Shown: piece after piece, positions 1 through 64,000 of the stretch
Layout: each line of letters opens with the position of its first letter
Position numbering within the stretch: the first letter of the stretch is position 1
Origin: Synechococcus sp. MEDNS5
GTDB lineage: Bacteria > Cyanobacteriota > Cyanobacteriia > PCC-6307 > Cyanobiaceae
Direction: 5' to 3'
Length of the DNA: 64,000 nucleotides
NCBI RefSeq assembly: GCF_014279875.1
Contig: NZ_CP047952.1
Coordinates: 2,232,001-2,296,000 of the forward strand
Position numbers and translations under genes: made by a program
Notes under the pieces: generated by a model
What the model was told of the DNA's origin: nothing
The model's database searches: none
What the model saw: the letters and a program-made list of their open reading frames with translations, nothing else

Positions 1-114
1 ACCACCGCATTCAGTCCGCATCACGGTTGCTTCTGGTCACACAGAAATGGCGGCCCGTTGCATTTGCTGCATCCTTTCCCGCTGAACTGAAGCGGTTGAT
101 GCCTCCTTCAACCC

Positions 115-2664
115 ATGCCCCCTTCCAACACGTTGCAGGTTTCCGTTAGCGGAGACCTCTGGTGGGGTGGTTTCACTGCTGAAATCACCGTACGCAATCC
201 CTCCGACCAGCCGCTGGAGAGCTGGAGCACCAGTTTCATCAGTGCCCACGACCTGGACCCTGAAGCCTGGGGGGTGGAGATCACCCGTGAACCCCTGGGG
301 GATGGCCTCAGCCGCTACACACTCACGGGAACCTCCTGGGGACAAAGCATTCCCGCAGGAGGGGAGATTCGCGTGGGATTCAATGGCTCTCAGAGCGTCG
401 ATCTCGGCAGGGATGGCGCCTTGACCGAAGCCATGCTGATTGCTGAAAGGCCCATGGGCGAATCGGTGCTAACGCCCTCTGAAGCGCACGATGAAGTGCT
501 CGGTGATGCCAACGCTGCTGAAAACACTTCGATGCCCCATGACCACAGCACGATGGCTGGCCGCTACACGGACATCACCACCTGGGGGAGCTTCCATGGC
601 TCTAACAACAACTCCGAGCACAACGAACTGGTGGGGGGCCGCACGGCGATCACCACCGAAGCGATGGAGGCCTACAACGGCTTGCGCGCCTTTGCCGGCC
701 TTGAGGCGGTTGAGCTCGAGGCGGTTGGTGAGTGGGCTTATGCCCAGGGTTTGACCAACAACGCGCAGGCCTGGGGTGATGACACCAAAGGCGTTGGCCT
801 CTGGTATGCGATGCAAGCAGCCAAGGTGGGGTGGATCTCGGATGAGACCTACAACCCGCAGATCCTGGCTGACATCCAACGCACCGCCCGCCAAGGCGAC
901 ACCGATGCGGTGATGGCGATGGTTGAAACCTTCGGCCATGAGGGCTTCGCCAGCCATCTGCGCAGCAATGCGCTCGTGGACACCTTCGTCAACACCCTGA
1001 AAATGGAGCCCCACTACGGCGGCTGGATGCATGGCCGCACCCATGGCTTCCTCGACATCGAAGGCGTGGCGATCAACCACGACATCAACCACCTGACGGT
1101 GCTGGGCTGGGATCAGCAGCAGCCCTTCATGAATGACACCTTCGACTGGCCGCAGTGGCCTGCGTTGGAGGTGAGTGATGACACGGTGATCAACTACTTC
1201 CAGTCGATCGTGACGCTGGGAAACCCACTCAGCAGTCAACTGGAGTCTCTGGAGGCACCAGCAGGGACTGGACTGACCGAAACACCATCGCTTCCGAGCA
1301 CTCCATCTCCCTCCACTGAGACGGAGTCCACAACCAACGATCCAATCAATGGCTCTCAGAGCGTCGATCTCGGCAGAGATGGCGCCTTGACCGAAGCCAT
1401 GCTGATTGCTGAAAGGCCCATGGGCGAATCGGTGCTAACGCCCTCTGAAGCGCACGATGAAGTGCTCGGTGATGCCAACGCTGCTGAAAACACTTCGATG
1501 CCCCATGACCACAGCACGATGGCTGGCCGCTACACGGACATCACCACCTGGGGGAGCTTCCATGGCTCTAACAACAACTCCGAGCACAACGAACTGGTGG
1601 GGGGCCGCACGGCGATCACCACCGAAGCGATGGAGGCCTACAACGGCTTGCGCGCCTTTGCCGGCCTTGAGGCGGTTGAGCTCGAGGCGGTTGGTGAGTG
1701 GGCCTATGCCCAGGGTTTGACCAACAACGCGCAGGCCTGGGGCGATGACACCAAGGGGGTTGGCCTTTGGTACGCGATGCAGGGAGCCAAGGTGGGGTGG
1801 ATCGCCGATGAGACCTACAACCCGCAGATCCTGGCGGACATCCAACGCACCGCCCGCCAAGGCGACACCGATGCGGTGATGGCGATGGTTGAAACCTTCG
1901 GCCATGAGGGCTTCGCCAGCCATCTGCGCAGCAATGCGCTCGTGGACACCTTCGTCAACACCCTGAAAATGGAGCCCCACTACGGCGGCTGGATGCATGG
2001 CCGCACCCATGGCTTCCTCGACATCGAAGGCGTGGCGATCAACCACGACATCAACCACCTGACGGTGCTGGGCTGGGATCAGCAGCAGCCCTTCATGAAT
2101 GACACCTTCGACTGGCCGCAGTGGCCTGCGTTGGAGGTGAGTGATGACACGGTGATCAACTACTTCCAGTCGATCGTGACGCTGGGAAACCCACTCAGCA
2201 GTCAACTGGAGTCTCTGGAGGCACCAGCAGGGACTGGACTGACCGAAACACCATCGCTTCCGAGCACTCCATCTCCCTCCACTGAGACGGAGTCCACAAC
2301 CAACGATCCAATCACTGGTGCATCGCTTGCTGTCGAGATCAGCGGAGATCTCTGGTGGGGAGGTCTGACGGCCTCACTGGCGGTGACCAACGTTGGCGCG
2401 CAACGCACTGACAACTGGGGACTGAATTTCATCAGCCCTCATCAGTTTGATGGAAACAGCTGGGGGGCGACGATCCAGACCGAGAGGCTTGAGGATGGTC
2501 TGTACCGCTACGAGCTCACGGGTGCCGCCTGGGGACAGTCCATCGAGGCCGGTGAAACCATCAGCGTGGGCTTCAACGCGCGATCGGATGACACCGGTAC
2601 CAGCGACGGTGCACTGACCCCTGAGATCCTGCTGGCGCTGAACAGCGAGCTGGTGGTGGTCTAG
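115..2664 (+). CDS. CBM2-like protein with a duplicated central module
   Basis: This 849-residue protein has a CBM2-like fold at each end: residues about 8-95 and 735-835 share the SGDLWWGG motif, spaced tryptophans and a closing WGQSI...VGFN. Between them lie two nearly identical 322-residue modules, residues about 90-411 and 412-733. Each module has His-rich stretches (HGRTHG, NHDINH) and ends in a Ser/Thr/Pro/Glu linker. I do not recognise the central module and name no activity. CBM2 domains usually bind cellulose or chitin, so a role on extracellular polysaccharide or the cell surface is an inference. There is no N-terminal signal peptide; the protein starts directly in the CBM, so secretion, if it occurs, would need a type I or other route. 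ATG at 115 has no clear ribosome-binding site. The first 114 bases hold nothing else I can recognise. Confidence 0.8.
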   Translation: MPPSNTLQVSVSGDLWWGGFTAEITVRNPSDQPLESWSTSFISAHDLDPEAWGVEITREPLGDGLSRYTLTGTSWGQSIPAGGEIRVGFNGSQSVDLGRDGALTEAMLIAERPMGESVLTPSEAHDEVLGDANAAENTSMPHDHSTMAGRYTDITTWGSFHGSNNNSEHNELVGGRTAITTEAMEAYNGLRAFAGLEAVELEAVGEWAYAQGLTNNAQAWGDDTKGVGLWYAMQAAKVGWISDETYNPQILADIQRTARQGDTDAVMAMVETFGHEGFASHLRSNALVDTFVNTLKMEPHYGGWMHGRTHGFLDIEGVAINHDINHLTVLGWDQQQPFMNDTFDWPQWPALEVSDDTVINYFQSIVTLGNPLSSQLESLEAPAGTGLTETPSLPSTPSPSTETESTTNDPINGSQSVDLGRDGALTEAMLIAERPMGESVLTPSEAHDEVLGDANAAENTSMPHDHSTMAGRYTDITTWGSFHGSNNNSEHNELVGGRTAITTEAMEAYNGLRAFAGLEAVELEAVGEWAYAQGLTNNAQAWGDDTKGVGLWYAMQGAKVGWIADETYNPQILADIQRTARQGDTDAVMAMVETFGHEGFASHLRSNALVDTFVNTLKMEPHYGGWMHGRTHGFLDIEGVAINHDINHLTVLGWDQQQPFMNDTFDWPQWPALEVSDDTVINYFQSIVTLGNPLSSQLESLEAPAGTGLTETPSLPSTPSPSTETESTTNDPITGASLAVEISGDLWWGGLTASLAVTNVGAQRTDNWGLNFISPHQFDGNSWGATIQTERLEDGLYRYELTGAAWGQSIEAGETISVGFNARSDDTGTSDGALTPEILLALNSELVVV
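381..1346 (+). repeat. 966-bp in-frame tandem repeat, copy 1
   Basis: This is the first unit of a direct tandem duplication of exactly 322 codons inside the CBM-like gene. By eye it differs from copy 2 at 12 positions. One is synonymous, at 411; the other 11 lie between 738 and 870. Only two residues change (Ala to Gly and Ser to Ala). The flanking stretches are identical. Confidence 0.95.
1347..2312 (+). repeat. 966-bp in-frame tandem repeat, copy 2
   Basis: This second unit abuts copy 1 without a spacer. Both copies open with caatggctct and end in the same Ser/Thr/Pro linker codons, so a simple head-to-tail duplication explains the structure. Confidence 0.95.
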
Positions 2665-2700
2665 GCCAGGAGCACAGGGGATCTCCGGCAGGGATCGTGC

Positions 2701-3699
2701 TCAGGCTGCATGCCGGCGCCTGAGCACCGCCAACAGTTTGTCCATCACCGGCGGGATCGGGGCTTCAAACAGCATCCGCTCCCGCGTGATCGGGTGATCC
2801 AGACCGAGCTGAAAAGCGTGCAAGGCCTGACCGGGGAGTTCCATCGGCAGCTTGCGGCAGCGGCTGTAGGTGGGATCCCCCACCACCGGATGATTCATGT
2901 GGGCGCAATGCACGCGGATCTGGTGCGTACGCCCGGTGTCGAGCTTGAAACGCAGCAGCGAGTAATCACCAAGCCGCTCCTGCAAGCTCCAGTGGGTGCA
3001 GGCATAGCGCCCGTTCTCACCACTCACCACCGCGTATTTCTTGCGATCGGCGGGATGGCGGCCGATCGCCCCCACGATCGTGCCGCTGTCTCCTGCCGGC
3101 ACCCCATGCACCACGGCCAGGTACTCCCGCGACGCGATGCGCTTTTGAATCTGCACCTGCAGCTTCACCAGTGCCTCCTGGGATTTGGCGATCACAATGC
3201 AGCCTGTGGTGTCCTTGTCGAGCCGGTGCACGATCCCCGGCCTGAGCTTGCCACTGATCCCCGGCAAGTCGGGACAGTGGTGCAACAGACCGTTCACCAG
3301 GGTTCCGTCCTTGTTGCCAGGGGCGGGGTGCACGGTGAGGCCGGCCGGTTTGTTGATCACGATCAGGTGCTCGTCTTCGAAGAGCACATCCAGATCCATG
3401 GCCTCAGGCTTCAGGTAGGGAAGGGGCTCGGGCGGAGGCATCCAAAGCTGCACCTCGTCGCCCTGACGCAGGGGGGTTTTGGCCTTGCCGGTGCTGCCGT
3501 TCACGCGCACAAACCCGGCATCAATGAATTTCTGGATCCGGGCGCGGCTCTGCTCGCTGCGCTGACTCACCAACCAGCGGTCCAAACGCATCGGCAGTGG
3601 TTTGGGGTAGATCAGCGTCACCAGCTCGCCTTCCCCTTCGCCAAAGCTGCTCGTGAAGGTTTCCTCCGGCAGCGGCGGCCTGCGCCAGACGGGGCTCAT
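2701..3699 (-). CDS. rluD: RluD-family 23S rRNA pseudouridine synthase
   Basis: This enzyme isomerises uridine to pseudouridine in large-subunit rRNA. An S4 RNA-binding domain occupies residues about 37-90 and is followed by the RluA/RluD catalytic domain. The signature HRLDKDTTG lies at about 158-166, with the catalytic aspartate at about 161. The length of 332 residues is normal. The first ~30 residues before the S4 domain are weakly supported, so a later start is possible. The start codon overlaps the stop of the upstream GTPase by four bases, so the two ribosome-maturation genes are probably co-transcribed. RluD rather than RluC is inferred from the S4 plus motif layout; the exact uridine targets cannot be read from sequence. 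Confidence 0.88.
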   Translation of the reverse strand: MSPVWRRPPLPEETFTSSFGEGEGELVTLIYPKPLPMRLDRWLVSQRSEQSRARIQKFIDAGFVRVNGSTGKAKTPLRQGDEVQLWMPPPEPLPYLKPEAMDLDVLFEDEHLIVINKPAGLTVHPAPGNKDGTLVNGLLHHCPDLPGISGKLRPGIVHRLDKDTTGCIVIAKSQEALVKLQVQIQKRIASREYLAVVHGVPAGDSGTIVGAIGRHPADRKKYAVVSGENGRYACTHWSLQERLGDYSLLRFKLDTGRTHQIRVHCAHMNHPVVGDPTYSRCRKLPMELPGQALHAFQLGLDHPITRERMLFEAPIPPVMDKLLAVLRRRHAA

Positions 3700-4583
3700 G
3701 CCGGCAGCTCCAGGGCAATGCTGCCCAATGCCGACTTACGGAAATCATCAAGAAGCCGTTGAGACATCCGCGCTGTGTCCCCTGAAGTGTGACGCTCCGC
3801 CACCGCCTCCAGCCAGTAGGCAGGATCTTCGGTAGTCCCGTCCAAAGGAACGCCATAGCGGCTCTCCAGGAGCGCCAAGCCCACGCCTGAGGCCTCCTGC
3901 GGCTGCAATCCCTTCAGGAGATTCAGAAACGCCTGGGCCACAAGCTCGCCGTCATAAGCGGCCTGGCCGATGTCGTCGCACAACGCCAGATGGAGCGCAG
4001 CCTGCTGGTCATCCAACCGCGGCGGCAGCACCCCGGGCGCATCAAGCAGATCCAGATCCTGGCCCAGACGCACCCAGCGCAGCGTGCGGGTCACACCGGC
4101 ACGCCGGGCACTGGCCACCACCTTCTGTTTGACAAGCCGGTTGATCAAGGCCGATTTGCCCACATTGGGGAACCCCAGAGTGAGCGCCCGCACCGGACGT
4201 GGACGCATGCCGCGGTTGCGCCGCCGCTCATTGAGCTGATCGCCGGCGCGGATCGCTGCCTGCTGCACCTGCTTCACACCGGTGCCCGCCTTGGCGTCGC
4301 ACCACACAGTGCGCTGGCCGCGGGCTTTGAACCAGGTTTCCCATGCAACACGTGCTTCAGGGGTGACCATGTCACGCCGGTTGATCACCAGGAGATGCTG
4401 CTTGCCGCTGATCCAACGATTGAGATGAGGGTGCCCCGTCGCCAGGGGAATGCGCGCATCACGCACTTCGATCACCAGGTCCACCTTGTCGAGATTGCGC
4501 TTGAGCTGCTGCTCCGCTTTGGCGATGTGGCCCGGATACCACTGAATCGGCGGTGAACTCACGGCACCACCAACACAGGGCAT
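3696..4583 (-). CDS. rbgA: Ribosome biogenesis GTPase, RbgA/YlqF family
   Basis: This is a circularly permuted GTPase that acts late in 50S subunit assembly. The permuted order is visible: an opening WYPGHIAKA motif, then the G4-like NRRD at about 68-71 and G5-like CDAKAG near 95, before the G1 P-loop GFPNVGKS at about 137-144 and a DAPG G3 motif. The G4 motif reads NRRD instead of NKxD, a conservative Lys-to-Arg change. The C-terminal ~100 residues are the family's helical RNA-binding extension. The start at 4583 overlaps the end of the upstream UspA gene (stop from 4559), so a slightly later start is possible. It pairs with the rluD-family gene downstream. Confidence 0.88.
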   Translation of the reverse strand: MPCVGGAVSSPPIQWYPGHIAKAEQQLKRNLDKVDLVIEVRDARIPLATGHPHLNRWISGKQHLLVINRRDMVTPEARVAWETWFKARGQRTVWCDAKAGTGVKQVQQAAIRAGDQLNERRRNRGMRPRPVRALTLGFPNVGKSALINRLVKQKVVASARRAGVTRTLRWVRLGQDLDLLDAPGVLPPRLDDQQAALHLALCDDIGQAAYDGELVAQAFLNLLKGLQPQEASGVGLALLESRYGVPLDGTTEDPAYWLEAVAERHTSGDTARMSQRLLDDFRKSALGSIALELPA

Positions 4584-4942
4584 GGGGCCAACTGAATCAC
4601 CCGCGATGCCGTGCTGCCGCTTTCGGCTTGCAAATTCACGCCCCGCGTTCCCATCACGATCACATCCACATTCAACTCGTCGGCCACATCGCAGATCACG
4701 AACGCCGGTTTGCCTTCACGCTCCACCACCTCGCAGACCACCCCCGCCTGCTCAAAACGGGATCTGGCCTCCGCCAACAGCAAGGCCACTGCTTCAGGAT
4801 CGTGCATCTCCGGCCGCTCGGGCTGCACCACCGAAAGCACGACGAGTCGGCTGTTGTGACTACGCGCCAGCTCAAGCGCCTTACTAGCCGTTTCCACAGC
4901 CTCCCGGCTCTGATCGATCGGGAACAGAACGGTTTCAAACAT
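4559..4942 (-). CDS. UspA-family universal stress protein
   Basis: This is a 127-residue single-domain universal stress protein. It opens with the family's hydrophobic strand (TVLFPIDQS) and ends with the ATP-binding-type loop MGTRG followed by a Ser/Thr-rich stretch and the terminal strand CPVLVVP. Proteins of this family bind ATP or AMP and tune stress survival; the specific role here is unknown. ATG at 4942 was chosen because the family starts right at this strand; the longer open frame upstream runs antisense into pgk. It is divergent from pgk across about 100 bases and is the first gene of a probable uspA-rbgA-rluD unit. Confidence 0.85.
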
Positions 4943-5042
4943 CGCGACGGCCTCCTGCAGACAGCGCTCTACTAGTCCTAGCGCCACTGGGCGGGAACTC
5001 GGGTTAACCTCACCCCGTTTTCCTACCGCACGACACAACCCC

Positions 5043-6251
5043 ATGGCGAAGCGTTCCCTGGCCGGCCTTAACACCGGTGACCTGAGCGGCAAACGCGTTC
5101 TCGTGCGGGTTGATTTCAACGTGCCCCTGAACGATGCAGGTGCGATCACCGACGACACCCGCATCCGTGCCGCCCTTCCCACGATCAACGACCTGATCGG
5201 CAAGGGCGCCAAAGTGATTCTTTCCGCTCACTTCGGCCGTCCCAAGGGCCAAGTGAACGACGCTATGCGTCTCACCCCTGTGGCGACCCGTCTGAGCGAG
5301 CTGCTGGGCAAGCCGGTGGCCAAGACCGACAGCTGCATCGGCCCTGATGCCGAGGCCAAGGTGGCTGCCATGGCTGATGGCGATGTGGTGCTGCTGGAGA
5401 ACGTGCGCTTCTTTGCCGAAGAAGAAAAGAACGACGCAGGTTTCGCCGAGAAGCTCGCTGGCCTGGCTGAGGTGTACGTGAACGATGCCTTCGGCGCCGC
5501 CCACCGCGCCCACGCCTCCACCGAGGGCGTGACCAAGTTCCTCAAGCCTGCCGTTGCCGGCTTCCTGATGGAGAAGGAGCTTCAGTACCTCCAGGGTGCC
5601 GTGGATGAGCCCAAGCGTCCGCTGGCCGCCATCGTGGGTGGCTCCAAGGTGAGCTCCAAGATCGGCGTGCTCGAAGCCCTGATCGACAAGTGCGACAAGG
5701 TGCTGATCGGCGGCGGCATGATCTTTACCTTCTACAAGGCCCGTGGCCTCTCGGTGGGCAAGAGCCTGGTGGAAGAAGACAAGCTTGAACTGGCCAAAGA
5801 GCTGGAAGCCAAGGCCAAGGCCAAGGGCGTTGAGCTGCTGCTGCCCACCGACGTGGTGCTGGCCGACAACTTCGCCCCTGATGCCAACAGCCAGGTGGCT
5901 GATGTCACCGCCATTCCCGATGGCTGGATGGGTCTGGACATCGGTCCCGATGCCGTGAAGGTGTTCCAGGCAGCACTGGCGGATTGTCAGACCGTGATCT
6001 GGAACGGCCCCATGGGTGTGTTCGAATTTGAAAAATTTGCCAACGGCACCAATGCCATCGCCACCACCCTGGCTGAGCTGAGCAGCAAGGGCTGCTGCAC
6101 GATCATCGGCGGCGGTGACTCCGTAGCTGCTGTTGAGAAGGCCGGTCTGGCCGAGAAGATGTCTCACATCTCCACCGGTGGCGGCGCCAGCCTCGAACTG
6201 CTGGAAGGCAAGGTTCTGCCTGGTGTGGCCGCCCTCAACGACGCCGCCTGA
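5043..6251 (+). CDS. pgk: Phosphoglycerate kinase
   Basis: This enzyme interconverts 1,3-bisphosphoglycerate and 3-phosphoglycerate with ADP/ATP. In a cyanobacterium it serves both glycolysis and the Calvin cycle. The 402-residue length is standard. The N-terminal substrate domain shows RVDFNVPL and an arginine-rich DDTRI stretch. The hinge and nucleotide domain show [10 protein letters not shown] near residue 199 and the nucleotide loop GGGDSVAAV near 356. Codon use is strongly biased, as expected for a highly expressed gene. The 100-base upstream region separates it from the divergent uspA gene, and a strong terminator follows 23 bases after the stop. Confidence 0.97.
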
Positions 6252-6264
6252 TTCGCGCACAAGT

Positions 6265-6675
6265 TCATGCTGTGGCCGCCCCTGACGGGGCGGCTTTTTT
6301 GATGGGTAGCACTGAGAACTGAGGCGGCCTGAGGTCCAGTTGCGGATCCAGCAGGGGAGCCAGGCCGTAGTGCGTGCGCAGGGCGTTGATGTGCTCCAGG
6401 CCTTCCAGACGCAGCGCGAATGTCTCTTGCCGTTCCTTGCGTTTACAAGCGCGATAGGCCTCCGCCGTGAAAGCAGAACGGATACAGCGCTCCGACATCT
6501 GCAGGATGAACACCCGGCGGCTGTGGCTTTCCAGCTCCCACCGTCGTCGCACCTGGGCAAGCTCCCGTTGTTGCGCTGGTTGAAGCCGTTCCCAACCCGG
6601 CGGGTGCTGGCTGAGCTCGGCCTGCACGTGACCGACCTGAAGACTCAACGCAACCAGCAGGGCGCAAGGAAGCAT
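6265..6675 (-). CDS. Small exported hypothetical protein
   Basis: This 136-residue protein is not recognised. It opens with a probable signal peptide (hydrophobic run after MLPC, ending near VQAEL at about residue 20). The mature part is charged and helical, with two cysteines (SERC, RACK) about 15-20 residues apart that could form a disulfide. It is convergent with pgk, and the last ten codons contain the pgk terminator hairpin. It is divergent from the dehydrogenase gene starting at 6720, so the 45 bases between must hold both promoters. The signal-peptide reading is moderately sure; function is unknown. Confidence 0.6.
   Translation of the reverse strand: MLPCALLVALSLQVGHVQAELSQHPPGWERLQPAQQRELAQVRRRWELESHSRRVFILQMSERCIRSAFTAEAYRACKRKERQETFALRLEGLEHINALRTHYGLAPLLDPQLDLRPPQFSVLPIKKAAPSGAATA
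6275..6300 (+). terminator. Rho-independent terminator of pgk
   Basis: A perfect 8-bp GC stem (GCCGCCCC at 6275-6282, GGGGCGGC at 6287-6294) with a 4-base loop is followed by six T. It lies inside the last codons of the convergent small gene on the minus strand. Confidence 0.88.
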
Positions 6676-6719
6676 GCGTTGGCCGGTTCGCCAGGATCTG
6701 ACTGAGATGGGCGTAAACC

Positions 6720-7628
6720 ATGACCGGATCTGATCTCAAAGCACCCAGTCGACTCGCTTTCATAGGCCTCGGTGCCCTTGGCCGACCGATGGCCGCCAAC
6801 CTGCACCGTGCGGGCTATCCACTGCAGGTGCACACCCGCAGCCGCAGCGCCGAGAACGATCCAAGCCTGCATCAAGGGGACCCAGCCGCAGCGACCCTCT
6901 GCTGCGCGTCCCCCGCTGATGCTGTTCAGGGATGCCAGGCGCTCATGCTCTGCGTCAGTGATGACGCCGCCGTGGAAGCTGTGCTCTGGGGCGAAAACGG
7001 TGCGGGGCCTGCACTCGTGGAAGGAAGCCTGGTAATCGACTGCTCCACCATCAGCCCAGCCACATCCCAGCGAATGGCACAACGCCTGGCAAAACGAGGC
7101 GTGGGCTATCTCGACACCCCCGTGACCGGAGGAACGGAAGGGGCGAACGCCGGCACGCTCACCGTGCTCTGTGGCGGCAACGACGCCGACCTGGATCGCG
7201 CCATGCCATTGCTTGCGACGATCGGTGGCTCGATTCACCACTTCGGCGCTGTTGGCAGCGGCCAACAGGTGAAAGCGGTGAACCAGGTGCTGGTGGCCGG
7301 CAGCTATGCCGCCGTAGCGGAAGCCATCGCCCTCGGGCAGCACCTGCAGCTGCCGATGCAGCAGGTGGTGGATGCTCTCCAGCACGGCGCCGCCGGATCC
7401 TGGGCCCTCGAGCACCGATCCAACGCCATGCTCATCGATCACTATCCACTCGGCTTCAAGCTGGCGCTCCATCACAAGGATCTGGGCATCGCTCTTCACG
7501 CAGCAGCCGAGGCCGGTCTGGACCTACCGATCACCCAGGCTGTGCAGGCTCAGGAACAGACCCTGATGGACGCAGGCCTGGGTGACGCTGATGTGTCAGC
7601 TCTGCGCAGACACCTGCCCAGGGTGTGA
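6720..7628 (+). CDS. NAD-binding beta-hydroxyacid dehydrogenase (HIBADH family)
   Basis: This is a member of the 3-hydroxyisobutyrate / tartronate semialdehyde / glyoxylate reductase family. The dinucleotide-binding GLGALG is at residues about 16-21, the substrate-binding DTPVTGGTEGA stretch lies near 131, and the catalytic lysine sits in KAVNQ at about 184. Its 302 residues match the family. The substrate cannot be read from sequence; in photosynthetic bacteria, glyoxylate or succinic semialdehyde reduction is plausible. It stands alone, with the convergent exported protein beginning three bases after its stop. Confidence 0.85.
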   Translation: MTGSDLKAPSRLAFIGLGALGRPMAANLHRAGYPLQVHTRSRSAENDPSLHQGDPAAATLCCASPADAVQGCQALMLCVSDDAAVEAVLWGENGAGPALVEGSLVIDCSTISPATSQRMAQRLAKRGVGYLDTPVTGGTEGANAGTLTVLCGGNDADLDRAMPLLATIGGSIHHFGAVGSGQQVKAVNQVLVAGSYAAVAEAIALGQHLQLPMQQVVDALQHGAAGSWALEHRSNAMLIDHYPLGFKLALHHKDLGIALHAAAEAGLDLPITQAVQAQEQTLMDAGLGDADVSALRRHLPRV

Positions 7629-7630
7629 TG

Positions 7631-8395
7631 TCAGGGCTTGAGCTTGCTGCGGTCGTCGACCACCTGCACCCGCTTACTCACCGTGACAACGCCATCGGGA
7701 TGCACCAGCAAAGCAGCCCAGACCTGCGATCCCGGTTGAAAAGGAGCCTGCACAGACTTGAAAAGACCGCCGCCGCCCAACGGTTGCAACTGGATGTCAG
7801 GGCTTTGCTGCTCCAGCACTTGCTGCGGCGTCACGGAGATCAGTCCTCCGGCCAGCAACGACTTACCGAGGGGCTGATCCACCACCACATCCACGTCGTA
7901 ACGACTGCCGGTGAGCACAGTGTCTGGAATCAGCAGTGAGATCGGCAGGGGCTTGCTGGCACTGGTGAGCACCGATTGATCGCTGAGGATCTCCTGATCA
8001 GCGATCAGGCCGTTCTCCAAAGCGAGGGCAACCGTCTGTTGGGCCTGAAAGGAGTAACTCAGTCCGTCCTGCTGGCGGGTCCCACTCACCGCAAATTCCA
8101 CGGTCTGGCGGCCATCATCCAAAAGCTGACCGCCCCTGACTGCCCAACGGGTTTCCGGGAACCTGCCAGTGAAGCGGCGGAAGCGATCAGCGAGGGCGCT
8201 CGCCTGCTCTGGAAGCATCAACGCCTCCAGTTGCTTGCTGCTGTCGTCGGCATTGAGTGCCTGCTGCAGACGGCTGCTGAGATCGGCTCCAGTCTGAGCC
8301 CGCAGCGGCAGCGCTGTGAACAGCGCCGTCCCGCACATCCATGACGCCATTGCGACACGCAGGAACGGGACCATGAAGCTGCCTCTGGAATCCAT
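7631..8395 (-). CDS. Exported hypothetical protein
   Basis: This 254-residue protein has a clear signal peptide (hydrophobic core MASWMCGTALFTALPL, cleavage near LRAQ at about residue 34). The mature part alternates helical and beta-rich segments, with a conserved-looking PDTVLTGSRYDVDVVVDQPL stretch near residues 155-175. I cannot name a family. It is read toward the dehydrogenase and is divergent from murG, with 34 bases between the two start codons. A periplasmic or thylakoid-lumen location is inferred only from the signal. Confidence 0.65.
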   Translation of the reverse strand: MDSRGSFMVPFLRVAMASWMCGTALFTALPLRAQTGADLSSRLQQALNADDSSKQLEALMLPEQASALADRFRRFTGRFPETRWAVRGGQLLDDGRQTVEFAVSGTRQQDGLSYSFQAQQTVALALENGLIADQEILSDQSVLTSASKPLPISLLIPDTVLTGSRYDVDVVVDQPLGKSLLAGGLISVTPQQVLEQQSPDIQLQPLGGGGLFKSVQAPFQPGSQVWAALLVHPDGVVTVSKRVQVVDDRSKLKP

Positions 8396-8414
8396 TTAAG
8401 TTAAGCCCCGTTTT

Positions 8415-8420
8415 TATGAT
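8415..8420 (+). promoter_or_regulatory. Candidate -10 element of murG
   Basis: TATGAT lies 10 bases upstream of the murG ATG at 8430, in the only AT-rich patch of the 34-base intergenic gap. Transcription would start at or very near the start codon. Confidence 0.4.
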
Positions 8421-8429
8421 CCGCCCCTC

Positions 8430-9506
8430 ATGCCCCGGCTTCTGATTGCCGCCAGCGGCACCGGCGGACACCTTTTTCCAGCTTTATCGGTTGCGGATGC
8501 ACTTCCGGACGGCTGGACCGTGCGCTGGCTCGGGGTACCGGATCGGCTCGAAACCACCCTTGTTCCCGAGCGTTACCCGCTCACCACCGTGAAGGCTGGC
8601 GGCTTGCAGGGGCGGGGCCTGAAGAAAGTGATTCAGCTGCTCCGCCTGCTGGCGGCCAGTCGCGACGTTCGCAGGCTGATCCGACGCAACGGCATCGACG
8701 TGGTGTTCACAACGGGGGGCTACATCGCCGCCCCGGCCATCCTCGGCGCCCGCTGGAGCGGCGTTCCGGTGGTGCTGCATGAATCCAATGCCATCCCCGG
8801 CCGGGTGACCCGGCTGCTGGGACGCGCCTGCACAAAGGTGGCCATCGGTCTGCCGGCCGCCGCCAGGCGCATCCCCGGCTGCGAGGCGATCGTGACCGGA
8901 ACGCCTGTGCGCAACAGCTTTCTTCAGACCCAGTCACTGCCTGACTGGGTCCCCCAGGGTCCAGGGCCACTCCTGGTGGTGATGGGCGGCAGTCAAGGCG
9001 CGCTGGGACTGAACCGCATGGTGCGCCCCCTGCTGCCCATGCTGCTGAGCGAAGGCTGCCGGGTGGTGCATCTCACCGGCAGCAACGATCCCGATGTGAA
9101 CAGCATCGAGCATCCCGGGTTCGCCGAACGACCCTTCAGCGATGACATTCCAGCGCTGCTGCAGCATGCCGATCTGGCCATCAGCCGGGCCGGGGCAGGC
9201 AGTTTGAGTGAACTCGCCGTTAGCAGCACACCCAGCGTGCTGGTGCCGTTTCCCCAGGCCGCGGATCGCCATCAGGATGCCAACGCCGCCTGCGCCGCCG
9301 CTCTGGGAGCTGCGGTGATCGTGCATCAACACACGCCCACCGAACCAGCTCTGCGCCAGACCCTTTGGCGCTTGCTCGGACCGAGACTGCGGGGCTGCGA
9401 TCCAGCCGCTGATCCGCTGGTGTCGATGGCGCAAGCGATGCGCACCTTGGCGGAAGCGGATGCTGATCAGCAGCTGGCCGCGTTGCTGCAGGGGCTGGTG
9501 ACTTAA
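8430..9506 (+). CDS. murG: UDP-GlcNAc:undecaprenyl-pyrophosphoryl-MurNAc-pentapeptide GlcNAc transferase
   Basis: MurG makes lipid II by adding GlcNAc to lipid I on the cytoplasmic face of the membrane. The GT28 hallmarks are present: the N-terminal loop [10 protein letters not shown] at residues about 9-18, GGYIAAPA near 95 and the UDP-GlcNAc-side loop [11 protein letters not shown] near 186, followed by [12 protein letters not shown] near 252. Length 358 is normal. No ribosome-binding site precedes the ATG, and the candidate -10 element is only ten bases upstream. The stop overlaps the stop of the convergent aminotransferase within a single ttaa. Confidence 0.95.
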
Positions 9507-10630
9507 GCCAAAGGCTGATGCCGCAGGGCGCCGCGCAGCGCCTTCAGGATCCTGCGATTGCCGCGGCGATCCTGAAGACCAATCCGCAGCCAGCGCTCCC
9601 CCAGGCCCTCGAACGAACGGCAATCGCGCAGCAGCACGCCACGCTGAGCCACCTGTTCGCGCACCGCAAGCAACGACGCTTGGCCCTCCACAAGCAGATA
9701 GTTGGCGCTGGAGGGGCGTGGGTTCAGGCCAGGGAGCTGGCGCAACTGGTGCTGCAACCAAGCACCCTCGTTGCGCACCCAGTGCTGCACGCGCTGCTGC
9801 CAGCGCTCGAAGCCTTGTTGGTCGGCCATCACAGCGGTGCCAGCGGCGAGCGCCAAACCATTCACTGGCCAGGGATCGCGCCACTGACTCCACTGCTGAA
9901 GCCGCTCAGGCGCAGCGATGGCATAACCCAGTCGCAACCCCGCCACCGCAAACAGCTTGGTGAGGCTGCGGATCACTACCAGGTTGGGATATTCGGCGAC
10001 GAGCGGTATCAACGTTTGCCGTTCACCCTCCGGCACTAGGGGCAGGAAGGCTTCATCGCAGATCACCAGGCGATGACGAGCCAGAAGCGGCTCCAGGGAC
10101 GCGCGGCTCCAGAGCTGCCCTGTGGGGTTGTGGGGATTGGTGATCCAAAGCACCTGAGCCTGGGCGTGCTGATCCATCAGCACCGGCCAAGGCTCGGCCC
10201 CCTGGCCGGACCAGCTCAGGTCCATAGGCAGGCCCTGAACAGCACCACCCCAACAGGCCAGCGCCCGGCGATAGTCCGCAAAGCCTGGTTCCAGCAAGCC
10301 ACTCACACCACACGCCGCAGCATCACGGGCCGCCCAGGTGAACAGCTCGGCAGCGCCATTGCCAGGCAGCACCGCGTCAGCATCAATCACATGCCAGGCC
10401 GCGATGGCCCCTCGCAGCTCCTTCTGGCTGCGGTCTGGATAATCACGCAGGGCACCACCACGGATGCCTCGTTCCAGAGCCCTAAGCAGAAGAGACGGAG
10501 GTCGAAAAGGAACCAGGGAGGCGCTGGCATCCAGCAATTGCCCGGGCCTCAGGCCCATCCGCGCGGCTTCCTGACTGAGATTGCCGCCATGGGTCGGTGG
10601 TCTGGGGCCCAAAGCGACTGCCGAATACAC
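9503..10630 (-). CDS. cobD: PLP aminotransferase, CobC/CobD threonine-phosphate decarboxylase type
   Basis: This is a fold-type I PLP enzyme of the histidinol-phosphate aminotransferase group. The N-terminal HGGNL and DASASLVPF stretch is typical of CobC/CobD, which decarboxylates threonine phosphate to the aminopropanol arm of cobalamin. Other motifs are NPHNPTGQL near 175, CDEAF near 205 and the PLP lysine in SLTKLF near 225, followed by AGLRLGY. GTG at 10630 was chosen because it precedes the conserved HGG motif by about 15 residues; the open frame extends further upstream into the divergent pentapeptide gene. Marine Synechococcus make pseudocobalamin, which fits, but HisC-like activity is not excluded. 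Confidence 0.72.
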
Positions 10631-10703
10631 AGATCCATCCTGCCCAGCAAGCCTCGACGACGGGTGCAGACACCGATACAACCCGGGAGCTCGCTGAGCC
10701 CGC

Positions 10704-11531
10704 GTGATGCCTCGATCCACCTGCCGACTTCGCTGGGCACCTTGGGGCCTGATGCTGGGCACCGCGTTGATGGTGAATGCGGAAGCACACGCCAATGAGT
10801 CCCTGATCAAAGTGCTGCACGAGCGAAGTTGTGAGGGCTGCAGCCTCGCCGATGCCGATCTCGTGCACGCTGATTTGCGCGACGCCAGCCTGCGCGACGC
10901 CAAATTGATGCGCGCGAACCTGGGTCAGGCCCAGCTGGATGGGGCCGACCTCAGAAATGCAGATCTGAGTTTCACCAGCCTGCGCGGTGCCTCCCTGCGC
11001 GGCGCCGACCTCACCGGCAGCAAGCTCTACGGCACCGACCTGCGAGACGCGGATCTCAGTGGTGCTCGGCTCAGCCCCCGGGCCCTAGAAGAAGCCCACT
11101 GGCAGGGAGCGCAGGGGATTGCCACTGGGTCGCGCAGCCACGCGGCCCTGCACAACGCCGGCGTTACGGCCTTTCAAGCCGGACGCTGGCCGGACGCTGA
11201 GCAGATGTTCAGTGATGCGATCCGCAGCGATCCCAATGAACCCCTCAGCTGGGTGGCCAGGGGCATCAGCCGCAGCGAACAGGCCAAAGACGAGCTGGCC
11301 GCCTCCGATTTCCGCTATGCGGCTTCGCTGTATCAAGCGAAAGGATCCCAGGACTGGGCGAACCAACTGATGGCTGCTGCCGACTCGGTGAACAAGCGAC
11401 GTTTTGAGAGCGACGCACCGAACGAAGGGAAAGGCATGGGCGGCCAGTTCCTGCAGGGGGCGATGGCCGGACTGCGCATGCTGGCACCGATTGCAGCTAA
11501 AGCCCTTGTTCCACTGGGGCTGGGGTTCTAA
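10704..11531 (+). CDS. Exported pentapeptide-repeat and TPR protein
   Basis: This 275-residue protein has a signal peptide (core WGLMLGTALMV, cleavage near NAEAHA at about 30). A CEGC pair follows, then about 16 tandem A(D/N)LXX pentapeptides at residues ~45-125, expected to form a right-handed beta-helix. Residues ~145-230 look like a pair of TPR helices (AGVTAFQAGRWPDAEQMF, then a second Asp/Pro-containing helix). The C-terminal ~30 residues are hydrophobic and small-residue rich, perhaps membrane-attached. Lumenal pentapeptide proteins are common in cyanobacteria but mostly of unknown function. The start is GTG at 10704 or ATG at 10707. It is convergent with pilQ. Confidence 0.78.
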   Translation: MMPRSTCRLRWAPWGLMLGTALMVNAEAHANESLIKVLHERSCEGCSLADADLVHADLRDASLRDAKLMRANLGQAQLDGADLRNADLSFTSLRGASLRGADLTGSKLYGTDLRDADLSGARLSPRALEEAHWQGAQGIATGSRSHAALHNAGVTAFQAGRWPDAEQMFSDAIRSDPNEPLSWVARGISRSEQAKDELAASDFRYAASLYQAKGSQDWANQLMAAADSVNKRRFESDAPNEGKGMGGQFLQGAMAGLRMLAPIAAKALVPLGLGF

Positions 11532-11540
11532 GAGCGCCGC

Positions 11541-13865
11541 TTAAGAGCCGCTCATGATCTGCCGCGCGGCCGGTAGGGAAGGGCGATAGCCATAGCCATA
11601 ACTTCCTCCCTGGGTGTCATCAATGATGCGTGGGGTGACGAGGATAACAAGCTCATTCTTCCTGCGATCACCACTCGAACTTCTGAAAAATTGGCCAATG
11701 AATGGAATATCTCCAAGGATTGGCCATTTCGTAACAGCTTGGACATCAGTGTCGGAAATCACACCGGTGAGGATGAGTGTCTGCCCATCTCGAACGCGAA
11801 TCTTTCCAGTATCAAGCGTTCGGCTGTTGATAATACTGATGTTTCCACAATTACCAATTTGCTCCGTGGACCCGACTTCAGCTGAGATTTCAGGAGACAA
11901 CGAGAATGTAACAAAACCATTATCATCAATCTTCTCAACTCTTGCACCAAATGTTAGACCAGCATTGCCAAAGACAGGCACGCAAAAAGCATTTCCGTTC
12001 TCATCCTGTTTTACCTCAAAAGAGGTTACAAGTTTCGTGCCAACGGAAACTAAAGCCTCGTTAGACTGCTCACGACCAACTTTTCCGTCAGCGGAAATCT
12101 TCGACGAGTCGGAACCCTGGGCGGACTCAGATCCCTCCTGAATAATCAAAGTCGGACTGGCCAAGAGCTTGGTCGACGACGACTGAATTTGAGCCGTCAG
12201 AAAGTCGAAAAACTGATTGACCGGATACTGAAAACGCGTGGGCGACCTGTATGTAACTCGCCCATCCTCATCAATTTCGTCAATTCCGGGCTGCAGTGGA
12301 TTATCAAACGTTCCAAAATCGGGCCGAAAGGGCCCTCGCTCAAATGTACCCTCTGGTCCAATACGTGTGCCTGAGCCAGGAAGCGGAAATGGCGATGTTG
12401 GACTGTCAACAAACCCTGCACCACCGTCCAAAGAGCCCGTACCCGGAACAGGAGTTGTTCCTTCGGCAGCGCTATATCGACCCGGCAAGCCGCCCTGCTC
12501 ACTACCAGGCGGCTTGTAGGCTCCGAAATTAGCAAGTAATTGCCCATTCTCGCTCACAATGAATGCGTTACCAGAGCGGAAGGCAAAACTATTATTGATT
12601 TGCGAATCATTGGATAATGCAATATCCAGAATCCTCACGCTCAAGGCAACTTGCCTTTGGCGCAAATCGATCTGTTTTAGATAGCCTTCGGCAATGGAAA
12701 CAAGCTGAGAATCGCCGACCAACGTCACAGTCGAAAGGCGTGAATCAGTCGTGACAACGAGGCCCCTCAGAGGTCCGGTGGAGGCACCGAAACTTTCACT
12801 CTCCAATAGTGTTGAATTGGTCTGTGATGTCTGGTTACTAAGCTGCGCTGTCCCCGCGGATGCGGGCTCTCCAGTTGTGGTGGTGATCGTATTGGTCAGA
12901 TTGAATGTTGCCCCAAGATTGCCCAGATACTCCGCAGCGGAGCGGGCACTCACCTGATTCAGCCGAATCACCTTGGACATCTGCGGTCCAAAGGTTTTGG
13001 TCGCAGCTGCCTTACCCACCAGCAATGTGCGGCCGTCCAACTTGCCTTGCAAACCTGAAGCCAGCAGTACCCCATTCAGGGCACGGGCATAACTCTCGTT
13101 CTGGAATGCCATCGACACGGTGCCGCTGGCCGACGACGGGTTCGCAGAACCACTGGCTGCCGGGTCTTCACCGACAAAGACAAACCCATACCCCCCCAAG
13201 CGGGCCAGGGCCATCAAAGCGTCTTTCGCCGGGGCGTTGTTCAAGGTGAGCGTCACCGGCGGTCCGCTCACATTCACGAAGCTGCGGTTCTGCAGCACCA
13301 TCGTGCCCACGGCCATGTCTCCTAGCGGCGGTGCCACGGCGCGGGGACGCAGGGGTGGGGCGTAACGCTCCTGGGGCACAGTCCCGGGGGTGTTCAGATC
13401 CAGGCGCCCCGTCTGCAGGGTGGGCGCTGTGGTCAGACCGTTGAACTGAAGAATCAGATTTCTGCCATCGGCACTCACCACCGGTTCCTGCAGCGTCTGC
13501 CCCGGCACCGGCACCACTTCCAATTGATAGGTCTGCCCCGAGCCACTGATCGCCACCTTGGCCAGGCTCGCGCCTGGATCGGCCAGTTGCTGGCCACCAT
13601 TGCGCACCCCCGGCTGACCCTGGGTCTGCAGACGCCCCTCCCACACCCCGCCGTTGAGGCGCTGCTGCAGCACCGGCTGGGCGCCAACACCCTCAACCAC
13701 CACCTCCACACCGCTTGGGCCACGGCGGACGCGCAATGCCAGGGAACCCTGCGCCTGAGCCTGACGGGAGACGTTCTTCATCAGCCCATCGAGTCCCCCC
13801 ACGTCGGCAGCCGAGAGGCCAGCCATCAACACAAGGGCCGTCAGCCGGGAAGGAGGAAATCGCAT
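11541..13865 (-). CDS. pilQ: Type IV pilus secretin
   Basis: PilQ forms the outer-membrane ring through which the type IV pilus passes. The 774 residues open with a signal peptide, followed by an AMIN-like beta domain (about 40-165). A short STN/secretin N-domain (about 190-290) has TLNNAPAKDALMALA. An N1-like region contains VIRLNQVSARSAAEYLG, and the C-terminal secretin domain ends in GVISDTDVQ, WPILGDIPFIGQFF and ELVILVTPRI. ATG at 13865 starts the signal peptide. The 5' third is GC-rich like its neighbours, but about 11.6-12.7 kb is AT-richer (26 and 27 G+C in two 60-base lines I counted), with altered codon use. It follows pilO with a 90-base gap, last in the pilMNOQ order. Confidence 0.92.
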   Translation of the reverse strand: MRFPPSRLTALVLMAGLSAADVGGLDGLMKNVSRQAQAQGSLALRVRRGPSGVEVVVEGVGAQPVLQQRLNGGVWEGRLQTQGQPGVRNGGQQLADPGASLAKVAISGSGQTYQLEVVPVPGQTLQEPVVSADGRNLILQFNGLTTAPTLQTGRLDLNTPGTVPQERYAPPLRPRAVAPPLGDMAVGTMVLQNRSFVNVSGPPVTLTLNNAPAKDALMALARLGGYGFVFVGEDPAASGSANPSSASGTVSMAFQNESYARALNGVLLASGLQGKLDGRTLLVGKAAATKTFGPQMSKVIRLNQVSARSAAEYLGNLGATFNLTNTITTTTGEPASAGTAQLSNQTSQTNSTLLESESFGASTGPLRGLVVTTDSRLSTVTLVGDSQLVSIAEGYLKQIDLRQRQVALSVRILDIALSNDSQINNSFAFRSGNAFIVSENGQLLANFGAYKPPGSEQGGLPGRYSAAEGTTPVPGTGSLDGGAGFVDSPTSPFPLPGSGTRIGPEGTFERGPFRPDFGTFDNPLQPGIDEIDEDGRVTYRSPTRFQYPVNQFFDFLTAQIQSSSTKLLASPTLIIQEGSESAQGSDSSKISADGKVGREQSNEALVSVGTKLVTSFEVKQDENGNAFCVPVFGNAGLTFGARVEKIDDNGFVTFSLSPEISAEVGSTEQIGNCGNISIINSRTLDTGKIRVRDGQTLILTGVISDTDVQAVTKWPILGDIPFIGQFFRSSSGDRRKNELVILVTPRIIDDTQGGSYGYGYRPSLPAARQIMSGS

Positions 13866-13955
13866 ACCCGGGCCGAACTGCCACAAACCATGGGCGGATG
13901 GTATCGATCGAATCTCGACCCAACCAGCCCTCAACAACGAGAACTCACCAGCAGT

Positions 13956-14702
13956 TCAGGAGGGCGTTGACTCTGCCTTCTGGTCAACCGGCACTGCGGT
14001 TTTGTCGAAGAACGTCAGCTTCAGCTTCAGCTGAGTGCGTGGTGGCCCAGCGGGTTGTTGATCGTCTTCGTCAGACGCCTGGGAAGCATCGTCAATAGCC
14101 ACCAATTCCAGGTCGCTGGGCTGCACCAGCAATTTCAACGCCTCCATCCGCCTCAGAAAAGCGAGCAAGCCGGGATAGGGGCCCTCCGCCTGGAGCAGAA
14201 CCGCCGTTTTCTGGTACCCGAGCTTGGCAAGGGGGTCCTTTGGTGCTGCCTGCTTGTTGCCTTTCCCCTGAGTCTGTCCTGGCTTGGACGCCTTGTTCGT
14301 TGCCTCCGAGGGGGCATCCGCAGAGACAGCCGGCACAGGCTCATACAGCGTGATCGTTACTCCGGTGGCAGCCGACTCGCGGCTGAGCTGAGCAAGAAAC
14401 GTGTCGATCTCCCCCTGACCAGCCACCAGTTCAATGAGCAAGCTCTGCTGCTGCTGCGCTTTCTGCAACTCCACTTGGGTTTTGGTGCGCTGCAGTTTCA
14501 ACTGGGGCAGGGATGCCTCTTTGGCCTTCAAGTCATCCATGCGCTGGCGCTGTTCTTCGATCACCCCCAGCCGCGGCCAAGCCAGCCCGGCGAACAGCGC
14601 CCCAGCCAGCACCACCCCGAAGGCCGCAGGCGCACCCACCAGAATCCGCCCCCGGCTAAACCGGCGGCGCCAGACCGATTGATCCGGACTGAGGTTGGTC
14701 AC
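13956..14702 (-). CDS. pilO: PilO-like pilus assembly protein
   Basis: This 248-residue bitopic inner-membrane protein has a short cytoplasmic N-terminus with RRRFSRGR, one membrane helix at about 22-43, then a periplasmic coiled coil (about 45-95) and a ferredoxin-like domain. A Lys/Gln/Ala-rich insertion at about 135-160 breaks that domain. The C-terminal strands LKLKLTFF match the PilO pattern. PilO pairs with PilN to form the periplasmic alignment complex linking PilM to PilQ. Its start overlaps the pilN stop by four bases. Confidence 0.78.
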   Translation of the reverse strand: MTNLSPDQSVWRRRFSRGRILVGAPAAFGVVLAGALFAGLAWPRLGVIEEQRQRMDDLKAKEASLPQLKLQRTKTQVELQKAQQQQSLLIELVAGQGEIDTFLAQLSRESAATGVTITLYEPVPAVSADAPSEATNKASKPGQTQGKGNKQAAPKDPLAKLGYQKTAVLLQAEGPYPGLLAFLRRMEALKLLVQPSDLELVAIDDASQASDEDDQQPAGPPRTQLKLKLTFFDKTAVPVDQKAESTPS

Positions 14703-15391
14703 AGCGGCACTCCCTGCTGCTCAAGCAACCGGTAGCGCTCGGCCAGCCCATCAGCACCCAAAGCCTCCAACTGCTTGATCGACGGCCGCGCTTTGGGGTC
14801 AAGCCCCCAGTCGAGACTGAAGTTCACCACCGGGGTGTCACCATCCTCGCGGGTGAGCTTGAGCACCTTCACACCGTCTGCCTGGGAGATGGGCAGGCGC
14901 GCCAAGGTGATGGCCAGAGCATTGATGCGCTCCAGAGGCCCCGGAGTGGTTCCCACGGCAGCCTTACCAGAAACCTTGATCCGGTCGCTTTGAACCGACA
15001 CGTCCTCCAGCTGGATGCCGGCGGGAGTGACGCGCCGCAGCTGCTCCAATAAAGGCGATCCTGCGGGGACCGCCACGAGTTGCTCGGCGATCTGAAGCGT
15101 GTCCCTCTTAAGAGAGGACAACTTGCCTTTGTTCGTCTTGATCTGGCCTTCAAGGGAGCGGACCTGACGCTCAAAAGGCAACAGCGTCTCCAGCTCGCGC
15201 TTCTGAGCAGCCTCAATCCAGCCCAAGCCAACCACAAAGGCCAACGCAACACCCACGGCCGCCCCTCCCAACAACGCCCCCCGCAGCAGCAGAGGCCCCT
15301 TGGGCACCAACTGTGGGGAGTCCTGGGGGAGACCAAGCTCCAAGCGCCGTTCGCGCAACAGATCTGGCAAACGCTGCTGCTGGCGGCTCAT
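14699..15391 (-). CDS. pilN: PilN-like pilus assembly protein
   Basis: This 230-residue single-pass inner-membrane protein has a cytoplasmic tail of about 35 residues, where PilN normally docks PilM. A Gly/Ala/Val-rich membrane helix (about 37-58) is followed by a periplasmic coiled coil (about 60-105) and a beta-alpha domain with AGIQLEDVSVQSDRIKVSG, the usual PilN pattern. ATG at 15391 overlaps the pilM stop (TGATG); a GTG one codon earlier is also possible. Identification rests on topology and order, not on sharp motifs. Confidence 0.75.
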   Translation of the reverse strand: MSRQQQRLPDLLRERRLELGLPQDSPQLVPKGPLLLRGALLGGAAVGVALAFVVGLGWIEAAQKRELETLLPFERQVRSLEGQIKTNKGKLSSLKRDTLQIAEQLVAVPAGSPLLEQLRRVTPAGIQLEDVSVQSDRIKVSGKAAVGTTPGPLERINALAITLARLPISQADGVKVLKLTREDGDTPVVNFSLDWGLDPKARPSIKQLEALGADGLAERYRLLEQQGVPL

Positions 15392-16305
15392 CACGGCACC
15401 TCCGCTGGCGCCATCAGCGCCAGCTCCACCAGGGACGTTTCGGCATCCCCAAGCAATGGCCCCAGCGTGAGCGAGTCATGGCTGTCTCCCCAGCAGCCTC
15501 TCCAAGAAGCATCGGCTGTCACGCGCCAGCCCGGCAGGGGCAGGGCTGCAGATCCTGGTTCACAGTTTTGCTCCATCCAGGCATTCACCAACCCCAGCAC
15601 TTCCACGCGCAAGGCCGCCAGATCCCTGGCCTCCAGGGCAACATCCAACTCAGGCCATCCATGCAACAGCAGCAGGAGACGCCAGCTGCCGCTGTGCTCC
15701 ACCAACCAGATCAGAGGCTGCTGCAGGTCCTGCTCGTGCAAGCAGGCCAGTCCCCTCCAGGCGGCACAGAGCAGCCATTCAGCCCGACGCACGCTGAGAT
15801 CGGCCAAAGCCAGGGTGTCCAGCCAGGCCTGCAGCACCAAGCGCTCCACACCCACCACCATCACCGTCTCAGTGCTGGCGTCAGGCAGCAGGTCCAGGTA
15901 ACTCTCCTGCAGCGAGAGAGACCAGCCCAGGTCTGGGCCAAGCGCCCGCAGATCATCACCATTGCTGAGCGTGGCCGCCGCCGCTCCCTGAAGCCGCCGC
16001 CACTGACAGCACGGCAAGGGCAGCAACAACTCCACCTCCACCTGTACTGCCACCAATCCCTGATCCAGGAGCAGATCAGCCAGGGTGTCACCCAGCACCT
16101 CGCGCTGCAAGGGAACCCCAGCGCGGACCAGATCCTGGGGAAGCGGGACGCTGGTGACCTGCTGCTCTCCCTGCATGCTCCAGGTGAGTGTGAGAACATC
16201 GTCGGATGGGGCCAGCACGACCCGCACGGGATCCAGCAGGGCCTGGGCCTGACGAATCCAGCCCTCAAGCGCGGGGAAGCGATCATTCAGTCCTGCCAGC
16301 ACCAC
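15391..16305 (-). CDS. Divergent PilM-like protein
   Basis: The position directly before pilN and pilO, with overlapping ends, and the 304-residue length suggest PilM, the cytoplasmic actin-like protein of the pilus platform. The sequence is poor evidence: I do not see the actin-type GxDxG phosphate loop at the N-terminus, and the protein starts with GTG at 16305 in a helical segment. The pattern LPQDLVRAGVPL... followed by LLLDQGLVAVQVEVELLLP loosely follows PilM's inserted domain. It has many Trp, Cys and Leu residues. If this is PilM, nucleotide binding may be lost. It begins 49 bases after pyrD. Confidence 0.55.
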   Translation of the reverse strand: MVLAGLNDRFPALEGWIRQAQALLDPVRVVLAPSDDVLTLTWSMQGEQQVTSVPLPQDLVRAGVPLQREVLGDTLADLLLDQGLVAVQVEVELLLPLPCCQWRRLQGAAAATLSNGDDLRALGPDLGWSLSLQESYLDLLPDASTETVMVVGVERLVLQAWLDTLALADLSVRRAEWLLCAAWRGLACLHEQDLQQPLIWLVEHSGSWRLLLLLHGWPELDVALEARDLAALRVEVLGLVNAWMEQNCEPGSAALPLPGWRVTADASWRGCWGDSHDSLTLGPLLGDAETSLVELALMAPAEVP

Positions 16306-16353
16306 GGTTGCCCCCCTACCGGCGTCATCAACGACCTGCCGGAAGGGTATCCG

Positions 16354-17532
16354 CTAGCGCCATGGGGCGCCGCTCCCCACCGCCTCACTGATATGGCGGA
16401 ATCCATGGCGGTCCAGCTGCTGCAGCAGTCCCTCCAAAACCCGGGGCACCAGATCGGGGCCTTCATAAATCCAACCTGTATACAGCTGAATCAGGGACGC
16501 ACCAGCCGTGATCCGCTCCCAGGCCACTTCCGGCGTGCTGATTCCGCCTACACCGACAAGGGGAAGCGCAGGTCCGGCGGTGGCGCGTAACCGCCGCAAC
16601 ACTTCCAAAGCCCGTCGACGCAAGGGATCGCCGCTGAGGCCCCCAGCCTCCTCCGCCAGGGTGCGCCCTGTCTGGGCGATCACACGCTGCTCCAGGCCAA
16701 GACGGTCCAGGCTGGTGTTCACGGCGATTACCCCCGCGAGGCCCTCCTCATAAGCAAGGCGAGCTAAACCATCGATGGCGTCATCCTCCAGATCGGGGGC
16801 GATCTTCACGAGCAGGGGCGGGCAGCCGGGCAAACGGCGCAGACGCTCCACCAGGCGCCGCAGTTGCGAAGCGTCCTGCAGGTCCCTCAGACCTGGAGTA
16901 TTCGGAGAACTGACGTTGATCACGGCGTAATCCGCCTGGGGCGCCAGCAGCTCAAGCGACGAGGCATAGTCGTCGGCCGCCTGATCGAGGGGCGTGATTT
17001 TGGATTTACCGAAATTGATCCCCAGCACCGCCGGGCGCTGACCCCGAGCCGGCAGAGCTTGACGCAAAAGCGTGCGGCGCAGCACCTCCGCACCCCCATT
17101 GTTGAAGCCCATGCGATTCAAAGCGGCCCGCTCCTGGGCCAGCCGGAACAGCCGCGGTCGCGGATTGCCTGGTTGCCCATGCCAGGTGACGGTTCCCACT
17201 TCCGCAAAGCCAAACCCGAAGCGATCCCACACCCCGGCGGCGACACCGTTCTTGTCGAAGCCAGCCGCCAGGCCCACTGGATTGCTGAAGCGGCAGCCGA
17301 ACAGCACCTGTTCCAGGCGCATGTCTTTGCGTTGAAGCTCCGCACCGATTCCCTCCAGCACTCCGGAGACTCCGGGCCATCGACGCCGAAGGCTGAGTTG
17401 AGCGAGAGCCTGCAAGGCCGCACGACTGAGCTGTTCGGCATCAACGCCCTCATCGTTGGCCAGCACGGGGCCCAGCCAGCGGCGATAGAAACCTGCGGTG
17501 GACAACGCCCCGGACGATGACGACTGGGCCAT
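16354..17532 (-). CDS. pyrD: Dihydroorotate dehydrogenase, class 2
   Basis: This enzyme oxidises dihydroorotate to orotate in pyrimidine synthesis, passing electrons to membrane quinone. Class 2 features are visible in the 392-residue protein: an N-terminal helical extension for membrane and quinone contact, [10 protein letters not shown] near 85, NRMGFNNGG near 140 and [12 protein letters not shown] near 207 with the catalytic serine. FMN-phosphate loops ([16 protein letters not shown]) lie near the C-terminus. ATG at 17532 lies 14 bases after the rnhA stop. In cyanobacteria the acceptor would be plastoquinone (established class property, not visible here). Confidence 0.95.
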
Positions 17533-17546
17533 CTGGTTTCCTGCTT

Positions 17547-18269
17547 CTATCTCGATCCTGCCTCGGCACGCCGCAAGCGCCAGCGATCCCCGTCGATCGG
17601 TTCCACCATCCAGTCGCGCCAACGCCACGGCTGCTGGCGTTCAAGCACGTTGGAGAGCGGTTGTTCCACCAACTGAGCCAGCTCGACGGCCGTAAGAGTG
17701 AAACCACCGCTGGCCAAACGATCCGCCAGCTCCAGGCGTGTGAGCAACGTGCGAAGGGGCTCCGGTGCCGGATCCGAGGGTTGCGTTTGCACGGCACGAC
17801 GCGGTGGTCCCCCCCCTTTTGAGTAGGCCACTGCGATGGCATCCACCCGGTCGTTGTCGGGATCACCGCTATGCCCTTTCACATACGTGAGCGGCACATC
17901 GGGCAGGCGTGCCGCATCCAGAGCCTGCCAAAGGTCCTGGTTGAGCACAGGCTTACCGGCGGCCGTCTTCCAGCCTTTGCGTTTCCATCCGGCCATCCAG
18001 GAGCCAAGCCCATCGATCAGGTATTTGCTGTCGGTCCGCAAGGTGAGATCGGGATGGCGCGGCAGCTCCGCCAAGCGCTCCAGCAGGGCGAGGGCTGCCT
18101 GCAGCTCCATGCGGTTGTTGGTTGTGGCCGGATCGGATCCACCGAACTCCTCCACACTTCCGTCTTCAAAGCGAATCAACGCGCCCCAGCCCCCAGGGCC
18201 TGGGTTGCCGCTGCAGGCTCCATCGGTGGCCGCCGCGACAACACGTCCCCTGCGATCGCCATCAGCCAT
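17547..18269 (-). CDS. rnhA: Ribonuclease HI with C-terminal extension
   Basis: RNase HI cleaves RNA in RNA-DNA hybrids. The catalytic acidic residues are in [15 protein letters not shown] (Asp near 16), NNRMELQA (Glu near 54), TDSKYLIDG (Asp near 79) and [12 protein letters not shown] (His near 133, Asp near 142). The usual domain ends near residue 150. About 90 further residues follow, with a Trp-rich helical tail ([16 protein letters not shown]) that I do not recognise as a known domain; it is not the N-terminal hybrid-binding domain of eukaryotic RNase H1. The gene leads a minus-strand run into pyrD. Confidence 0.93.
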
Positions 18270-18329
18270 TTGTCACCTCACCCTGTGTTCGGTACAACTC
18301 GGTTCTTGAGCACCCAGGAGGTCTGGGCC

Positions 18330-19034
18330 ATGGGCCGAACCTACTTCCGCAGGACTGCCTTAGCGGCCACCGCCCTGGGGCTGGCCGGTCTGGGTGCAGG
18401 AGTTCCTGGCTTGAGCCGGGCTTTGTTCGACAGTCGGCCTCTGCAACAGGAACGCTTTGCGATCCTAGCCCAGGCCGTGGGTGACAGCCGCTGGAAACTG
18501 CTGGTGCTGGAACAGATCAAGGCCCGTCCTTTGTGTTGGGAAGAGCGCAGGGACGGTCTGATGAAACCTTCTTTGAATGATTTCGACTTCAGCGGGATCT
18601 GCAGCCGCTATCTCGACAGCAATGGCTATTCCCTGCGCACGGGAGGCACGGATTCCGACAAACGCTTTCGCCTGAAGCTGGAGCAGAACCGCGATGCACT
18701 GATGCTGCAAGCCATGGATCCAGTGAGGGGAGACAGCACGGTTGTGGCACGAGCCACTCGGGTGCGGCGGGACAAGAATGCATTCGTGAAACTGACCCTG
18801 GAGCCAGGGTGGACTCTGGAGCGTCGGGCCTACCAGGGCCGCACGCTGAGCCATGTGTATTTCGCCAATTCCAAGCCGATGCCCACGCTCATGGCCTCGA
18901 GTCGGGGCAGCAACCGCCAGAGCCGCAGCTTCTCAGCGAATCTGCCCAGCGCTCCAGGACTGCCTCAGGCAGGAGGCAGGGGCCAGGGAAGGCGGGGACC
19001 GATCCGACTGGAAGTGATTCCCTACCGTCCCTGA
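18330..19034 (+). CDS. DUF3747 exported protein
   Basis: This 234-residue protein opens with RRTALAATALGLAGLGAG, a signal peptide with a twin-arginine-like start. The cyanobacterial DUF3747 pattern follows: FDSRPLQQERFAILA, LLVLEQI, CW, DFSGICSRYLDSNGYSLRTGG and the late GWTLERRAYQGRTLSHVYFAN. The family is confined to cyanobacteria as far as I know and has no established function. A Gly/Arg/Gln-rich low-complexity stretch precedes the last ten residues. ATG at 18330 starts the signal peptide; the longer open frame upstream is a shadow of rnhA. The transcript probably continues into the structured region ending at the terminator near 19200. Confidence 0.85.
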   Translation: MGRTYFRRTALAATALGLAGLGAGVPGLSRALFDSRPLQQERFAILAQAVGDSRWKLLVLEQIKARPLCWEERRDGLMKPSLNDFDFSGICSRYLDSNGYSLRTGGTDSDKRFRLKLEQNRDALMLQAMDPVRGDSTVVARATRVRRDKNAFVKLTLEPGWTLERRAYQGRTLSHVYFANSKPMPTLMASSRGSNRQSRSFSANLPSAPGLPQAGGRGQGRRGPIRLEVIPYRP

Positions 19035-19080
19035 CGCGGGGACAGTTGAGGGAGCGACCTCCGCGAGCAAGACACAGCTG

Positions 19081-19201
19081 GGATCACTTCTTAAGTTGCA
19101 TTCGTGTGAGGAGTGCTAAGCGCCTCTTCAGGGTCGAAACAAGGACAGACTCCTGCAATGCGTTTCACTTCTGAGCTCTGCCTTTGGCAGGGCTTTTTTT
19201 T
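19081..19201 (+). ncRNA. Candidate structured RNA with Yfr1-complementary loop
   Basis: This 120-base stretch after the DUF3747 gene ends in a strong terminator. GTGTGAGGAGT at 19104-19114 is the exact complement of the ultraconserved 11-base loop of the cyanobacterial sRNA Yfr1. Two short helices frame it: GCATT (19098-19102) with AATGC (19157-19161), and GGAGT (19110-19114) with ACTCC (19149-19153). Part of the complement therefore sits in an asymmetric internal loop. It may be a separate sRNA or the 3' UTR of the DUF3747 mRNA. No promoter is assigned. Confidence 0.35.
19174..19201 (+). terminator. Rho-independent terminator
   Basis: A 9-bp stem (AGCTCTGCC / GGCAGGGCT, one G-T pair) with a TTT loop is followed by eight T. 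It ends the plus-strand transcript that contains the DUF3747 gene and the candidate RNA. Confidence 0.88.
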
Positions 19202-19205
19202 GCGA

Positions 19206-19233
19206 CAACAAAAAACCGACCCTCGGGTCGGTT
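19206..19233 (-). terminator. Rho-independent terminator of the rpl unit
   Basis: Read on the minus strand, AACCGACCC pairs with GGGTCGGTT across a 2-base gap (effectively a tetraloop) and is followed by TTTTTTGTTG. It lies about 60 bases beyond the rplL stop and is back to back with the plus-strand terminator. Confidence 0.88.
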
Positions 19234-19294
19234 GAATGCAATGAAATGGAAGGAAGGAAGGGTCGACATCCCGGAGGAGGCCAACCCGAGAGGG

Positions 19295-19687
19295 TCACTT
19301 GAGGGTGACCTTTCCGCCCACTTCTTCGATGGCCTTCTTAAGGGCTTCGGCTTCGTCCTTGGACACGCCTTCCTTGATGGCCTTGGGTGCAGCCTCGACC
19401 ATGGCCTTGGCATCACCAAGACCCAGGCCAGTGGCCTCACGCACAGCCTTGAGGACTTTGATCTTGGCTGAAGCTTCAAAGCTCTCCAGCACAACATCAA
19501 ATTCGGTTTTCTCTTCAGCAACCTCGCCACCGCCAGCGCCAGCAGCGCCAGGAGCGGCCATCACCACACCAGCAGATGCGGCAGCGGACACACCGAAAGC
19601 CTCCTCGATCTGCTTGACAAGCTCGGAAGCCTCAAGCAGCGAAAGAGTTTTCAGTGATTCGAGAATTTCGTCGGTTTTTGTAGACAT
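19295..19687 (-). CDS. rplL: 50S ribosomal protein L7/L12
   Basis: This is the acidic stalk protein that recruits translation GTPases. The N-terminal dimerisation helices (about 1-35), the Ala/Gly-rich hinge (about 37-55) and the C-terminal factor-binding domain with [20 protein letters not shown] are all present. Length is 130 residues. It lies 47 bases after rplJ and is the last gene before the terminator. Confidence 0.97.
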
Positions 19688-19734
19688 GGTTGGGAATCAG
19701 CAACAGATCAGAGAAACAGTCGAGTCGAAGACGA

Positions 19735-20262
19735 TCAGCCTTCGCCGGATTCGGCGTGCTGCTTGAGCGCTCGAGCAAGGCCGGAGGGAACCTCGTTGAT
19801 ACCGACTGCAACCTTGGTGGCAACGGCATTGATGGCACCGGCGATCTGTGCCATGAGCGCTTCCTTGGAGGGAAGATCACCAATGGCCTTGATCTCGTCC
19901 TGAGACAGAAGCTGGCCTTCGAAAAGACCGCCCTTGGTTTCAGACTTTTTGGTGTCCTTCTGGAAAGCCTGAACGGCTTTCACTGCACCACCCACATCCC
20001 CTTTGACAAGGATGAAAGCGTTGGTGCCGGTGAGAAGGGAATCAAGGTTTGACCAAGCACTGTCACCATCAATGGCGCGACGCATCAAGGTGTTTTTGGT
20101 CACCTTGCACACACCGTTGGCTGCCTGCAGACGGGTCCGCAGATCAGACATTTCCTTGATGGAGAGACCCTGGTAATCCAGGACCAGTGCCATTTCGGCC
20201 TCACCGAGGAGCTGCTTGAGCTCTTCGACGATCTGTTGCTTGCTCTCCAGAGTGCGGCCCAT
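19735..20262 (-). CDS. rplJ: 50S ribosomal protein L10
   Basis: L10 anchors L7/L12 dimers to the 23S rRNA stalk base. The 175 residues contain the N-terminal RNA-binding domain ([20 protein letters not shown]) and end in an alpha-helix that holds L12. ATG at 20262 was chosen from the conserved start MGRTLESK; the longer open frame upstream is leader. A 240-base gap separates it from rplA, and L10 normally represses its own synthesis through such a leader. Confidence 0.96.
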
Positions 20263-20502
20263 AGGAATTGGATCGGATCGGGGGAACAAGCTGGACACGC
20301 GGCCGATCAGTGCTCCCCAGAGGAGAGACGAGGCCGCGTATCGATCCAATCCCTAAGGGAGCGAAATCGTCGCGTTTGCCTCGGCAGGACTTATGCGATC
20401 GGGCCGGTTCGGGAGAACTGGCTGATGCAACCTGCTGTCTCAGGCCGGGCACGTGCCCGTGGACTGGCTTTCGCCAGTTCATCAAATTACATCACAGAGT
20501 GA
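20263..20502 (-). promoter_or_regulatory. Leader upstream of rplJ, probable L10 control region
   Basis: This 240-base untranslated stretch between rplA and rplJ contains a perfect hairpin ACTGGC-GAAA-GCCAGT (20463-20478, minus strand) and beside it the palindrome cgggcacgtgcccg (about 20446-20459). In many bacteria the L10(L12)4 complex binds a leader here. I cannot confirm the kink-turn consensus by eye. Confidence 0.45.
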
Positions 20503-21210
20503 TCAGCCGTCCTTGTTAATGTCCTGCAGCGCAGAGATGTCAACTTCCACAGACGGGCCCATGGTGGACGTCACGTAAAGGCTCTTCCAATAACGCCCCT
20601 TTGCGCCGCTGGGCTTGTTGCGGTCGATGGTCTCCTGGAGCGTTTTGAGATTGTCCAGAAGATTGCCTTCTGAGAAGCTGGCCTTGCCGAAACGCACATG
20701 CACGATTCCCGTGCGGTCAGCACGGAATTCCAGCTTGCCTGCCTTGAATTCGTTGATGGCGGCCGCCAGATCCGTTGTCACCGTTCCCGCCTTGGGGTTC
20801 GGCATCAAACCACGGGGACCAAGCACCCGACCCAACTTGGCAACCTTGGGCATCATGTCGGGGGTGGCGATCAGCAGGTCGAAATCCATTTCTCCCTTGC
20901 TGATGGTTTCCACCAGATCCTCATCACCAGCGAGTTCAGCGCCGGCCGCCTTGGCCTCAGCAACCTTTTCACCGCGGGTGATGACAGCAATCCGCACCGT
21001 CTGACCGGTGCCATGGGGCAGTGCAACCGTGGTGCGCAGCTGCTGGTCGGTGTATTTGGGGTCAATGCCAAGACGGGCGTGGGCTTCCACGGTCTCGTCA
21101 AACTTGGCAGTGGCGTTCTCCTTGACCAGCTGAATGGCTTCAAGGGGTTCATAGGCCCGTTCCTCGATCTTGTTGACGAGGCTGGCCAGGCGTTTGGATG
21201 TTTTAGGCAT
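20503..21210 (-). CDS. rplA: 50S ribosomal protein L1
   Basis: This is a primary 23S rRNA-binding protein at the tRNA exit side (L1 stalk), usually also a translational repressor of the rplK-rplA message. The 235 residues include [14 protein letters not shown], the hinge between domains and the conserved MPNPKAGTV. It lies 80 bases after rplK. Confidence 0.97.
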
Positions 21211-21290
21211 GGCAGGAATGGGGTGCAGGCGACCGCAGGGTCTCCCCCGAAAAAGGACAGTTGAAGCTGTGAGAACTGGCGCTTGAGGCG

Positions 21291-21716
21291 TCAGTCGGTG
21301 ATGGCGACGCCCATGTTGCGAGCGGTGCCTTCGATGATGCGCATGGCTGACTCAACGCTGGTGCAATTGAGATCGGGCAGCTTGGTCTTGGCGATCTCCT
21401 CAAGCTGAGAGCGCTTGATGGAGCCAACACTTCCCTTGGCGGACTCGCCGGACCCTTTCTCGATTCCGGCGGCTTTGGTGATCAGCACCGACGCTGGAGG
21501 CGTCTTGGTGATGAAGGTGAAGCTGCGGTCTTCGAAGACCGAGATCTCCACCGGGATCACAAAACCGGCCTTGTCCTGGGTACGGGCGTTGTACTCCTTG
21601 CAGAACGCCATGATGTTGACCCCATGCTGACCGAGGGCAGGGCCCACGGGCGGTGCGGGGTTGGCTTTGCCGGCCTGAAGGGCCAGCTTGATGACTGCTG
21701 TGACTTTCTTGGCCAT
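21291..21716 (-). CDS. rplK: 50S ribosomal protein L11
   Basis: This 141-residue protein forms the GTPase-associated centre with 23S rRNA. The proline-rich N-terminal domain ([20 protein letters not shown]) and the C-terminal RNA-binding domain, ending in GTARNMGV, are complete. The 110-base gap to nusG holds a strong hairpin (CACCTG / CAGGTG with a GC extension, 21745-21766), which could attenuate or serve an L1-type control. Confidence 0.97.
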
Positions 21717-21744
21717 CGGCGGACGGAGTTGTACATCTGCGGAT

Positions 21745-21766
21745 CACCTGACCCTCGGGGCAGGTG
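21745..21766 (-). promoter_or_regulatory. Hairpin in the nusG-rplK gap
   Basis: On the minus strand CACCTGCCC and GGG(T)CAGGTG form a nine-pair stem with one bulged T, about 30 bases before the rplK start. No T-run follows, so it is not a simple terminator. A role in L1 or L11 regulation is conjecture. Confidence 0.4.
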
Positions 21767-21826
21767 CGGCGGAGCGGGAACCACTCCTGAGGCCGCCCTC
21801 CGCAGGGAGACGGCCGCCACAACACT

Positions 21827-22495
21827 TCAGTTTTGCTTGCTCACCTGGGAGAACTCGAGCTCCACAGGCGTTTCCCGGCCGAAGATTGAGAGAAGGGCCT
21901 TGAGCTTGCTGCGCTCGCCCGATACTTCAATCACTTCGCCCTGGAAGTCCTTGAACGGCCCAGCCGTCACCAGGATCTGATCACCCTCGGTGAGATCAAC
22001 CTTGACGACGGTCTTCTTCTCCGCAGCCCGCTTGAAGATGCGATCAACCTCGGAGCGGCTCAGGGGTCGAGGCTTGATGTGACCGCGAGCTTTGCCTGTG
22101 GCGCGGCGATCCTCCGCTCCCACGAAGTTGATGACGTTCGGGGTGCTGCGCACAGCCATCATCGTGTCTTCGTCGAGCACCATTCGCACAAGAACATATC
22201 CAGGGAAGACCTTCTCCTCCGTGGACTGCCGGCTGCCGTCTTTCTTGATCTTCACGGCAGGGGTTTCCGGAATCTCGATTTCGAGAATTCTGTTGCTCAC
22301 TCCAAGGGTGACCGCCCGTTGCTCGAGGGTGGCCTTCACCTTCTTTTCGCAGCTTGACGCCACTTGCACCGCATACCAGCGGGCGATACCCGTTCGAACT
22401 TCAGGGACTTCGAGCGTTCCTTCCTCGCCGTCATTCGGGGCCGGAAGATCCAGCACTTCGCTGGAATCCGACTGGCTGAGATCGAGATCAGACAC
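21827..22495 (-). CDS. nusG: Transcription antitermination/termination factor NusG
   Basis: NusG binds RNA polymerase and couples it to Rho or the ribosome. The NGN domain (about 40-150, from IARWYAVQVASSCE through the FPGYVLVRM stretch) and the KOW domain (about 165-215, with AGPFKDFQGEVIEV) are intact. An acidic, Ser/Glu-rich N-terminal tail of about 35 residues precedes the NGN domain. It lies 63 bases after secE. Confidence 0.96.
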   Translation of the reverse strand: MSDLDLSQSDSSEVLDLPAPNDGEEGTLEVPEVRTGIARWYAVQVASSCEKKVKATLEQRAVTLGVSNRILEIEIPETPAVKIKKDGSRQSTEEKVFPGYVLVRMVLDEDTMMAVRSTPNVINFVGAEDRRATGKARGHIKPRPLSRSEVDRIFKRAAEKKTVVKVDLTEGDQILVTAGPFKDFQGEVIEVSGERSKLKALLSIFGRETPVELEFSQVSKQN

Positions 22496-22558
22496 GGGGC
22501 AGGATGAGAAGAACAGAGCATCGATGCGGATCGACGCCGTGGGGGACGAACCAGTCGG

Positions 22559-22807
22559 TCAACGGAACACCTGGGACGCAGCCCAGCCGTAAAAACGACT
22601 CAGTGCAGCAATGGCAGCGGCTGAGAGGCTCACCATCAGGATCACCGCAATCGACTCACTGAAGAGCTGCTGCCGGCTTGGCCAGACAACCAGCTTGAGC
22701 TCCTCGTAGGTCGCAGGGAAGAATCCACCTTTCTTTCCCGGCTGGTCAGAGCCGGTAGGAGCCGGTGACTTGGCTGCTGCAGTGTCCTCGGAGGTAGGCG
22801 TTGTCAC
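22559..22807 (-). CDS. secE: Preprotein translocase subunit SecE
   Basis: SecE clamps SecY in the Sec translocon. The 82-residue single-helix form is typical of cyanobacteria: a charged Pro-rich N-terminus, the conserved amphipathic segment TYEELKLVVWPSRQQ, then one membrane helix (about 50-72). The 93-base gap to clpB shows no terminator that I can see. Confidence 0.92.
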   Translation of the reverse strand: MTTPTSEDTAAAKSPAPTGSDQPGKKGGFFPATYEELKLVVWPSRQQLFSESIAVILMVSLSAAAIAALSRFYGWAASQVFR

Positions 22808-22900
22808 GAATCGCTGGGCACGGAGTCATTGGGCCGGTGCTGACGCAGGCTCAGATGGCACGTGACAGCAAACAAAGATCCTACCGGACGCCTTTTGCGT

Positions 22901-25636
22901 TCATCCAGGTTCAAACCGGAAGGGATCAGCCGGTGAAGATCCGGCATGCACCCGCACGGTTTTGGCACCGTGGAAGCGATCTTCCAGCAATTCCGTCGCC
23001 AAGGGGTTCTCCAACCGACGGCGCAACACACGGCGCAGGGGCCTGGCGCCGTACTCAGGCTCGTAGCCCAGGCTCACGAGGGTGTCGATCACCGCGTCAT
23101 CCACCTGAAGAGCCAGTCCTTGCTCCTGGAGAAGACTGGACAGATCCGCCAATTGCAAGCGCACAATCCGGCTCAGATCCTTCTGATCGAGCGGTCGAAA
23201 CCGAATCACCTCATCGATGCGGTTGAGAAATTCAGGCCGAAAGTGACTGCTGAGCGCTTCATCCACCGCCACATCCAATGACGGGGATGCCTCCTGAGCC
23301 TCAGACTCCCCTCCCAGGCGTGCAGCCTCGAGGATGGCCCGACTGGCGAGATTGCTGGTCATCACGACCACCGTGTGACGGAAATCAACGGTCCGCCCCT
23401 GGGAATCACTGAGCCGGCCGTCGTCCAGCACCTGGAGCAACACATTGAACACATCCGGATGGGCCTTCTCCACCTCATCAAGCAGCAGGAGGGCATAAGG
23501 ACGGCGACGCACGGCCTCCGTGAGCTGACCACCTTCCTCGTAGCCCACATAACCGGGAGGGGCACCGAGCAAGCGGGCCACGGCGTTGCGCTCCATGAAC
23601 TCACTCATGTCGAGACGCACCATCGCCTCCTCTTCATCAAAGAGTTGACCCGACAGGGCCTTGGCCAGCTCGGTCTTGCCCACACCGGTCGGCCCCATGA
23701 AAAGGAAGGACCCCACCGGCCGGCGCGGATCCTTCATCCCGGCACGAGCCCTGCGGATTGCAGCCGCCACAGCCTGCACGGCCTCCGGCTGGCCGATCAC
23801 CCGCTCTTGCAACCGTTGATCCAGCTCCAGCAGTTTCTGACGCTCGCCAGCCAGCAGCCGCTGGACCGGGATCCCGGTCCAGCGCGCCACCACGTCGGCG
23901 ATATCCGCGGCCTCCACCTGTTCCCTCAGCAGCGCGGTTCCAGCAGCCTGGGCATCACTGAGAGACTGCTCGAGGTCATTGCGGCGCTGCTGGAGTCGAT
24001 GCAGCTGGTCGTATTGCAGGCGAGCAGCCTCCTCGAGATCGCCCTGGCGTTCAGCGTCGGCGATGGCGTGGCGCAGATCCTCATCCTCCTGCAGCAGCTG
24101 ACGTAGCTCCTCCAACTGCCCCCGTTCGGCCTGCCACCGGTCCCGCAAACGCGACAAATGCGTTGTGGCCTCCAGCCGTTGACGCTGCAGTTGAACACGT
24201 TCCGCCTCGGGAGCCTGTTCGGCAGCAAGCACCGACAACTCCACCCGGCGCAGCGCCATCTCGGCGTCCTCCACCACCTGGGGCTTGGAGGTCACATCCA
24301 TCTTGAGCTGAGCGGCCGCCTCATCGATCAGATCGATTGCCTTGTCGGGCAGGCAGCGGTCGCTGATGTAGCGGTCTGCCAGACGAGCAGCGGCGGTCAC
24401 CGCAGCATCCGTGATCGTGACGCCGTGGTGCAGCTCATAGCGCTCCTTCACCCCTCGGAGGATCTCGATGCTGTGATCAATGGAGGGCTCCGCAATGGGC
24501 ACCTGCTGAAAACGCCTGTTCAGTGCAGGATCTTTCTCAACAGTGCGCCTGTAATCCTCGGGTGTCGTGGCGGCGATGCAGCGCAGATCACCCCGCGCCA
24601 GCGCAGGCTTGAGAAGGCTGCCGGCATCGGCACTGCTGCGATCACTGTTCACCACCGTGTGCAGTTCATCGATGAACAGCACCACACCTGCTTCCGGATC
24701 ACTCACCTCCTGCAACACCTCGCGCAGGCGCTCCTCGAATTGTCCACGGAACTTGGCACCGGCGATCAGCGCCCCGGCATCCAGAGCCACAAGCCGCAGG
24801 CCCTGAAGTGATTCAGGCACTTCACCGGCCACCATGCGCTGGGCCAACAGTTCAGCAATCGCCGTTTTTCCCACACCCGGAGCACCGATCAGCACGGGGT
24901 TGTTCTTACCGCGGCGGGAGAGCACCTTGATCAAGCTGCGGATCTCGGCATCACGACCCACCACTGGATCCAGCTGGCCGTCAGCGGCTTCCGCAGTGAG
25001 ATCCCGCCCAAATCGCTCCAGGGCTGTTGCTTCCGCGGCAGGAACCGGTTCAGGCATGGCTTCGGCCGTCTGGGCCGGCGCTGGCGCAGGCGGCGATGCA
25101 GGGGTGGAGGGAACCTGGACTGAAGGCACCTGTGAAGGGGATTGGATCGTCGTTCCAGGGCCAGGGTCCGGAGCCCTGCGCAGCTCAGCCTCCAGACGAT
25201 CCGGCGTCAGTCCGAAACGGGAGAGAAGATCTTCTCCAATCCGCGGATCACGACCGATCGCAATCATCAAGTGAGACAGATCAATCAGGCGAGAGCCCCA
25301 AAGCCCCCGCACACGATCCGCCGACTCCAGCAAGCGTTCGAGATCTTCGCCAATGAAGAGATCCTGGCCCCTGACGGTGGGTTGCTCAACAAGAAACGAT
25401 TCGAGCTGATCAAGGAGACGGTCGCGGGGGAGAGAGAGCACAGCCACCTCCGCCTGATAACGAGGATCGGCGAACAACACCTGGAGCAGATGCTCCACAT
25501 CGAGATCTCCATGGCGCCAACGCCTCGCCACATCCTGGGAACTGAGCAACAGATCCCAGGCCTGATCGCTGAAACGCTCAGGTTCGGCAGTGAGGCTGGC
25601 TGGAGGCTGGGAACTCCCTTCGTATACAGACGTCAT
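22901..25636 (-). CDS. clpB: ClpB-type disaggregase
   Basis: This is a two-ring AAA+ chaperone that with DnaK rescues aggregated proteins. The 911 residues comprise an N-domain (about 20-150), then a Pro/Ala/Ser-rich linker (about 154-205). The first AAA module has GAPGVGKT at about 251-258 and a [10 protein letters not shown] Walker B. A long M-domain coiled coil runs about 455-580. The second AAA module has GPTGVGKT and LLLLDEVEK. The M-domain separates it from ClpC/ClpA. The N-domain is divergent and the linker much longer than usual, as in the second ClpB of cyanobacteria (inference). ATG at 25636 was preferred over a TTG one codon upstream. gloA ends 11 bases before it. Confidence 0.93.
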
Positions 25637-25647
25637 CAAGGGGTGGC

Positions 25648-26049
25648 TCAGGCAGACGGGGAACGGGACGCCAGTTCAATCAGCTCAATCTTGTATCCAT
25701 CCGGATCTTCCACGAAGGCGATCACGGTGCTGCCATGTTTCATCGGGCCGGGTTCACGAACAACCCGACCCCCCTGGCCAGCAATCCCTGCGCAGGTTGC
25801 CTGGATGTCGTCCACGCCCAGGGCGATGTGTCCATAGCCACTTCCGAGGTCGTACTCAGCTGTATCCCAATTGTGGGTGAGCTCAAGAACGCTGGAGTCC
25901 GACTCATCCCCGTAACCCACGAAGGCGAGGGTGAAGCGTCCGCCTGGGTAGTCCTTGCGCCGCAGCAAGCGCATGCCCAGAACGTCGGTGTAGAAGGCCA
26001 GAGAACGCTCGAGATCGCCCACCCGGAGCATGGTGTGCAGCATGCGCAT
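25648..26049 (-). CDS. gloA: Lactoylglutathione lyase (glyoxalase I)
   Basis: Glyoxalase I converts the methylglyoxal-glutathione hemithioacetal to S-lactoylglutathione. The 133 residues form two beta-alpha-beta-beta-beta repeats: [19 protein letters not shown] at the start and [11 protein letters not shown] in the second half. Metal ligands are the His in LHTML, Glu in VLELTHN, His in GHIAL and Glu in YKIELI. ATG at 26049 places the first ligand at the usual distance; the open frame continues upstream without family similarity. It is divergent from eno and leads into clpB. Confidence 0.93.
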
Positions 26050-26165
26050 CGACAGGTTCAGCAGCTCCTCCCCAGCATGGTGCATTCCCTTGGCTGGCGG
26101 AAGCGCGTGCAGGGACGCTTGATTTTCGTGCCGGAGGGCACAGTTGCAGTGAGCAGGGCGACCCA

Positions 26166-27488
<1,323 letters not shown>

Positions 27489-27546
27489 TCAAACCACAGA
27501 CTCCCACAGAAAATGGGCCTTCCTCCCTGGCCATGGGGGCAGGCCA

Positions 27547-28068
27547 TTGGCTGAAAAACAGCTCTTTGATCCCCAGCGAATAGCGCTGATCAACCAGCAA
27601 CTACGGGCCCAGGCCACTGCCACAGGCCTGCAGCCTGGTCACCAAGCTCTGCTAAGAATTCAGGCTGACGGTGCCCACCTGCAGGCTGATCGCTTCAATC
27701 AGGAGCTGTTTGCCTTACTGACCGACCCAGCCTTGGTGGCGGCTGTGAAAGACGTGAGCGGCCTTGACGCCGTGCAGCAGCTTCTGGAACAGCATGGAGC
27801 TCCGATGCAAGCTCTTCCAGCCATGCAGCCAGAGGATGTGGACATTCATAAGGGACAGGTTTGGCACTACGGACCTGCCAATGCCACGCCCCACTGGCGG
27901 CGCGCCCTCAGCGTGGCCTACGTGGCGGATGGCACCCGTCTTTGCAGCCATCCGCCTGGGTTTTCGGGAGCGGCTGGTGCCACTGTGCGAGCCACAACCC
28001 TACGCACCCTGTTTGGCTCTGACGCTGAAGGGAAAACCGTGCGGGGTTCCCGGCATCCACGGCACTAA
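27547..28068 (+). pseudogene. Probable remnant of a PhyH-like dioxygenase
   Basis: This open frame has no good start; TTG at 27547 is the first option clear of eno. The C-terminal half reads HKGQVWHYGPANATPHWRRALSVAYV with gaps, resembling the last Fe-binding His segment of phytanoyl-CoA dioxygenases (G-x-x-x-H...GPN...RRALSxxY). The preceding DPALVAAVKDVSGLD resembles an early helix of the same family. The middle of the protein, which should carry the HxD iron ligands, appears to be missing: only about 30 residues lie between the two parts. I read this as an internally deleted relic, not a working enzyme. Family assignment is by eye and tentative. Confidence 0.4.
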
Positions 28069-28071
28069 GGC

Positions 28072-28836
28072 ATGGCTTTTCCCGACTTCGCTGCTGCGGC
28101 CGAGACTGATCGAGAGCGGGGCGGCCATGTGTTCGTGCAATGCCTCCCGAAAATGGGGTCGACGGCCCTCAGTTGCAGTCTCAGTCATGCTGAGCATGAA
28201 GTGAACATGGACGGGGCTCCGCTGTTAATGCAGCACCGGGCTCAACCCGACTTTGATGCCCTGCGCTGGAGCTGGCTCAGTGAACGCCGTCAGGCCCTGG
28301 GCACCGCCATTGATGTGTGCACCAGCCTGTTCCTGCTCACTGCAGAGCTGTCGGATGCACAGCTGCAGCAGTGGGGGCACCATCGCCTGCTGCTCAACCG
28401 ATCCCTGCGGCCGTGGTTACGCAGCATCAGCCACTGGAGCTTCCAACACTCCGACCATCCTCTGCGTGAGACGTGGCATCAGGCCTACCGCCACTTCGTG
28501 GATCAGCGCGACACGGACCTCGCCGCCACGATGCCTTCTGTGCTGGACGACCTCAGCAGTGCGGTGCGTTTCTGGATGCCGGTATGGCTGCTGTATCAGC
28601 AATGGCTCGACACTCACGCACCGGAATGGAGAAGTAGCCAGCGCTGCCTGGTCACGGACGCCAACACCGTGATGCCCACCCGTGCCAACAGCAGCCACTT
28701 TTCCGACGCATTCAAGCGCCGCTTTGATCAACTGATCCCGGCCATGCCCAGCCTGACGCTTTCAGCCGAACGCCACAAAAGCTTCCAGCAGGACCTACGC
28801 CACAAACTTCTAGCAATGCGGGACTCAACGACCTGA
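28072..28836 (+). CDS. Sulfotransferase-like protein
   Basis: This 254-residue protein has HVFVQCLPKMGSTALSCSL near residues 19-37, close to the 5'-phosphosulfate loop (PKxGST) of PAPS-dependent sulfotransferases. SLRPWLRSISHW near 120 resembles the 3'-phosphate-binding RxP...S region. The C-terminal half, with AFKRRFDQLI, is helical. A substrate cannot be named; picocyanobacterial relatives often lie in cell-surface glycan islands. It begins three bases after the relic dioxygenase frame and ends overlapping the convergent AarF gene by 12 bases. The two may form an accessory insertion after eno. Confidence 0.6.
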   Translation: MAFPDFAAAAETDRERGGHVFVQCLPKMGSTALSCSLSHAEHEVNMDGAPLLMQHRAQPDFDALRWSWLSERRQALGTAIDVCTSLFLLTAELSDAQLQQWGHHRLLLNRSLRPWLRSISHWSFQHSDHPLRETWHQAYRHFVDQRDTDLAATMPSVLDDLSSAVRFWMPVWLLYQQWLDTHAPEWRSSQRCLVTDANTVMPTRANSSHFSDAFKRRFDQLIPAMPSLTLSAERHKSFQQDLRHKLLAMRDSTT

Positions 28837-30507
28837 ACCCGACAACCCCTCAATGCGGGCATCCTTGCGCAACTTCACCTGCAGTTTCAGCCAACCCATC
28901 CCAACAGGAACAGCTGCACCCAAAGGCAACAGCGCCCACAGCGGCCGAGCGCTCGCACCCATCAATGCCGCGGCCACGGCCAACCCCCCGAGCAGAACCG
29001 ACTGACCGATGGAGTGTTGAGCCGTCACCATGCGACGGAACTGTCTGTCGGACTCGCCCATGCGGATCTGCAGTTGCAGATCGCCCTGCTCCAGACGCTC
29101 AAGGCTCTCATCCAGGCGCCGGGGGATCCCCACAGCACGGGAACTCAATGCCCCCACCTGTCGACCGAGCTCGTTGAAGAGGTCATTGGAACCGGATCCA
29201 CTGGATGTCATGAGAGGCAGCAGATAGGGCTTGGCAATCCCTACAAGGCTAAAGCCAGGATCGAGGCTGCGGCCCACGCCCTCAAACGTGGAGAGTGCTC
29301 GCATCACGAAGATCATCTCCACCGGCAGCCGGAAGGGTTGGCCGTAAACCAGTTCGTAGAGATCACCCGACAACTTGTCGATCACGTTCGCGCTGAACGG
29401 AGGCGTGAGGGCATCACGGAGCATCAGACGCACCAGGCGGCGAACCGGTCCCACATCCACATCACCGGCGATGACTCCCGCCGCCTGCATCTCCTCCACA
29501 AGGGCGGCGGCATCCCTTGACGCCGCAGCGCGAACCATCGCTCCCAGCCGCCGACGCAGACGCTCGGACAGCTGCCCCATCATTCCGAAGTCGTAGTAAA
29601 TCAGCGCCCCATCGGCCGCAACGGCGAGATTGCCGGGGTGGGGATCGGCGTGAAAAAAGCCGTAGCGCACCAGTTGCTGGAGATAGCTGGCCGCTCCAAT
29701 CTCAGCAACCTCACCAGGATTGATTCCCGCCTGAATCAACGCCTGGCGATCGTTGATCTTGATCCCTGGTAGGTAATCAAGGCACAACACCCGACGGGAG
29801 CTCAGCTCCCAGATCACCCCAGGGACGCGGATGCGGGACTCATCGAGAAACTGCTGCCGGAACCGTGCCGCGTGCTGCGCTTCAAGGCGGAAATCCAACT
29901 CCCTGAGAAGAACACGCCGGCACTCCTGGGCAATTGCCACCCAATCACGACCTCGCCCCCATTGGGGGTGACGCTGCAGGACAGCCGCCACCTGCTGCAT
30001 CACCTCCAGATCCAGGCGGAACACAGACTCCAAGCCGGGTCGCTGAATCTTGAGCACCACCTGACGGCCGCTGCGCAAGCTGGCACGGTGCACCTGGGCC
30101 AGGGAGGCCGCACCGAGCGGCTCCTCATCAAGATCGATGATCTCGGCGCAGCGGGCACCCAGTTCCTCTTCCAACAACGCCTGGGCCTGATCAAATGGGA
30201 AGGCCGGTACCTTGTCCTGAAGATCAGCCAGCTCGGCCACCCAACCCGCAGGAAGCACATCCGGGCGGGCGGATAGCAACTGTCCCAGCTTGATGAACGC
30301 AGAGCCCAGCTCCAGAAGTTCCTGAGTGAGCCAACGGGCCCGCTGCTGCTGGCGCTGTTCCCTGCGCTCCGAGGTAGGCCCACCGGCGTAGGTCCAGCCC
30401 TGCCCATCCCACCAGAGGAGCACAAGCAACACCACCACAGCTCGCCAGATGCGCAAGGCACGGAGGCCGCGACGCCAGGGCGCCATCAACGACACCAGGC
30501 GACTCAA
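28825..30507 (-). CDS. ABC1/UbiB (AarF) family atypical kinase
   Basis: This 560-residue ABC1K protein has the diagnostic KLGQ motif (about 73-76), an Ala-rich loop EPLGAASLAQVH in place of the Gly-rich loop and an ATP-side lysine in VVLKIQRPG (about 153). The catalytic loop HADPHPGN is at about 286-293 and YYDFG at about 304-308. Two hydrophobic helices close the protein (about 505-540), so it is membrane-attached. Family members support prenyl-quinone metabolism (plastoquinone and tocopherol in plastids); the exact target here is unknown. The frame starts with TTG at 30507, overlapping the upstream stop (TTGA); an ATG lies seven codons later at 30486. Confidence 0.85.
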   Translation of the reverse strand: MSRLVSLMAPWRRGLRALRIWRAVVVLLVLLWWDGQGWTYAGGPTSERREQRQQQRARWLTQELLELGSAFIKLGQLLSARPDVLPAGWVAELADLQDKVPAFPFDQAQALLEEELGARCAEIIDLDEEPLGAASLAQVHRASLRSGRQVVLKIQRPGLESVFRLDLEVMQQVAAVLQRHPQWGRGRDWVAIAQECRRVLLRELDFRLEAQHAARFRQQFLDESRIRVPGVIWELSSRRVLCLDYLPGIKINDRQALIQAGINPGEVAEIGAASYLQQLVRYGFFHADPHPGNLAVAADGALIYYDFGMMGQLSERLRRRLGAMVRAAASRDAAALVEEMQAAGVIAGDVDVGPVRRLVRLMLRDALTPPFSANVIDKLSGDLYELVYGQPFRLPVEMIFVMRALSTFEGVGRSLDPGFSLVGIAKPYLLPLMTSSGSGSNDLFNELGRQVGALSSRAVGIPRRLDESLERLEQGDLQLQIRMGESDRQFRRMVTAQHSIGQSVLLGGLAVAAALMGASARPLWALLPLGAAVPVGMGWLKLQVKLRKDARIEGLSGSGR

Positions 30508-30818
30508 GTGGGCTCCTCCAAGCGGTTGTCGAGGTCTGCGACCTGGGCCCTCAGGCGATCAATGCGGTCTTGCAAAGGCTCAGCAGATCCATCCTTTTGA
30601 GCCTGGGTGCCCTGGGGAGGGGGTGCAGCGTTCTCGTTCTGCAGCCGTTCGGCTTCAGCCTTCACCTCTTCCTGGAAGAGATCCCATTCCTGGCGGAGAC
30701 GGTCAGGTACATCCTGAACAGCAACCGCGAGGCCTGCGGCTGCATCCGCCAATCCCTCTCCCACCCGTGCAACCAGACGATTCATGGCCGCGCGCAGCAA
30801 GGCATCAGGAGGTGTCAT
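30504..30818 (-). CDS. Small helical hypothetical protein
   Basis: This 104-residue protein of unknown function is dominated by helix, with a Glu/Gln/Lys-rich coiled-coil stretch (about 40-60), a Pro-rich break (APPPQGTQ) and a heptad-like end (LQDRIDRLRAQVADLDNRLEE). There is no signal peptide or membrane segment. It overlaps the ABC1K gene by four bases, so the two are probably translated together. It lies 56 bases after the next hypothetical gene. Confidence 0.6.
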   Translation of the reverse strand: MTPPDALLRAAMNRLVARVGEGLADAAAGLAVAVQDVPDRLRQEWDLFQEEVKAEAERLQNENAAPPPQGTQAQKDGSAEPLQDRIDRLRAQVADLDNRLEEPT

Positions 30819-30874
30819 GGCTCTCTGCCGATGTGCAAACTGTGGCAGATCAAAACCCCATCCGGTGAGCAGTT

Positions 30875-31477
30875 CTAAGGACTGGGTGGTGCCGATGGGA
30901 AAGCAGGGAATTCCTGGACATCAACAGCCAACGGTTCCATGAATTCAGGTTCAGCGATGGGCTCTAGAGCCCCAGGGGAGTCCTGAGCAGGTCCATCGAC
31001 AATCTCGTTGTTTTGTGGCTCGACAACCGGTTGAGGGTCAGGGGCAACAACGGTGTCATCGAACTGCCGGAGCTCGAGTTCGGCTGCAGGGAGCTCAACA
31101 GCAGGAGCAGTCAAAACGGGCTCAACCAGTGCGGCCTGCTGCTCAGCGTCACGACGTTCAGCCTCGGCAGCGATCGCCTCTGCCTGCTCCTTGGCCTGCT
31201 CGAGCTTGCGCTTTTCTGCTTCCACAGCTTCAAGCGCCGCCACATCACCCAGCAGCGCCTGGCTCTCCCCATGGCGACGCCTTAAACCCTCGAGCGTCTC
31301 ACCGGGAAAAGCCTGCTGGCGGAACGTTTCCTGCTGGGGCTGCTTCCAGGCGGCCCGCATCAGCACCACGCGCTGGGTGATGCCGTAACCCAAAGCAAAG
31401 CAAGCTCCTGCCACCATGGGACCGACCCAGAACCGTGGGCGTTTGGGACGTTGCTGTTCAGATGCGGAGGGGGCCAT
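30875..31477 (-). CDS. Hypothetical single-pass membrane protein
   Basis: This 200-residue protein has a short basic N-terminus (QQRPKRPRFW), one membrane helix (about 17-35), a coiled coil rich in Glu, Ala and Lys (about 75-115) and an acidic Pro/Glu-rich tail. Topology suggests a short cytoplasmic tail with a large extra-cytoplasmic or lumenal part, or the reverse. No family is recognised. ATG at 31477 was preferred over the GTG one codon before. A perfect hairpin (CAACATCA / TGATGTTG, 31496-31514) lies just upstream. Confidence 0.6.
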   Translation of the reverse strand: MAPSASEQQRPKRPRFWVGPMVAGACFALGYGITQRVVLMRAAWKQPQQETFRQQAFPGETLEGLRRRHGESQALLGDVAALEAVEAEKRKLEQAKEQAEAIAAEAERRDAEQQAALVEPVLTAPAVELPAAELELRQFDDTVVAPDPQPVVEPQNNEIVDGPAQDSPGALEPIAEPEFMEPLAVDVQEFPAFPSAPPSP

Positions 31478-31495
31478 CACTGGAACTCACAGAGT

Positions 31496-31514
31496 CAACA
31501 TCACCCTGATGTTG
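31496..31514. repeat. Perfect inverted repeat between argJ and the 30.9-kb gene
   Basis: CAACATCA-CCC-TGATGTTG makes an 8-bp stem with a 3-base loop, 19 bases before the minus-strand ATG at 31477 and downstream of argJ. There is no T-run on either side, so termination is unlikely to be its only role. It may be an operator or a 5' UTR structure. Confidence 0.5.
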
Positions 31515-31561
31515 GAGACCATCCTCGCCCCTGAATGCCAGGAGCGCATCCAAGGCGGCAA

Positions 31562-32854
31562 TCAAGTTGTGTAATCGGCGTTGATGCGCACGTATTGATC
31601 CGATAGGTCACACCCCCAGGCCAGGCCTTGTCCTTTCCCGGAACCGACGACAAGACGAATTTGCACCGAGTCGTCCACGAGGTAGCGGCCATAGGCCCTC
31701 TCACTGAGATAAGCCGAAGCAGCTGAACGATCAAACACGAGAGGCTGACCCGCTGCCATGAGCTGATGGGGCCCGATCCAGAGGGCGACGGCGTCGGCAT
31801 CGAATGCCACTCCGGAACGACCGGCCGCTGCCACGATGCGGCCCCAGTTGGGGTCACGACCATGAACGGCCGTCTTCACCAGCGAGGAGCCGCAGATCGT
31901 GCGCGCGATCTGGAGTGCTCCGGCCTCAGTGGAGGCTCCCTCCACCTGAACCTCGATCAGACAGGTGGCCCCTTCCCCATCCCGGGCGATGGCCCGAGCG
32001 AGATGTTGTGCCACCAGAGTGAGTCCATCCTCAAGCTTGTCGTCACAGGAATCGGGCAGGGACTCACCGGCGGAGAAGGCCAGCACGGTGTCGTTGGTGC
32101 TGGTGTCGCCATCCACGGTGATGGCGTTGAAGGAGCGGTCCACCGCCCGCTGCACCATGGCTTTCCACTTCAGAGGGGGGACGGCCGCATCGCAACTGAT
32201 GGTGCCGAGCATGGTGGCCATGTCGGGGTGGATCATTCCAGAACCTTTGGCCATGCCACCGATGCGCACAGTGCGGCCAGTGAGTTCGGCCTCAAAGGCG
32301 ATCTGCTTCTCCACCAGATCCGTGGTGAGGATCGCTTCAGCAGCGGCGGCTCCCGCATCCGGGCTCAGCCCGTCCACTAACGGATCCAGGCCTGCCAACA
32401 GCACCTCCATCGGGATCGGCACACCGATCACCCCCGTGGAACAGATCAGCACCGCCTCCCCATCCACACCCAGGCGATCCGCCAGCGCCTGGGTAGCGCG
32501 CTGGCTGTCGATCAAACCGCGATCGCCAGTGCAGGCGTTGGCCTGGCCCGAATTGATCAGCACCGCCCGCGCCTGGCCGCCCCCGTCCCGCAGCCGCAAA
32601 TCGCAGAGATCCACACAGGCGGCACGCACCACCGATCGGGTGAAAGCCCCTGCGCAGACCGCACCTTCGGGGGCCAGCACCAAGGCCAGATCAGGCTTGC
32701 CAGAAGCCTTCAGCCCAGCGGTGATCCCTGAAGCCTGAAATCCTTGCGGCGCGGTGATCCCCCCAGCAACCGGCAACCAGTCGGATGAAACTCTGCGAGC
32801 GGCGTCAACCACGGATGTACGCGAGACACTGAAGGCATCCTGCCGCCGCACCAT
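31562..32854 (-). CDS. argJ: Bifunctional ornithine acetyltransferase / N-acetylglutamate synthase
   Basis: ArgJ recycles the acetyl group from N-acetylornithine to glutamate in arginine synthesis. The proenzyme cuts itself before a conserved threonine, visible here in HPDMATMLG near residue 213. GGITAPQGFQASGI near 31, LINSGQANACTG near 105 and the C-terminal GRDPNWGRI are also typical. The conserved core begins with the residues SSDWLPVAGG. ATG at 32854 overlaps the coaE start codon head to head; GTG at 32812 is an alternative that would free the coaE start. Confidence 0.94.
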   Translation of the reverse strand: MVRRQDAFSVSRTSVVDAARRVSSDWLPVAGGITAPQGFQASGITAGLKASGKPDLALVLAPEGAVCAGAFTRSVVRAACVDLCDLRLRDGGGQARAVLINSGQANACTGDRGLIDSQRATQALADRLGVDGEAVLICSTGVIGVPIPMEVLLAGLDPLVDGLSPDAGAAAAEAILTTDLVEKQIAFEAELTGRTVRIGGMAKGSGMIHPDMATMLGTISCDAAVPPLKWKAMVQRAVDRSFNAITVDGDTSTNDTVLAFSAGESLPDSCDDKLEDGLTLVAQHLARAIARDGEGATCLIEVQVEGASTEAGALQIARTICGSSLVKTAVHGRDPNWGRIVAAAGRSGVAFDADAVALWIGPHQLMAAGQPLVFDRSAASAYLSERAYGRYLVDDSVQIRLVVGSGKGQGLAWGCDLSDQYVRINADYTT

Positions 32855-33464
32855 GCCAAGCCAACGCCGGATCGGTCTCACCGGCGGCATCGCATCCGGC
32901 AAAAGCAGCGTGGGGCGCTGGTTGAGCAACCGTGGCCTCCCTGTTCTGGATGCCGATCGCTACGCCCATGACGCCCTCGCCCCTGGCAGTGCAGCCTGCC
33001 AAGCCGTCCTGGAGCGGTACGGACCCGCCGTTGCCGCCCATACGGCACAAACCGACAGGGTGGAGCTGAACCGACAGGCGCTGGCTGACATCGTGTTCAC
33101 CGATGCGGTGGAACGGCAGTGGCTCGAACAGCTCGTCCACCCTGTGGTCCGGCAGGCCTTTAACACCGCCCTGCACGGGCTTGAGCAAACACCGATGGTG
33201 GTGCTGATGATTCCTCTGCTTTATGAGTCCGGCCTGGAGGGTCTGTGCTCAGAAGTGTGGGTTGTGCACTGCAGACGGGACCAACAACAGCAGCGGCTGA
33301 TTCAGCGAAACGGGCTCTCGCCTCAGCAGGCCGATCAACGCATCGAGGCGCAATGGCCGCTGGCACGCAAATGCCAACTGGCGGATCAGGTGATCGACAA
33401 CAGCGGCAAGCCGGATGCCTGGACAACAACCGTGGCCTCTCTGCTGGAACGAAGAAGCCCCTGA
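32853..33464 (+). CDS. coaE: Dephospho-CoA kinase
   Basis: This enzyme phosphorylates dephospho-CoA, the last step of CoA synthesis. The 203 residues contain the P-loop GLTGGIASGKS (about 8-18), the DADRYAHD segment (about 34-41), the lid (EQLVHPVVR) and VWVVHC near 150. ATG at 32853 shares a CATG with the divergent argJ start. It ends seven bases before the convergent gatB stop. Confidence 0.95.
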   Translation: MPSQRRIGLTGGIASGKSSVGRWLSNRGLPVLDADRYAHDALAPGSAACQAVLERYGPAVAAHTAQTDRVELNRQALADIVFTDAVERQWLEQLVHPVVRQAFNTALHGLEQTPMVVLMIPLLYESGLEGLCSEVWVVHCRRDQQQQRLIQRNGLSPQQADQRIEAQWPLARKCQLADQVIDNSGKPDAWTTTVASLLERRSP

Positions 33465-33471
33465 GGCGAGC

Positions 33472-34956
33472 TCAGCCTTTGAGCTTCTTGCTGAGGATCT
33501 GATTGGCGAGCTTGGGGTCGGCCTTGCCGCCGGTTTTCTTCATCAGCTGGCCAACGAAGAAGCCCTGCAGCTTGGTCTTGCCGCCGCGGAACGCCTCCAC
33601 CTCATCGGGATGCGCTCCCAGAAGTTCATCAACGATGGCCTCAATCGCAGCCGGGTCGCTGATCATGCCGAGGCCGCGTTCATCGACGATCGCCTTGGGT
33701 GAGCCGCCGTTCTCGAGCAGCTCCGGAAGAATTTCCTTGGCGATCTTGCCGCTGATCTTGCCGCCATCAATCAGCTGCACCATCTCCGCCAGCTGGTCGG
33801 GTCGGAAGGGCAGGTTGGCGTAATTGAGACGGTTGCTGTTCACATAAGCGGCGATGTCGCCGGTGATCCAGTTGGCTGCAAGCTTGGCGTCCGCACCCAC
33901 CACCACCACCGCCTCGAAGTAATCAGCCATCGGCTTCTCGTCGGTGAGCACCCGGGCGTCGTACTGGGACAGCCCAAGGGTTTCGGCGTAGCGGTGGCGC
34001 TTGGCCGCCGGCAGCTCCGGTAGCTCTGCCCGCCAAGATTCACGCTGATCAGCACTCACTTCGATCGGTCCGAGATCCGGATCTGGGAAATAGCGGTAAT
34101 CACTGGCCCCCTCCTTGCTGCGCATGCTCTTGGTGAGCTGCTTGCTCTCATCCCAGAGCCGCGTTTCCTGAACGATGGGCTCACCGGTTTCGTAGGCCTT
34201 GATCTGGCGCTGGATTTCGTAATCGCAGGCCTTCTGAATGGCCGAGAACGAATTCATGTTCTTGATCTCCACCTTCGTGCCGAAAGGCGCCTCCGGCCCC
34301 CGGCGCACGGAGATGTTCACATCGCAACGCAGGGAGCCTTCCTGCATGTTGCCGTCGCTCACACCCAGGTAGCGCATGATCCGACGGATCTCCGAGGCGT
34401 ACTCCGCTGCTTCCCGGCCCGTGCGCAGATCCGGCTTGCTCACAATCTCCGCAAGAGCGACGCCGGCGCGGTTGTAATCCACCAACGAATGGGTGGAACC
34501 AGCCAAACGATCACTGCCGGCATGCACCAGCTTGCCGGCGTCCTCCTCCATGTGAAGGCGCTCGATCCCGATGGTTTTCAGGTAGGTGTCCTTTCCCTTC
34601 TCGGCCACCTCCACTTCGATCCAGCCCTCCTCCGCAATCGGTTCGTCGTACTGGGAAATCTGATAATTCTTGGGCAGGTCGGGGTAGAAATATTGTTTGC
34701 GGTCGAACTTGCTGTGCTCGGCAATGTTCAGATTGAGTGCCATCGCCGCTTTTACGGCGTACTCCAGCACCTTCTGATTGAGAACGGGAAGCGTTCCCGG
34801 CAGCCCGCACACCACAGGGTCGATGTGGGTGTTGGGGTCATCCCCGAACGCCGTGGATGCAGCCGTGAAAATCTTGCTGTTGGTGCCCAGCTGAACGTGG
34901 GTCTCGAGACCGATCACCGCTTCCCAGGCCTGGTCTGTTGCTGCAGGTGCCGCCAT
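33472..34956 (-). CDS. gatB: Aspartyl/glutamyl-tRNA amidotransferase subunit B
   Basis: GatB is the kinase/transamidase subunit of GatCAB, which converts Glu-tRNA(Gln) to Gln-tRNA(Gln) in organisms without GlnRS for this codon set. The cradle domain opens with VIGLETHVQLGTNSKIF (about 13-30). DLPKNYQISQYD lies near 85, the RCDVNISVR stretch near 205 and the C-terminal helical and YqeY tail ends in KLQGFFVGQLMKKTGGKADP. 494 residues is standard. ATG at 34956 was chosen just before the conserved start. Confidence 0.96.
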   Translation of the reverse strand: MAAPAATDQAWEAVIGLETHVQLGTNSKIFTAASTAFGDDPNTHIDPVVCGLPGTLPVLNQKVLEYAVKAAMALNLNIAEHSKFDRKQYFYPDLPKNYQISQYDEPIAEEGWIEVEVAEKGKDTYLKTIGIERLHMEEDAGKLVHAGSDRLAGSTHSLVDYNRAGVALAEIVSKPDLRTGREAAEYASEIRRIMRYLGVSDGNMQEGSLRCDVNISVRRGPEAPFGTKVEIKNMNSFSAIQKACDYEIQRQIKAYETGEPIVQETRLWDESKQLTKSMRSKEGASDYRYFPDPDLGPIEVSADQRESWRAELPELPAAKRHRYAETLGLSQYDARVLTDEKPMADYFEAVVVVGADAKLAANWITGDIAAYVNSNRLNYANLPFRPDQLAEMVQLIDGGKISGKIAKEILPELLENGGSPKAIVDERGLGMISDPAAIEAIVDELLGAHPDEVEAFRGGKTKLQGFFVGQLMKKTGGKADPKLANQILSKKLKG

Positions 34957-35024
34957 CCGCTGTGTGGAACGTTCAGAGCAAGGCAATCCTATGGAAAGAC
35001 CGCGAACCGCAGCCCCCATCAGCC

Positions 35025-36152
35025 ATGACCGCCTTGCGCCCTCCCGCCGCTGACGCTGCGTTGATCCTTGGCGGCGGATTGATGGGCCTGGCCATCGCCC
35101 ATCAGCTGGCCCGGCGGGACCATCCGGTGTGCGTGATCAGCCGGCGGCGCGGAGAAGCCGCAGGATTCGTGGCCGCAGGCATGCTGGCTCCCCACGCTGA
35201 AGGCCTGAGCGGTGACCAGCTGCGATTCGGTCAACTGAGCCTGGAGCGGGTACCGAGCTGGGTCGCCCAGATCGAGGCCGACAGCGGCCTGCCCTGCGGG
35301 CTTCGCTCCACAGGGATTGTGGTGCCATTCACCACCAGCGAACAGCGGGATCGCTACCCCACGGCAGGCTTCGGAACCGCCCTGAACCGCCAGCAACTGG
35401 AGCGGGAAGTACCGGGCATCGCCACGACGTGGCAGGCCGGTCTGCTGTTCGAGCAGGACGGCCAGATCGACAACCGCCGCCAACTGATGCGCTCCCTGGA
35501 AAGCGCCTGCGTGGAGCGGGGGGTGCAATTCCTGGAGGGCGTGGAAGTGCTGGAGCTGCTTCAAAGCGACAACCAACGCATTGAAGCACGCATCCGTGAC
35601 GCTGAAGGAACGATCACGGAACGAAGCAGTGCCATTGCCGTGCTTTGCTCCGGAGCCTGGAGTAGCCAGCTCCTGCCTCAGCTGCCGATTTTCCCTGTGA
35701 AAGGGCAGATGCTCTCCCTCCAGGCTCCCCGAGGCGCCCTCAAGCGCGTGATCTTCGGACCCGGCACTTACCTGGTACCAAGGGAAGACGGTCTGGTGGT
35801 GGTGGGCGCCACATCGGAGCGTGAGGCCGGTTTCGCAGAGGGCCTCACCCCCCAGGGGCAGAGCATCCTCAAGCAGGGCATTGCCTCCCTGCTTCCGGAA
35901 GCCTCGGGCTGGCCCCCGATGGAACGCTGGTGGGGATTCCGGCCCTGCACACCGGATGAAGGGCCATTGCTTGGAGAGGGTCCTCTCCCTGGGCTTTGGC
36001 TGGCCTGCGGCCATCACCGCAACGGGGTGCTGATGGCTGCGGCCACAGCCGAAGCGATCGCAGACTGCGTGAGCATGGGCCGTGCCCGCGATGACCTCGA
36101 CCTCTTGCTGCCCTGTTTCCAATGGCAGCGCTTTGACGCCGGCGTCAGCTGA
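35025..36152 (+). CDS. thiO: FAD-dependent glycine oxidase, ThiO type
   Basis: This 375-residue DAO-family flavoprotein has an N-terminal dinucleotide fold (ALILGGGLMGLAIAHQL), FVAAGMLAPHAEG near 45, typical of ThiO, and a C-terminal PCTPDEGPLLGEG...CGHHRNGVLMA that closes the FAD site. ThiO oxidises glycine to the imine used for the thiazole of thiamine. It is convergent with the glutamine-synthetase-like gene, overlapping by eight bases. PuuB-like gamma-glutamyl-amine oxidases are in the same superfamily and are an alternative. Confidence 0.82.
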   Translation: MTALRPPAADAALILGGGLMGLAIAHQLARRDHPVCVISRRRGEAAGFVAAGMLAPHAEGLSGDQLRFGQLSLERVPSWVAQIEADSGLPCGLRSTGIVVPFTTSEQRDRYPTAGFGTALNRQQLEREVPGIATTWQAGLLFEQDGQIDNRRQLMRSLESACVERGVQFLEGVEVLELLQSDNQRIEARIRDAEGTITERSSAIAVLCSGAWSSQLLPQLPIFPVKGQMLSLQAPRGALKRVIFGPGTYLVPREDGLVVVGATSEREAGFAEGLTPQGQSILKQGIASLLPEASGWPPMERWWGFRPCTPDEGPLLGEGPLPGLWLACGHHRNGVLMAAATAEAIADCVSMGRARDDLDLLLPCFQWQRFDAGVS

Positions 36153-37491
36153 GTCCTCCCACCAGCGGCCACCAGCGGGTGCTGGCGATCACCTGATCCG
36201 GGGGCCAGCCCGCACAACGGGTGATCTCGGCATCGATGCTGTCGAGCACGCTCCCATGCAGCAGCTCTCCCATCGCCGCCGACAGCACTGCACTGGAGGC
36301 CAACGCTGTACGCCCTTCCGCCAAGGACTGGGGCAGACGGGCATGGGCCGCTGTCGTGCCGTCAAGGCGCGCCGGATCACCGCACACCGGCGCCGGCAGG
36401 GGCACGGCCTCGCTGAGAGCTGCCAACGCCAACACCTGCAACGATCCAAGCAGCAAATAGGGATTGGCCCCCAGATCGGCAACTTTCAGTTCGAGATGGG
36501 CGGGCACTCGATCCACCGAGGTGGGGACCAAACGCAAGGCCGCCTCTCGATTTTCAATCCCCCACACCTGATAAGGCGCCGACCAGGAACTGGGCGATAG
36601 CCGGGCGTACGAGGCCATGAGCGGGCAGGCAATCGGCAGCAACACCGGCAGATGATGCAGCACACCGGCAATCAGAGCCGCACCCTCCGGCAACACGCCA
36701 CCTGGACCATCGCCTCCCTGCAGCACGGGCTGACCATGCCGGAGAAGACTGAAGTGCACATGACCGCCATTGCCGACCTGATCGCTGGTGAGCTTGGGCG
36801 TGAAGCTGCAATGCAGCCCCAGTCGCCGGCTCACGCGCTGAATCACCAAGCGAGCCAAAACCAGGCGATCGGCGGCTTCCACAGCTGACGCATGGGCCAG
36901 CGACAACTCGAACTGGGACGCGCCGTATTCGGGATGAAACTGCAGCCAGTCCAGCCCGGCGGCGTCCAGGGCGTCACAGATCTCAGAGGCGTAGTCGAGG
37001 CCTTCCACCAAGCGATCAGCCCCATAAGGCCCGCCGTGAAATGCGGGAGACCCCTGGGGTCCCACATCCGCTGCCAACACCATCCACTCGAGCTCAAAGC
37101 CCGCTTGCAGCGTCAGCCCTTGCTGCTGCAGACGATCCTGTTGTAGCCGGCAAAAACTGCGCTGGTCGGCCTCGTAGACCCGTCCATCGCGCCAACGCCG
37201 CTCCCCAGGGGCCCAGGCCCATCCGCGATCGGGCTCGAGCGGAACCAACGCCTCCACCACAGCATGGAGACGCAGGTCTTCATCCGGTCGGGCGCAACGG
37301 TGCGCAGCAGCGATGCATCCATCCACCCGGAAGGCATCGGCCACTGGCGAAAACCCCACACCCAGATCGGCAGCCTTGTCGAGATTGCGGCGGGGCACCA
37401 CCTTCACCAACGGGGCCCCGGCGTGATTCACGAATGTGATCGCCACGCGCTTCAGCCAGGGCTGCAGCGCGTGGGAATGAGCACTACTCAA
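36145..37491 (-). CDS. Divergent glutamine synthetase family protein
   Basis: This 448-residue protein has the GS fold but does not look like the ammonium-assimilating GlnA. The metal and substrate motifs are altered but present: GFELEW (usual ExE), HPEYGASQFELSLA, NGGHVHFSLL (usual GSGMHVHQS), a YQVWGIENREAALRL segment in place of NRSA...R, and LELKVADLGANPYLLLG. Such proteins include gamma-glutamyl-polyamine and glutamyl-amine ligases (PuuA, GlnA3/4-like). Substrate unknown. The gene lies between thiO and ndk, with the arginine decarboxylase gene speA divergent 650 bases away; the polyamine link is inference. Confidence 0.72.
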   Translation of the reverse strand: MSSAHSHALQPWLKRVAITFVNHAGAPLVKVVPRRNLDKAADLGVGFSPVADAFRVDGCIAAAHRCARPDEDLRLHAVVEALVPLEPDRGWAWAPGERRWRDGRVYEADQRSFCRLQQDRLQQQGLTLQAGFELEWMVLAADVGPQGSPAFHGGPYGADRLVEGLDYASEICDALDAAGLDWLQFHPEYGASQFELSLAHASAVEAADRLVLARLVIQRVSRRLGLHCSFTPKLTSDQVGNGGHVHFSLLRHGQPVLQGGDGPGGVLPEGAALIAGVLHHLPVLLPIACPLMASYARLSPSSWSAPYQVWGIENREAALRLVPTSVDRVPAHLELKVADLGANPYLLLGSLQVLALAALSEAVPLPAPVCGDPARLDGTTAAHARLPQSLAEGRTALASSAVLSAAMGELLHGSVLDSIDAEITRCAGWPPDQVIASTRWWPLVGGLS

Positions 37492-37559
37492 AACGCGGTC
37501 TGCCGAGTCCTCTCATGATGCGTTGCACTCATGGAGAGGATCCGGCGAAGGCTGATGAC

Positions 37560-38018
37560 TCAGCCCTCAGTGCGCCATCCCTGATCAGCCGGAATCCAGT
37601 CGCTCAGCTCAGAAGCCTGGAACCAGAGACCGATCTCGAACTGAGCGGTTTCAGGAGCATCAGACCCGTGAATCACGTTGCGGCCGATGTTGATCGCCAG
37701 ATCACCGCGAATGGTGCCGGGTTCTGCCTCCAGAGGCTTGGTGGCGCCGATGAGCTTGCGGGCACTGGCGATCACACCGTCGCCTTCCCACACCATGGCC
37801 ACCACAGGGCCAGAGGTGATGAAGTCCACCAGTCCAGCGAAGAAGGGACGCTCCTTGTGAACGCCGTAGTGCTGCTCCGCCAGCTCACGGCTGGGGGTGA
37901 GCTGCTTGAGGCCCACGAGCTTGAAGCCCTTGCGCTCAAAACGCCCGAGGATCTCGCCGATGAGTCCGCGCTGAACCCCGTCGGGCTTGATGGCGATGAA
38001 GGTGCGTTCCGAGGCCAT
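37560..38018 (-). CDS. ndk: Nucleoside diphosphate kinase
   Basis: Ndk transfers the gamma phosphate between nucleoside di- and triphosphates. In its 152 residues the active-site histidine lies in [12 protein letters not shown] near 117, preceded by [24 protein letters not shown] at 38018 starts at the family's [14 protein letters not shown]. The open frame upstream is not family-like. Just before the start the mRNA carries an oligo-U stretch (TTTTTTT G TTTTT). Confidence 0.96.
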
Positions 38019-38113
38019 GGAAAAACAAAAAAACCGTCGCCATCGTCCGTGGCAGCCGGCCCGCCTGGCAAGCAAGCAGGCTGCGCCGAGCTGTTGAAGC
38101 CATGAACCCCACC

Positions 38114-38119
38114 TAGATT
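38114..38119 (+). promoter_or_regulatory. Candidate -10 element of speA
   Basis: TAGATT in the context cctagattcgcggc lies 37 bases before the speA ATG at 38156. No clear -35 box is visible. Confidence 0.35.
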
Positions 38120-38155
38120 CGCGGCACAGAAACTGGAGACCACCGTTTGACGCTG

Positions 38156-40066
38156 ATGGCCCACACCAGCACCGCTGGCCCTTGGACCGTTCAGGACGGT
38201 GCCGATCTCTACGGACTGGATCGATGGGGGGATCCTTACTTCTCGACCAACTCCCGCGGACACATCACTGTGCAACCCCAGGGTGATCGCGGCGGCAGCA
38301 TCGACCTGATCGAGCTGGTGGAAGGCCTGCAGGCACGGGATCTCGGCCTTCCCCTCCTGATCCGCTTTGACGACATCCTCGAAGATCGGCTCGAGCGGTT
38401 GCACGCAGCCTTCGACCGAGCGATCGCTCACTACGGCTACGCGGGCCGGTATCAGGGCGTTTTCCCTGTGAAGTGCAACCAGCAGCGCCATGTGGTTGAA
38501 CGGCTTGTGGAGAGCGGCCAGCGCTGGCACTTCGGCCTGGAGGCTGGGAGCAAGGCGGAACTGCTGATCGCCCTCTCGCTGCTGAAGGATCCAGAAGCTC
38601 TACTGATCTGCAATGGCTACAAGGATCAGCGGTACCTGGAAACGGCCATCCTGGCGCGCAAACTCGGGCGTCAGCCCGTGGTGGTGATCGAACAGCCCGA
38701 CGAGGTGGAACGGATCATCCGGGCGAGCGATCACCTGGGTGCCGCTCCGATGATCGGAATCCGGGCACGCCTCTCAACCCGCAGTACTGGCCGCTGGGGC
38801 AGCTCCGTGGGAGATCGCGCCAAGTTCGGACTCTCCGTCCCCGAACTGCTCGACACCACCGAAGCCCTGCGCGACGCAGGCCTTCTGAAGGAGCTGCGCT
38901 TGCTGCACTTCCACATCGGCAGCCAGATCAACGACATCGCCGTGCTGAAAGATGCCCTGCAGGAGGCGGGACAGATTTACGGCGAACTTCACCGGCTGGG
39001 TGCTCCGATGGGCTTCCTCGACGTGGGTGGTGGCCTGGGGATCGACTACGACGGCAGCCGCAGCGCCACCGCTGCCTCCACCAATTACTCCCTCCAGAAC
39101 TACGCCAACGACGTGGTTGCCACCGTGAAGGAATGCTGTGAACCCAGCGGTGTTCCCATGCCCACGCTCGTGAGCGAAAGCGGTCGCGCCCTGGCCAGCC
39201 ATTTCAGCGTGCTGGTGTTCGACATCCTCGGCACCGGTGCCGCACCGGATGAGCGGCCGGAACCGATGGACAACGATCCGCTGATCCTGCGCAATCTGCA
39301 TGAAACCTTTGATGGCATCACCACAGCGAACCTGCAGGAAGCCTGGAACGACGTTCTGAAATTCAAGGGCGATGCACTGAGCGCCTTCCGCCTCGGATAC
39401 CTGAGCCTTCCGGAACGGGCGCGGGCCGAACAACTGGCCTGGGCCTGTGCGCGGCGCATCAGTCGCCTGTTGCCCGCTGATGACAGCAGCCCCGAGGAGC
39501 TGCGCAACCTGCGCGCCAGCCTGGCCAGCACCTACTACGGCAATTTTTCGGTGTTTCGATCAGCACCGGACACCTGGGCGATCGATCAGCTGTTTCCCGT
39601 GATGCCGATCCATCGGCTTGATGAACAGCCCGACCAGCTCGGAAGCATTGCGGATCTCACCTGTGACTCCGATGGCAAGCTGGCGCGCTTCATTCAGGGC
39701 GGGCAAAGCAAACCCCTACTGGAACTGCACAGCCCCCAGCCGGATCAGCCTTACCTCATTGGTTTGTTTCTGGCCGGTGCCTACCAGGAGGTGATGGGCA
39801 ACCTGCACAACCTGTTCGGGAGCACCAATGCCGTGCATATCCGCCTGGCCCCAGGCGGTGGCTACCTGCTGGACCACGTGGTCCGCGGCGACACCAATTC
39901 CGATGTGCTCGAAGCGATGGAGCACGACCCTGATCTGATGCTCGAACGCCTCCGCCTGGCCAGCGAGGAGGCGATCCGCGAACAGCGGTTGTCGGTCAAC
40001 GATGCCAGGCTGTTGATCAGCCACGTGGCCAGCAGTCTCCAGCAGGCCACCTATCTCCAGAGCTGA
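38156..40066 (+). CDS. speA: Biosynthetic arginine decarboxylase
   Basis: SpeA decarboxylates arginine to agmatine, the first step of polyamine synthesis. The 636 residues follow the fold-type III PLP family: the PLP lysine lies in [10 protein letters not shown] near 105, then [17 protein letters not shown] near 262, [13 protein letters not shown] near 295 and the substrate-side SESGRA near 341. ATG at 38156 was preferred; a TTG three codons before is in frame. A Coq4-like gene starts three bases after the stop, suggesting co-transcription. Confidence 0.95.
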
Positions 40067-40069
40067 TCC

Positions 40070-40732
40070 ATGCGCATCAAACTGCAGGAACGCCTCCAGA
40101 GCCTGAAACTGCTGGCCGGTCTTGCTGCTTTTCTCAAAAATCCAGGATCCCTAGAGAGCGTCTTTGCTGTGGGAGCCAGCCTCAAGGACAGCCCTCTCGG
40201 CAAGCAAATGGTGCAACATCTGCTGGCTGACAAACAGTTCCGATCACTGGTGGACGAGGGCTGGCGACCAGCGCCGATCAATCTCGAGCAGCTGCAACAG
40301 CTTCCCGAGGGCAGCTTGGGTCGGGTGTATGCGGATCAACTGATCAGCCAGGGCATCACACCCGACAGCTTGATCGATCCCGCTCCGGTGACCAACGCCC
40401 AGGAGTTTGTCGTGCACCGGCTCAAGGAAACTCACGACATCGCCCATGTGTTGACGGGATTCGGCATCGATGGAGCCAGTGAACTAGGGCTTCAGGGGTT
40501 CAACCTTGCCCAGAACCGCTCACCGCTGGCCGTGATGCTGATCTTCGGCGGGATGCTCTCAGCCCTTCAGAACAACGAACCGCTGGCGCCGATGCTGCGG
40601 GCCCTGGCACAGGGCTTTCAGATGGGCCTGGATGCAGACCTGGTGATTGCCCGGAAACTTGAAGATGGCTGGGATCGGCCGCTGGCCGACTGGCGCAAAG
40701 AGCTCAAACTTCCTTCCGCAATGACCTTCTAG
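40070..40732 (+). CDS. Coq4-like protein
   Basis: This 220-residue helical protein contains KETHDIAHVLTGFGID near residues 119-134, matching the HDxxH metal motif of Coq4. A distal Glu-containing helix also fits (GASELGLQGF). Coq4 organises or assists ubiquinone synthesis in eukaryotes and proteobacteria. Cyanobacteria use plastoquinone, so its role here is unclear; lipid or quinone binding is a reasonable guess. It lies directly after speA and 12-60 bases before the cyclic-nucleotide-binding-domain gene. Confidence 0.75.
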   Translation: MRIKLQERLQSLKLLAGLAAFLKNPGSLESVFAVGASLKDSPLGKQMVQHLLADKQFRSLVDEGWRPAPINLEQLQQLPEGSLGRVYADQLISQGITPDSLIDPAPVTNAQEFVVHRLKETHDIAHVLTGFGIDGASELGLQGFNLAQNRSPLAVMLIFGGMLSALQNNEPLAPMLRALAQGFQMGLDADLVIARKLEDGWDRPLADWRKELKLPSAMTF

Positions 40733-40791
40733 CGTGAAAATGCATGGTCCACCCATGCCGGGTCTATCAAAGGAAAAGCCGACATCCACTC

Positions 40792-41376
40792 ATGTGGGGA
40801 GATGAACCACAGCTTCAGGCGTTCCGGGAGCGTTTGAAACTGCTGCTTGAGGCGCACCAGCAGGAGCTCAATCCAAAGCGAATCAACGCTGCAGAAGGAG
40901 ATGTGCTGTTTCGCCAGGGTGAGCCGGTTGACACTCTGCTGCTGCTCACCAGTGGAAAGGTGGCTGTGGAAGTGCACCAAGGAAATGAGCGGCACACCCT
41001 GGCCGTGGTGGAAGCCCTGGAATTACTAGGAGAAGTGGGCTTTTTCGCAAACGGCCGGCACTACGCCGATTTCCGCGTTGTGGATGGTCCCGCTGAGCTC
41101 CTGGCGATGCCTGGTGAAGATCTCCTACGAGCGATGCTCTTCGACAGCGACCTGGCTGTGGAGATGCTCGCGTTGGTGAGTGAGCGCTGCCGACGGGGCA
41201 ACCGGGTAATCGGGCTGCTGCTGAGCGGCATCGAAGCAGTGCATTACAACGAAACAGAGCGACTCGAACAGACAACCCAGGAGCTGGGAGGCATCCATTT
41301 CTGCATTGCTAAAGCCAGTCGTCAGTTACAGCGTTTGCACCAGCAGGGCGCAGCCTGGGGCTCAGGCCAGCGTTGA
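40792..41376 (+). CDS. Cyclic-nucleotide-binding-domain protein without HTH
   Basis: This 194-residue protein carries a cNMP-binding beta roll at about 35-125 (EGDVLFRQGEPVDTLLLLTSGKVAVEV, then LLGEVGFFANGRHYADFRV) and a helical tail. The FGE...R phosphate cassette is only partly kept (LGEVGFF and no conserved Arg in the expected spacing that I can see), so ligand binding is uncertain. The tail has no CRP-type winged helix; it may be a sensor or scaffold. ATG at 40792 was chosen at MWGDEP; an in-frame ATG lies at 40744. It overlaps the alaS stop by 15 bases, tail to tail. Confidence 0.75.
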   Translation: MWGDEPQLQAFRERLKLLLEAHQQELNPKRINAAEGDVLFRQGEPVDTLLLLTSGKVAVEVHQGNERHTLAVVEALELLGEVGFFANGRHYADFRVVDGPAELLAMPGEDLLRAMLFDSDLAVEMLALVSERCRRGNRVIGLLLSGIEAVHYNETERLEQTTQELGGIHFCIAKASRQLQRLHQQGAAWGSGQR

Positions 41377-44040
41377 ATAAAGCTCCTCCTGTGCCGCCTC
41401 CAGCGCGCCATCGAGGGCGGCACCATCGCGACCACCCGCCTGCGCCAGGTTCGGCCGACCGCCGCCTCCGCCGCCACAGAGCTTGGCGATGCCACCAATG
41501 AATTTGCCGGCCTGGAGCTTGGCGGCAATCACCGCCTTGCCGAAGGCCGCCACCAGGATCACCTTGCCTTGATCGGCAGGGTCCGGCAGACCACCCAGCA
41601 CCACCGCAGCACCATCACCGAGCTGATCAGCAAGGCTCTGCGCAGCCCCCTGCAGCCCAGTGCCATCCACACCATCAAGCCGTTCTACCAGCAGCTGGAA
41701 GTCGCCCACCGCCAGCGCCTTCGACGCCAGCGCCGCTGACTTGGCCACCGCCAGTTCGGCCTGCGCCGCGGCCAGAGCCTTGCCGGTGGCCTTGAGTTCG
41801 TCCTGCAAGGCCGTCACCCGTTCGATGATCTCGGCCGGCTGGGCCTTGAAGCGCTCACCCAGCTGCTTTACCACCCCATCACGCTCATTGAGATAGGGCA
41901 GCACCGCAGCGCCAGCCACCGCTTCAATACGGCGAATCCCGGCGGCGACACCGCTTTCACTCACGATCTTGAACAGGCCGATTTCCGCGGTGTTGCCCAC
42001 ATGGGTGCCGCCGCAGAGCTCCATCGACACGCCCGGCACATCCACCACACGCACCACATCGGCATATTTCTCACCAAACATCGCCACAGCTCCGGCAGCC
42101 TTGGCCTTCTCGATCGCCATCTCCTGCACCTCAAGAGCATGGGCATCGGCGATCCAGCCGTTGATCAAGCTCTCAATGCGCTCCAGCTCTTCGGCAGTGA
42201 CGGCACGCGGGCAGTGGAAATCAAAACGCAGGCGATCAAAACTCACCAGAGAGCCAGCCTGACCGATACCGGGATCCACCACCTGCTTGAGCGCTGCCTG
42301 CAACAGGTGGGTGGCGGTGTGATTGGCCTGGGCCCGGCGGCGGCAGGCACGATCGACCCGGCCATGCACCACATCCCCCACCGAAAGCGAGCCCCTCTCC
42401 ACACGACCGCTGTGCACGAACACACTGCGATTGCGGCTCACGGACTCGACCATCACGATCAGGCCATCACCGGCCTGGCCATCCGCCACCAGGGTGCCGC
42501 GATCACCGATCTGGCCACCACCTTCGCCGTAGAACGGCGTGACATCCAGCACCACCTGAACGGCATCACCCGCTGCAGCGCTCTGGGCCGGGTCACCATT
42601 CACCACCAGAGCCTGAATGCTGCTGCTCTGCTCCAGCTGCTCGTAGCCCCGGAATTCGGTGTCTTGCAGACCTGCAGCCACCTGATCGATCGCATCTTGC
42701 AGGGTGAGATCAATGCTCACCGCAGCGGCTTTCGCACGCTGGCGCTGTTGCTCCATCGCCGTTTCAAAGCCGGCAAGGTCCACCACCAGGCCATACTCTT
42801 CAGCGATTTCCTGGGTGAGCTCCAGGGGGAAGCCATAGGTGTCGTAGAGCTCAAAGGCCTGTTCACCACTGATCTGCTTCGGCTTGGCAGCCAGCACATC
42901 TGCGAGCAGCTTCTCGCCGCGTTCCAGCGTTTCCAGGAAACGGGCTTCTTCCCGTTGCAGTTCGGCCAGGATCACCTCACGGCGCTCAATCAGCTGCGGG
43001 TGGGCGGATTGCATCAGGGCAATCGATGCCTCACCCATGGCCTGGAGAAAGGGCTTGTCAATGCCAAGCAGGCGGCCATGGCGTACCACCCGGCGCAGCA
43101 AACGGCGCAAGATGTAGCCGCGGCCCAGGTTGCTGGCGGTGACACCATCGCTGATCAGCTGGGTGACCGCACGGCTGTGATCACCGATCACCTTGAGTGA
43201 GGTTTTGCCCTTCTCGTCGAGCTGGTGGTAGTCCACACCCGCCCGATCAGCCGCCGCCTGAATCAGCGGGAAGATCAGATCGGTTTCGTAATTGTTGGGA
43301 ACCTTCTGCAGGATCTGCGCCATGCGCTCCAGGCCCATGCCGGTGTCGATGTTGCGGTTCGCCAGCGGCGTGAGCGTTCCCTGCGCATCGCGATTCGACT
43401 GCATGAACACCAAGTTGTAAAACTCGATGAAGCGGTCGTCGTCTTCCAGATCGATGCCGTCATCACCTAGTTCCGGCTTGAAGTCGTAATAGATCTCCGA
43501 ACAGGGCCCACACGGTCCGGTGGGACCGGAGGCCCAGAAGTTGTCTTCCTCATCCATGCGGATGATCCGCTTGGGGTTCACCCCCACCACCTCACGCCAG
43601 ATCTGCTCGGCTTCGTCGTCCTCGCGGAAGACGCTCACCACCAGATTCTTGGGATCCAGACCAAACACCTGGGTGCTCAGCTCCCAGGCCCACTCGATCG
43701 CCTGCTGCTTGAAGTAGTCACCAAACGAGAAGTTGCCGAGCATCTCGAAGAAGGTGTGGTGACGGGCGGTGCGCCCCACGTTCTCAATGTCGTTGGTGCG
43801 GATGCACTTCTGGGAGCTGGTGGCACAGGGTGCTGGCCGTTCCTGCTGGCCAAGGAAAATCGGTTTGAACGGCAGCATCCCTGCAATCGTGAGCAGCACC
43901 GTGGGGTCTTCCGGCACCAAGGAGGCGCTGGGCATGCGCCGGTGACCGCGCTGCTCGAAAAAAGACAGAAATGCTTCTCGGATCTCCGCACCTGTGCGGG
44001 GACTCGCGGACTCGGTTCGCGACGGTCGTGCAACAGCCAT
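41362..44040 (-). CDS. alaS: Alanyl-tRNA synthetase
   Basis: AlaRS charges tRNA-Ala and edits Ser and Gly mischarges. The 892 residues run in normal order: class II catalytic core (RTARHHTFFEMLGNFSFGDYF near 90), tRNA recognition domain, editing domain with zinc-site-like HTATHLLQ near 580 and CGGTHV near 680, then the C-Ala domain ending in a Gly-rich stretch (CGGGGGGRPNLAQAGG). It is divergent from the small membrane-protein gene, with 35 bases between starts. Confidence 0.97.
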   Translation of the reverse strand: MAVARPSRTESASPRTGAEIREAFLSFFEQRGHRRMPSASLVPEDPTVLLTIAGMLPFKPIFLGQQERPAPCATSSQKCIRTNDIENVGRTARHHTFFEMLGNFSFGDYFKQQAIEWAWELSTQVFGLDPKNLVVSVFREDDEAEQIWREVVGVNPKRIIRMDEEDNFWASGPTGPCGPCSEIYYDFKPELGDDGIDLEDDDRFIEFYNLVFMQSNRDAQGTLTPLANRNIDTGMGLERMAQILQKVPNNYETDLIFPLIQAAADRAGVDYHQLDEKGKTSLKVIGDHSRAVTQLISDGVTASNLGRGYILRRLLRRVVRHGRLLGIDKPFLQAMGEASIALMQSAHPQLIERREVILAELQREEARFLETLERGEKLLADVLAAKPKQISGEQAFELYDTYGFPLELTQEIAEEYGLVVDLAGFETAMEQQRQRAKAAAVSIDLTLQDAIDQVAAGLQDTEFRGYEQLEQSSSIQALVVNGDPAQSAAAGDAVQVVLDVTPFYGEGGGQIGDRGTLVADGQAGDGLIVMVESVSRNRSVFVHSGRVERGSLSVGDVVHGRVDRACRRRAQANHTATHLLQAALKQVVDPGIGQAGSLVSFDRLRFDFHCPRAVTAEELERIESLINGWIADAHALEVQEMAIEKAKAAGAVAMFGEKYADVVRVVDVPGVSMELCGGTHVGNTAEIGLFKIVSESGVAAGIRRIEAVAGAAVLPYLNERDGVVKQLGERFKAQPAEIIERVTALQDELKATGKALAAAQAELAVAKSAALASKALAVGDFQLLVERLDGVDGTGLQGAAQSLADQLGDGAAVVLGGLPDPADQGKVILVAAFGKAVIAAKLQAGKFIGGIAKLCGGGGGGRPNLAQAGGRDGAALDGALEAAQEELYSTLA

Positions 44041-44075
44041 GGCGGGTTCGGGCTCGAAAAGCGGGTCCAGCAGCC

Positions 44076-44501
44076 ATGATCGCCTTTCAGCCGCCGATGA
44101 CGTTGGCCGATAGCAGCGCGGAAAGCAGCAAAGAATTGAACCGGGCGAACCTGCGCTGGCGCTCCCTGTGCTGGGCCCTGCTGGCCGGACTCAGCGCGGG
44201 ACTGATCAGCCTCCCCTTTGGACTGGAGCAAGCTGTTCGATCCACGGGCTGTGGGCTCTTCTATGGGCTGCTCGCCTTTCATCTCGAACGGGTTGATCCA
44301 GAGGATTCCCACCTGCAAGCTGGATTGGTGGGCGCGATCTGCGGGGTGCGCAGCCTTGGCATGCCCCTTGCGGTTCCCTGGGGGGGTTCCGGCGCCCTGG
44401 CATCATTAGGAGTGGATCTTTTCGTGGGGTGGCTGCCTCTGATCGGCAGCGCACTCCTGCTCCACGGAACCCAACGCATGTTGTCTGCGTCGCGGCCATG
44501 A
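44076..44501 (+). CDS. Small membrane protein of unknown function
   Basis: This 141-residue protein has about three membrane helices (near 31-50, 53-70 and 110-130) with many glycines (LLAGLSAGLISLPFG, GCGLFYGLLAF). No family is recognised. ATG at 44076 was chosen near the divergent alaS start. Its stop overlaps the start of the SNF2 gene (ATGA), which ties it to a four-gene string. Confidence 0.6.
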   Translation: MIAFQPPMTLADSSAESSKELNRANLRWRSLCWALLAGLSAGLISLPFGLEQAVRSTGCGLFYGLLAFHLERVDPEDSHLQAGLVGAICGVRSLGMPLAVPWGGSGALASLGVDLFVGWLPLIGSALLLHGTQRMLSASRP

Positions 44502-47500
44502 GCCTGCTGCACGCCACCTGGCTACCCGCCATCCGCACCCCCAGCAGCTCCGGAAGGGCTGCTTTGCTGGTATGGGCTGATACCTGGCGTGTGGCCGAGC
44601 CCCTCGGCCCCGGGGCCACACCCGCCCTTCATCCGTTCACCCTGAGCGCGGAGGATCTGCGCGCCTGGCTCACAGAGCGCGATCTCCTTCCGGAAGGAAT
44701 CATCGATGCGACCGCATGCCTCACCCTGCCGAGCCGCAGTGTGAAACCACGGCGGCCCCGTGGCTCAGCTGCCGCCACCCCCTCATCAGAGGAGCAGCCC
44801 CCCTGGTGCGGGCTGCCGCTGCAAGCCGGCGAACCGATTCCGAAAACCACCGAATGGTGGCCTTGGCAGGTGCAGGGGCTGGCGATCGAACCGATGGCGG
44901 CCACAGCATGGCTGGCCAAACTTCCTCTCTCTGGCCATCACCCCGACCTGGCCGATGAGCTGCGCTGGTGGAGTCATATGCAGCGATGGGCCCTCAGCCT
45001 GGTAGCCCGGGGGCGCTGGCTGCCCCAGGTGGAATTGAGTCGGGGTGAAGGGTATCCCCACCGCGCTCGCTGGGTCGCGCTTCTCAACCGTGAGGACGAC
45101 AGGCGCCGCCTGGAGGACCTCGCCGCCCGGCTGCCCCTGGTGGCTACCTGTGCATTGCCCTGGAGAGAGCCCACAGGGAAACGCAGCAATCGCATCACAA
45201 GGCTGCGCCCAGAGGCCATGCGCGCTGCCAATCCCGTGGCCTGCTGTCGTCCCCGCAGCGGTCGCCTGCGGGTGGCCACGTTGCTTGAGGATCTGGTAGA
45301 TGCCCAGCTGCGTAAGGGCTTCCACCCCGATGACGAAGGGCTCGACCCCCTGCTCTGCGCCTGGGAAAACGCCCTGAGTTCAGACAACGGGGTGATCGAT
45401 CTGAACGACGAAGATGCCGAACGACTGGCCACGGCCAGCCACCACTGGCGCGAGGGAGTCGCTGGCAATGTGGCGGCAGCCAGAGCCTGCCTTGAACTCG
45501 CCACCCCCAACGACGGTGAGGACCTCTGGGATCTGCGCTTCTACCTGCAGGCCGAAGCCGATCCCACGCTGAAAGTGCCTGCGGGAGCAGCCTGGGCCGC
45601 TGGACCCGAAGGCCTTCAACTCGGAGAGATTCCTGTGGAGCATCCCGGCGAGGTGCTGCTCGAGGGCATGGGTCGTGCTCTCACGGTGTTCGCACCGATC
45701 GAACGGGGCCTGGACAGCGCCACACCGGAAGCGATGCAGCTCACCCCTGCGGAAGCCTTCGTGCTGGTGCGCACCGCCGCCCGTCAACTCCGGGACGTGG
45801 GTGTTGGTGTGGACCTTCCCCCAAGCCTCTCGGGAGGCCTGGCCAGCCGCCTCGGTCTGGCGATCAAGGCCGAGCTTCCCAAACGCTCACGGGGGTTCAC
45901 GCTCGGGGAAAATCTCGATTGGGATTGGGAGCTGATGATCGGCGGCGTCACCCTGACGCTGCGGGAGCTGGAACGGCTGGCCGGCAAGCGCAGCCCCCTG
46001 GTGCGCCACAAGGGAGCCTGGATCGAACTCAGGCCCAATGATCTCAAGAACGCAGAACGGTTCTGTGCCGCCAACCCTGATCTGAGCCTGGACGATGCCC
46101 TTCGCCTGACGGCCAGCGAAGGGGACACGCTGATGCGCCTCCCCGTGCATGCCTTTGATGCTGGCCCTCGCCTTCAAGGGGTGTTGGAGCAATACCACCA
46201 GCAGAAAGCACCGGATCCGCTGCCTGCGCCCGAGGGCTTCTGCGGCCAGCTTCGTCCCTACCAGGAACGTGGCCTGGGATGGCTGGCCTTCCTGCACCGC
46301 TTCGATCAAGGAGCCTGCCTGGCGGACGACATGGGCTTAGGCAAGACGATTCAGCTGCTGGCCTTCCTCCAGCACCTGAAGATGGAGAAAGAACTGAAAC
46401 GGCCGGTGCTGCTGGTGGCTCCCACCTCCGTGCTCACCAACTGGAAGCGGGAAGCCGCGGCCTTCACCCCCGAGCTCTCTGTCCATGAGCACTACGGCCC
46501 CAAGCGCCCCTCCACTCCCGCGGCACTCAAAAAAGCCCTGAAAGACGTTGACTTGGTGCTCACCAGCTACGGGCTCCTGCAGAGAGACAGTGAGCTGCTT
46601 GATAGTTTCGACTGGCAGGGCACCGTGATCGATGAAGCCCAGGCGATCAAGAACCCTTCGGCCAAGCAAAGCCAGGCGGCCCGTGATCTGGCTCGAACCC
46701 GCAAGGGCTCCAGGTTTCGTATCGCTCTCACCGGCACACCGGTTGAGAACAGGGTGAGTGAACTCTGGGCCCTGATGGATTTCCTCAATCCGAGCGTGCT
46801 TGGGGAAGAGGAATTTTTCCGGCAGCGCTACCGCATGCCAATCGAGCGCTACGGCGATATGTCGTCCCTGCGCGATCTCAAATCGCGGGTGGGGCCGTTC
46901 ATCCTGCGGCGCTTGAAAACCGACAAGGCGATCATCTCCGACCTCCCCGAAAAAGTGGAGCTGAGTGAATGGGTGGGTCTGAGCAAGGAACAGAAGTCCC
47001 TTTACGCGAAGACCGTGGAGGACACCCTCGATGCCATCGCCCGAGCCCCCCGCGGCAAGCGCCATGGCCAGGTGCTGGGCCTACTCACCAAGCTGAAGCA
47101 GATCTGCAACCATCCCGCGCTTGCGTTGAAGGAAGAAGCAGCCGGCGATGACTTCCTTCAACGTTCGGCCAAGTTGCAGCGGCTAGAGGAAATCCTCGAT
47201 GAGGTGATCGAAGCGGGGGATCGGGCCCTGCTGTTCACCCAATTTGCGGAATGGGGGCACTTGCTCCAGGGCTACCTGCAGCGCCGCTGGCGCAGCGAGG
47301 TGCCGTTCCTGAGCGGCAGCACCAGCAAAGGAGAACGTCAGGCCATGGTGGATCGCTTCCAGGACGACCCGCGCGGCCCCCAGCTCTTCCTGCTGTCCCT
47401 CAAGGCCGGCGGAGTGGGATTGAACCTCACCCGGGCCAGCCACGTGTTCCACATCGACCGCTGGTGGAATCCTGCGGTTGAAAACCAGGCCACGGACCGT

Positions 47501-47710
47501 GCTTATCGCATCGGCCAAACGAACCGGGTGATGGTGCATAAGTTCATCACCAGCGGCTCCGTTGAGGAGAAAATTGACCGGATGATCCGGGAGAAGTCCA
47601 GGCTGGCGGAAGACATCGTCGGTTCCGGCGAGGAGTGGCTCGGTGGCTTCGATATGGGCCAACTCAAGGAGCTGGTGAGCCTGGAGGACAACGAGACGCG
47701 CAACCCATGA
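44498..47710 (+). CDS. SNF2-family helicase/ATPase
   Basis: This 1070-residue protein has an N-terminal region of about 580 residues characteristic of the long bacterial SNF2 proteins, then the SNF2 ATPase. Walker A is LADDMGLGKTIQLLAF near 609, a DEAQ-box (VIDEAQAIKN) lies near 709 and TGTPVENRVSELWALMDF near 747. The helicase C domain ends in DRWWNPAVENQATDRAYRIGQ near 990. Bacterial members remodel or translocate on DNA or RNA polymerase complexes; the partner is not known. Stop and next start overlap (ATGA) with the SWIM gene, a recurrent pairing. The membrane protein upstream also overlaps. Confidence 0.92.
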   Translation: MSLLHATWLPAIRTPSSSGRAALLVWADTWRVAEPLGPGATPALHPFTLSAEDLRAWLTERDLLPEGIIDATACLTLPSRSVKPRRPRGSAAATPSSEEQPPWCGLPLQAGEPIPKTTEWWPWQVQGLAIEPMAATAWLAKLPLSGHHPDLADELRWWSHMQRWALSLVARGRWLPQVELSRGEGYPHRARWVALLNREDDRRRLEDLAARLPLVATCALPWREPTGKRSNRITRLRPEAMRAANPVACCRPRSGRLRVATLLEDLVDAQLRKGFHPDDEGLDPLLCAWENALSSDNGVIDLNDEDAERLATASHHWREGVAGNVAAARACLELATPNDGEDLWDLRFYLQAEADPTLKVPAGAAWAAGPEGLQLGEIPVEHPGEVLLEGMGRALTVFAPIERGLDSATPEAMQLTPAEAFVLVRTAARQLRDVGVGVDLPPSLSGGLASRLGLAIKAELPKRSRGFTLGENLDWDWELMIGGVTLTLRELERLAGKRSPLVRHKGAWIELRPNDLKNAERFCAANPDLSLDDALRLTASEGDTLMRLPVHAFDAGPRLQGVLEQYHQQKAPDPLPAPEGFCGQLRPYQERGLGWLAFLHRFDQGACLADDMGLGKTIQLLAFLQHLKMEKELKRPVLLVAPTSVLTNWKREAAAFTPELSVHEHYGPKRPSTPAALKKALKDVDLVLTSYGLLQRDSELLDSFDWQGTVIDEAQAIKNPSAKQSQAARDLARTRKGSRFRIALTGTPVENRVSELWALMDFLNPSVLGEEEFFRQRYRMPIERYGDMSSLRDLKSRVGPFILRRLKTDKAIISDLPEKVELSEWVGLSKEQKSLYAKTVEDTLDAIARAPRGKRHGQVLGLLTKLKQICNHPALALKEEAAGDDFLQRSAKLQRLEEILDEVIEAGDRALLFTQFAEWGHLLQGYLQRRWRSEVPFLSGSTSKGERQAMVDRFQDDPRGPQLFLLSLKAGGVGLNLTRASHVFHIDRWWNPAVENQATDRAYRIGQTNRVMVHKFITSGSVEEKIDRMIREKSRLAEDIVGSGEEWLGGFDMGQLKELVSLEDNETRNP

Positions 47711-48609
47711 CCATCACTCCCAACGGAAACGGCATCAACACTTCACTCGGGGACGACGGCCTCGGTCAGCAGCCCTGGTGGGTAGAGCAGTGGATGGAGC
47801 TGATCAACTCATACCGCTTTAAAAAACGGCTGGAGCGCGCCTGGGCCTATGCCCGGGAGGGACATGTGACCTCGATTCGCTTCGAGGGGCGACGGGTGCA
47901 CGCCAGGGTGCAGGGCACCGGCGAAGACCCTTACAAGGTGAAGCTCTGGCTCGACGTGCTCAGCGACGAGGACTGGGGCTACGTGCTGGAGGCTCTGACC
48001 CAGAAGGCCCGTTGGTCCGCCCAGTTGCTCGCCGGCATCATGCCTTCCGACATCGAGCGTGCCTTTGCCGCCAGCGGCCGGCGTCTGTTTCCCTTCAAGC
48101 TTCAGGAGGTGCGCAGCGAGTGCAGTTGCCCCGACAAAGCCAATCCCTGCAAACACATCAGTGCCGTGTATTTCCTGATGGGGGAGCGGTTCAGCGAGGA
48201 TCCGTTCGTGCTGTTCCAGTTGCGGGGACGCACACGGGCGAAGTTGCTGGAAGACCTGGCCGCACATCGGCTGCAGGCTCTCAACACCAGGCTGGCCAGC
48301 GATGAGCAAGAAAGCGGTGGCTTAACCACGGAGGCCACAACCCCAACGGACGACACACCGCCGCCTCCCCATCCCGCCGTGCTCGATCCCACGCTCTGGT
48401 GGCGTTACGACGCCGCCTTGGACGGCGATCTGGTGGTGATCACACCGGCCATGGAGGGCGACACCGGCCTTGATGCAGCTGGAGATCTGCCCCTCGCTGA
48501 AGAGCCGCGCTTTCCAGAGGCGCGGCCTCGCTTCCTCTCGCATCTACGGGAGCAAGGACAAGCGCTTGCGCAACGGGCCATGGTGGAAGCAATGACAGCA
48601 GGTGACTGA
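47707..48609 (+). CDS. SWIM zinc-finger protein
   Basis: In this 300-residue protein the SWIM motif CxCxnCxH is seen as CSCPDKANPCKHISAVY near residues 138-154. A charged segment with WAYAREGHVTSIRFEG (about 45-60) precedes it. The last 100 residues are Pro/Thr and acidic. SWIM proteins often sit beside SNF2 ATPases and may guide them to nucleic acid or protein partners. Start overlaps the SNF2 stop; its own stop overlaps the GTG start of the MEKHLA gene. Confidence 0.88.
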   Translation: MTITPNGNGINTSLGDDGLGQQPWWVEQWMELINSYRFKKRLERAWAYAREGHVTSIRFEGRRVHARVQGTGEDPYKVKLWLDVLSDEDWGYVLEALTQKARWSAQLLAGIMPSDIERAFAASGRRLFPFKLQEVRSECSCPDKANPCKHISAVYFLMGERFSEDPFVLFQLRGRTRAKLLEDLAAHRLQALNTRLASDEQESGGLTTEATTPTDDTPPPPHPAVLDPTLWWRYDAALDGDLVVITPAMEGDTGLDAAGDLPLAEEPRFPEARPRFLSHLREQGQALAQRAMVEAMTAGD

Positions 48610-49081
48610 ATCCGCCCCCTGGCAGACCTTGGAGATCCAGGGCCTTGTGACGATTCTTCTGCTCTCCCATCGGCGTGCCTTCGACAGCCCCCTGCTGGCC
48701 AGCGACCGACCGGGAACATCGCGGCGCCTGAACGCACAGGAGCTCTTCAACAGCAGCATGGCCGTGCTGGCTCACGACAACACGGGCGACCCAGCCCTGA
48801 CCTACGCCAATTCCACCGCCCTGAAACTCTGGCAACGCACCTGGACGCAGATGATCGGCATGCCCTCGCGCCTGACCGCAGCGCAGTCGGAGAGGCGGGA
48901 ACGGGCGGCCTCTCTCAAGCAGGCCCTCGCGCACGATGCAATCAAAAATTACTCAGGCCTTCGCGTTGATCGCCACGGGCATCCATTCATGATCCGCAAC
49001 GCCCGGATCTGGACGCTCTGGGATGAGGAAGGACGTCGTTGTGGCCAGGCGGCTGCTTTCTCCAGTTGGTGGTGGCTGTAA
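48602..49081 (+). CDS. MEKHLA-domain protein
   Basis: This 159-residue protein is close to the cyanobacterial MEKHLA domain, a PAS-like fold first named from plant HD-ZIP III factors. Typical segments are FNSSMAVLAHDNTGDPALTYANSTALKLW near 50-78 (read in parts) and GHPFMIRNARIWTLWD near 128. Role is unknown; PAS-like folds suggest ligand or redox sensing. It starts with GTG at 48602, overlapping the SWIM gene by eight bases. Confidence 0.8.
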   Translation: MTESAPWQTLEIQGLVTILLLSHRRAFDSPLLASDRPGTSRRLNAQELFNSSMAVLAHDNTGDPALTYANSTALKLWQRTWTQMIGMPSRLTAAQSERRERAASLKQALAHDAIKNYSGLRVDRHGHPFMIRNARIWTLWDEEGRRCGQAAAFSSWWWL

Positions 49082-49095
49082 TCAGCTCATCAACT

Positions 49096-49133
49096 GTTCG
49101 GTTCACACGACATCCCAGTCGTGACAACCGAAC
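49096..49133 (+). promoter_or_regulatory. Long imperfect hairpin after the MEKHLA gene
   Basis: GTTCGGTT pairs with AACCGAAC, and inside it CACGAC pairs with GTCGTG, separated by a 2x2 mismatch and closed by a 6-base loop: 14 base pairs. No T-run follows. It may be a processing or attenuation element between the four-gene string and hsp20. Confidence 0.5.
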
Positions 49134-49141
49134 TGAGTGGT

Positions 49142-49227
49142 TGAGACCGTACAAAAAAGGACGGTTCTCATCCTGATCAGATTGATCAACAACACGCAGA
49201 TTGTCGTTGCGGGTGATGCAAACACCC
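49142..49227 (+). promoter_or_regulatory. Structured leader of hsp20
   Basis: Two further hairpins lie before the hsp20 ATG at 49256: TGAGACCGT with ACGGTTCTCA (49142-49170, one bulge) and GGGTG with CACCC (49211-49227). TGATCA occurs twice (about 49174 and 49183). A GAGGAG-type ribosome-binding site sits at about 49243. No CIRCE element is seen. Confidence 0.4.
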
Positions 49228-49255
49228 ACCACACACCCTTCCTGAGGAGTCACTC

Positions 49256-49669
49256 ATGATCACCCTTCGTCAATCACCATTTGATCTATTTGAACGGCTG
49301 GACCAGCAGCTGTCGCAAGCTGAGCGTGTTCCAGCAGCAGAGATCCACGAGACGGCCGATCACTACACCGTGCGCCTGGAGCTGCCCGGAGTGAGCCGCG
49401 AATCGATCGAGGTCAAAGCCACCGATCGCACGCTCAGCGTCAGCGCCGAACGCCGTCATCCCAACAGCAAGAACGCTGCTGAGGAGAAGCCAAGCGAGGA
49501 CACGGCCCGGCTGAGCGAATTCCGCTACGGCACCTGGAGCCGCAGCTTCCGCTTCGGCCAGGGGTTGAACCGGGATGCCGTTCAGGCCAATTACCGGGAT
49601 GGCGTGCTGGAGATCACCGCCGCCAAGGCCCAGAGCCACACCAGTGTGACGGTGGCCGTGGACGCTTGA
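49256..49669 (+). CDS. Hsp20-family small heat-shock protein
   Basis: This 137-residue alpha-crystallin-domain chaperone holds unfolding proteins. The domain spans about 25-125: ETADHYTVRLELPGVS, then SVSAERRH and the closing DGVLEITAAKA with the IxI-like tail TSVTVAVDA. The short N-terminus begins MITLRQSPFDLFERLDQQLS. A strong terminator follows 45 bases after the stop, and the leader is hairpin-rich, pointing to post-transcriptional control. Confidence 0.93.
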   Translation: MITLRQSPFDLFERLDQQLSQAERVPAAEIHETADHYTVRLELPGVSRESIEVKATDRTLSVSAERRHPNSKNAAEEKPSEDTARLSEFRYGTWSRSFRFGQGLNRDAVQANYRDGVLEITAAKAQSHTSVTVAVDA

Positions 49670-49713
49670 AATGGAAACCTGAGGTGGAGGCCTGAGAACG
49701 AGAGATCCAAACC

Positions 49714-49738
49714 CCCATCGCACGATGGGTTTTTTTTT
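49714..49738 (+). terminator. Rho-independent terminator of hsp20
   Basis: CCCATCG-CA-CGATGGG stem (49714-49729) is followed by nine T. Confidence 0.9.
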
Positions 49739-49743
49739 GGGTC

Positions 49744-51048
49744 TCAGCGCGTCAGGGACCAAATGAGAAACAGCAAGCTGAAACCGATCAGAAACACCAG
49801 ACCAAACCAACTGAGACCGCGCATCAATGGCCCATCGCGATGGTCTGGTGCCACGAGCTCAGAGTTCATCGTGTCCATCGCCATCCAGGCGAACACTGGA
49901 GCCGCCAGGAAGCTGCCCGTCATCGCCCCGAACACAAAATCCTTCACACCGATGCCACCGCTATAGGCCCAGAGCAGCGCCGCCAGGGCCGCCAGCAGGT
50001 GCAGACCAATCCAGAGTCCGAGACGGCGACGCTGGGGCCCTGGAGCGGAATCGCCCCGGTCCACTCCCTGCAAGATCCCCTGAATCGCTGAGATGCTGCG
50101 GGGGTAGGCATCCAGGCAGGTCAACGTGGTGCTGAACATGGCGGCGAAGGCAGCTGGAACGATGATCCAGGCCGCCCAGGAACCCATCGCCTCGGTGTAA
50201 AGGCGGATGAGATTCTGGGCAAAGGCAACTCCACTGCCCTGGAGCAGGCCGTCGCCACTGCCATACATGGTGTAAGCACCCAGGATCACGAAAAAGACTG
50301 CCGTGAGCACCGTGATGCCGTAACCGAGATTGAAATCCGTTTCCGCTTCCTGCAGTGAAGCGGTGTGCTGGCTGTCACGAGCCCTGGAAAACATCCAAAG
50401 CGACGGCCATACGCACATTTCCACAGGCCCTGGCATCCAGCCCATCAGGGGAATCAGAAAACCAAGATCAGCCATCTGCCAGGGGGATGGATCGGCCGCC
50501 AGCCAACTGGACGCCACATCCCCTGCAGGCCCCCGCACCAGCAGCGACAACGCCGCCACTCCGGTGAGCAGGGTGAGGAGAGCCACCAGCAGCTTCGAGA
50601 GCCGATCCAGAACCTTGTAGTGGCCCATGAGCAGGATCAATCCGCAGCCAGCCAGCACGGCAATCGCCAAGGCAAAAGGGTCGAACTGGGCCAGAACCGG
50701 CACATTGGTGAGCAACAGGCCGGCCACAAAGCTCACCGCAGCGATCGTGAATGTGCCGGTGAACAGACTCACCAGCAAATACACAGGCAGGTAGGTCCTG
50801 TTGCGCTGCTGGAATCCCTCCAGCAGCGAGAGACCTGTCGCGGCAGTGAAACGACTGCCCACCCTGAGAAAGGGGTACTTGATCAGGTTGGTGAGCAGGA
50901 TCAGGCCCAAGAGTGCGAAGCCGAAACGGGCCCCTGCCGTGGTGGAGGACATCAGGTGGGATCCGCCGATACAGGCCCCCGCAAGCAGGATCCCGGGGCC
51001 AATGCTGCGCCGCAATCCCGAGATCGCGGCAGCGGCGCTTGAGGTCAT
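49744..51048 (-). CDS. Nramp-related transporter with altered metal motif
   Basis: This 434-residue polytopic protein has about 11-12 membrane helices and an Nramp-like start (SIGPGILLAGACIGGSH). In canonical Nramp proteins the first helix carries DPGN, which binds Mn or Fe; here the position reads GGSH (about 28-31). Helix 6 has LMGWMPGPVEMCVWP instead of the MxxH-type motif. The transported ion may differ, or transport may use another site. ATG at 51048 was chosen; a GTG five codons upstream is in frame. It is divergent from flv3 with 72 bases between starts. Confidence 0.72.
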   Translation of the reverse strand: MTSSAAAAISGLRRSIGPGILLAGACIGGSHLMSSTTAGARFGFALLGLILLTNLIKYPFLRVGSRFTAATGLSLLEGFQQRNRTYLPVYLLVSLFTGTFTIAAVSFVAGLLLTNVPVLAQFDPFALAIAVLAGCGLILLMGHYKVLDRLSKLLVALLTLLTGVAALSLLVRGPAGDVASSWLAADPSPWQMADLGFLIPLMGWMPGPVEMCVWPSLWMFSRARDSQHTASLQEAETDFNLGYGITVLTAVFFVILGAYTMYGSGDGLLQGSGVAFAQNLIRLYTEAMGSWAAWIIVPAAFAAMFSTTLTCLDAYPRSISAIQGILQGVDRGDSAPGPQRRRLGLWIGLHLLAALAALLWAYSGGIGVKDFVFGAMTGSFLAAPVFAWMAMDTMNSELVAPDHRDGPLMRGLSWFGLVFLIGFSLLFLIWSLTR

Positions 51049-51120
51049 GACAGCAAATCGCACTGCATGCCATCTTCCAACCCGGAGTTCTTACAGTCGA
51101 GAACCGTCGAGATTGCTGCC

Positions 51121-52875
51121 ATGGCCGCCTCCACTCAGGCCGTCGCCGGACGTTTGAGCCTTCAGTGCCAGACCATCGCATCCGACAGCACAGCCATCCG
51201 TTCCCTTGACTGGGATCGCAGCCGCTTCGACATCGAGTTCGGCCTCCGCAACGGCACCACCTACAACGCCTTTCTGGTGCAGGGCGAGCGCACGGCGCTG
51301 ATCGACACCAGTCACGCCAAATTCCGGGACACCTGGCTTCCCCTGCTTCAGGAGCAAATCGACCCGCAGGCCATCGACCATCTGATCGTGAGCCATACGG
51401 AGCCCGACCACTCGGGTCTGATCGGTGATCTGCTCGATCTGAATCCCGACATCGAAATTGTGGGATCGAAGGTGGCGCTTCAGTTCCTGAAAGATCAGGT
51501 GCACCGTCCGTTCCGCTCCCTTGCCGTGAAAAGTGGCGACACCCTGGATCTCGGAACGAATCCAGAGAGCGGGGTGGAGCATCGCTTCGAGTTTCTCAGC
51601 GCTCCCAACCTGCATTGGCCCGACACGATCTTTTCCTTTGATCACGGCAGCGGCATCCTCTACACCTGTGACGCCTTCGGCTTGCATTACTGCTCAGAGG
51701 ATCTGTTCGACAGTGATCCCGGTGCCATCGCACCGGACTTTCGCTTCTACTACGAGTGCCTGATGGGTCCCAACGCCCGCAGCGTGCTGCAAGCCATGAA
51801 ACGCATGGATTCACTGCCAGCGATCAATACCATCGCTGTAGGCCACGGGCCACTGCTGCGTCAGCATCTCAGTCACTGGCTCAATGACTACCGGGAATGG
51901 AGCAGCCAGCGCAGCAAGGGCGACAGTTACGCGGCGGTCTGTTACGTGAGTCAATACGGATTCAGTGATCGCCTCAGTCAGGCGATCGCCCACGGTATCG
52001 GCAAGGCCGACGCCCAGGTTCAGCTCGTCGATCTGCGTGCGACCGATGCCCAGGAACTGACGGCCCTGGTGGGAGAAGCCAAAGCGGTGGTCGTTCCCAC
52101 CTGGCCGGCAGAGCCGGATGCGGAGCTGCAGAGCAGCATTGGCACCCTGCTGGCGGCCCTTCACAGCAAGCAGTTGGTGGGTGTGTATGACGCCTTCGGC
52201 GGCAACGACGAGCCGATCGATGCTGTGGCGGATCAGCTGCGGGCCCAGGGCCAGAAAACGGCCTTTGCCCCCCTGCGGATCCGTCAGCTCCCCTCAGGAG
52301 GGGATTACCAACGCTGCGAAGAAGCGGGGACCGATCTCGGACAACTGCTCACGCGGGAGAAAACCATCGCGGCCATGAAAAGTCTCGATGGTGACCTGGA
52401 CAAGGCCCTGGGCCGTCTCAGTGGTGGGCTTTACGTGGTGACCGCCAGTCAGGGGGAAGGTGAAAGCCTGCGGCGCAGCGCCATGGTGGCCAGCTGGGTC
52501 AGTCAGGCCAGCTTCTCGCCACCGGGAATCACTGTGGCGGTGGCCAAGGACCGGGCGATCGAAGCGCTCATGCAGGTCGGCGACCGCTTTGTGCTCAACA
52601 TCCTGCGCGAAGACAACCACCAACAGCTGATGCGGCATTTCCTCAAGCGCTTCCCACCCGGGGCCGATCGGTTTGCAGGGGTGAATCTGCTTGAGCATGA
52701 GGCCAAAGGCGGACCGGTGCTGGGTGATGCACTCGCCTTCCTGGGGTGCCGGGTTGAGCAGCGTCTCGAAGGTCCAGATCACTGGATCATCTACGCCGAG
52801 GTGGAGCAGGGCAATGTGGCCGATGCCGATGCCACCACAGCGGTGCACCACCGCAAAGTGGGGAATCACTACTGA
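51121..52875 (+). CDS. flv3: Flavodiiron protein Flv3
   Basis: Flv3 with Flv1 photoreduces O2 to water downstream of photosystem I, protecting it in changing light. The 584 residues have the beta-lactamase-like diiron domain with the full HxExDH set in SHTEPDHSG near 91-99, the His in LHWPD near 164, Asp in TCDAF near 183 and His in VGHGP near 241. The flavodoxin domain (about 265-410) and the cyanobacterial C-terminal flavin reductase domain (about 430-584, with MVASWVSQASF) follow. Complete ligands mark it as the Flv3-type member. Its stop overlaps the flv1 start (TGATG). Confidence 0.92.
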   Translation: MAASTQAVAGRLSLQCQTIASDSTAIRSLDWDRSRFDIEFGLRNGTTYNAFLVQGERTALIDTSHAKFRDTWLPLLQEQIDPQAIDHLIVSHTEPDHSGLIGDLLDLNPDIEIVGSKVALQFLKDQVHRPFRSLAVKSGDTLDLGTNPESGVEHRFEFLSAPNLHWPDTIFSFDHGSGILYTCDAFGLHYCSEDLFDSDPGAIAPDFRFYYECLMGPNARSVLQAMKRMDSLPAINTIAVGHGPLLRQHLSHWLNDYREWSSQRSKGDSYAAVCYVSQYGFSDRLSQAIAHGIGKADAQVQLVDLRATDAQELTALVGEAKAVVVPTWPAEPDAELQSSIGTLLAALHSKQLVGVYDAFGGNDEPIDAVADQLRAQGQKTAFAPLRIRQLPSGGDYQRCEEAGTDLGQLLTREKTIAAMKSLDGDLDKALGRLSGGLYVVTASQGEGESLRRSAMVASWVSQASFSPPGITVAVAKDRAIEALMQVGDRFVLNILREDNHQQLMRHFLKRFPPGADRFAGVNLLEHEAKGGPVLGDALAFLGCRVEQRLEGPDHWIIYAEVEQGNVADADATTAVHHRKVGNHY

Positions 52876-54704
52876 TGGCGACATCCGTGTCTCCCGCAGC
52901 GGCCAGCGCGGAGCGGCAGATGATCACACTGCCGATCGCAGAGGGTCTCACCTGCTTTCGCGGCCTGAGCCCCAAGCGGTCGCGGTTTGAACTGGAATAC
53001 GCGCTGGAACGGGGAAGCACGGCCAATAGCTTTCTGTTTGCAGCGGGTCCTGACAGGACAGGAGTCACCCAAACCGCCGTTCTGGTGCACCCACCGGGAG
53101 CGGCCTATGCATCCGTCTTCCTGCCGGTGCTTCACCAGGCCCTGCCAGACCCAGCGTTCAAGCTGGTTGTGGTTGTAGGTCATGTGAATCCCAACCGCGT
53201 GGCTCTGCTCAGGGATCTGGCCTCGGCCTATTCCGGCCTGAAACTGGTGGCCTCCAATGCAGGGGCGAAGCTGCTCAGGGAGTTGTGGAACCTGCGCCGC
53301 CCGCCGGCCCCCGGGGATGACACCCCCCAGCCGCCGCTGCCGGATCTACCGGAGATCCAGGTGATCCGTCAGGAGCAGACGCTCTCCGTGAGCCACGATT
53401 ATCAACTGCATGTGCTTCCAGCCCCGACCCCTCGCTGGCCCGGTGGACTGCTGGCCTTTGAGGAGACCCTCGGATTGCTGATGAGCGACAAGCTCTTCAG
53501 TGCCCACATCTGTACATCGGAATGGGCCGAGTTGAACCGCAGCGAGACCGAAGAGGAACGCCGCCATTTCTACGACTGCCTCATGGCACCGATGGCCAGC
53601 CAGGTGGATGCCCTGGTGGAGCGCCTTGAGGAACTGGACATCCGCACCGTGGCCCCCGGCCATGGACCGGTGATCGACACCAGCTGGCGCAGCCTGTTCA
53701 ACGACTACCGGCGCTGGGGTGAAAGCCAGCAGCAGGCCTCGCTCTCGGTGGCTCTTCTCTTTGCCAGTGCCTACGGCAACACCGCGGCCATCGCCGATGC
53801 CCTCGCCCAGGGCGTCAGCCGAACAGGGGTACGCGTCACAAGCCTGAACTGCGAATTCACCCCAGCGGATGAACTGGTGCGCACGATTCAGACAGCCGAT
53901 GGCTTGTTGATCGGCTCGCCCACGCTGGGCGGTCATGCCCCCACGCCGATCGTCTCGGCCCTCGGCACCCTTCTGGCTGAAGGAGACCGCAGCAAGCCCG
54001 TTGGTGTATTCGGCAGCTTCGGCTGGAGCGGCGAGGCCATCGACCTCCTGGAAACCAAACTCAGGGACGGGGGGTTCCGTTTCGCCTTCGAGCCGATCCG
54101 GATCAAATTCAGCCCTGATGCGGCCACCGTGCGCACCCTGGAGGAAACCGGAACGCGCTTCGGCCGTTCCCTGCGCCAGGAACAGCGCAAACAACAGCGG
54201 CGCGGTGGTGGTGGTCTGCGTGAGAGTCGCAGTGACCCGGCAGTGCTAGCCCTCGGACGCGTGGTGGGCTCCCTTTGCGTGCTCACGACGCGCAAGGGCT
54301 CCCTCAGTGGCGCCATGGTGGCCAGCTGGGTCAGTCAGGCCAGCTTTGCGCCTCCGGGGATCACCGTGGCGGTGGCCAAAGATCGGGCTGTGGAGGCCCT
54401 GCTTCACAAAGGCGATCGCTTTGCCCTCAACGTGCTGGCGGAAGGTCGGGAGAGTGGGCCGATGAAGCAGTTCCTCCAACCCTTCGAACCCGGAGCCGAC
54501 CGTTTTGAAGGGCTTGACCTGCAGTCGAGTCCTTCCGAGCAACCGCTCTTGCCCGAGGCCCTGGCCTGGATGGAAGGGGAGGTGAAGCAGCGGATGGAAT
54601 GCGGTGATCACTGGCTTGTGTATGCGGAGGTTCTCCATGGGGGCCTGTTTGACAATGACGCCAACACAGCCGTGCACCATCGCCGTAGTGGCGCGAACTA
54701 CTGA
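52875..54704 (+). CDS. flv1: Flavodiiron protein Flv1
   Basis: This is the partner of Flv3, with 609 residues and the same three-domain order. The diiron ligands are replaced: the H-x-E-x-D-H position reads VGHVNPNRVAL near residue 101, and the next His position is TPRWP near 193. This degenerate site is typical of Flv1, which works with Flv3. A PPAPGDDTPQPP insertion follows near 140. C-terminal reductase domain intact (MVASWVSQASFAPPG). Translation is coupled to flv3. Confidence 0.92.
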   Translation: MATSVSPAAASAERQMITLPIAEGLTCFRGLSPKRSRFELEYALERGSTANSFLFAAGPDRTGVTQTAVLVHPPGAAYASVFLPVLHQALPDPAFKLVVVVGHVNPNRVALLRDLASAYSGLKLVASNAGAKLLRELWNLRRPPAPGDDTPQPPLPDLPEIQVIRQEQTLSVSHDYQLHVLPAPTPRWPGGLLAFEETLGLLMSDKLFSAHICTSEWAELNRSETEEERRHFYDCLMAPMASQVDALVERLEELDIRTVAPGHGPVIDTSWRSLFNDYRRWGESQQQASLSVALLFASAYGNTAAIADALAQGVSRTGVRVTSLNCEFTPADELVRTIQTADGLLIGSPTLGGHAPTPIVSALGTLLAEGDRSKPVGVFGSFGWSGEAIDLLETKLRDGGFRFAFEPIRIKFSPDAATVRTLEETGTRFGRSLRQEQRKQQRRGGGGLRESRSDPAVLALGRVVGSLCVLTTRKGSLSGAMVASWVSQASFAPPGITVAVAKDRAVEALLHKGDRFALNVLAEGRESGPMKQFLQPFEPGADRFEGLDLQSSPSEQPLLPEALAWMEGEVKQRMECGDHWLVYAEVLHGGLFDNDANTAVHHRRSGANY

Positions 54705-54763
54705 GCCTGGCTGAATGAAATCGGGCAGGCCTTGGCAAAACCCGACAAAATGCAGTGTCTTCA

Positions 54764-55306
54764 ATGGATCATCCGGCCATGAGCACCACCAGCCATCCAG
54801 ATGTTCTGGTGATCGCTGCCAGCAATGGCGAGAACCTCAAGCTGGCGCAGCGTTTTGTCGACGAAGCCAAAGCGCAAGGCAAGTCCGCTGACCTGCTGGA
54901 TCTCACCACCCTGGATCTGCCGCTGTTTACCCCTCGGGTGAAAGAAGCAGGCATCCCTGATGGTGTGCGTCCCCTGCATGAGCAACTGATGGGAGCCCCG
55001 CGCTGGGTGATCTGCGCCCCTGAGTACAACGGGTCCATTCCCCCGGTGCTCACCAGCGCCATTGCCTGGCTGTCGGTGCAGGGGGACGATTTCCGTTCCC
55101 TGTTCAACGGCCGTCCCATGGCCATGGCCAGCTTTTCCGGAGGCCCTGGCATCGAACTGCTGATGGTGCTGCGCACCCAGCTCACCCATCTCGGCGCCCA
55201 GGTTGTGGGCCGCACCCTGGCGGGCAACCAGAACCGTCCGCCCAGGGACAGCTCCTTGCAGGATCTGCTGAACCGGCTGATGCAGATGGCACCGCTGAGT
55301 CTCTGA
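54764..55306 (+). CDS. NAD(P)H-dependent FMN reductase family protein
   Basis: This 180-residue flavodoxin-like fold has an IAASNGENLKLAQRFVDE flavin-phosphate segment near 17-34 and the FMN-side APEYNGSIPPVL near 87. ATG at 54764 or the ATG at 54779 could be the start; neither has a clear ribosome-binding site. It lies 59 bases after flv1 and 23 bases before the pirin gene. It may supply reduced flavin or act as a quinone reductase; that it serves the Flv proteins is inference. Confidence 0.78.
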   Translation: MDHPAMSTTSHPDVLVIAASNGENLKLAQRFVDEAKAQGKSADLLDLTTLDLPLFTPRVKEAGIPDGVRPLHEQLMGAPRWVICAPEYNGSIPPVLTSAIAWLSVQGDDFRSLFNGRPMAMASFSGGPGIELLMVLRTQLTHLGAQVVGRTLAGNQNRPPRDSSLQDLLNRLMQMAPLSL

Positions 55307-55329
55307 GCGATCGATTCCTCCACTCCCCC

Positions 55330-56079
55330 ATGCGTGAACCGGATCCAACTCCAGCCGATCGCGTTCCCGATGTGCTGCTTCGCCCCGCCGCGGAACGCTT
55401 CCACAGCCAGCACGACTGGCTCGAGTCTTGGCACAGCTTCTCCTTCGCGGGCCACTACTCCCCTGACTGGATGGGCTATGGCCCCCTGCGCGTGATCAAC
55501 GACGACACGATTGCTGCGGGTCGTGGCTTCGGCATGCACCCGCACCGCGAGATGGAAATCATCACGGTGATGATCCAGGGCCAGTTGAACCATCGGGATT
55601 CGATGGGAAACACCGGAGTGATCAGAGCCGGCGATGTTCAGCGCATGAGTGCTGGCACCGGCATCGTTCACTCCGAGATGAATGAAGGAAACGAAGCCTG
55701 CCGACTGCTGCAGATCTGGATCGAGCCCAGCGCAGCAGGACTCTCACCGGCCTACGACCAGCGGACGCTCAGCATCAGATCTGACACCTGGACACCACTG
55801 CTGGCGCCGAACGACCCCTCGGTGATGGCAATCGAACGACCAGTGAGCCTTTGGCGCGCGCAGCCCAGAGCTGGTCAGAGCCTGCCGTGGCCTGCCAAAT
55901 CCATCGAGCATGGCTGGATCCAGATGATTGAGGGCGAGATTGAGCTGCCGCGACCATCGGCAGCAAGCATTCGCTTGCGCAAAGGTGACGGGCTGGGATT
56001 CAAGGGATCATCTTCCGACCTCAAGATCCTGCAAAACCAGAGCGACAACAGCGATGTGCTGCTGTTCGCACTGCAGTGA
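55330..56079 (+). CDS. Pirin-family protein
   Basis: This 249-residue bicupin has metal ligands in FGMHPHREME near 75-84 (H-x-H), a His in GIVHSEMNEG near 118 and a Glu in the same segment. It resembles YhhW-type pirins, some of which are quercetin 2,3-dioxygenases. In bacteria the role is often stress-linked. Its stop overlaps the start of the DMT permease (GTGATG). Confidence 0.87.
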   Translation: MREPDPTPADRVPDVLLRPAAERFHSQHDWLESWHSFSFAGHYSPDWMGYGPLRVINDDTIAAGRGFGMHPHREMEIITVMIQGQLNHRDSMGNTGVIRAGDVQRMSAGTGIVHSEMNEGNEACRLLQIWIEPSAAGLSPAYDQRTLSIRSDTWTPLLAPNDPSVMAIERPVSLWRAQPRAGQSLPWPAKSIEHGWIQMIEGEIELPRPSAASIRLRKGDGLGFKGSSSDLKILQNQSDNSDVLLFALQ

Positions 56080-57098
56080 TGGCGATGAAAGGGCTGATCT
56101 CGCCTCAGCTCGAAGTGCTGGTGTCGCGCTCCATGGCATCAATGCGACCGGTGGTGATCTCCTTGTTTGTGATCAATGCCATGGCGCTGGGCCCTGGTGT
56201 GGCCCATGTACTTGTGCCGTGGAACCCATGGAACGCCTTGCTCGCTGGAAACCTCTGTGCTGCCTTGCTCCTGCTGGTGTGGCACAAACCGCGCCTGATG
56301 CTGCAACAAGCTCGCCAAACATCCTGGCGATCCTGGCTGTTGATCTTGATTGATGCCGCACTGGCCTCTTCTTTATCAGCCTTGATCTTCGTGGGGCTGG
56401 AGTCCACCACAGCCAGCAATGCCATCCTCATCGGCCGCCTGGCTCCAGTGCTCTATGCCCTGCTTGGTGCTGTGTTTTTCCGCTCTCGGGTGTTGGCCCA
56501 AGAATGGTTCGGCTATGGCTTCATCATCGTGGGGGTGATGGGAATCGTGCTGATCGGCAATCACGAGATGATCCGCCGGGGAGATCTCCTGATCCTGGTC
56601 TCCACCGTTGTGTTTGCACTCTCGTCCAGCATCGGCAAAGCGGCTGTCAAAGATGCTGTGGAGGTTGAACTGCTGCTGTTCGCACGCAATGTTGTGTCCA
56701 GCCTGTTGTTCTTTGTAGTTGCCGGATCACTGCTTGGTTTTCAACAGTTTGAGCCCCTCAGCCATGGACTCTTTTGGCTGATCATGCTTCTGTATGCAGC
56801 GCTTCTGATCGTTGTCTCGCAATACCTCTGGTACCACTCTTCTCGGTCTCTAAGCACAATCAGCATGGGCCGGTGGGCCGCACCAGGGCCGCTGATCGGA
56901 CTGCTGGCAGCTTTCCTGGTCACTGGGGACCGACCGACGACAGCACAACTACTTGGAGCGGCCGTGATCATCCTCGGCGTAACGATCACCACATTCAGAC
57001 CGACCCGCCCTGAGTCGAGCAGCCATGACGAAGCGCTTGAAAAGAAAGTGACTCTGGCGGATTCGCACCACCCGATTGGCGGATGCGCATGCCCCTGA
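56079..57098 (+). CDS. DMT-superfamily permease (EamA type)
   Basis: This 339-residue protein has ten predicted helices in two EamA repeats, for example ALIFVGLESTTASNAILIGRLAPVL (split, near 107-130) and the second-repeat STISMGRWAAPGPLIGLLAAFL near 262-283. The C-terminal tail is polar (VTLADSHHPIGGCACP). DMT permeases export metabolites or drugs; substrate unknown. ATG at 56079 overlaps the pirin stop; a GTG one codon upstream is possible. The 204 bases downstream, before the next small gene, hold only weak hairpins (GGCTT/AAGCC near 57197, CCGAT/ATCGG near 57249). Confidence 0.8.
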   Translation: MAMKGLISPQLEVLVSRSMASMRPVVISLFVINAMALGPGVAHVLVPWNPWNALLAGNLCAALLLLVWHKPRLMLQQARQTSWRSWLLILIDAALASSLSALIFVGLESTTASNAILIGRLAPVLYALLGAVFFRSRVLAQEWFGYGFIIVGVMGIVLIGNHEMIRRGDLLILVSTVVFALSSSIGKAAVKDAVEVELLLFARNVVSSLLFFVVAGSLLGFQQFEPLSHGLFWLIMLLYAALLIVVSQYLWYHSSRSLSTISMGRWAAPGPLIGLLAAFLVTGDRPTTAQLLGAAVIILGVTITTFRPTRPESSSHDEALEKKVTLADSHHPIGGCACP

Positions 57099-57302
57099 TC
57101 AGGACACTACCTGTAGAGCCTCCATCCCCAAAGTGCCTCCGAAATTCCAGCCAGCAAGACAAGCAATTTTTGCCAGGAATTAATCAGCAAACACGAGATA
57201 GCACGGCTTCATAGCAAGCCAGCGGGGAGGTGATAAACAAATCTAAACCCGATCCCAAAGAGAATCGGTAATTCGCACACACGCCACATGTTGTGCCCTG
57301 AA

Positions 57303-57542
57303 ATGGCATCGTCACCACACATTGTCCCCTCGAGCATGGGATTCCAGGAAGAGCCTCAGTACGCGGTTCGTTACCGCGGTTTTGTTTTGCTGCAACAGCG
57401 CAACCACAGCTGGCTGGTCCGACCAGAACGCAGCCCGATGACGCTTCTTCCCTTCCGTACACCCACCTGCTCGCTAGAGGATGTCAAAGCACTGGTTGAT
57501 TGGCGACTTCAGCAGGAAACAAGCCTGCTTTCAGCTGCCTGA
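57303..57542 (+). CDS. Small hypothetical protein
   Basis: This is a protein of 79 residues if it starts at 57303; ATGs at 57288 and 57336 are alternatives. The conserved-looking part is YAVRYRGFVLLQQRNHSWLV, which fits small picocyanobacterial proteins of one beta hairpin plus a helix. A second half, SLEDVKALVDWRLQQ, is helical. No function is assigned. It ends seven bases before the convergent gene. Confidence 0.55.
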   Translation: MASSPHIVPSSMGFQEEPQYAVRYRGFVLLQQRNHSWLVRPERSPMTLLPFRTPTCSLEDVKALVDWRLQQETSLLSAA

Positions 57543-57548
57543 AGCCGC

Positions 57549-57809
57549 TCAGGCGGCTTGCGGGGGCGGGGTGGGTGAACCCTGGGGCTGGAAAGGGAGC
57601 ACCAAGGTGGCCCAACGTTCGGGACGCTGAGGGCGCTGACGACGGGCTTGGCGCACACCAAACGGCACCCGCAACACATTGGTGCCCTCGATGGGGAGGG
57701 TATGACCGCGACCGAGCGCTTCCTCGAGGCATCCTGGGATTTCAGGAAGCTGGAGCCCCTCACCCTCCTGCTTGGCAGACAATGAATCGTTGGGTGTGTC
57801 GCTGATCAT
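57549..57809 (-). CDS. Small hypothetical protein
   Basis: This 86-residue protein starts MISDTPNDSL, with a central LPEIPGCLEEALGRGHTLPIEGTN, an Arg/Gln-rich basic segment (RQARRQRPQRPERW) and a Pro/Gly tail. The open frame extends 30 residues upstream, but I prefer ATG at 57809. It may bind nucleic acid, judging only by charge. A GC hairpin (AAGCCGC / GCGGCTT, 57542-57559) spans its stop. Confidence 0.55.
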   Translation of the reverse strand: MISDTPNDSLSAKQEGEGLQLPEIPGCLEEALGRGHTLPIEGTNVLRVPFGVRQARRQRPQRPERWATLVLPFQPQGSPTPPPQAA

Positions 57810-57865
57810 GAATCCTCTTGAATGCGACGAGATGCTGTGCAGTGTGGTGATGAAACCATCGGCAC

Positions 57866-57896
57866 AAACAAAAATCGAACGTTTAATTTTCGATTT
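57866..57896 (-). terminator. Probable terminator of gcvP
   Basis: On the minus strand AAATCGAA pairs with TTCGATTT around a 9-base loop, followed by TTGTTTG. The stem is AT-rich, so strength is uncertain. Confidence 0.45.
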
Positions 57897-57906
57897 CAAT
57901 GAAAAT

Positions 57907-60843
57907 TTATCGCACTGAGGGCGATTCAGCCAGATCCATCACGCTCGGGCAGGTGCAAATCAAGTTGCGATCACCAAAGGCATTGTCGATGCGGGCCACG
58001 GCAGGCCAGAACTTGATCTGCTGCTGGCCAGGCAACGGGAAAGCGGCTTCTTGTCGCGAATAGGGCCTCTGCCAGTGATCGTCTGTCACTGCCGCCAGAG
58101 TGTGGGGGGAGCGTTTCAGGGGATTGTTGTCACGATCGCTTTCTCCGCTCTCAATGCGAGCCACCTCCGCCCGGATGGCAATCATGGCGTCACAGAAACG
58201 ATCGAGTTCTTCCAGGCTCTCGCTCTCTGTGGGCTCCACCATCACAGTGCCGGCCACAGGCCAGCTCACGGTGGGGGCATGGAAGCCGTAATCCATCAAA
58301 CGCTTAGCGAGATCATCCACCTCAAGCCCTGCAGTGCGTTTGAGTCCACGCAGGTCAAGGATGCATTCATGGGCCACCAGGCCTCCCTCACCACGAAACA
58401 GCACGGGATAGTGCGCATCAAGGCGATGGGCCAGGTAGTTGGCTGACAGCAGGGCCACCGCCGTGGCGGTGCGCAAGCCTTCAGCGCCCATCATGCGCAG
58501 ATACATCCAACTGATCGGCAGGATTCCGGCACTCCCCCAGGCTGCTGCTGACACCGATGAAATCGGCTGATCGCCTCCGCACTGCATCAGCGGATGGCCT
58601 GGCAGAAAAGGCTGGAGATGGGCAGCGACCCCGATCGGACCCACCCCGGGGCCACCGCCACCGTGGGGAATGCAGAAGGTCTTGTGCAGATTCAAATGGC
58701 AGACATCAGCACCGAAGGCACCGGGGCGGCACAGCCCCACCTGAGCATTGAGGTTGGCGCCATCGAGATACACCTGGCCGCCATGTTCATGAACGAGAGA
58801 GCAGATCTCTCGAATCCTGGTTTCGAATACACCATGGGTGGAGGGATAGGTGACCATCAGGGCAGCGAGCACATCGGCGTGCTCCATGGCTTTTGATCGG
58901 AGGTCCTCAACATCCACGTTGCCGTCGTCATCACAGGCCACGGCCACCACGCGCAGTCCAGCCATCACTGCACTGGCGGGGTTCGTGCCATGGGCGCTGG
59001 TTGGAATGAGGCACACATCCCGCTGAGCCTCCCCGCGGGACCGATGCCACGCCCTGATCACCAACAAACCGGCATATTCCCCCTGGGATCCGGCATTGGG
59101 TTGCAATGAAACATCGGCGAAACCTGTCAGGGCTGCAAGCCAACGCTCTAAATCACGGATCAGCGCCTGGAATCCCTCCTGTTGCGCCAAGGGGGCAAAT
59201 GGGTGGATCGCAGCGAACTCACGCCAACTCACAGGGGCCAGTTCAGCCGCCGCGTTGAGCTTCATCGTGCAGCTCCCCAAGGGGATCATGCCGTGCACCA
59301 ACGACAGATCCTTGCTGACGAGACGCTGGATGTAGCGCATCAATTCGGTCTCGCTTCGGTAGCGATGAAACACGCTCTGCTGAAGCCAGGGACGCTGGCG
59401 CAAGGGAACCCCGGCCATCACCTCCGCTGGAGTTGATGGCTGCGCCGATGCCGGTGGAACCTTCTCAACAACCTCCGCGCAGATGGAGAGCAGGCTCTGA
59501 ATCTCGGCTTCATCACTGAGCTCATCGAGGCTGATCCCAAACCCGAGGGCCTGGTCCGCCGGCACACCGTCAGGCAGCACCCTCAGGTTGAAACCCTCGC
59601 AGGCCGCCAGGCGATGCACTTCGGGAGCCTGGGGGCAATGCACGTCGAGGCTGTCGAAGCGAGCACCACCTGGCAAAGGAAAACCAAGCGCAGCCAACCC
59701 CAGCTCCAGACGGGAACGCAACAACACAATCCGGCTGGCAATGGTCTCAAGACCCTCGGGGCCGTGATGGATGGCGTAGAAGGACGCCATCACCGCGAGC
59801 AAAACCTGGGCGGTGCAGATGTTGCTGGTGGCCTTGTCCCGGCGGATGTGCTGCTCGCGGGTTTGCAAGGCCAGGCGCAAAGCAGGACGCCCCTCAGCAT
59901 CGCGGGACTGGCCCACCAACCGGCCAGGCACCTGACGGCGGTAGGCATCCCGGGTGGCGAAGAACGCTGCGTGGGGTCCGCCCCCTCCCATCGGAACTCC
60001 AAAGCGTTGGGCACTGCCCACAGCGATATCCGCACCAAGTGCACCCACTGGCTCAAGAAGAACCTGCGCCAGTGGATCAACTGAAACGGTGACCAGAGCT
60101 CCGTGCGCATGAGCCTGTTCAATGCAGGTGCGGGGATCCCAAAGCCGCCCGCAACGTCCGGGAAGCTGGAGCAAAACCCCAAAAACGTCGTCTCCCCAGC
60201 GGAAGGCATCCGGCTCAGCAACCTCCAGCTGCACACCGATGGGCTCACAGCGGGTACGCAGCACTGCCAAGGTCTGCGGCAACACGGCAGCATCCACTAG
60301 GAAACGGCATGCCCCTTCGCGTTTGCACACACCAAAGCTCATCGACATCGCCTCAGCAGCGGCCGTGGCTTCATCGAGCAGGGACGCATTGGCGATCGGC
60401 AGTCCCGTCAGCTCGCTGATCAGGGTCTGAAAATTCAGCAGTGCCTCCAGGCGCCCCTGAGCAATCTCTGCCTGATAAGGGGTGTAGGCGGTGTACCAGG
60501 AGGGATTTTCCAGCACCTGACGCTGAATCAGAGCCGGGGTGACGGTATCGAAATAACCCAGACCGATCAGGGAACGGGTCAGCTGGTTGCGACTGGCAAT
60601 CGTTCTCAATTCAGCCAGGGCAGGAGCCTCATCGACCCCTGAAGGCAGATCAGCACAGGGCGGTTGAGCGTCGAGAATGTCGCCGGGAACTACCGCTTGG
60701 ATAAAAGCATCAAGGTCTGCAAATCCAAGGGCTTGCAGCATCCGATCCACAGCCTGGGATTCAGGTCCGATGTGGCGGCGGACAAAAGGAGAAATCGGTT
60801 CAACAGCGCTGGAGGCCACCGTCCGCTGGTCGAGCAGGGTCAT
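57907..60843 (-). CDS. gcvP: Glycine decarboxylase, P-protein
   Basis: GcvP decarboxylates glycine and passes the aminomethyl group to lipoyl-GcvH, part of photorespiratory glycine cleavage. The 978 residues contain both tandem fold-type I halves. The active half carries [18 protein letters not shown] with the PLP lysine near 720; the glycine-rich loop [10 protein letters not shown] lies near 560. ATG at 60843 starts MTLLDQRT; a TTG three codons earlier is in frame. It lies 57 bases after gcvH. No gcvT is seen beside it. Confidence 0.97.
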
Positions 60844-60900
60844 GGGGCCCAAGCAATCGCCGGAACTGTAAGAAACTTCCAGATCGAACGGCTCGGGGCG

Positions 60901-61290
60901 TCAGATGGCCGCCACTTTGGCTGCGTAGGTGGCCGCATCCATCAACTGATCCATCTGATCCTGGTCACTGGGTTGGATCACCAGCAGCCAACCCTCGCCA
61001 TGGGGGTCGTTTTGAAGTTCTTCCGGATTCGCCAACAAGGCATCGTTGCGCTGCAGCACGACACCAGTGAGGGGCGCGTACATCTCTTCAACGGCCTTGA
61101 CCGACTCCACGGTTCCGAAGCTGCTGCCGCGGTTGAGTTCAGCCCCTACCTCTGGCAGATCCACAAACACAATGTCCCCGAGCTGGTCGACGGCGTAGGC
61201 ACTGAGTCCGATCCGGACTGCATCGGCATCCTGCCAGGCGTATTCGTGGCTGTCGGCGTAACGGTACGAATCGGGGAAGTCGAAGGCCAT
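60901..61290 (-). CDS. gcvH: Glycine cleavage system H protein
   Basis: This 129-residue lipoyl carrier shuttles the aminomethyl group from GcvP. The lipoylated lysine is in FGTVESVKAVEE at about 65. The full hammerhead fold is present, with ENPLT-equivalent APLTGVV and GWLLVI. ATG at 61290 was chosen; an upstream TTG is in frame. It lies 21 bases after the PLP-lyase-family gene, suggesting one unit. Confidence 0.96.
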   Translation of the reverse strand: MAFDFPDSYRYADSHEYAWQDADAVRIGLSAYAVDQLGDIVFVDLPEVGAELNRGSSFGTVESVKAVEEMYAPLTGVVLQRNDALLANPEELQNDPHGEGWLLVIQPSDQDQMDQLMDAATYAAKVAAI

Positions 61291-61311
61291 CGGGCCGGCA
61301 TTGGGCAATGT

Positions 61312-62637
61312 TCACCCAGTGTGGGCCAGATCTAGCCGTCCTGCCGCAGCCAGTGCCTGCAGGGCATCGATCAGAGCCAACTCAACGTGGGCTCGGTGCG
61401 TGCCGCCCTGCACATAGAGATTGAAAGGTTCCCGCAAGGGGGCATCAGCGGAAAATTCACTGGTGCTGCCATCGATGAACGTGCCGCCAGCCATCACCAG
61501 ATCACTGGCATAACCAGGCATCGCTGCAGGCACCGGATCGAGATAGGAGCCCACCGGTGAACAGGCCTGAAAGGCACGGCACACCACCTTCAACGCCTCA
61601 GCATCACCCAACTGCACAGCTTGGATCAGATCACTGCGCAAGGCTCCGGCAACAGGCTGCACGCGAAAGCCAAGATCCGCGAACACTCCGGCCACCAGAT
61701 CGGCACCGATCAGAGATTCCGCAACCATCTGCGGAGCCAGGAACAGCCCCTGGAGCAGCAACCGATGCAAATCGAAGCCTGTGCCGCCCTCACGGCCGAT
61801 TCCTGGAGCCGTGAGACGACAACAGGCCTGCTCCACCAGATCGCTGCGGCCGGCCACATAACCACCTGCTGGAGCGATCGTGCCTCCGAGGTTCTTGATC
61901 AGTGAACCGGCGACCAGATCCGCTCCCACTGCAGGCGGCTCCTGCTCTTCCACGAGCTCGCCATAGCAGTTGTCGACGAAGCAGATGCAGTCGGGCTGCC
62001 GGCGGTGGATCCGCTCACAAAGCCTGCCGATGGTCTGCACGCTGAGAGAGGGGCGCCAGCTGTACCCACAACTGCGCTGAATCAACACCAATCCGCAGGG
62101 CTGATCGAGCATGTGATCCACTCCCTGCTCATCCACCGAACCATCCGGACGCAGAGGCAGTTCCTCGTAGGCAACGCCGAAGTCCCGAAGGGATCCCTGC
62201 CCCTCACCCCGCAGACCGATCACCTCTTCCAAGGTGTCGTAGGGACGCCCAGTGATGGACACCATGCGATCGCCCGGACGAAGCACTCCAAACAGGGCTG
62301 CAGCAATGGCATGGGTACCGCTGACGAATTGCAATCGGACCGCTGCGGCTTCTGCACCTAACACCCGGGCGAACACCCGATCGATCACCTCCCGCCCCTG
62401 ATCGCCGTGGCCATAACCGCTCACCGAGGCGAAGTGCTGAACCCCCACCCGTTCCGCCGCAAAAGCGTCCAGAACCCGTCGCAACCGGGGAGCAACAGCG
62501 GCGGTTCGCGTTCTGGCGATTGGTTCCAAGCGCTCGCGAACAGCTTGAACGCGTGCTCGCGCTAAAGCCAGTGCCTCGCTGGGTTCCAAAGGAGGTTGGG
62601 GGGGGTGTATCCCCCACGATTCTGAATCCATTGCCAT
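61312..62637 (-). CDS. Methionine gamma-lyase family PLP enzyme (YnbB/aluminium-resistance type)
   Basis: This 441-residue fold-type I PLP protein belongs to the group often labelled aluminium resistance protein. Motifs are QFVSGTHAIAAALFG near 103, CFVDNCYGEL near 218 and the PLP lysine in AGSLIKNLGG near 246. The C-terminal PFNLYVQGGTHRAHVE is typical. Substrate is unproven; cystathionine- or methionine-cleaving activity is inferred from the superfamily. It starts a minus-strand unit with gcvH and gcvP. Confidence 0.83.
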   Translation of the reverse strand: MAMDSESWGIHPPQPPLEPSEALALARARVQAVRERLEPIARTRTAAVAPRLRRVLDAFAAERVGVQHFASVSGYGHGDQGREVIDRVFARVLGAEAAAVRLQFVSGTHAIAAALFGVLRPGDRMVSITGRPYDTLEEVIGLRGEGQGSLRDFGVAYEELPLRPDGSVDEQGVDHMLDQPCGLVLIQRSCGYSWRPSLSVQTIGRLCERIHRRQPDCICFVDNCYGELVEEQEPPAVGADLVAGSLIKNLGGTIAPAGGYVAGRSDLVEQACCRLTAPGIGREGGTGFDLHRLLLQGLFLAPQMVAESLIGADLVAGVFADLGFRVQPVAGALRSDLIQAVQLGDAEALKVVCRAFQACSPVGSYLDPVPAAMPGYASDLVMAGGTFIDGSTSEFSADAPLREPFNLYVQGGTHRAHVELALIDALQALAAAGRLDLAHTG

Positions 62638-62751
62638 CGGAAACCCGCGGAGAACCTGCTGCGTTCTTTTACATTCACATCTCCAACCGTCTGTTTCCTT
62701 TCCTTCTGTGTCCGTTCGGACTGCAGCTGGAACGGATCATGGAGATTCTTC

Positions 62752-63663
62752 TTGGTTACCACCAGCCCAGCCGACACCGGCAGCCAACGGGACCTGCGCA
62801 TGCGCGCAGCCGTCATGGCGCCCAGAGCGCCGTTGCCGCGCCGGCAGCGACGTCTGAAGGGAGGAACCACAAGCTTCATGGTGGTGATGCACGTGCTCGC
62901 CACCGTGGCCTTGCTTCCCCGGTTTTGGAGCTGGCAAGGCATCGCCACCTTCGCTGTTCTTTATTGGATGACGGTGCTCGGTGTGACCCTGGGTCTGCAC
63001 CGCCTGGTGGCACACCGCAGCTTCGAGGTGCCGTCATGGCTAGAGAAAACATTGGTGCTCATGGGCACCCTGGCCTGCCAGAGCGGGCCGATCGAGTGGA
63101 TTGCACTCCACCGCCATCACCATCGCTTCTCCGACCAGCCCAATGATCACCACGACGCCGGTCGCGGCCTCTGGTGGAGTCACAGCGAATGGATGCTTCA
63201 CGACATCCCGGCGTTGGAACACAAGGAGCGTTACGCCGGGGATCTGCTCAGCAGTCCGTTTTATGTGTGGCTCGACCGTTGGTTCCTGCTGCTGCAGATC
63301 CCCCTGGGTCTAGCGCTGTACTGGTATGGCAATGCGGCCGACGTGCACGGCGGCGGACTCGGACTTGTGCTCTGGGCCATTCCTCTTCGCCTGGTGGTCG
63401 TGTATCACGTCACCTGGCTTGTGAATTCCGCCACCCACGCATTTGGCTACCGCAATTTCGATTGCCCAGACCTTTCCCGCAACTGCTGGTGGGTGGCAGT
63501 GCTGTCCTTCGGCGAAGGCTGGCACAACAATCATCACGCCCATCCGGCCAGCGCCCGTCATGGCCTGCGCTGGTTCGAAGTGGACATCACCTGGCTGCAT
63601 ATTCGTCTGCTGCAGAAACTGGGACTGACCCGCCGTGTTCGCCAGGCGCGTTACCCCGGCTGA
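62752..63663 (+). CDS. Delta-9-type fatty acid desaturase
   Basis: This is a membrane di-iron desaturase of 303 residues. The three histidine boxes are present: HRLVAHRSF near 83, HRHHHRFSD near 120 and HNNHHAHP near 258. Four hydrophobic helices frame them. Cyanobacterial relatives (DesC) introduce a double bond at carbon 9 of lipid-bound acyl chains with ferredoxin as donor. The frame begins with TTG at 62752 behind GGAG (62741-62744); an in-frame ATG at 62800 is an alternative. It overlaps the convergent last gene by 13 bases. Confidence 0.88.
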   Translation: MVTTSPADTGSQRDLRMRAAVMAPRAPLPRRQRRLKGGTTSFMVVMHVLATVALLPRFWSWQGIATFAVLYWMTVLGVTLGLHRLVAHRSFEVPSWLEKTLVLMGTLACQSGPIEWIALHRHHHRFSDQPNDHHDAGRGLWWSHSEWMLHDIPALEHKERYAGDLLSSPFYVWLDRWFLLLQIPLGLALYWYGNAADVHGGGLGLVLWAIPLRLVVVYHVTWLVNSATHAFGYRNFDCPDLSRNCWWVAVLSFGEGWHNNHHAHPASARHGLRWFEVDITWLHIRLLQKLGLTRRVRQARYPG

Positions 63664-64000
63664 GTGGTCGCGCGAAGCTCGGCGAGAAAGGCTTCAGCAC
63701 TGAGGCCCTGGCGGCCCTCCAGCTTGAGGTGCGTGGCATAAAGATCGAGGAACTCGCCGTCGAGTTCCTCAGCGCTGTAGTCACGCATCCCCGCCATCAC
63801 CTCCGCAAAACGCTCGCGGCGCTGGTTTTTGCTAACTGGATAAGCCTCCATCACCAGATCACGGCACTGACGCCAGGACTGCCCGCGGCAGAGTCTGTCG
63901 GCAATGGCGGCACTGAGGAGCGCCGCCTCCTGGGGCGCAATCCGCCAATCAAAGCCGGGCGGCAGAACCGCTAAGCCAACAAAGATCTCGAACAAGGCTC
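63651..64000 (-). CDS. Partial hypothetical protein, runs off the window
   Basis: About 115 residues are visible; the start lies at or beyond the right edge, since TTG at 63995 is the only in-window option. The sequence is helical and charged, with FDWRIAPQEAALLSAAIADRLC and YPVSKNQRRERFAEVMAGMRDYS (in parts). No domain is recognised. It overlaps the desaturase end by 13 bases, tail to tail. Confidence 0.5.
   Translation of the reverse strand, partial: ALFEIFVGLAVLPPGFDWRIAPQEAALLSAAIADRLCRGQSWRQCRDLVMEAYPVSKNQRRERFAEVMAGMRDYSAEELDGEFLDLYATHLKLEGRQGLSAEAFLAELRATTQPG

Follow-up and report, generated by a model that had tools for sequence, protein, structure and literature searches.

The window, as we call the whole 64,000-nt stretch of DNA analysed, contains a short intergenic region in which a small RNA gene follows the gene of a DUF3747 protein and faces rplL and then rplJ, which lie downstream in convergent orientation. 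The features of this region are:

18330..19034, + strand: gene of a DUF3747 protein (Pfam PF12565, E 4.3e-53), upstream neighbour
19041..19056, + strand: upstream conserved box, made up of GACAGTT (19041-19047) and GAGCG (19052-19056); it lies past the stop codon of the DUF3747 gene and ahead of the promoter
19092..19097, + strand: predicted -10 element TAAGTT, based on TANNNT conservation in the genus
19104..19201, + strand: Yfr2 (Cyano-1, RF01701) sRNA, predicted 98-nt transcript, both ends being placed by means of the promoter and the terminator
19104..19114, + strand: 5' Yfr1-pairing motif GUGUGAGGAGU, exact complement of ACUCCUCACAC
19129..19155, + strand: hairpin 1, CAGGGUC / GAC-u-CCUG with the 12-nt loop GAAACAAGGACA, based on the fold and compensatory changes
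19173..19201, + strand: intrinsic terminator of the sRNA, a stem with a T run and compensatory changes
19214..19233, - strand: terminator-like stem of the convergent rplJ-rplL operon, from the terminator scan
19295..19687, - strand: rplL (ribosomal protein L7/L12; Pfam PF00542 and PF16320), convergent neighbour and synteny marker

GACAGTT immediately follows the stop codon of the DUF3747 gene and precedes the predicted start of the sRNA by more than 50 bases; it is identical in all 25 aligned copies from the genus, and GAGCG is found in 23 of them (it is absent from L069 and L070). A TANNNT element ending 5-9 nt before GTGAGG is likewise present in 23 of the 25 (exceptions: L099 and L102), and a consensus scan reported no promoter of the TTGACA/TATAAT (sigma-70) type at the sRNA. 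The transcript had been proposed to end in a strong terminator, and 19173-19201 does form a stem of 10 pairs (6 of them G-C) with a T run; only 12 bases separate it from the terminator of the rplL operon. The possibility that the RNA derives from the 3'-UTR of the DUF3747 gene is not favoured, since a -10-like box precedes the motif (23/25 genus copies) and a DUF3747 homologue is not always upstream (53 of the 80 listed loci of the pattern search described below).

The original prediction singled out 11 bases at 19104-19114 as a perfect complement of a stretch of Yfr1. The match is exact, and GTGTGAGGAGT on the + strand is its sole occurrence on either strand of the window; the chance odds of "a few percent" given at the time agree with our shuffling, in which 6 of 100 dinucleotide-preserving shuffles of the window contained at least one match. 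Each strand of the complete 2.44-Mb genome has a single occurrence of the Yfr1 11-mer: one lies in the Yfr1 gene (C1:1480886), and the antisense one is the site at 19104-19114. It is however its conservation, rather than its rarity, that makes the match meaningful: among 55 copies of this RNA linked to rplL (25 from the genus, 24 from outside it and 6 from the genus g5), the motif is invariant in alignment columns 3-8, 10 and 11, and at position 9 nine copies have G for A, where G can still pair with the U of Yfr1. On the other hand, 18 of the 55 rplL-linked copies and all 79 other copies compared differ from the exact 11-mer.

Rfam family RF01701 (Cyano-1) matches positions 19100-19169 on the + strand with 49.3 bits (gathering score: 41), and this is the single match when the whole window is scanned against Rfam 15 at gathering thresholds. 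The alignment runs end to end (model positions 1-69 of 69) with the motif at its 5' end, and the conserved 5' motif of the family is complementary to Yfr1 at 11 of 11 bases. Cyano-1 appears among the candidate RNAs in a table published in 2010 (PMC2864571), and Yfr2 RNAs are described as characterized by the Cyano-1 motif in a paper on Limnospira (PMC8400943). Because of the RF01701 match and this description of Yfr2, we identify 19104-19114 as the predicted 5' end of an sRNA of the Yfr2 family. The novelty that the original prediction implied is thus absent, as a known family had gone unrecognised.

The predicted RNA (19104-19201) folds with -38.6 kcal/mol (z-score -2.82). According to Voss 2009 (PMC2662882), Yfr2 RNAs have a long stem that carries a 12-nt loop and is interrupted by a bulge (position -4, counted from the loop), and their first 8-13 nt are predicted to be single-stranded. 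Hairpin 1 conforms to the description of the stem: its loop has 12 nt, and three pairs away from it one base is bulged out, at 19151. In the 55 rplL-linked copies the consensus structure of hairpin and terminator is paired in 97.2% of cells, compared with 35-55% for slid versions. Both sides change in 13 of its 18 pairs, giving 96 such cells vs a shuffled mean of 21.4; in hairpin 1 this applies to 5 of 9 pairs (the other 4 never vary) and in the terminator helix to 8 of 9. The loop is for the most part as invariant as the 5' motif. The motif was originally described as framed by two helices; it stands at the predicted 5' end, with both helices downstream of it. It is unpaired in the consensus fold, but in the single-sequence fold of the window copy its positions 6-11 (19109-19114) pair with 19167-19172, which would mask part of the motif in cis. 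The window copy resembles the Yfr2-Yfr5 family in its model match, the loop with the one-base bulge, the 5' motif, the terminator and a predicted length of 98 nt (89-95 nt in MED4).

The partner RNA is encoded in the same genome. Yfr1 (RF01116), which is a partner and not a relative of Yfr2, has one gene at C1:1480866-1480922 (71.6 bits), and the sole sense copy of ACTCCTCACAC in the genome lies within it. Yfr1 is an RNA of 54-57 nt in which the complementary stretch had been taken for a hairpin loop; it is instead an unpaired stretch between two stem-loops (PMC2190773). Other sRNAs, such as Yfr10, share the Yfr1 motif, and Yfr10 of MED4 is likewise pulled down by Yfr2, whereas a scan for exact matches found no Yfr10-type sRNA with the 11-mer in this genome, the only sense copy being that of Yfr1. 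Both RNAs are widespread: in the genus a Yfr1 gene is present in 31 of 31 genomes, as is Cyano-1 when matches with E of 0.001 or less are counted (in 29 genomes they exceed the cut-off), and among 250 genomes of the taxonomic family Cyano-1 was found in 245 and RF01116 Yfr1 in 234. The 11-mer is present in all 30 genus Yfr1 loci checked (of 31) and intact in 20 of 20 Yfr1 genes read from the family. When the strain's own Yfr2 and Yfr1 are cofolded, the 11-bp duplex forms and the energy improves on that of the two RNAs folded separately by 11.4 kcal/mol; shuffled Yfr2 gains 4.15 on average. The free-energy evidence by itself is weak, because the fold hides motif positions 6-11 and because 9 of 500 dinucleotide shuffles reach the observed gain.

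In the 16 family genomes without an RF01116 match the 11-mer occurs 1 to 3 times each, compared with 0 to 3 times for the reversed control; lone occurrences of the 11-mer therefore mean little without context. Judged by eye, the 11-mer lies in most of these genomes inside what appears to be another small-RNA gene, in several of them in a Yfr10-like hairpin. All 16 genomes hold the 11-mer, and we found among them no clean case of decay of the Yfr2 motif after loss of Yfr1. Genome G043 has an apparent degenerate Yfr1, and in G036 and G066 one 11-mer match each looks unrelated. All seven genomes of the genus g5 belong to this RF01116-negative set, and a near-identical sequence ...GGTGACTCGGCACTCCTCACACGAGGCACAAGAGG... 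is common to them (near position 1501 of loci L274, L278, L279, L287, L288, L289 and L294), preceded by a CATAAT box and followed by a terminator-like end, GGGAGCTTTT; judging from these features it is probably the gene of a diverged Yfr1 or of a Yfr10-like RNA that escapes the Rfam model.

According to Lambrecht et al. (PMC6778093), yfr2 genes "occur at unconserved loci". The window copy, in contrast, has a conserved place beside rplL. Among the 108 copies found in the genus, 25 are convergent to rplL, in 25 of the 31 genomes, and the other 83 have no rplL within flanks of 700 to 1500 bases. The number of Yfr2 matches per genus genome ranges from 1 to 9 (9 in G001, 8 in G007 and 6 in G021), with never more than one rplL-linked copy per genome. 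If only genomes at least 90% complete are considered (n = 24), G005 alone is without an rplL-linked copy: it has no Cyano-1 match in the 800 bases after rplL and three matches elsewhere. The corresponding region (G005:C1:1809687-1810487) contains the end of a DUF3747-like frame and then a short spacer with, by eye, a terminator-like stem.

Outside the genus the RNA was found in 24 of 39 regions downstream of rplL, hand-picked among the rplL matches listed (two of the 24 are below the gathering score), and is absent from 15, which comprise all sampled genomes of g2, g7, g9, g14, g22, g29 and g32 and one of two of g17. All seven g5 genomes have a Yfr2 copy that adjoins rplL and reads GTGTGAGGAG, six of these copies having been identified by Cyano-1 and the one in G118 by the antisense 11-mer. 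This last RNA (L291:1501-1620), Yfr2-like and convergent to rplL, was missed by the Cyano-1 model and is not among the 55 copies. The motif is thus conserved in the same place in relatives both within and beyond the genus, a check that the original prediction had called for.

A scan of named genomes with a pattern modelled on the rplL-linked copies returned 110 stretches, and we examined the 80 listed ones. rplL is convergent within 600 nt in 73 of these 80 and at 829 nt in one more; of the remaining six, four belong to records titled Scytolyngbya, a filamentous cyanobacterium, Synechococcales S06 and Prochloraceae, a fifth is truncated by the end of its contig, and the sixth (L412) has no rplL within its examined stretch. 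Since the pattern demands the long motif, this result shows that RNAs of this kind are found beside rplL and does not apply to most yfr2 genes. No linkage to rplL was found outside the family among the 24 best-scoring loci of the phylum search (L315-L338), three of which are family members. Comparison of positions 19030-19215 with 50,697 phage records gave no match, nor did the exact pattern match any of the viral contigs. A literature search, with most subscription papers and the 2009 RNA Biol family paper outside its scope, returned no paper joining yfr2 and rplL.

We compared the 55 rplL-linked copies with the other copies from the genus; of the 108 genus copies, 104 entered the comparison of energies and motifs (79 of them not linked to rplL), L103 and L109 being left out for want of a recognised motif; L055 and L110, although also left out, both carry GTGAGGAG. 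The Yfr1 of the window strain was used in computing the cofold energies of all copies. The exact 11-mer is present in 37 of 55 rplL-linked vs none of the 79 other copies, and U (T) at position 11 in 55/55 vs 9/79. GTGTGAGGGGT is found in seven rplL-linked copies, and 67 of the 79 others have GTGAGGAG. The pairing proposed for MED4 Yfr2 used GUGUGUAGGAG and is possible only with a bulge and a mismatch (PMC2518516), whereas the window copy offers a full 11-nt complement.

The two sets also differ upstream. Only two Yfr2 copies were detected in this genome. The second lies at C1:906496-906561(-) (L002:1501-1566(-)) and scores 38.7 bits, less than the gathering score; its motif reads GTGTGAGGAAC, and a perfect ACTGGCACTGTGACAGT palindrome (0 mismatches) stands at -39. 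The palindrome, with up to two mismatches, accompanies 32 of the 79 other copies, in 31 cases at -36 to -39. This palindrome, as read from our alignments, is presumably CGRE1, the site published for the GntR regulator PMM1637. A near-palindrome, ACTGNCACNGTGNCAGT (up to two mismatches), was found in 11 of the 55 rplL-linked copies, always at -75 and with its right half falling where the conserved upstream box lies. The best match of the window copy has 3 mismatches in 14 positions at -76, compared with 4 or more in the 55 shuffled upstream regions of the set; its left half is the region of the upstream stop codon, and none of the other rplL-linked copies has exactly this score. In GACAGTT, one half of the palindrome seen in other genera may have survived.

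In the rplL-linked copies the motif may be partly masked within the RNA. The mean unpaired probability of positions 8-10 is 0.08-0.22 in these copies vs 0.64-0.72 in the others, that of position 11 being about equal (0.34 and 0.31), and in the fold of the window copy only GUGUG is left free. The candidate masking helix is paired in 72.7% of cells, and at one of its pairs both bases change (A9-U74 to G-C, in 8 sequences). The cells with changes on both sides exceed all 500 shuffles, but there is no such excess in the number of pairs, which 497 of the 500 reach. A helix slid by -2 pairs in slightly more cells (73.9%), and the covariation score of one slid by -1 is slightly higher (0.159 vs 0.151). 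The sequences counted are moreover related to each other. The masking is thus weakly supported, because the pair number is not above that of the shuffles, two slid controls are as good on one measure each and the sequences are not independent of descent.

We consider it very likely that the locus is a yfr2 gene whose own promoter drives an RNA of about 98 nt, the 5' end of which traps Yfr1. Transcription would yield an RNA beginning with GUGUGAGGAGU, followed by a single hairpin with the conserved 12-nt loop and by the intrinsic terminator. Its 5' end would pair with ACUCCUCACAC of Yfr1, the same stretch that Yfr1 uses on its target mRNAs, and would thereby remove Yfr1 from them; the free 5' GUGUG could serve as a toehold from which Yfr1 opens the rest of the motif. 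Pairing with the motif common to Yfr1, Yfr10, Yfr12 and Yfr18 was proposed for Yfr2, Yfr4 and Yfr5 by Steglich et al. 2008 (PMC2518516). In Prochlorococcus MED4 Yfr2 pulls down Yfr1 (Lambrecht et al. 2019, PMC6778093), and the same paper reports that Yfr2 relieves the repression of a GFP reporter by Yfr1 in E. coli and that it is cleaved by RNase E, with Yfr1 blocking the cleavage in vitro. Yfr2 of Nostoc binds Yfr1 in gel shifts (PMC6974561). According to the abstract of PMC6778093, Yfr1 and Yfr2 are nearly universal among cyanobacteria and influence carbon and nitrogen metabolism. The published pairing, pull-down, reporter relief and gel shift make the trapping of Yfr1 the best reading, with actions of Yfr2 in its own right also possible. 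Pairing and antagonism are published for other species and predicted for the window strain, where the copy is presumably expressed and would work as elsewhere. The suggestion of a target or sponge for Yfr1 is therefore supported, the locus being a member of the Yfr2 family; it is right but not new, because the pairing of Yfr2 with Yfr1 and their antagonism had been published.

The chief alternative, doubtful but a serious one, is that Yfr2 acts mainly on mRNA targets of its own, for instance via the loop GAAACAAGGA, and that Yfr1 mainly neutralises it. Since the peaks of the MED4 pull-down were assigned to 302 mRNAs (PMC6778093), Yfr1 is possibly not the main partner; the near invariance of the loop in the 55 copies points the same way, as do Lambrecht et al. 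(PMC6778093), who name pairing with Yfr1/10 and cleavage by RNase E as two ways in which Yfr2 can be neutralised. Against this, the 5' motif is kept, and in the reporter test it was Yfr2 that undid the action of Yfr1. The two views are compatible. Trapping of Yfr1 may also take a special form here: the rplL-linked Yfr2 could be a distinct, vertically inherited branch, a 9-11 nt Yfr1 trap half folded in cis, with a GUGUG toehold, a promoter layout unlike that of the other copies (the GACAGTT half-site standing far upstream) and a role of its own. We put this forward as a speculation that is rather unlikely to hold; if true, genomes would carry a constant, buffered Yfr1 trap beside a ribosomal operon in addition to separate inducible copies on a GntR-type site.

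Readings in which trapping plays no part fare much worse. The RNA could mainly be a 3' boundary element, serving as paired terminators that separate the DUF3747 gene from the convergent rplL operon or else as an antisense buffer, its motif being incidental; the closely spaced convergent terminators and the conserved place beside rplL might suggest this. The motif and the loop are however conserved far beyond the needs of a terminator, most genus copies (83/108) lack a neighbouring rplL, and the near-complete G005 has three matches elsewhere and none in the rplL spacer, which renders such a role very improbable. Slightly less probable still is an action of GAGGAG on the ribosome, as a Shine-Dalgarno decoy or as the leader of a small peptide. 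AGGAG does resemble the Shine-Dalgarno core complementary to the anti-SD sequence, but by eye no ATG, GTG or TTG follows it at the usual 5-10 bases in the window, for which reason we rejected this candidate; the length of the stretch after the motif also varies among copies, and the conserved stretch reaches 5' as far as GUG, beyond what pairing with the anti-SD requires. As to a functionless chance 11-mer, the 6% of window shuffles with a match would allow it, but the conservation at this location in 25 of the 31 genomes of the genus and in others outside it, together with the match to a curated Rfam family, makes it hardly credible, and we rejected it on the ground of that conservation.

The object is thus a known RNA family in a known role, and this copy is notable mainly for the place beside rplL that it has kept in many relatives. 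What is added to the published picture seems modest: the conserved place, the longer complement to Yfr1 in the rplL-linked branch and a possible layout with a masked motif and a toehold. In view of the scattered loci described in the literature, the fixed copy on the side of rplL can serve as a reference gene for comparing Yfr2 across strains. The two copies of this genome form a clean pair in which an rplL-linked RNA can be compared with another in regulation and in the strength of Yfr1 binding. A match to the Glutamine-II riboswitch (L002:606-660) was observed on the same strand as the second copy, about 840 bases further on.
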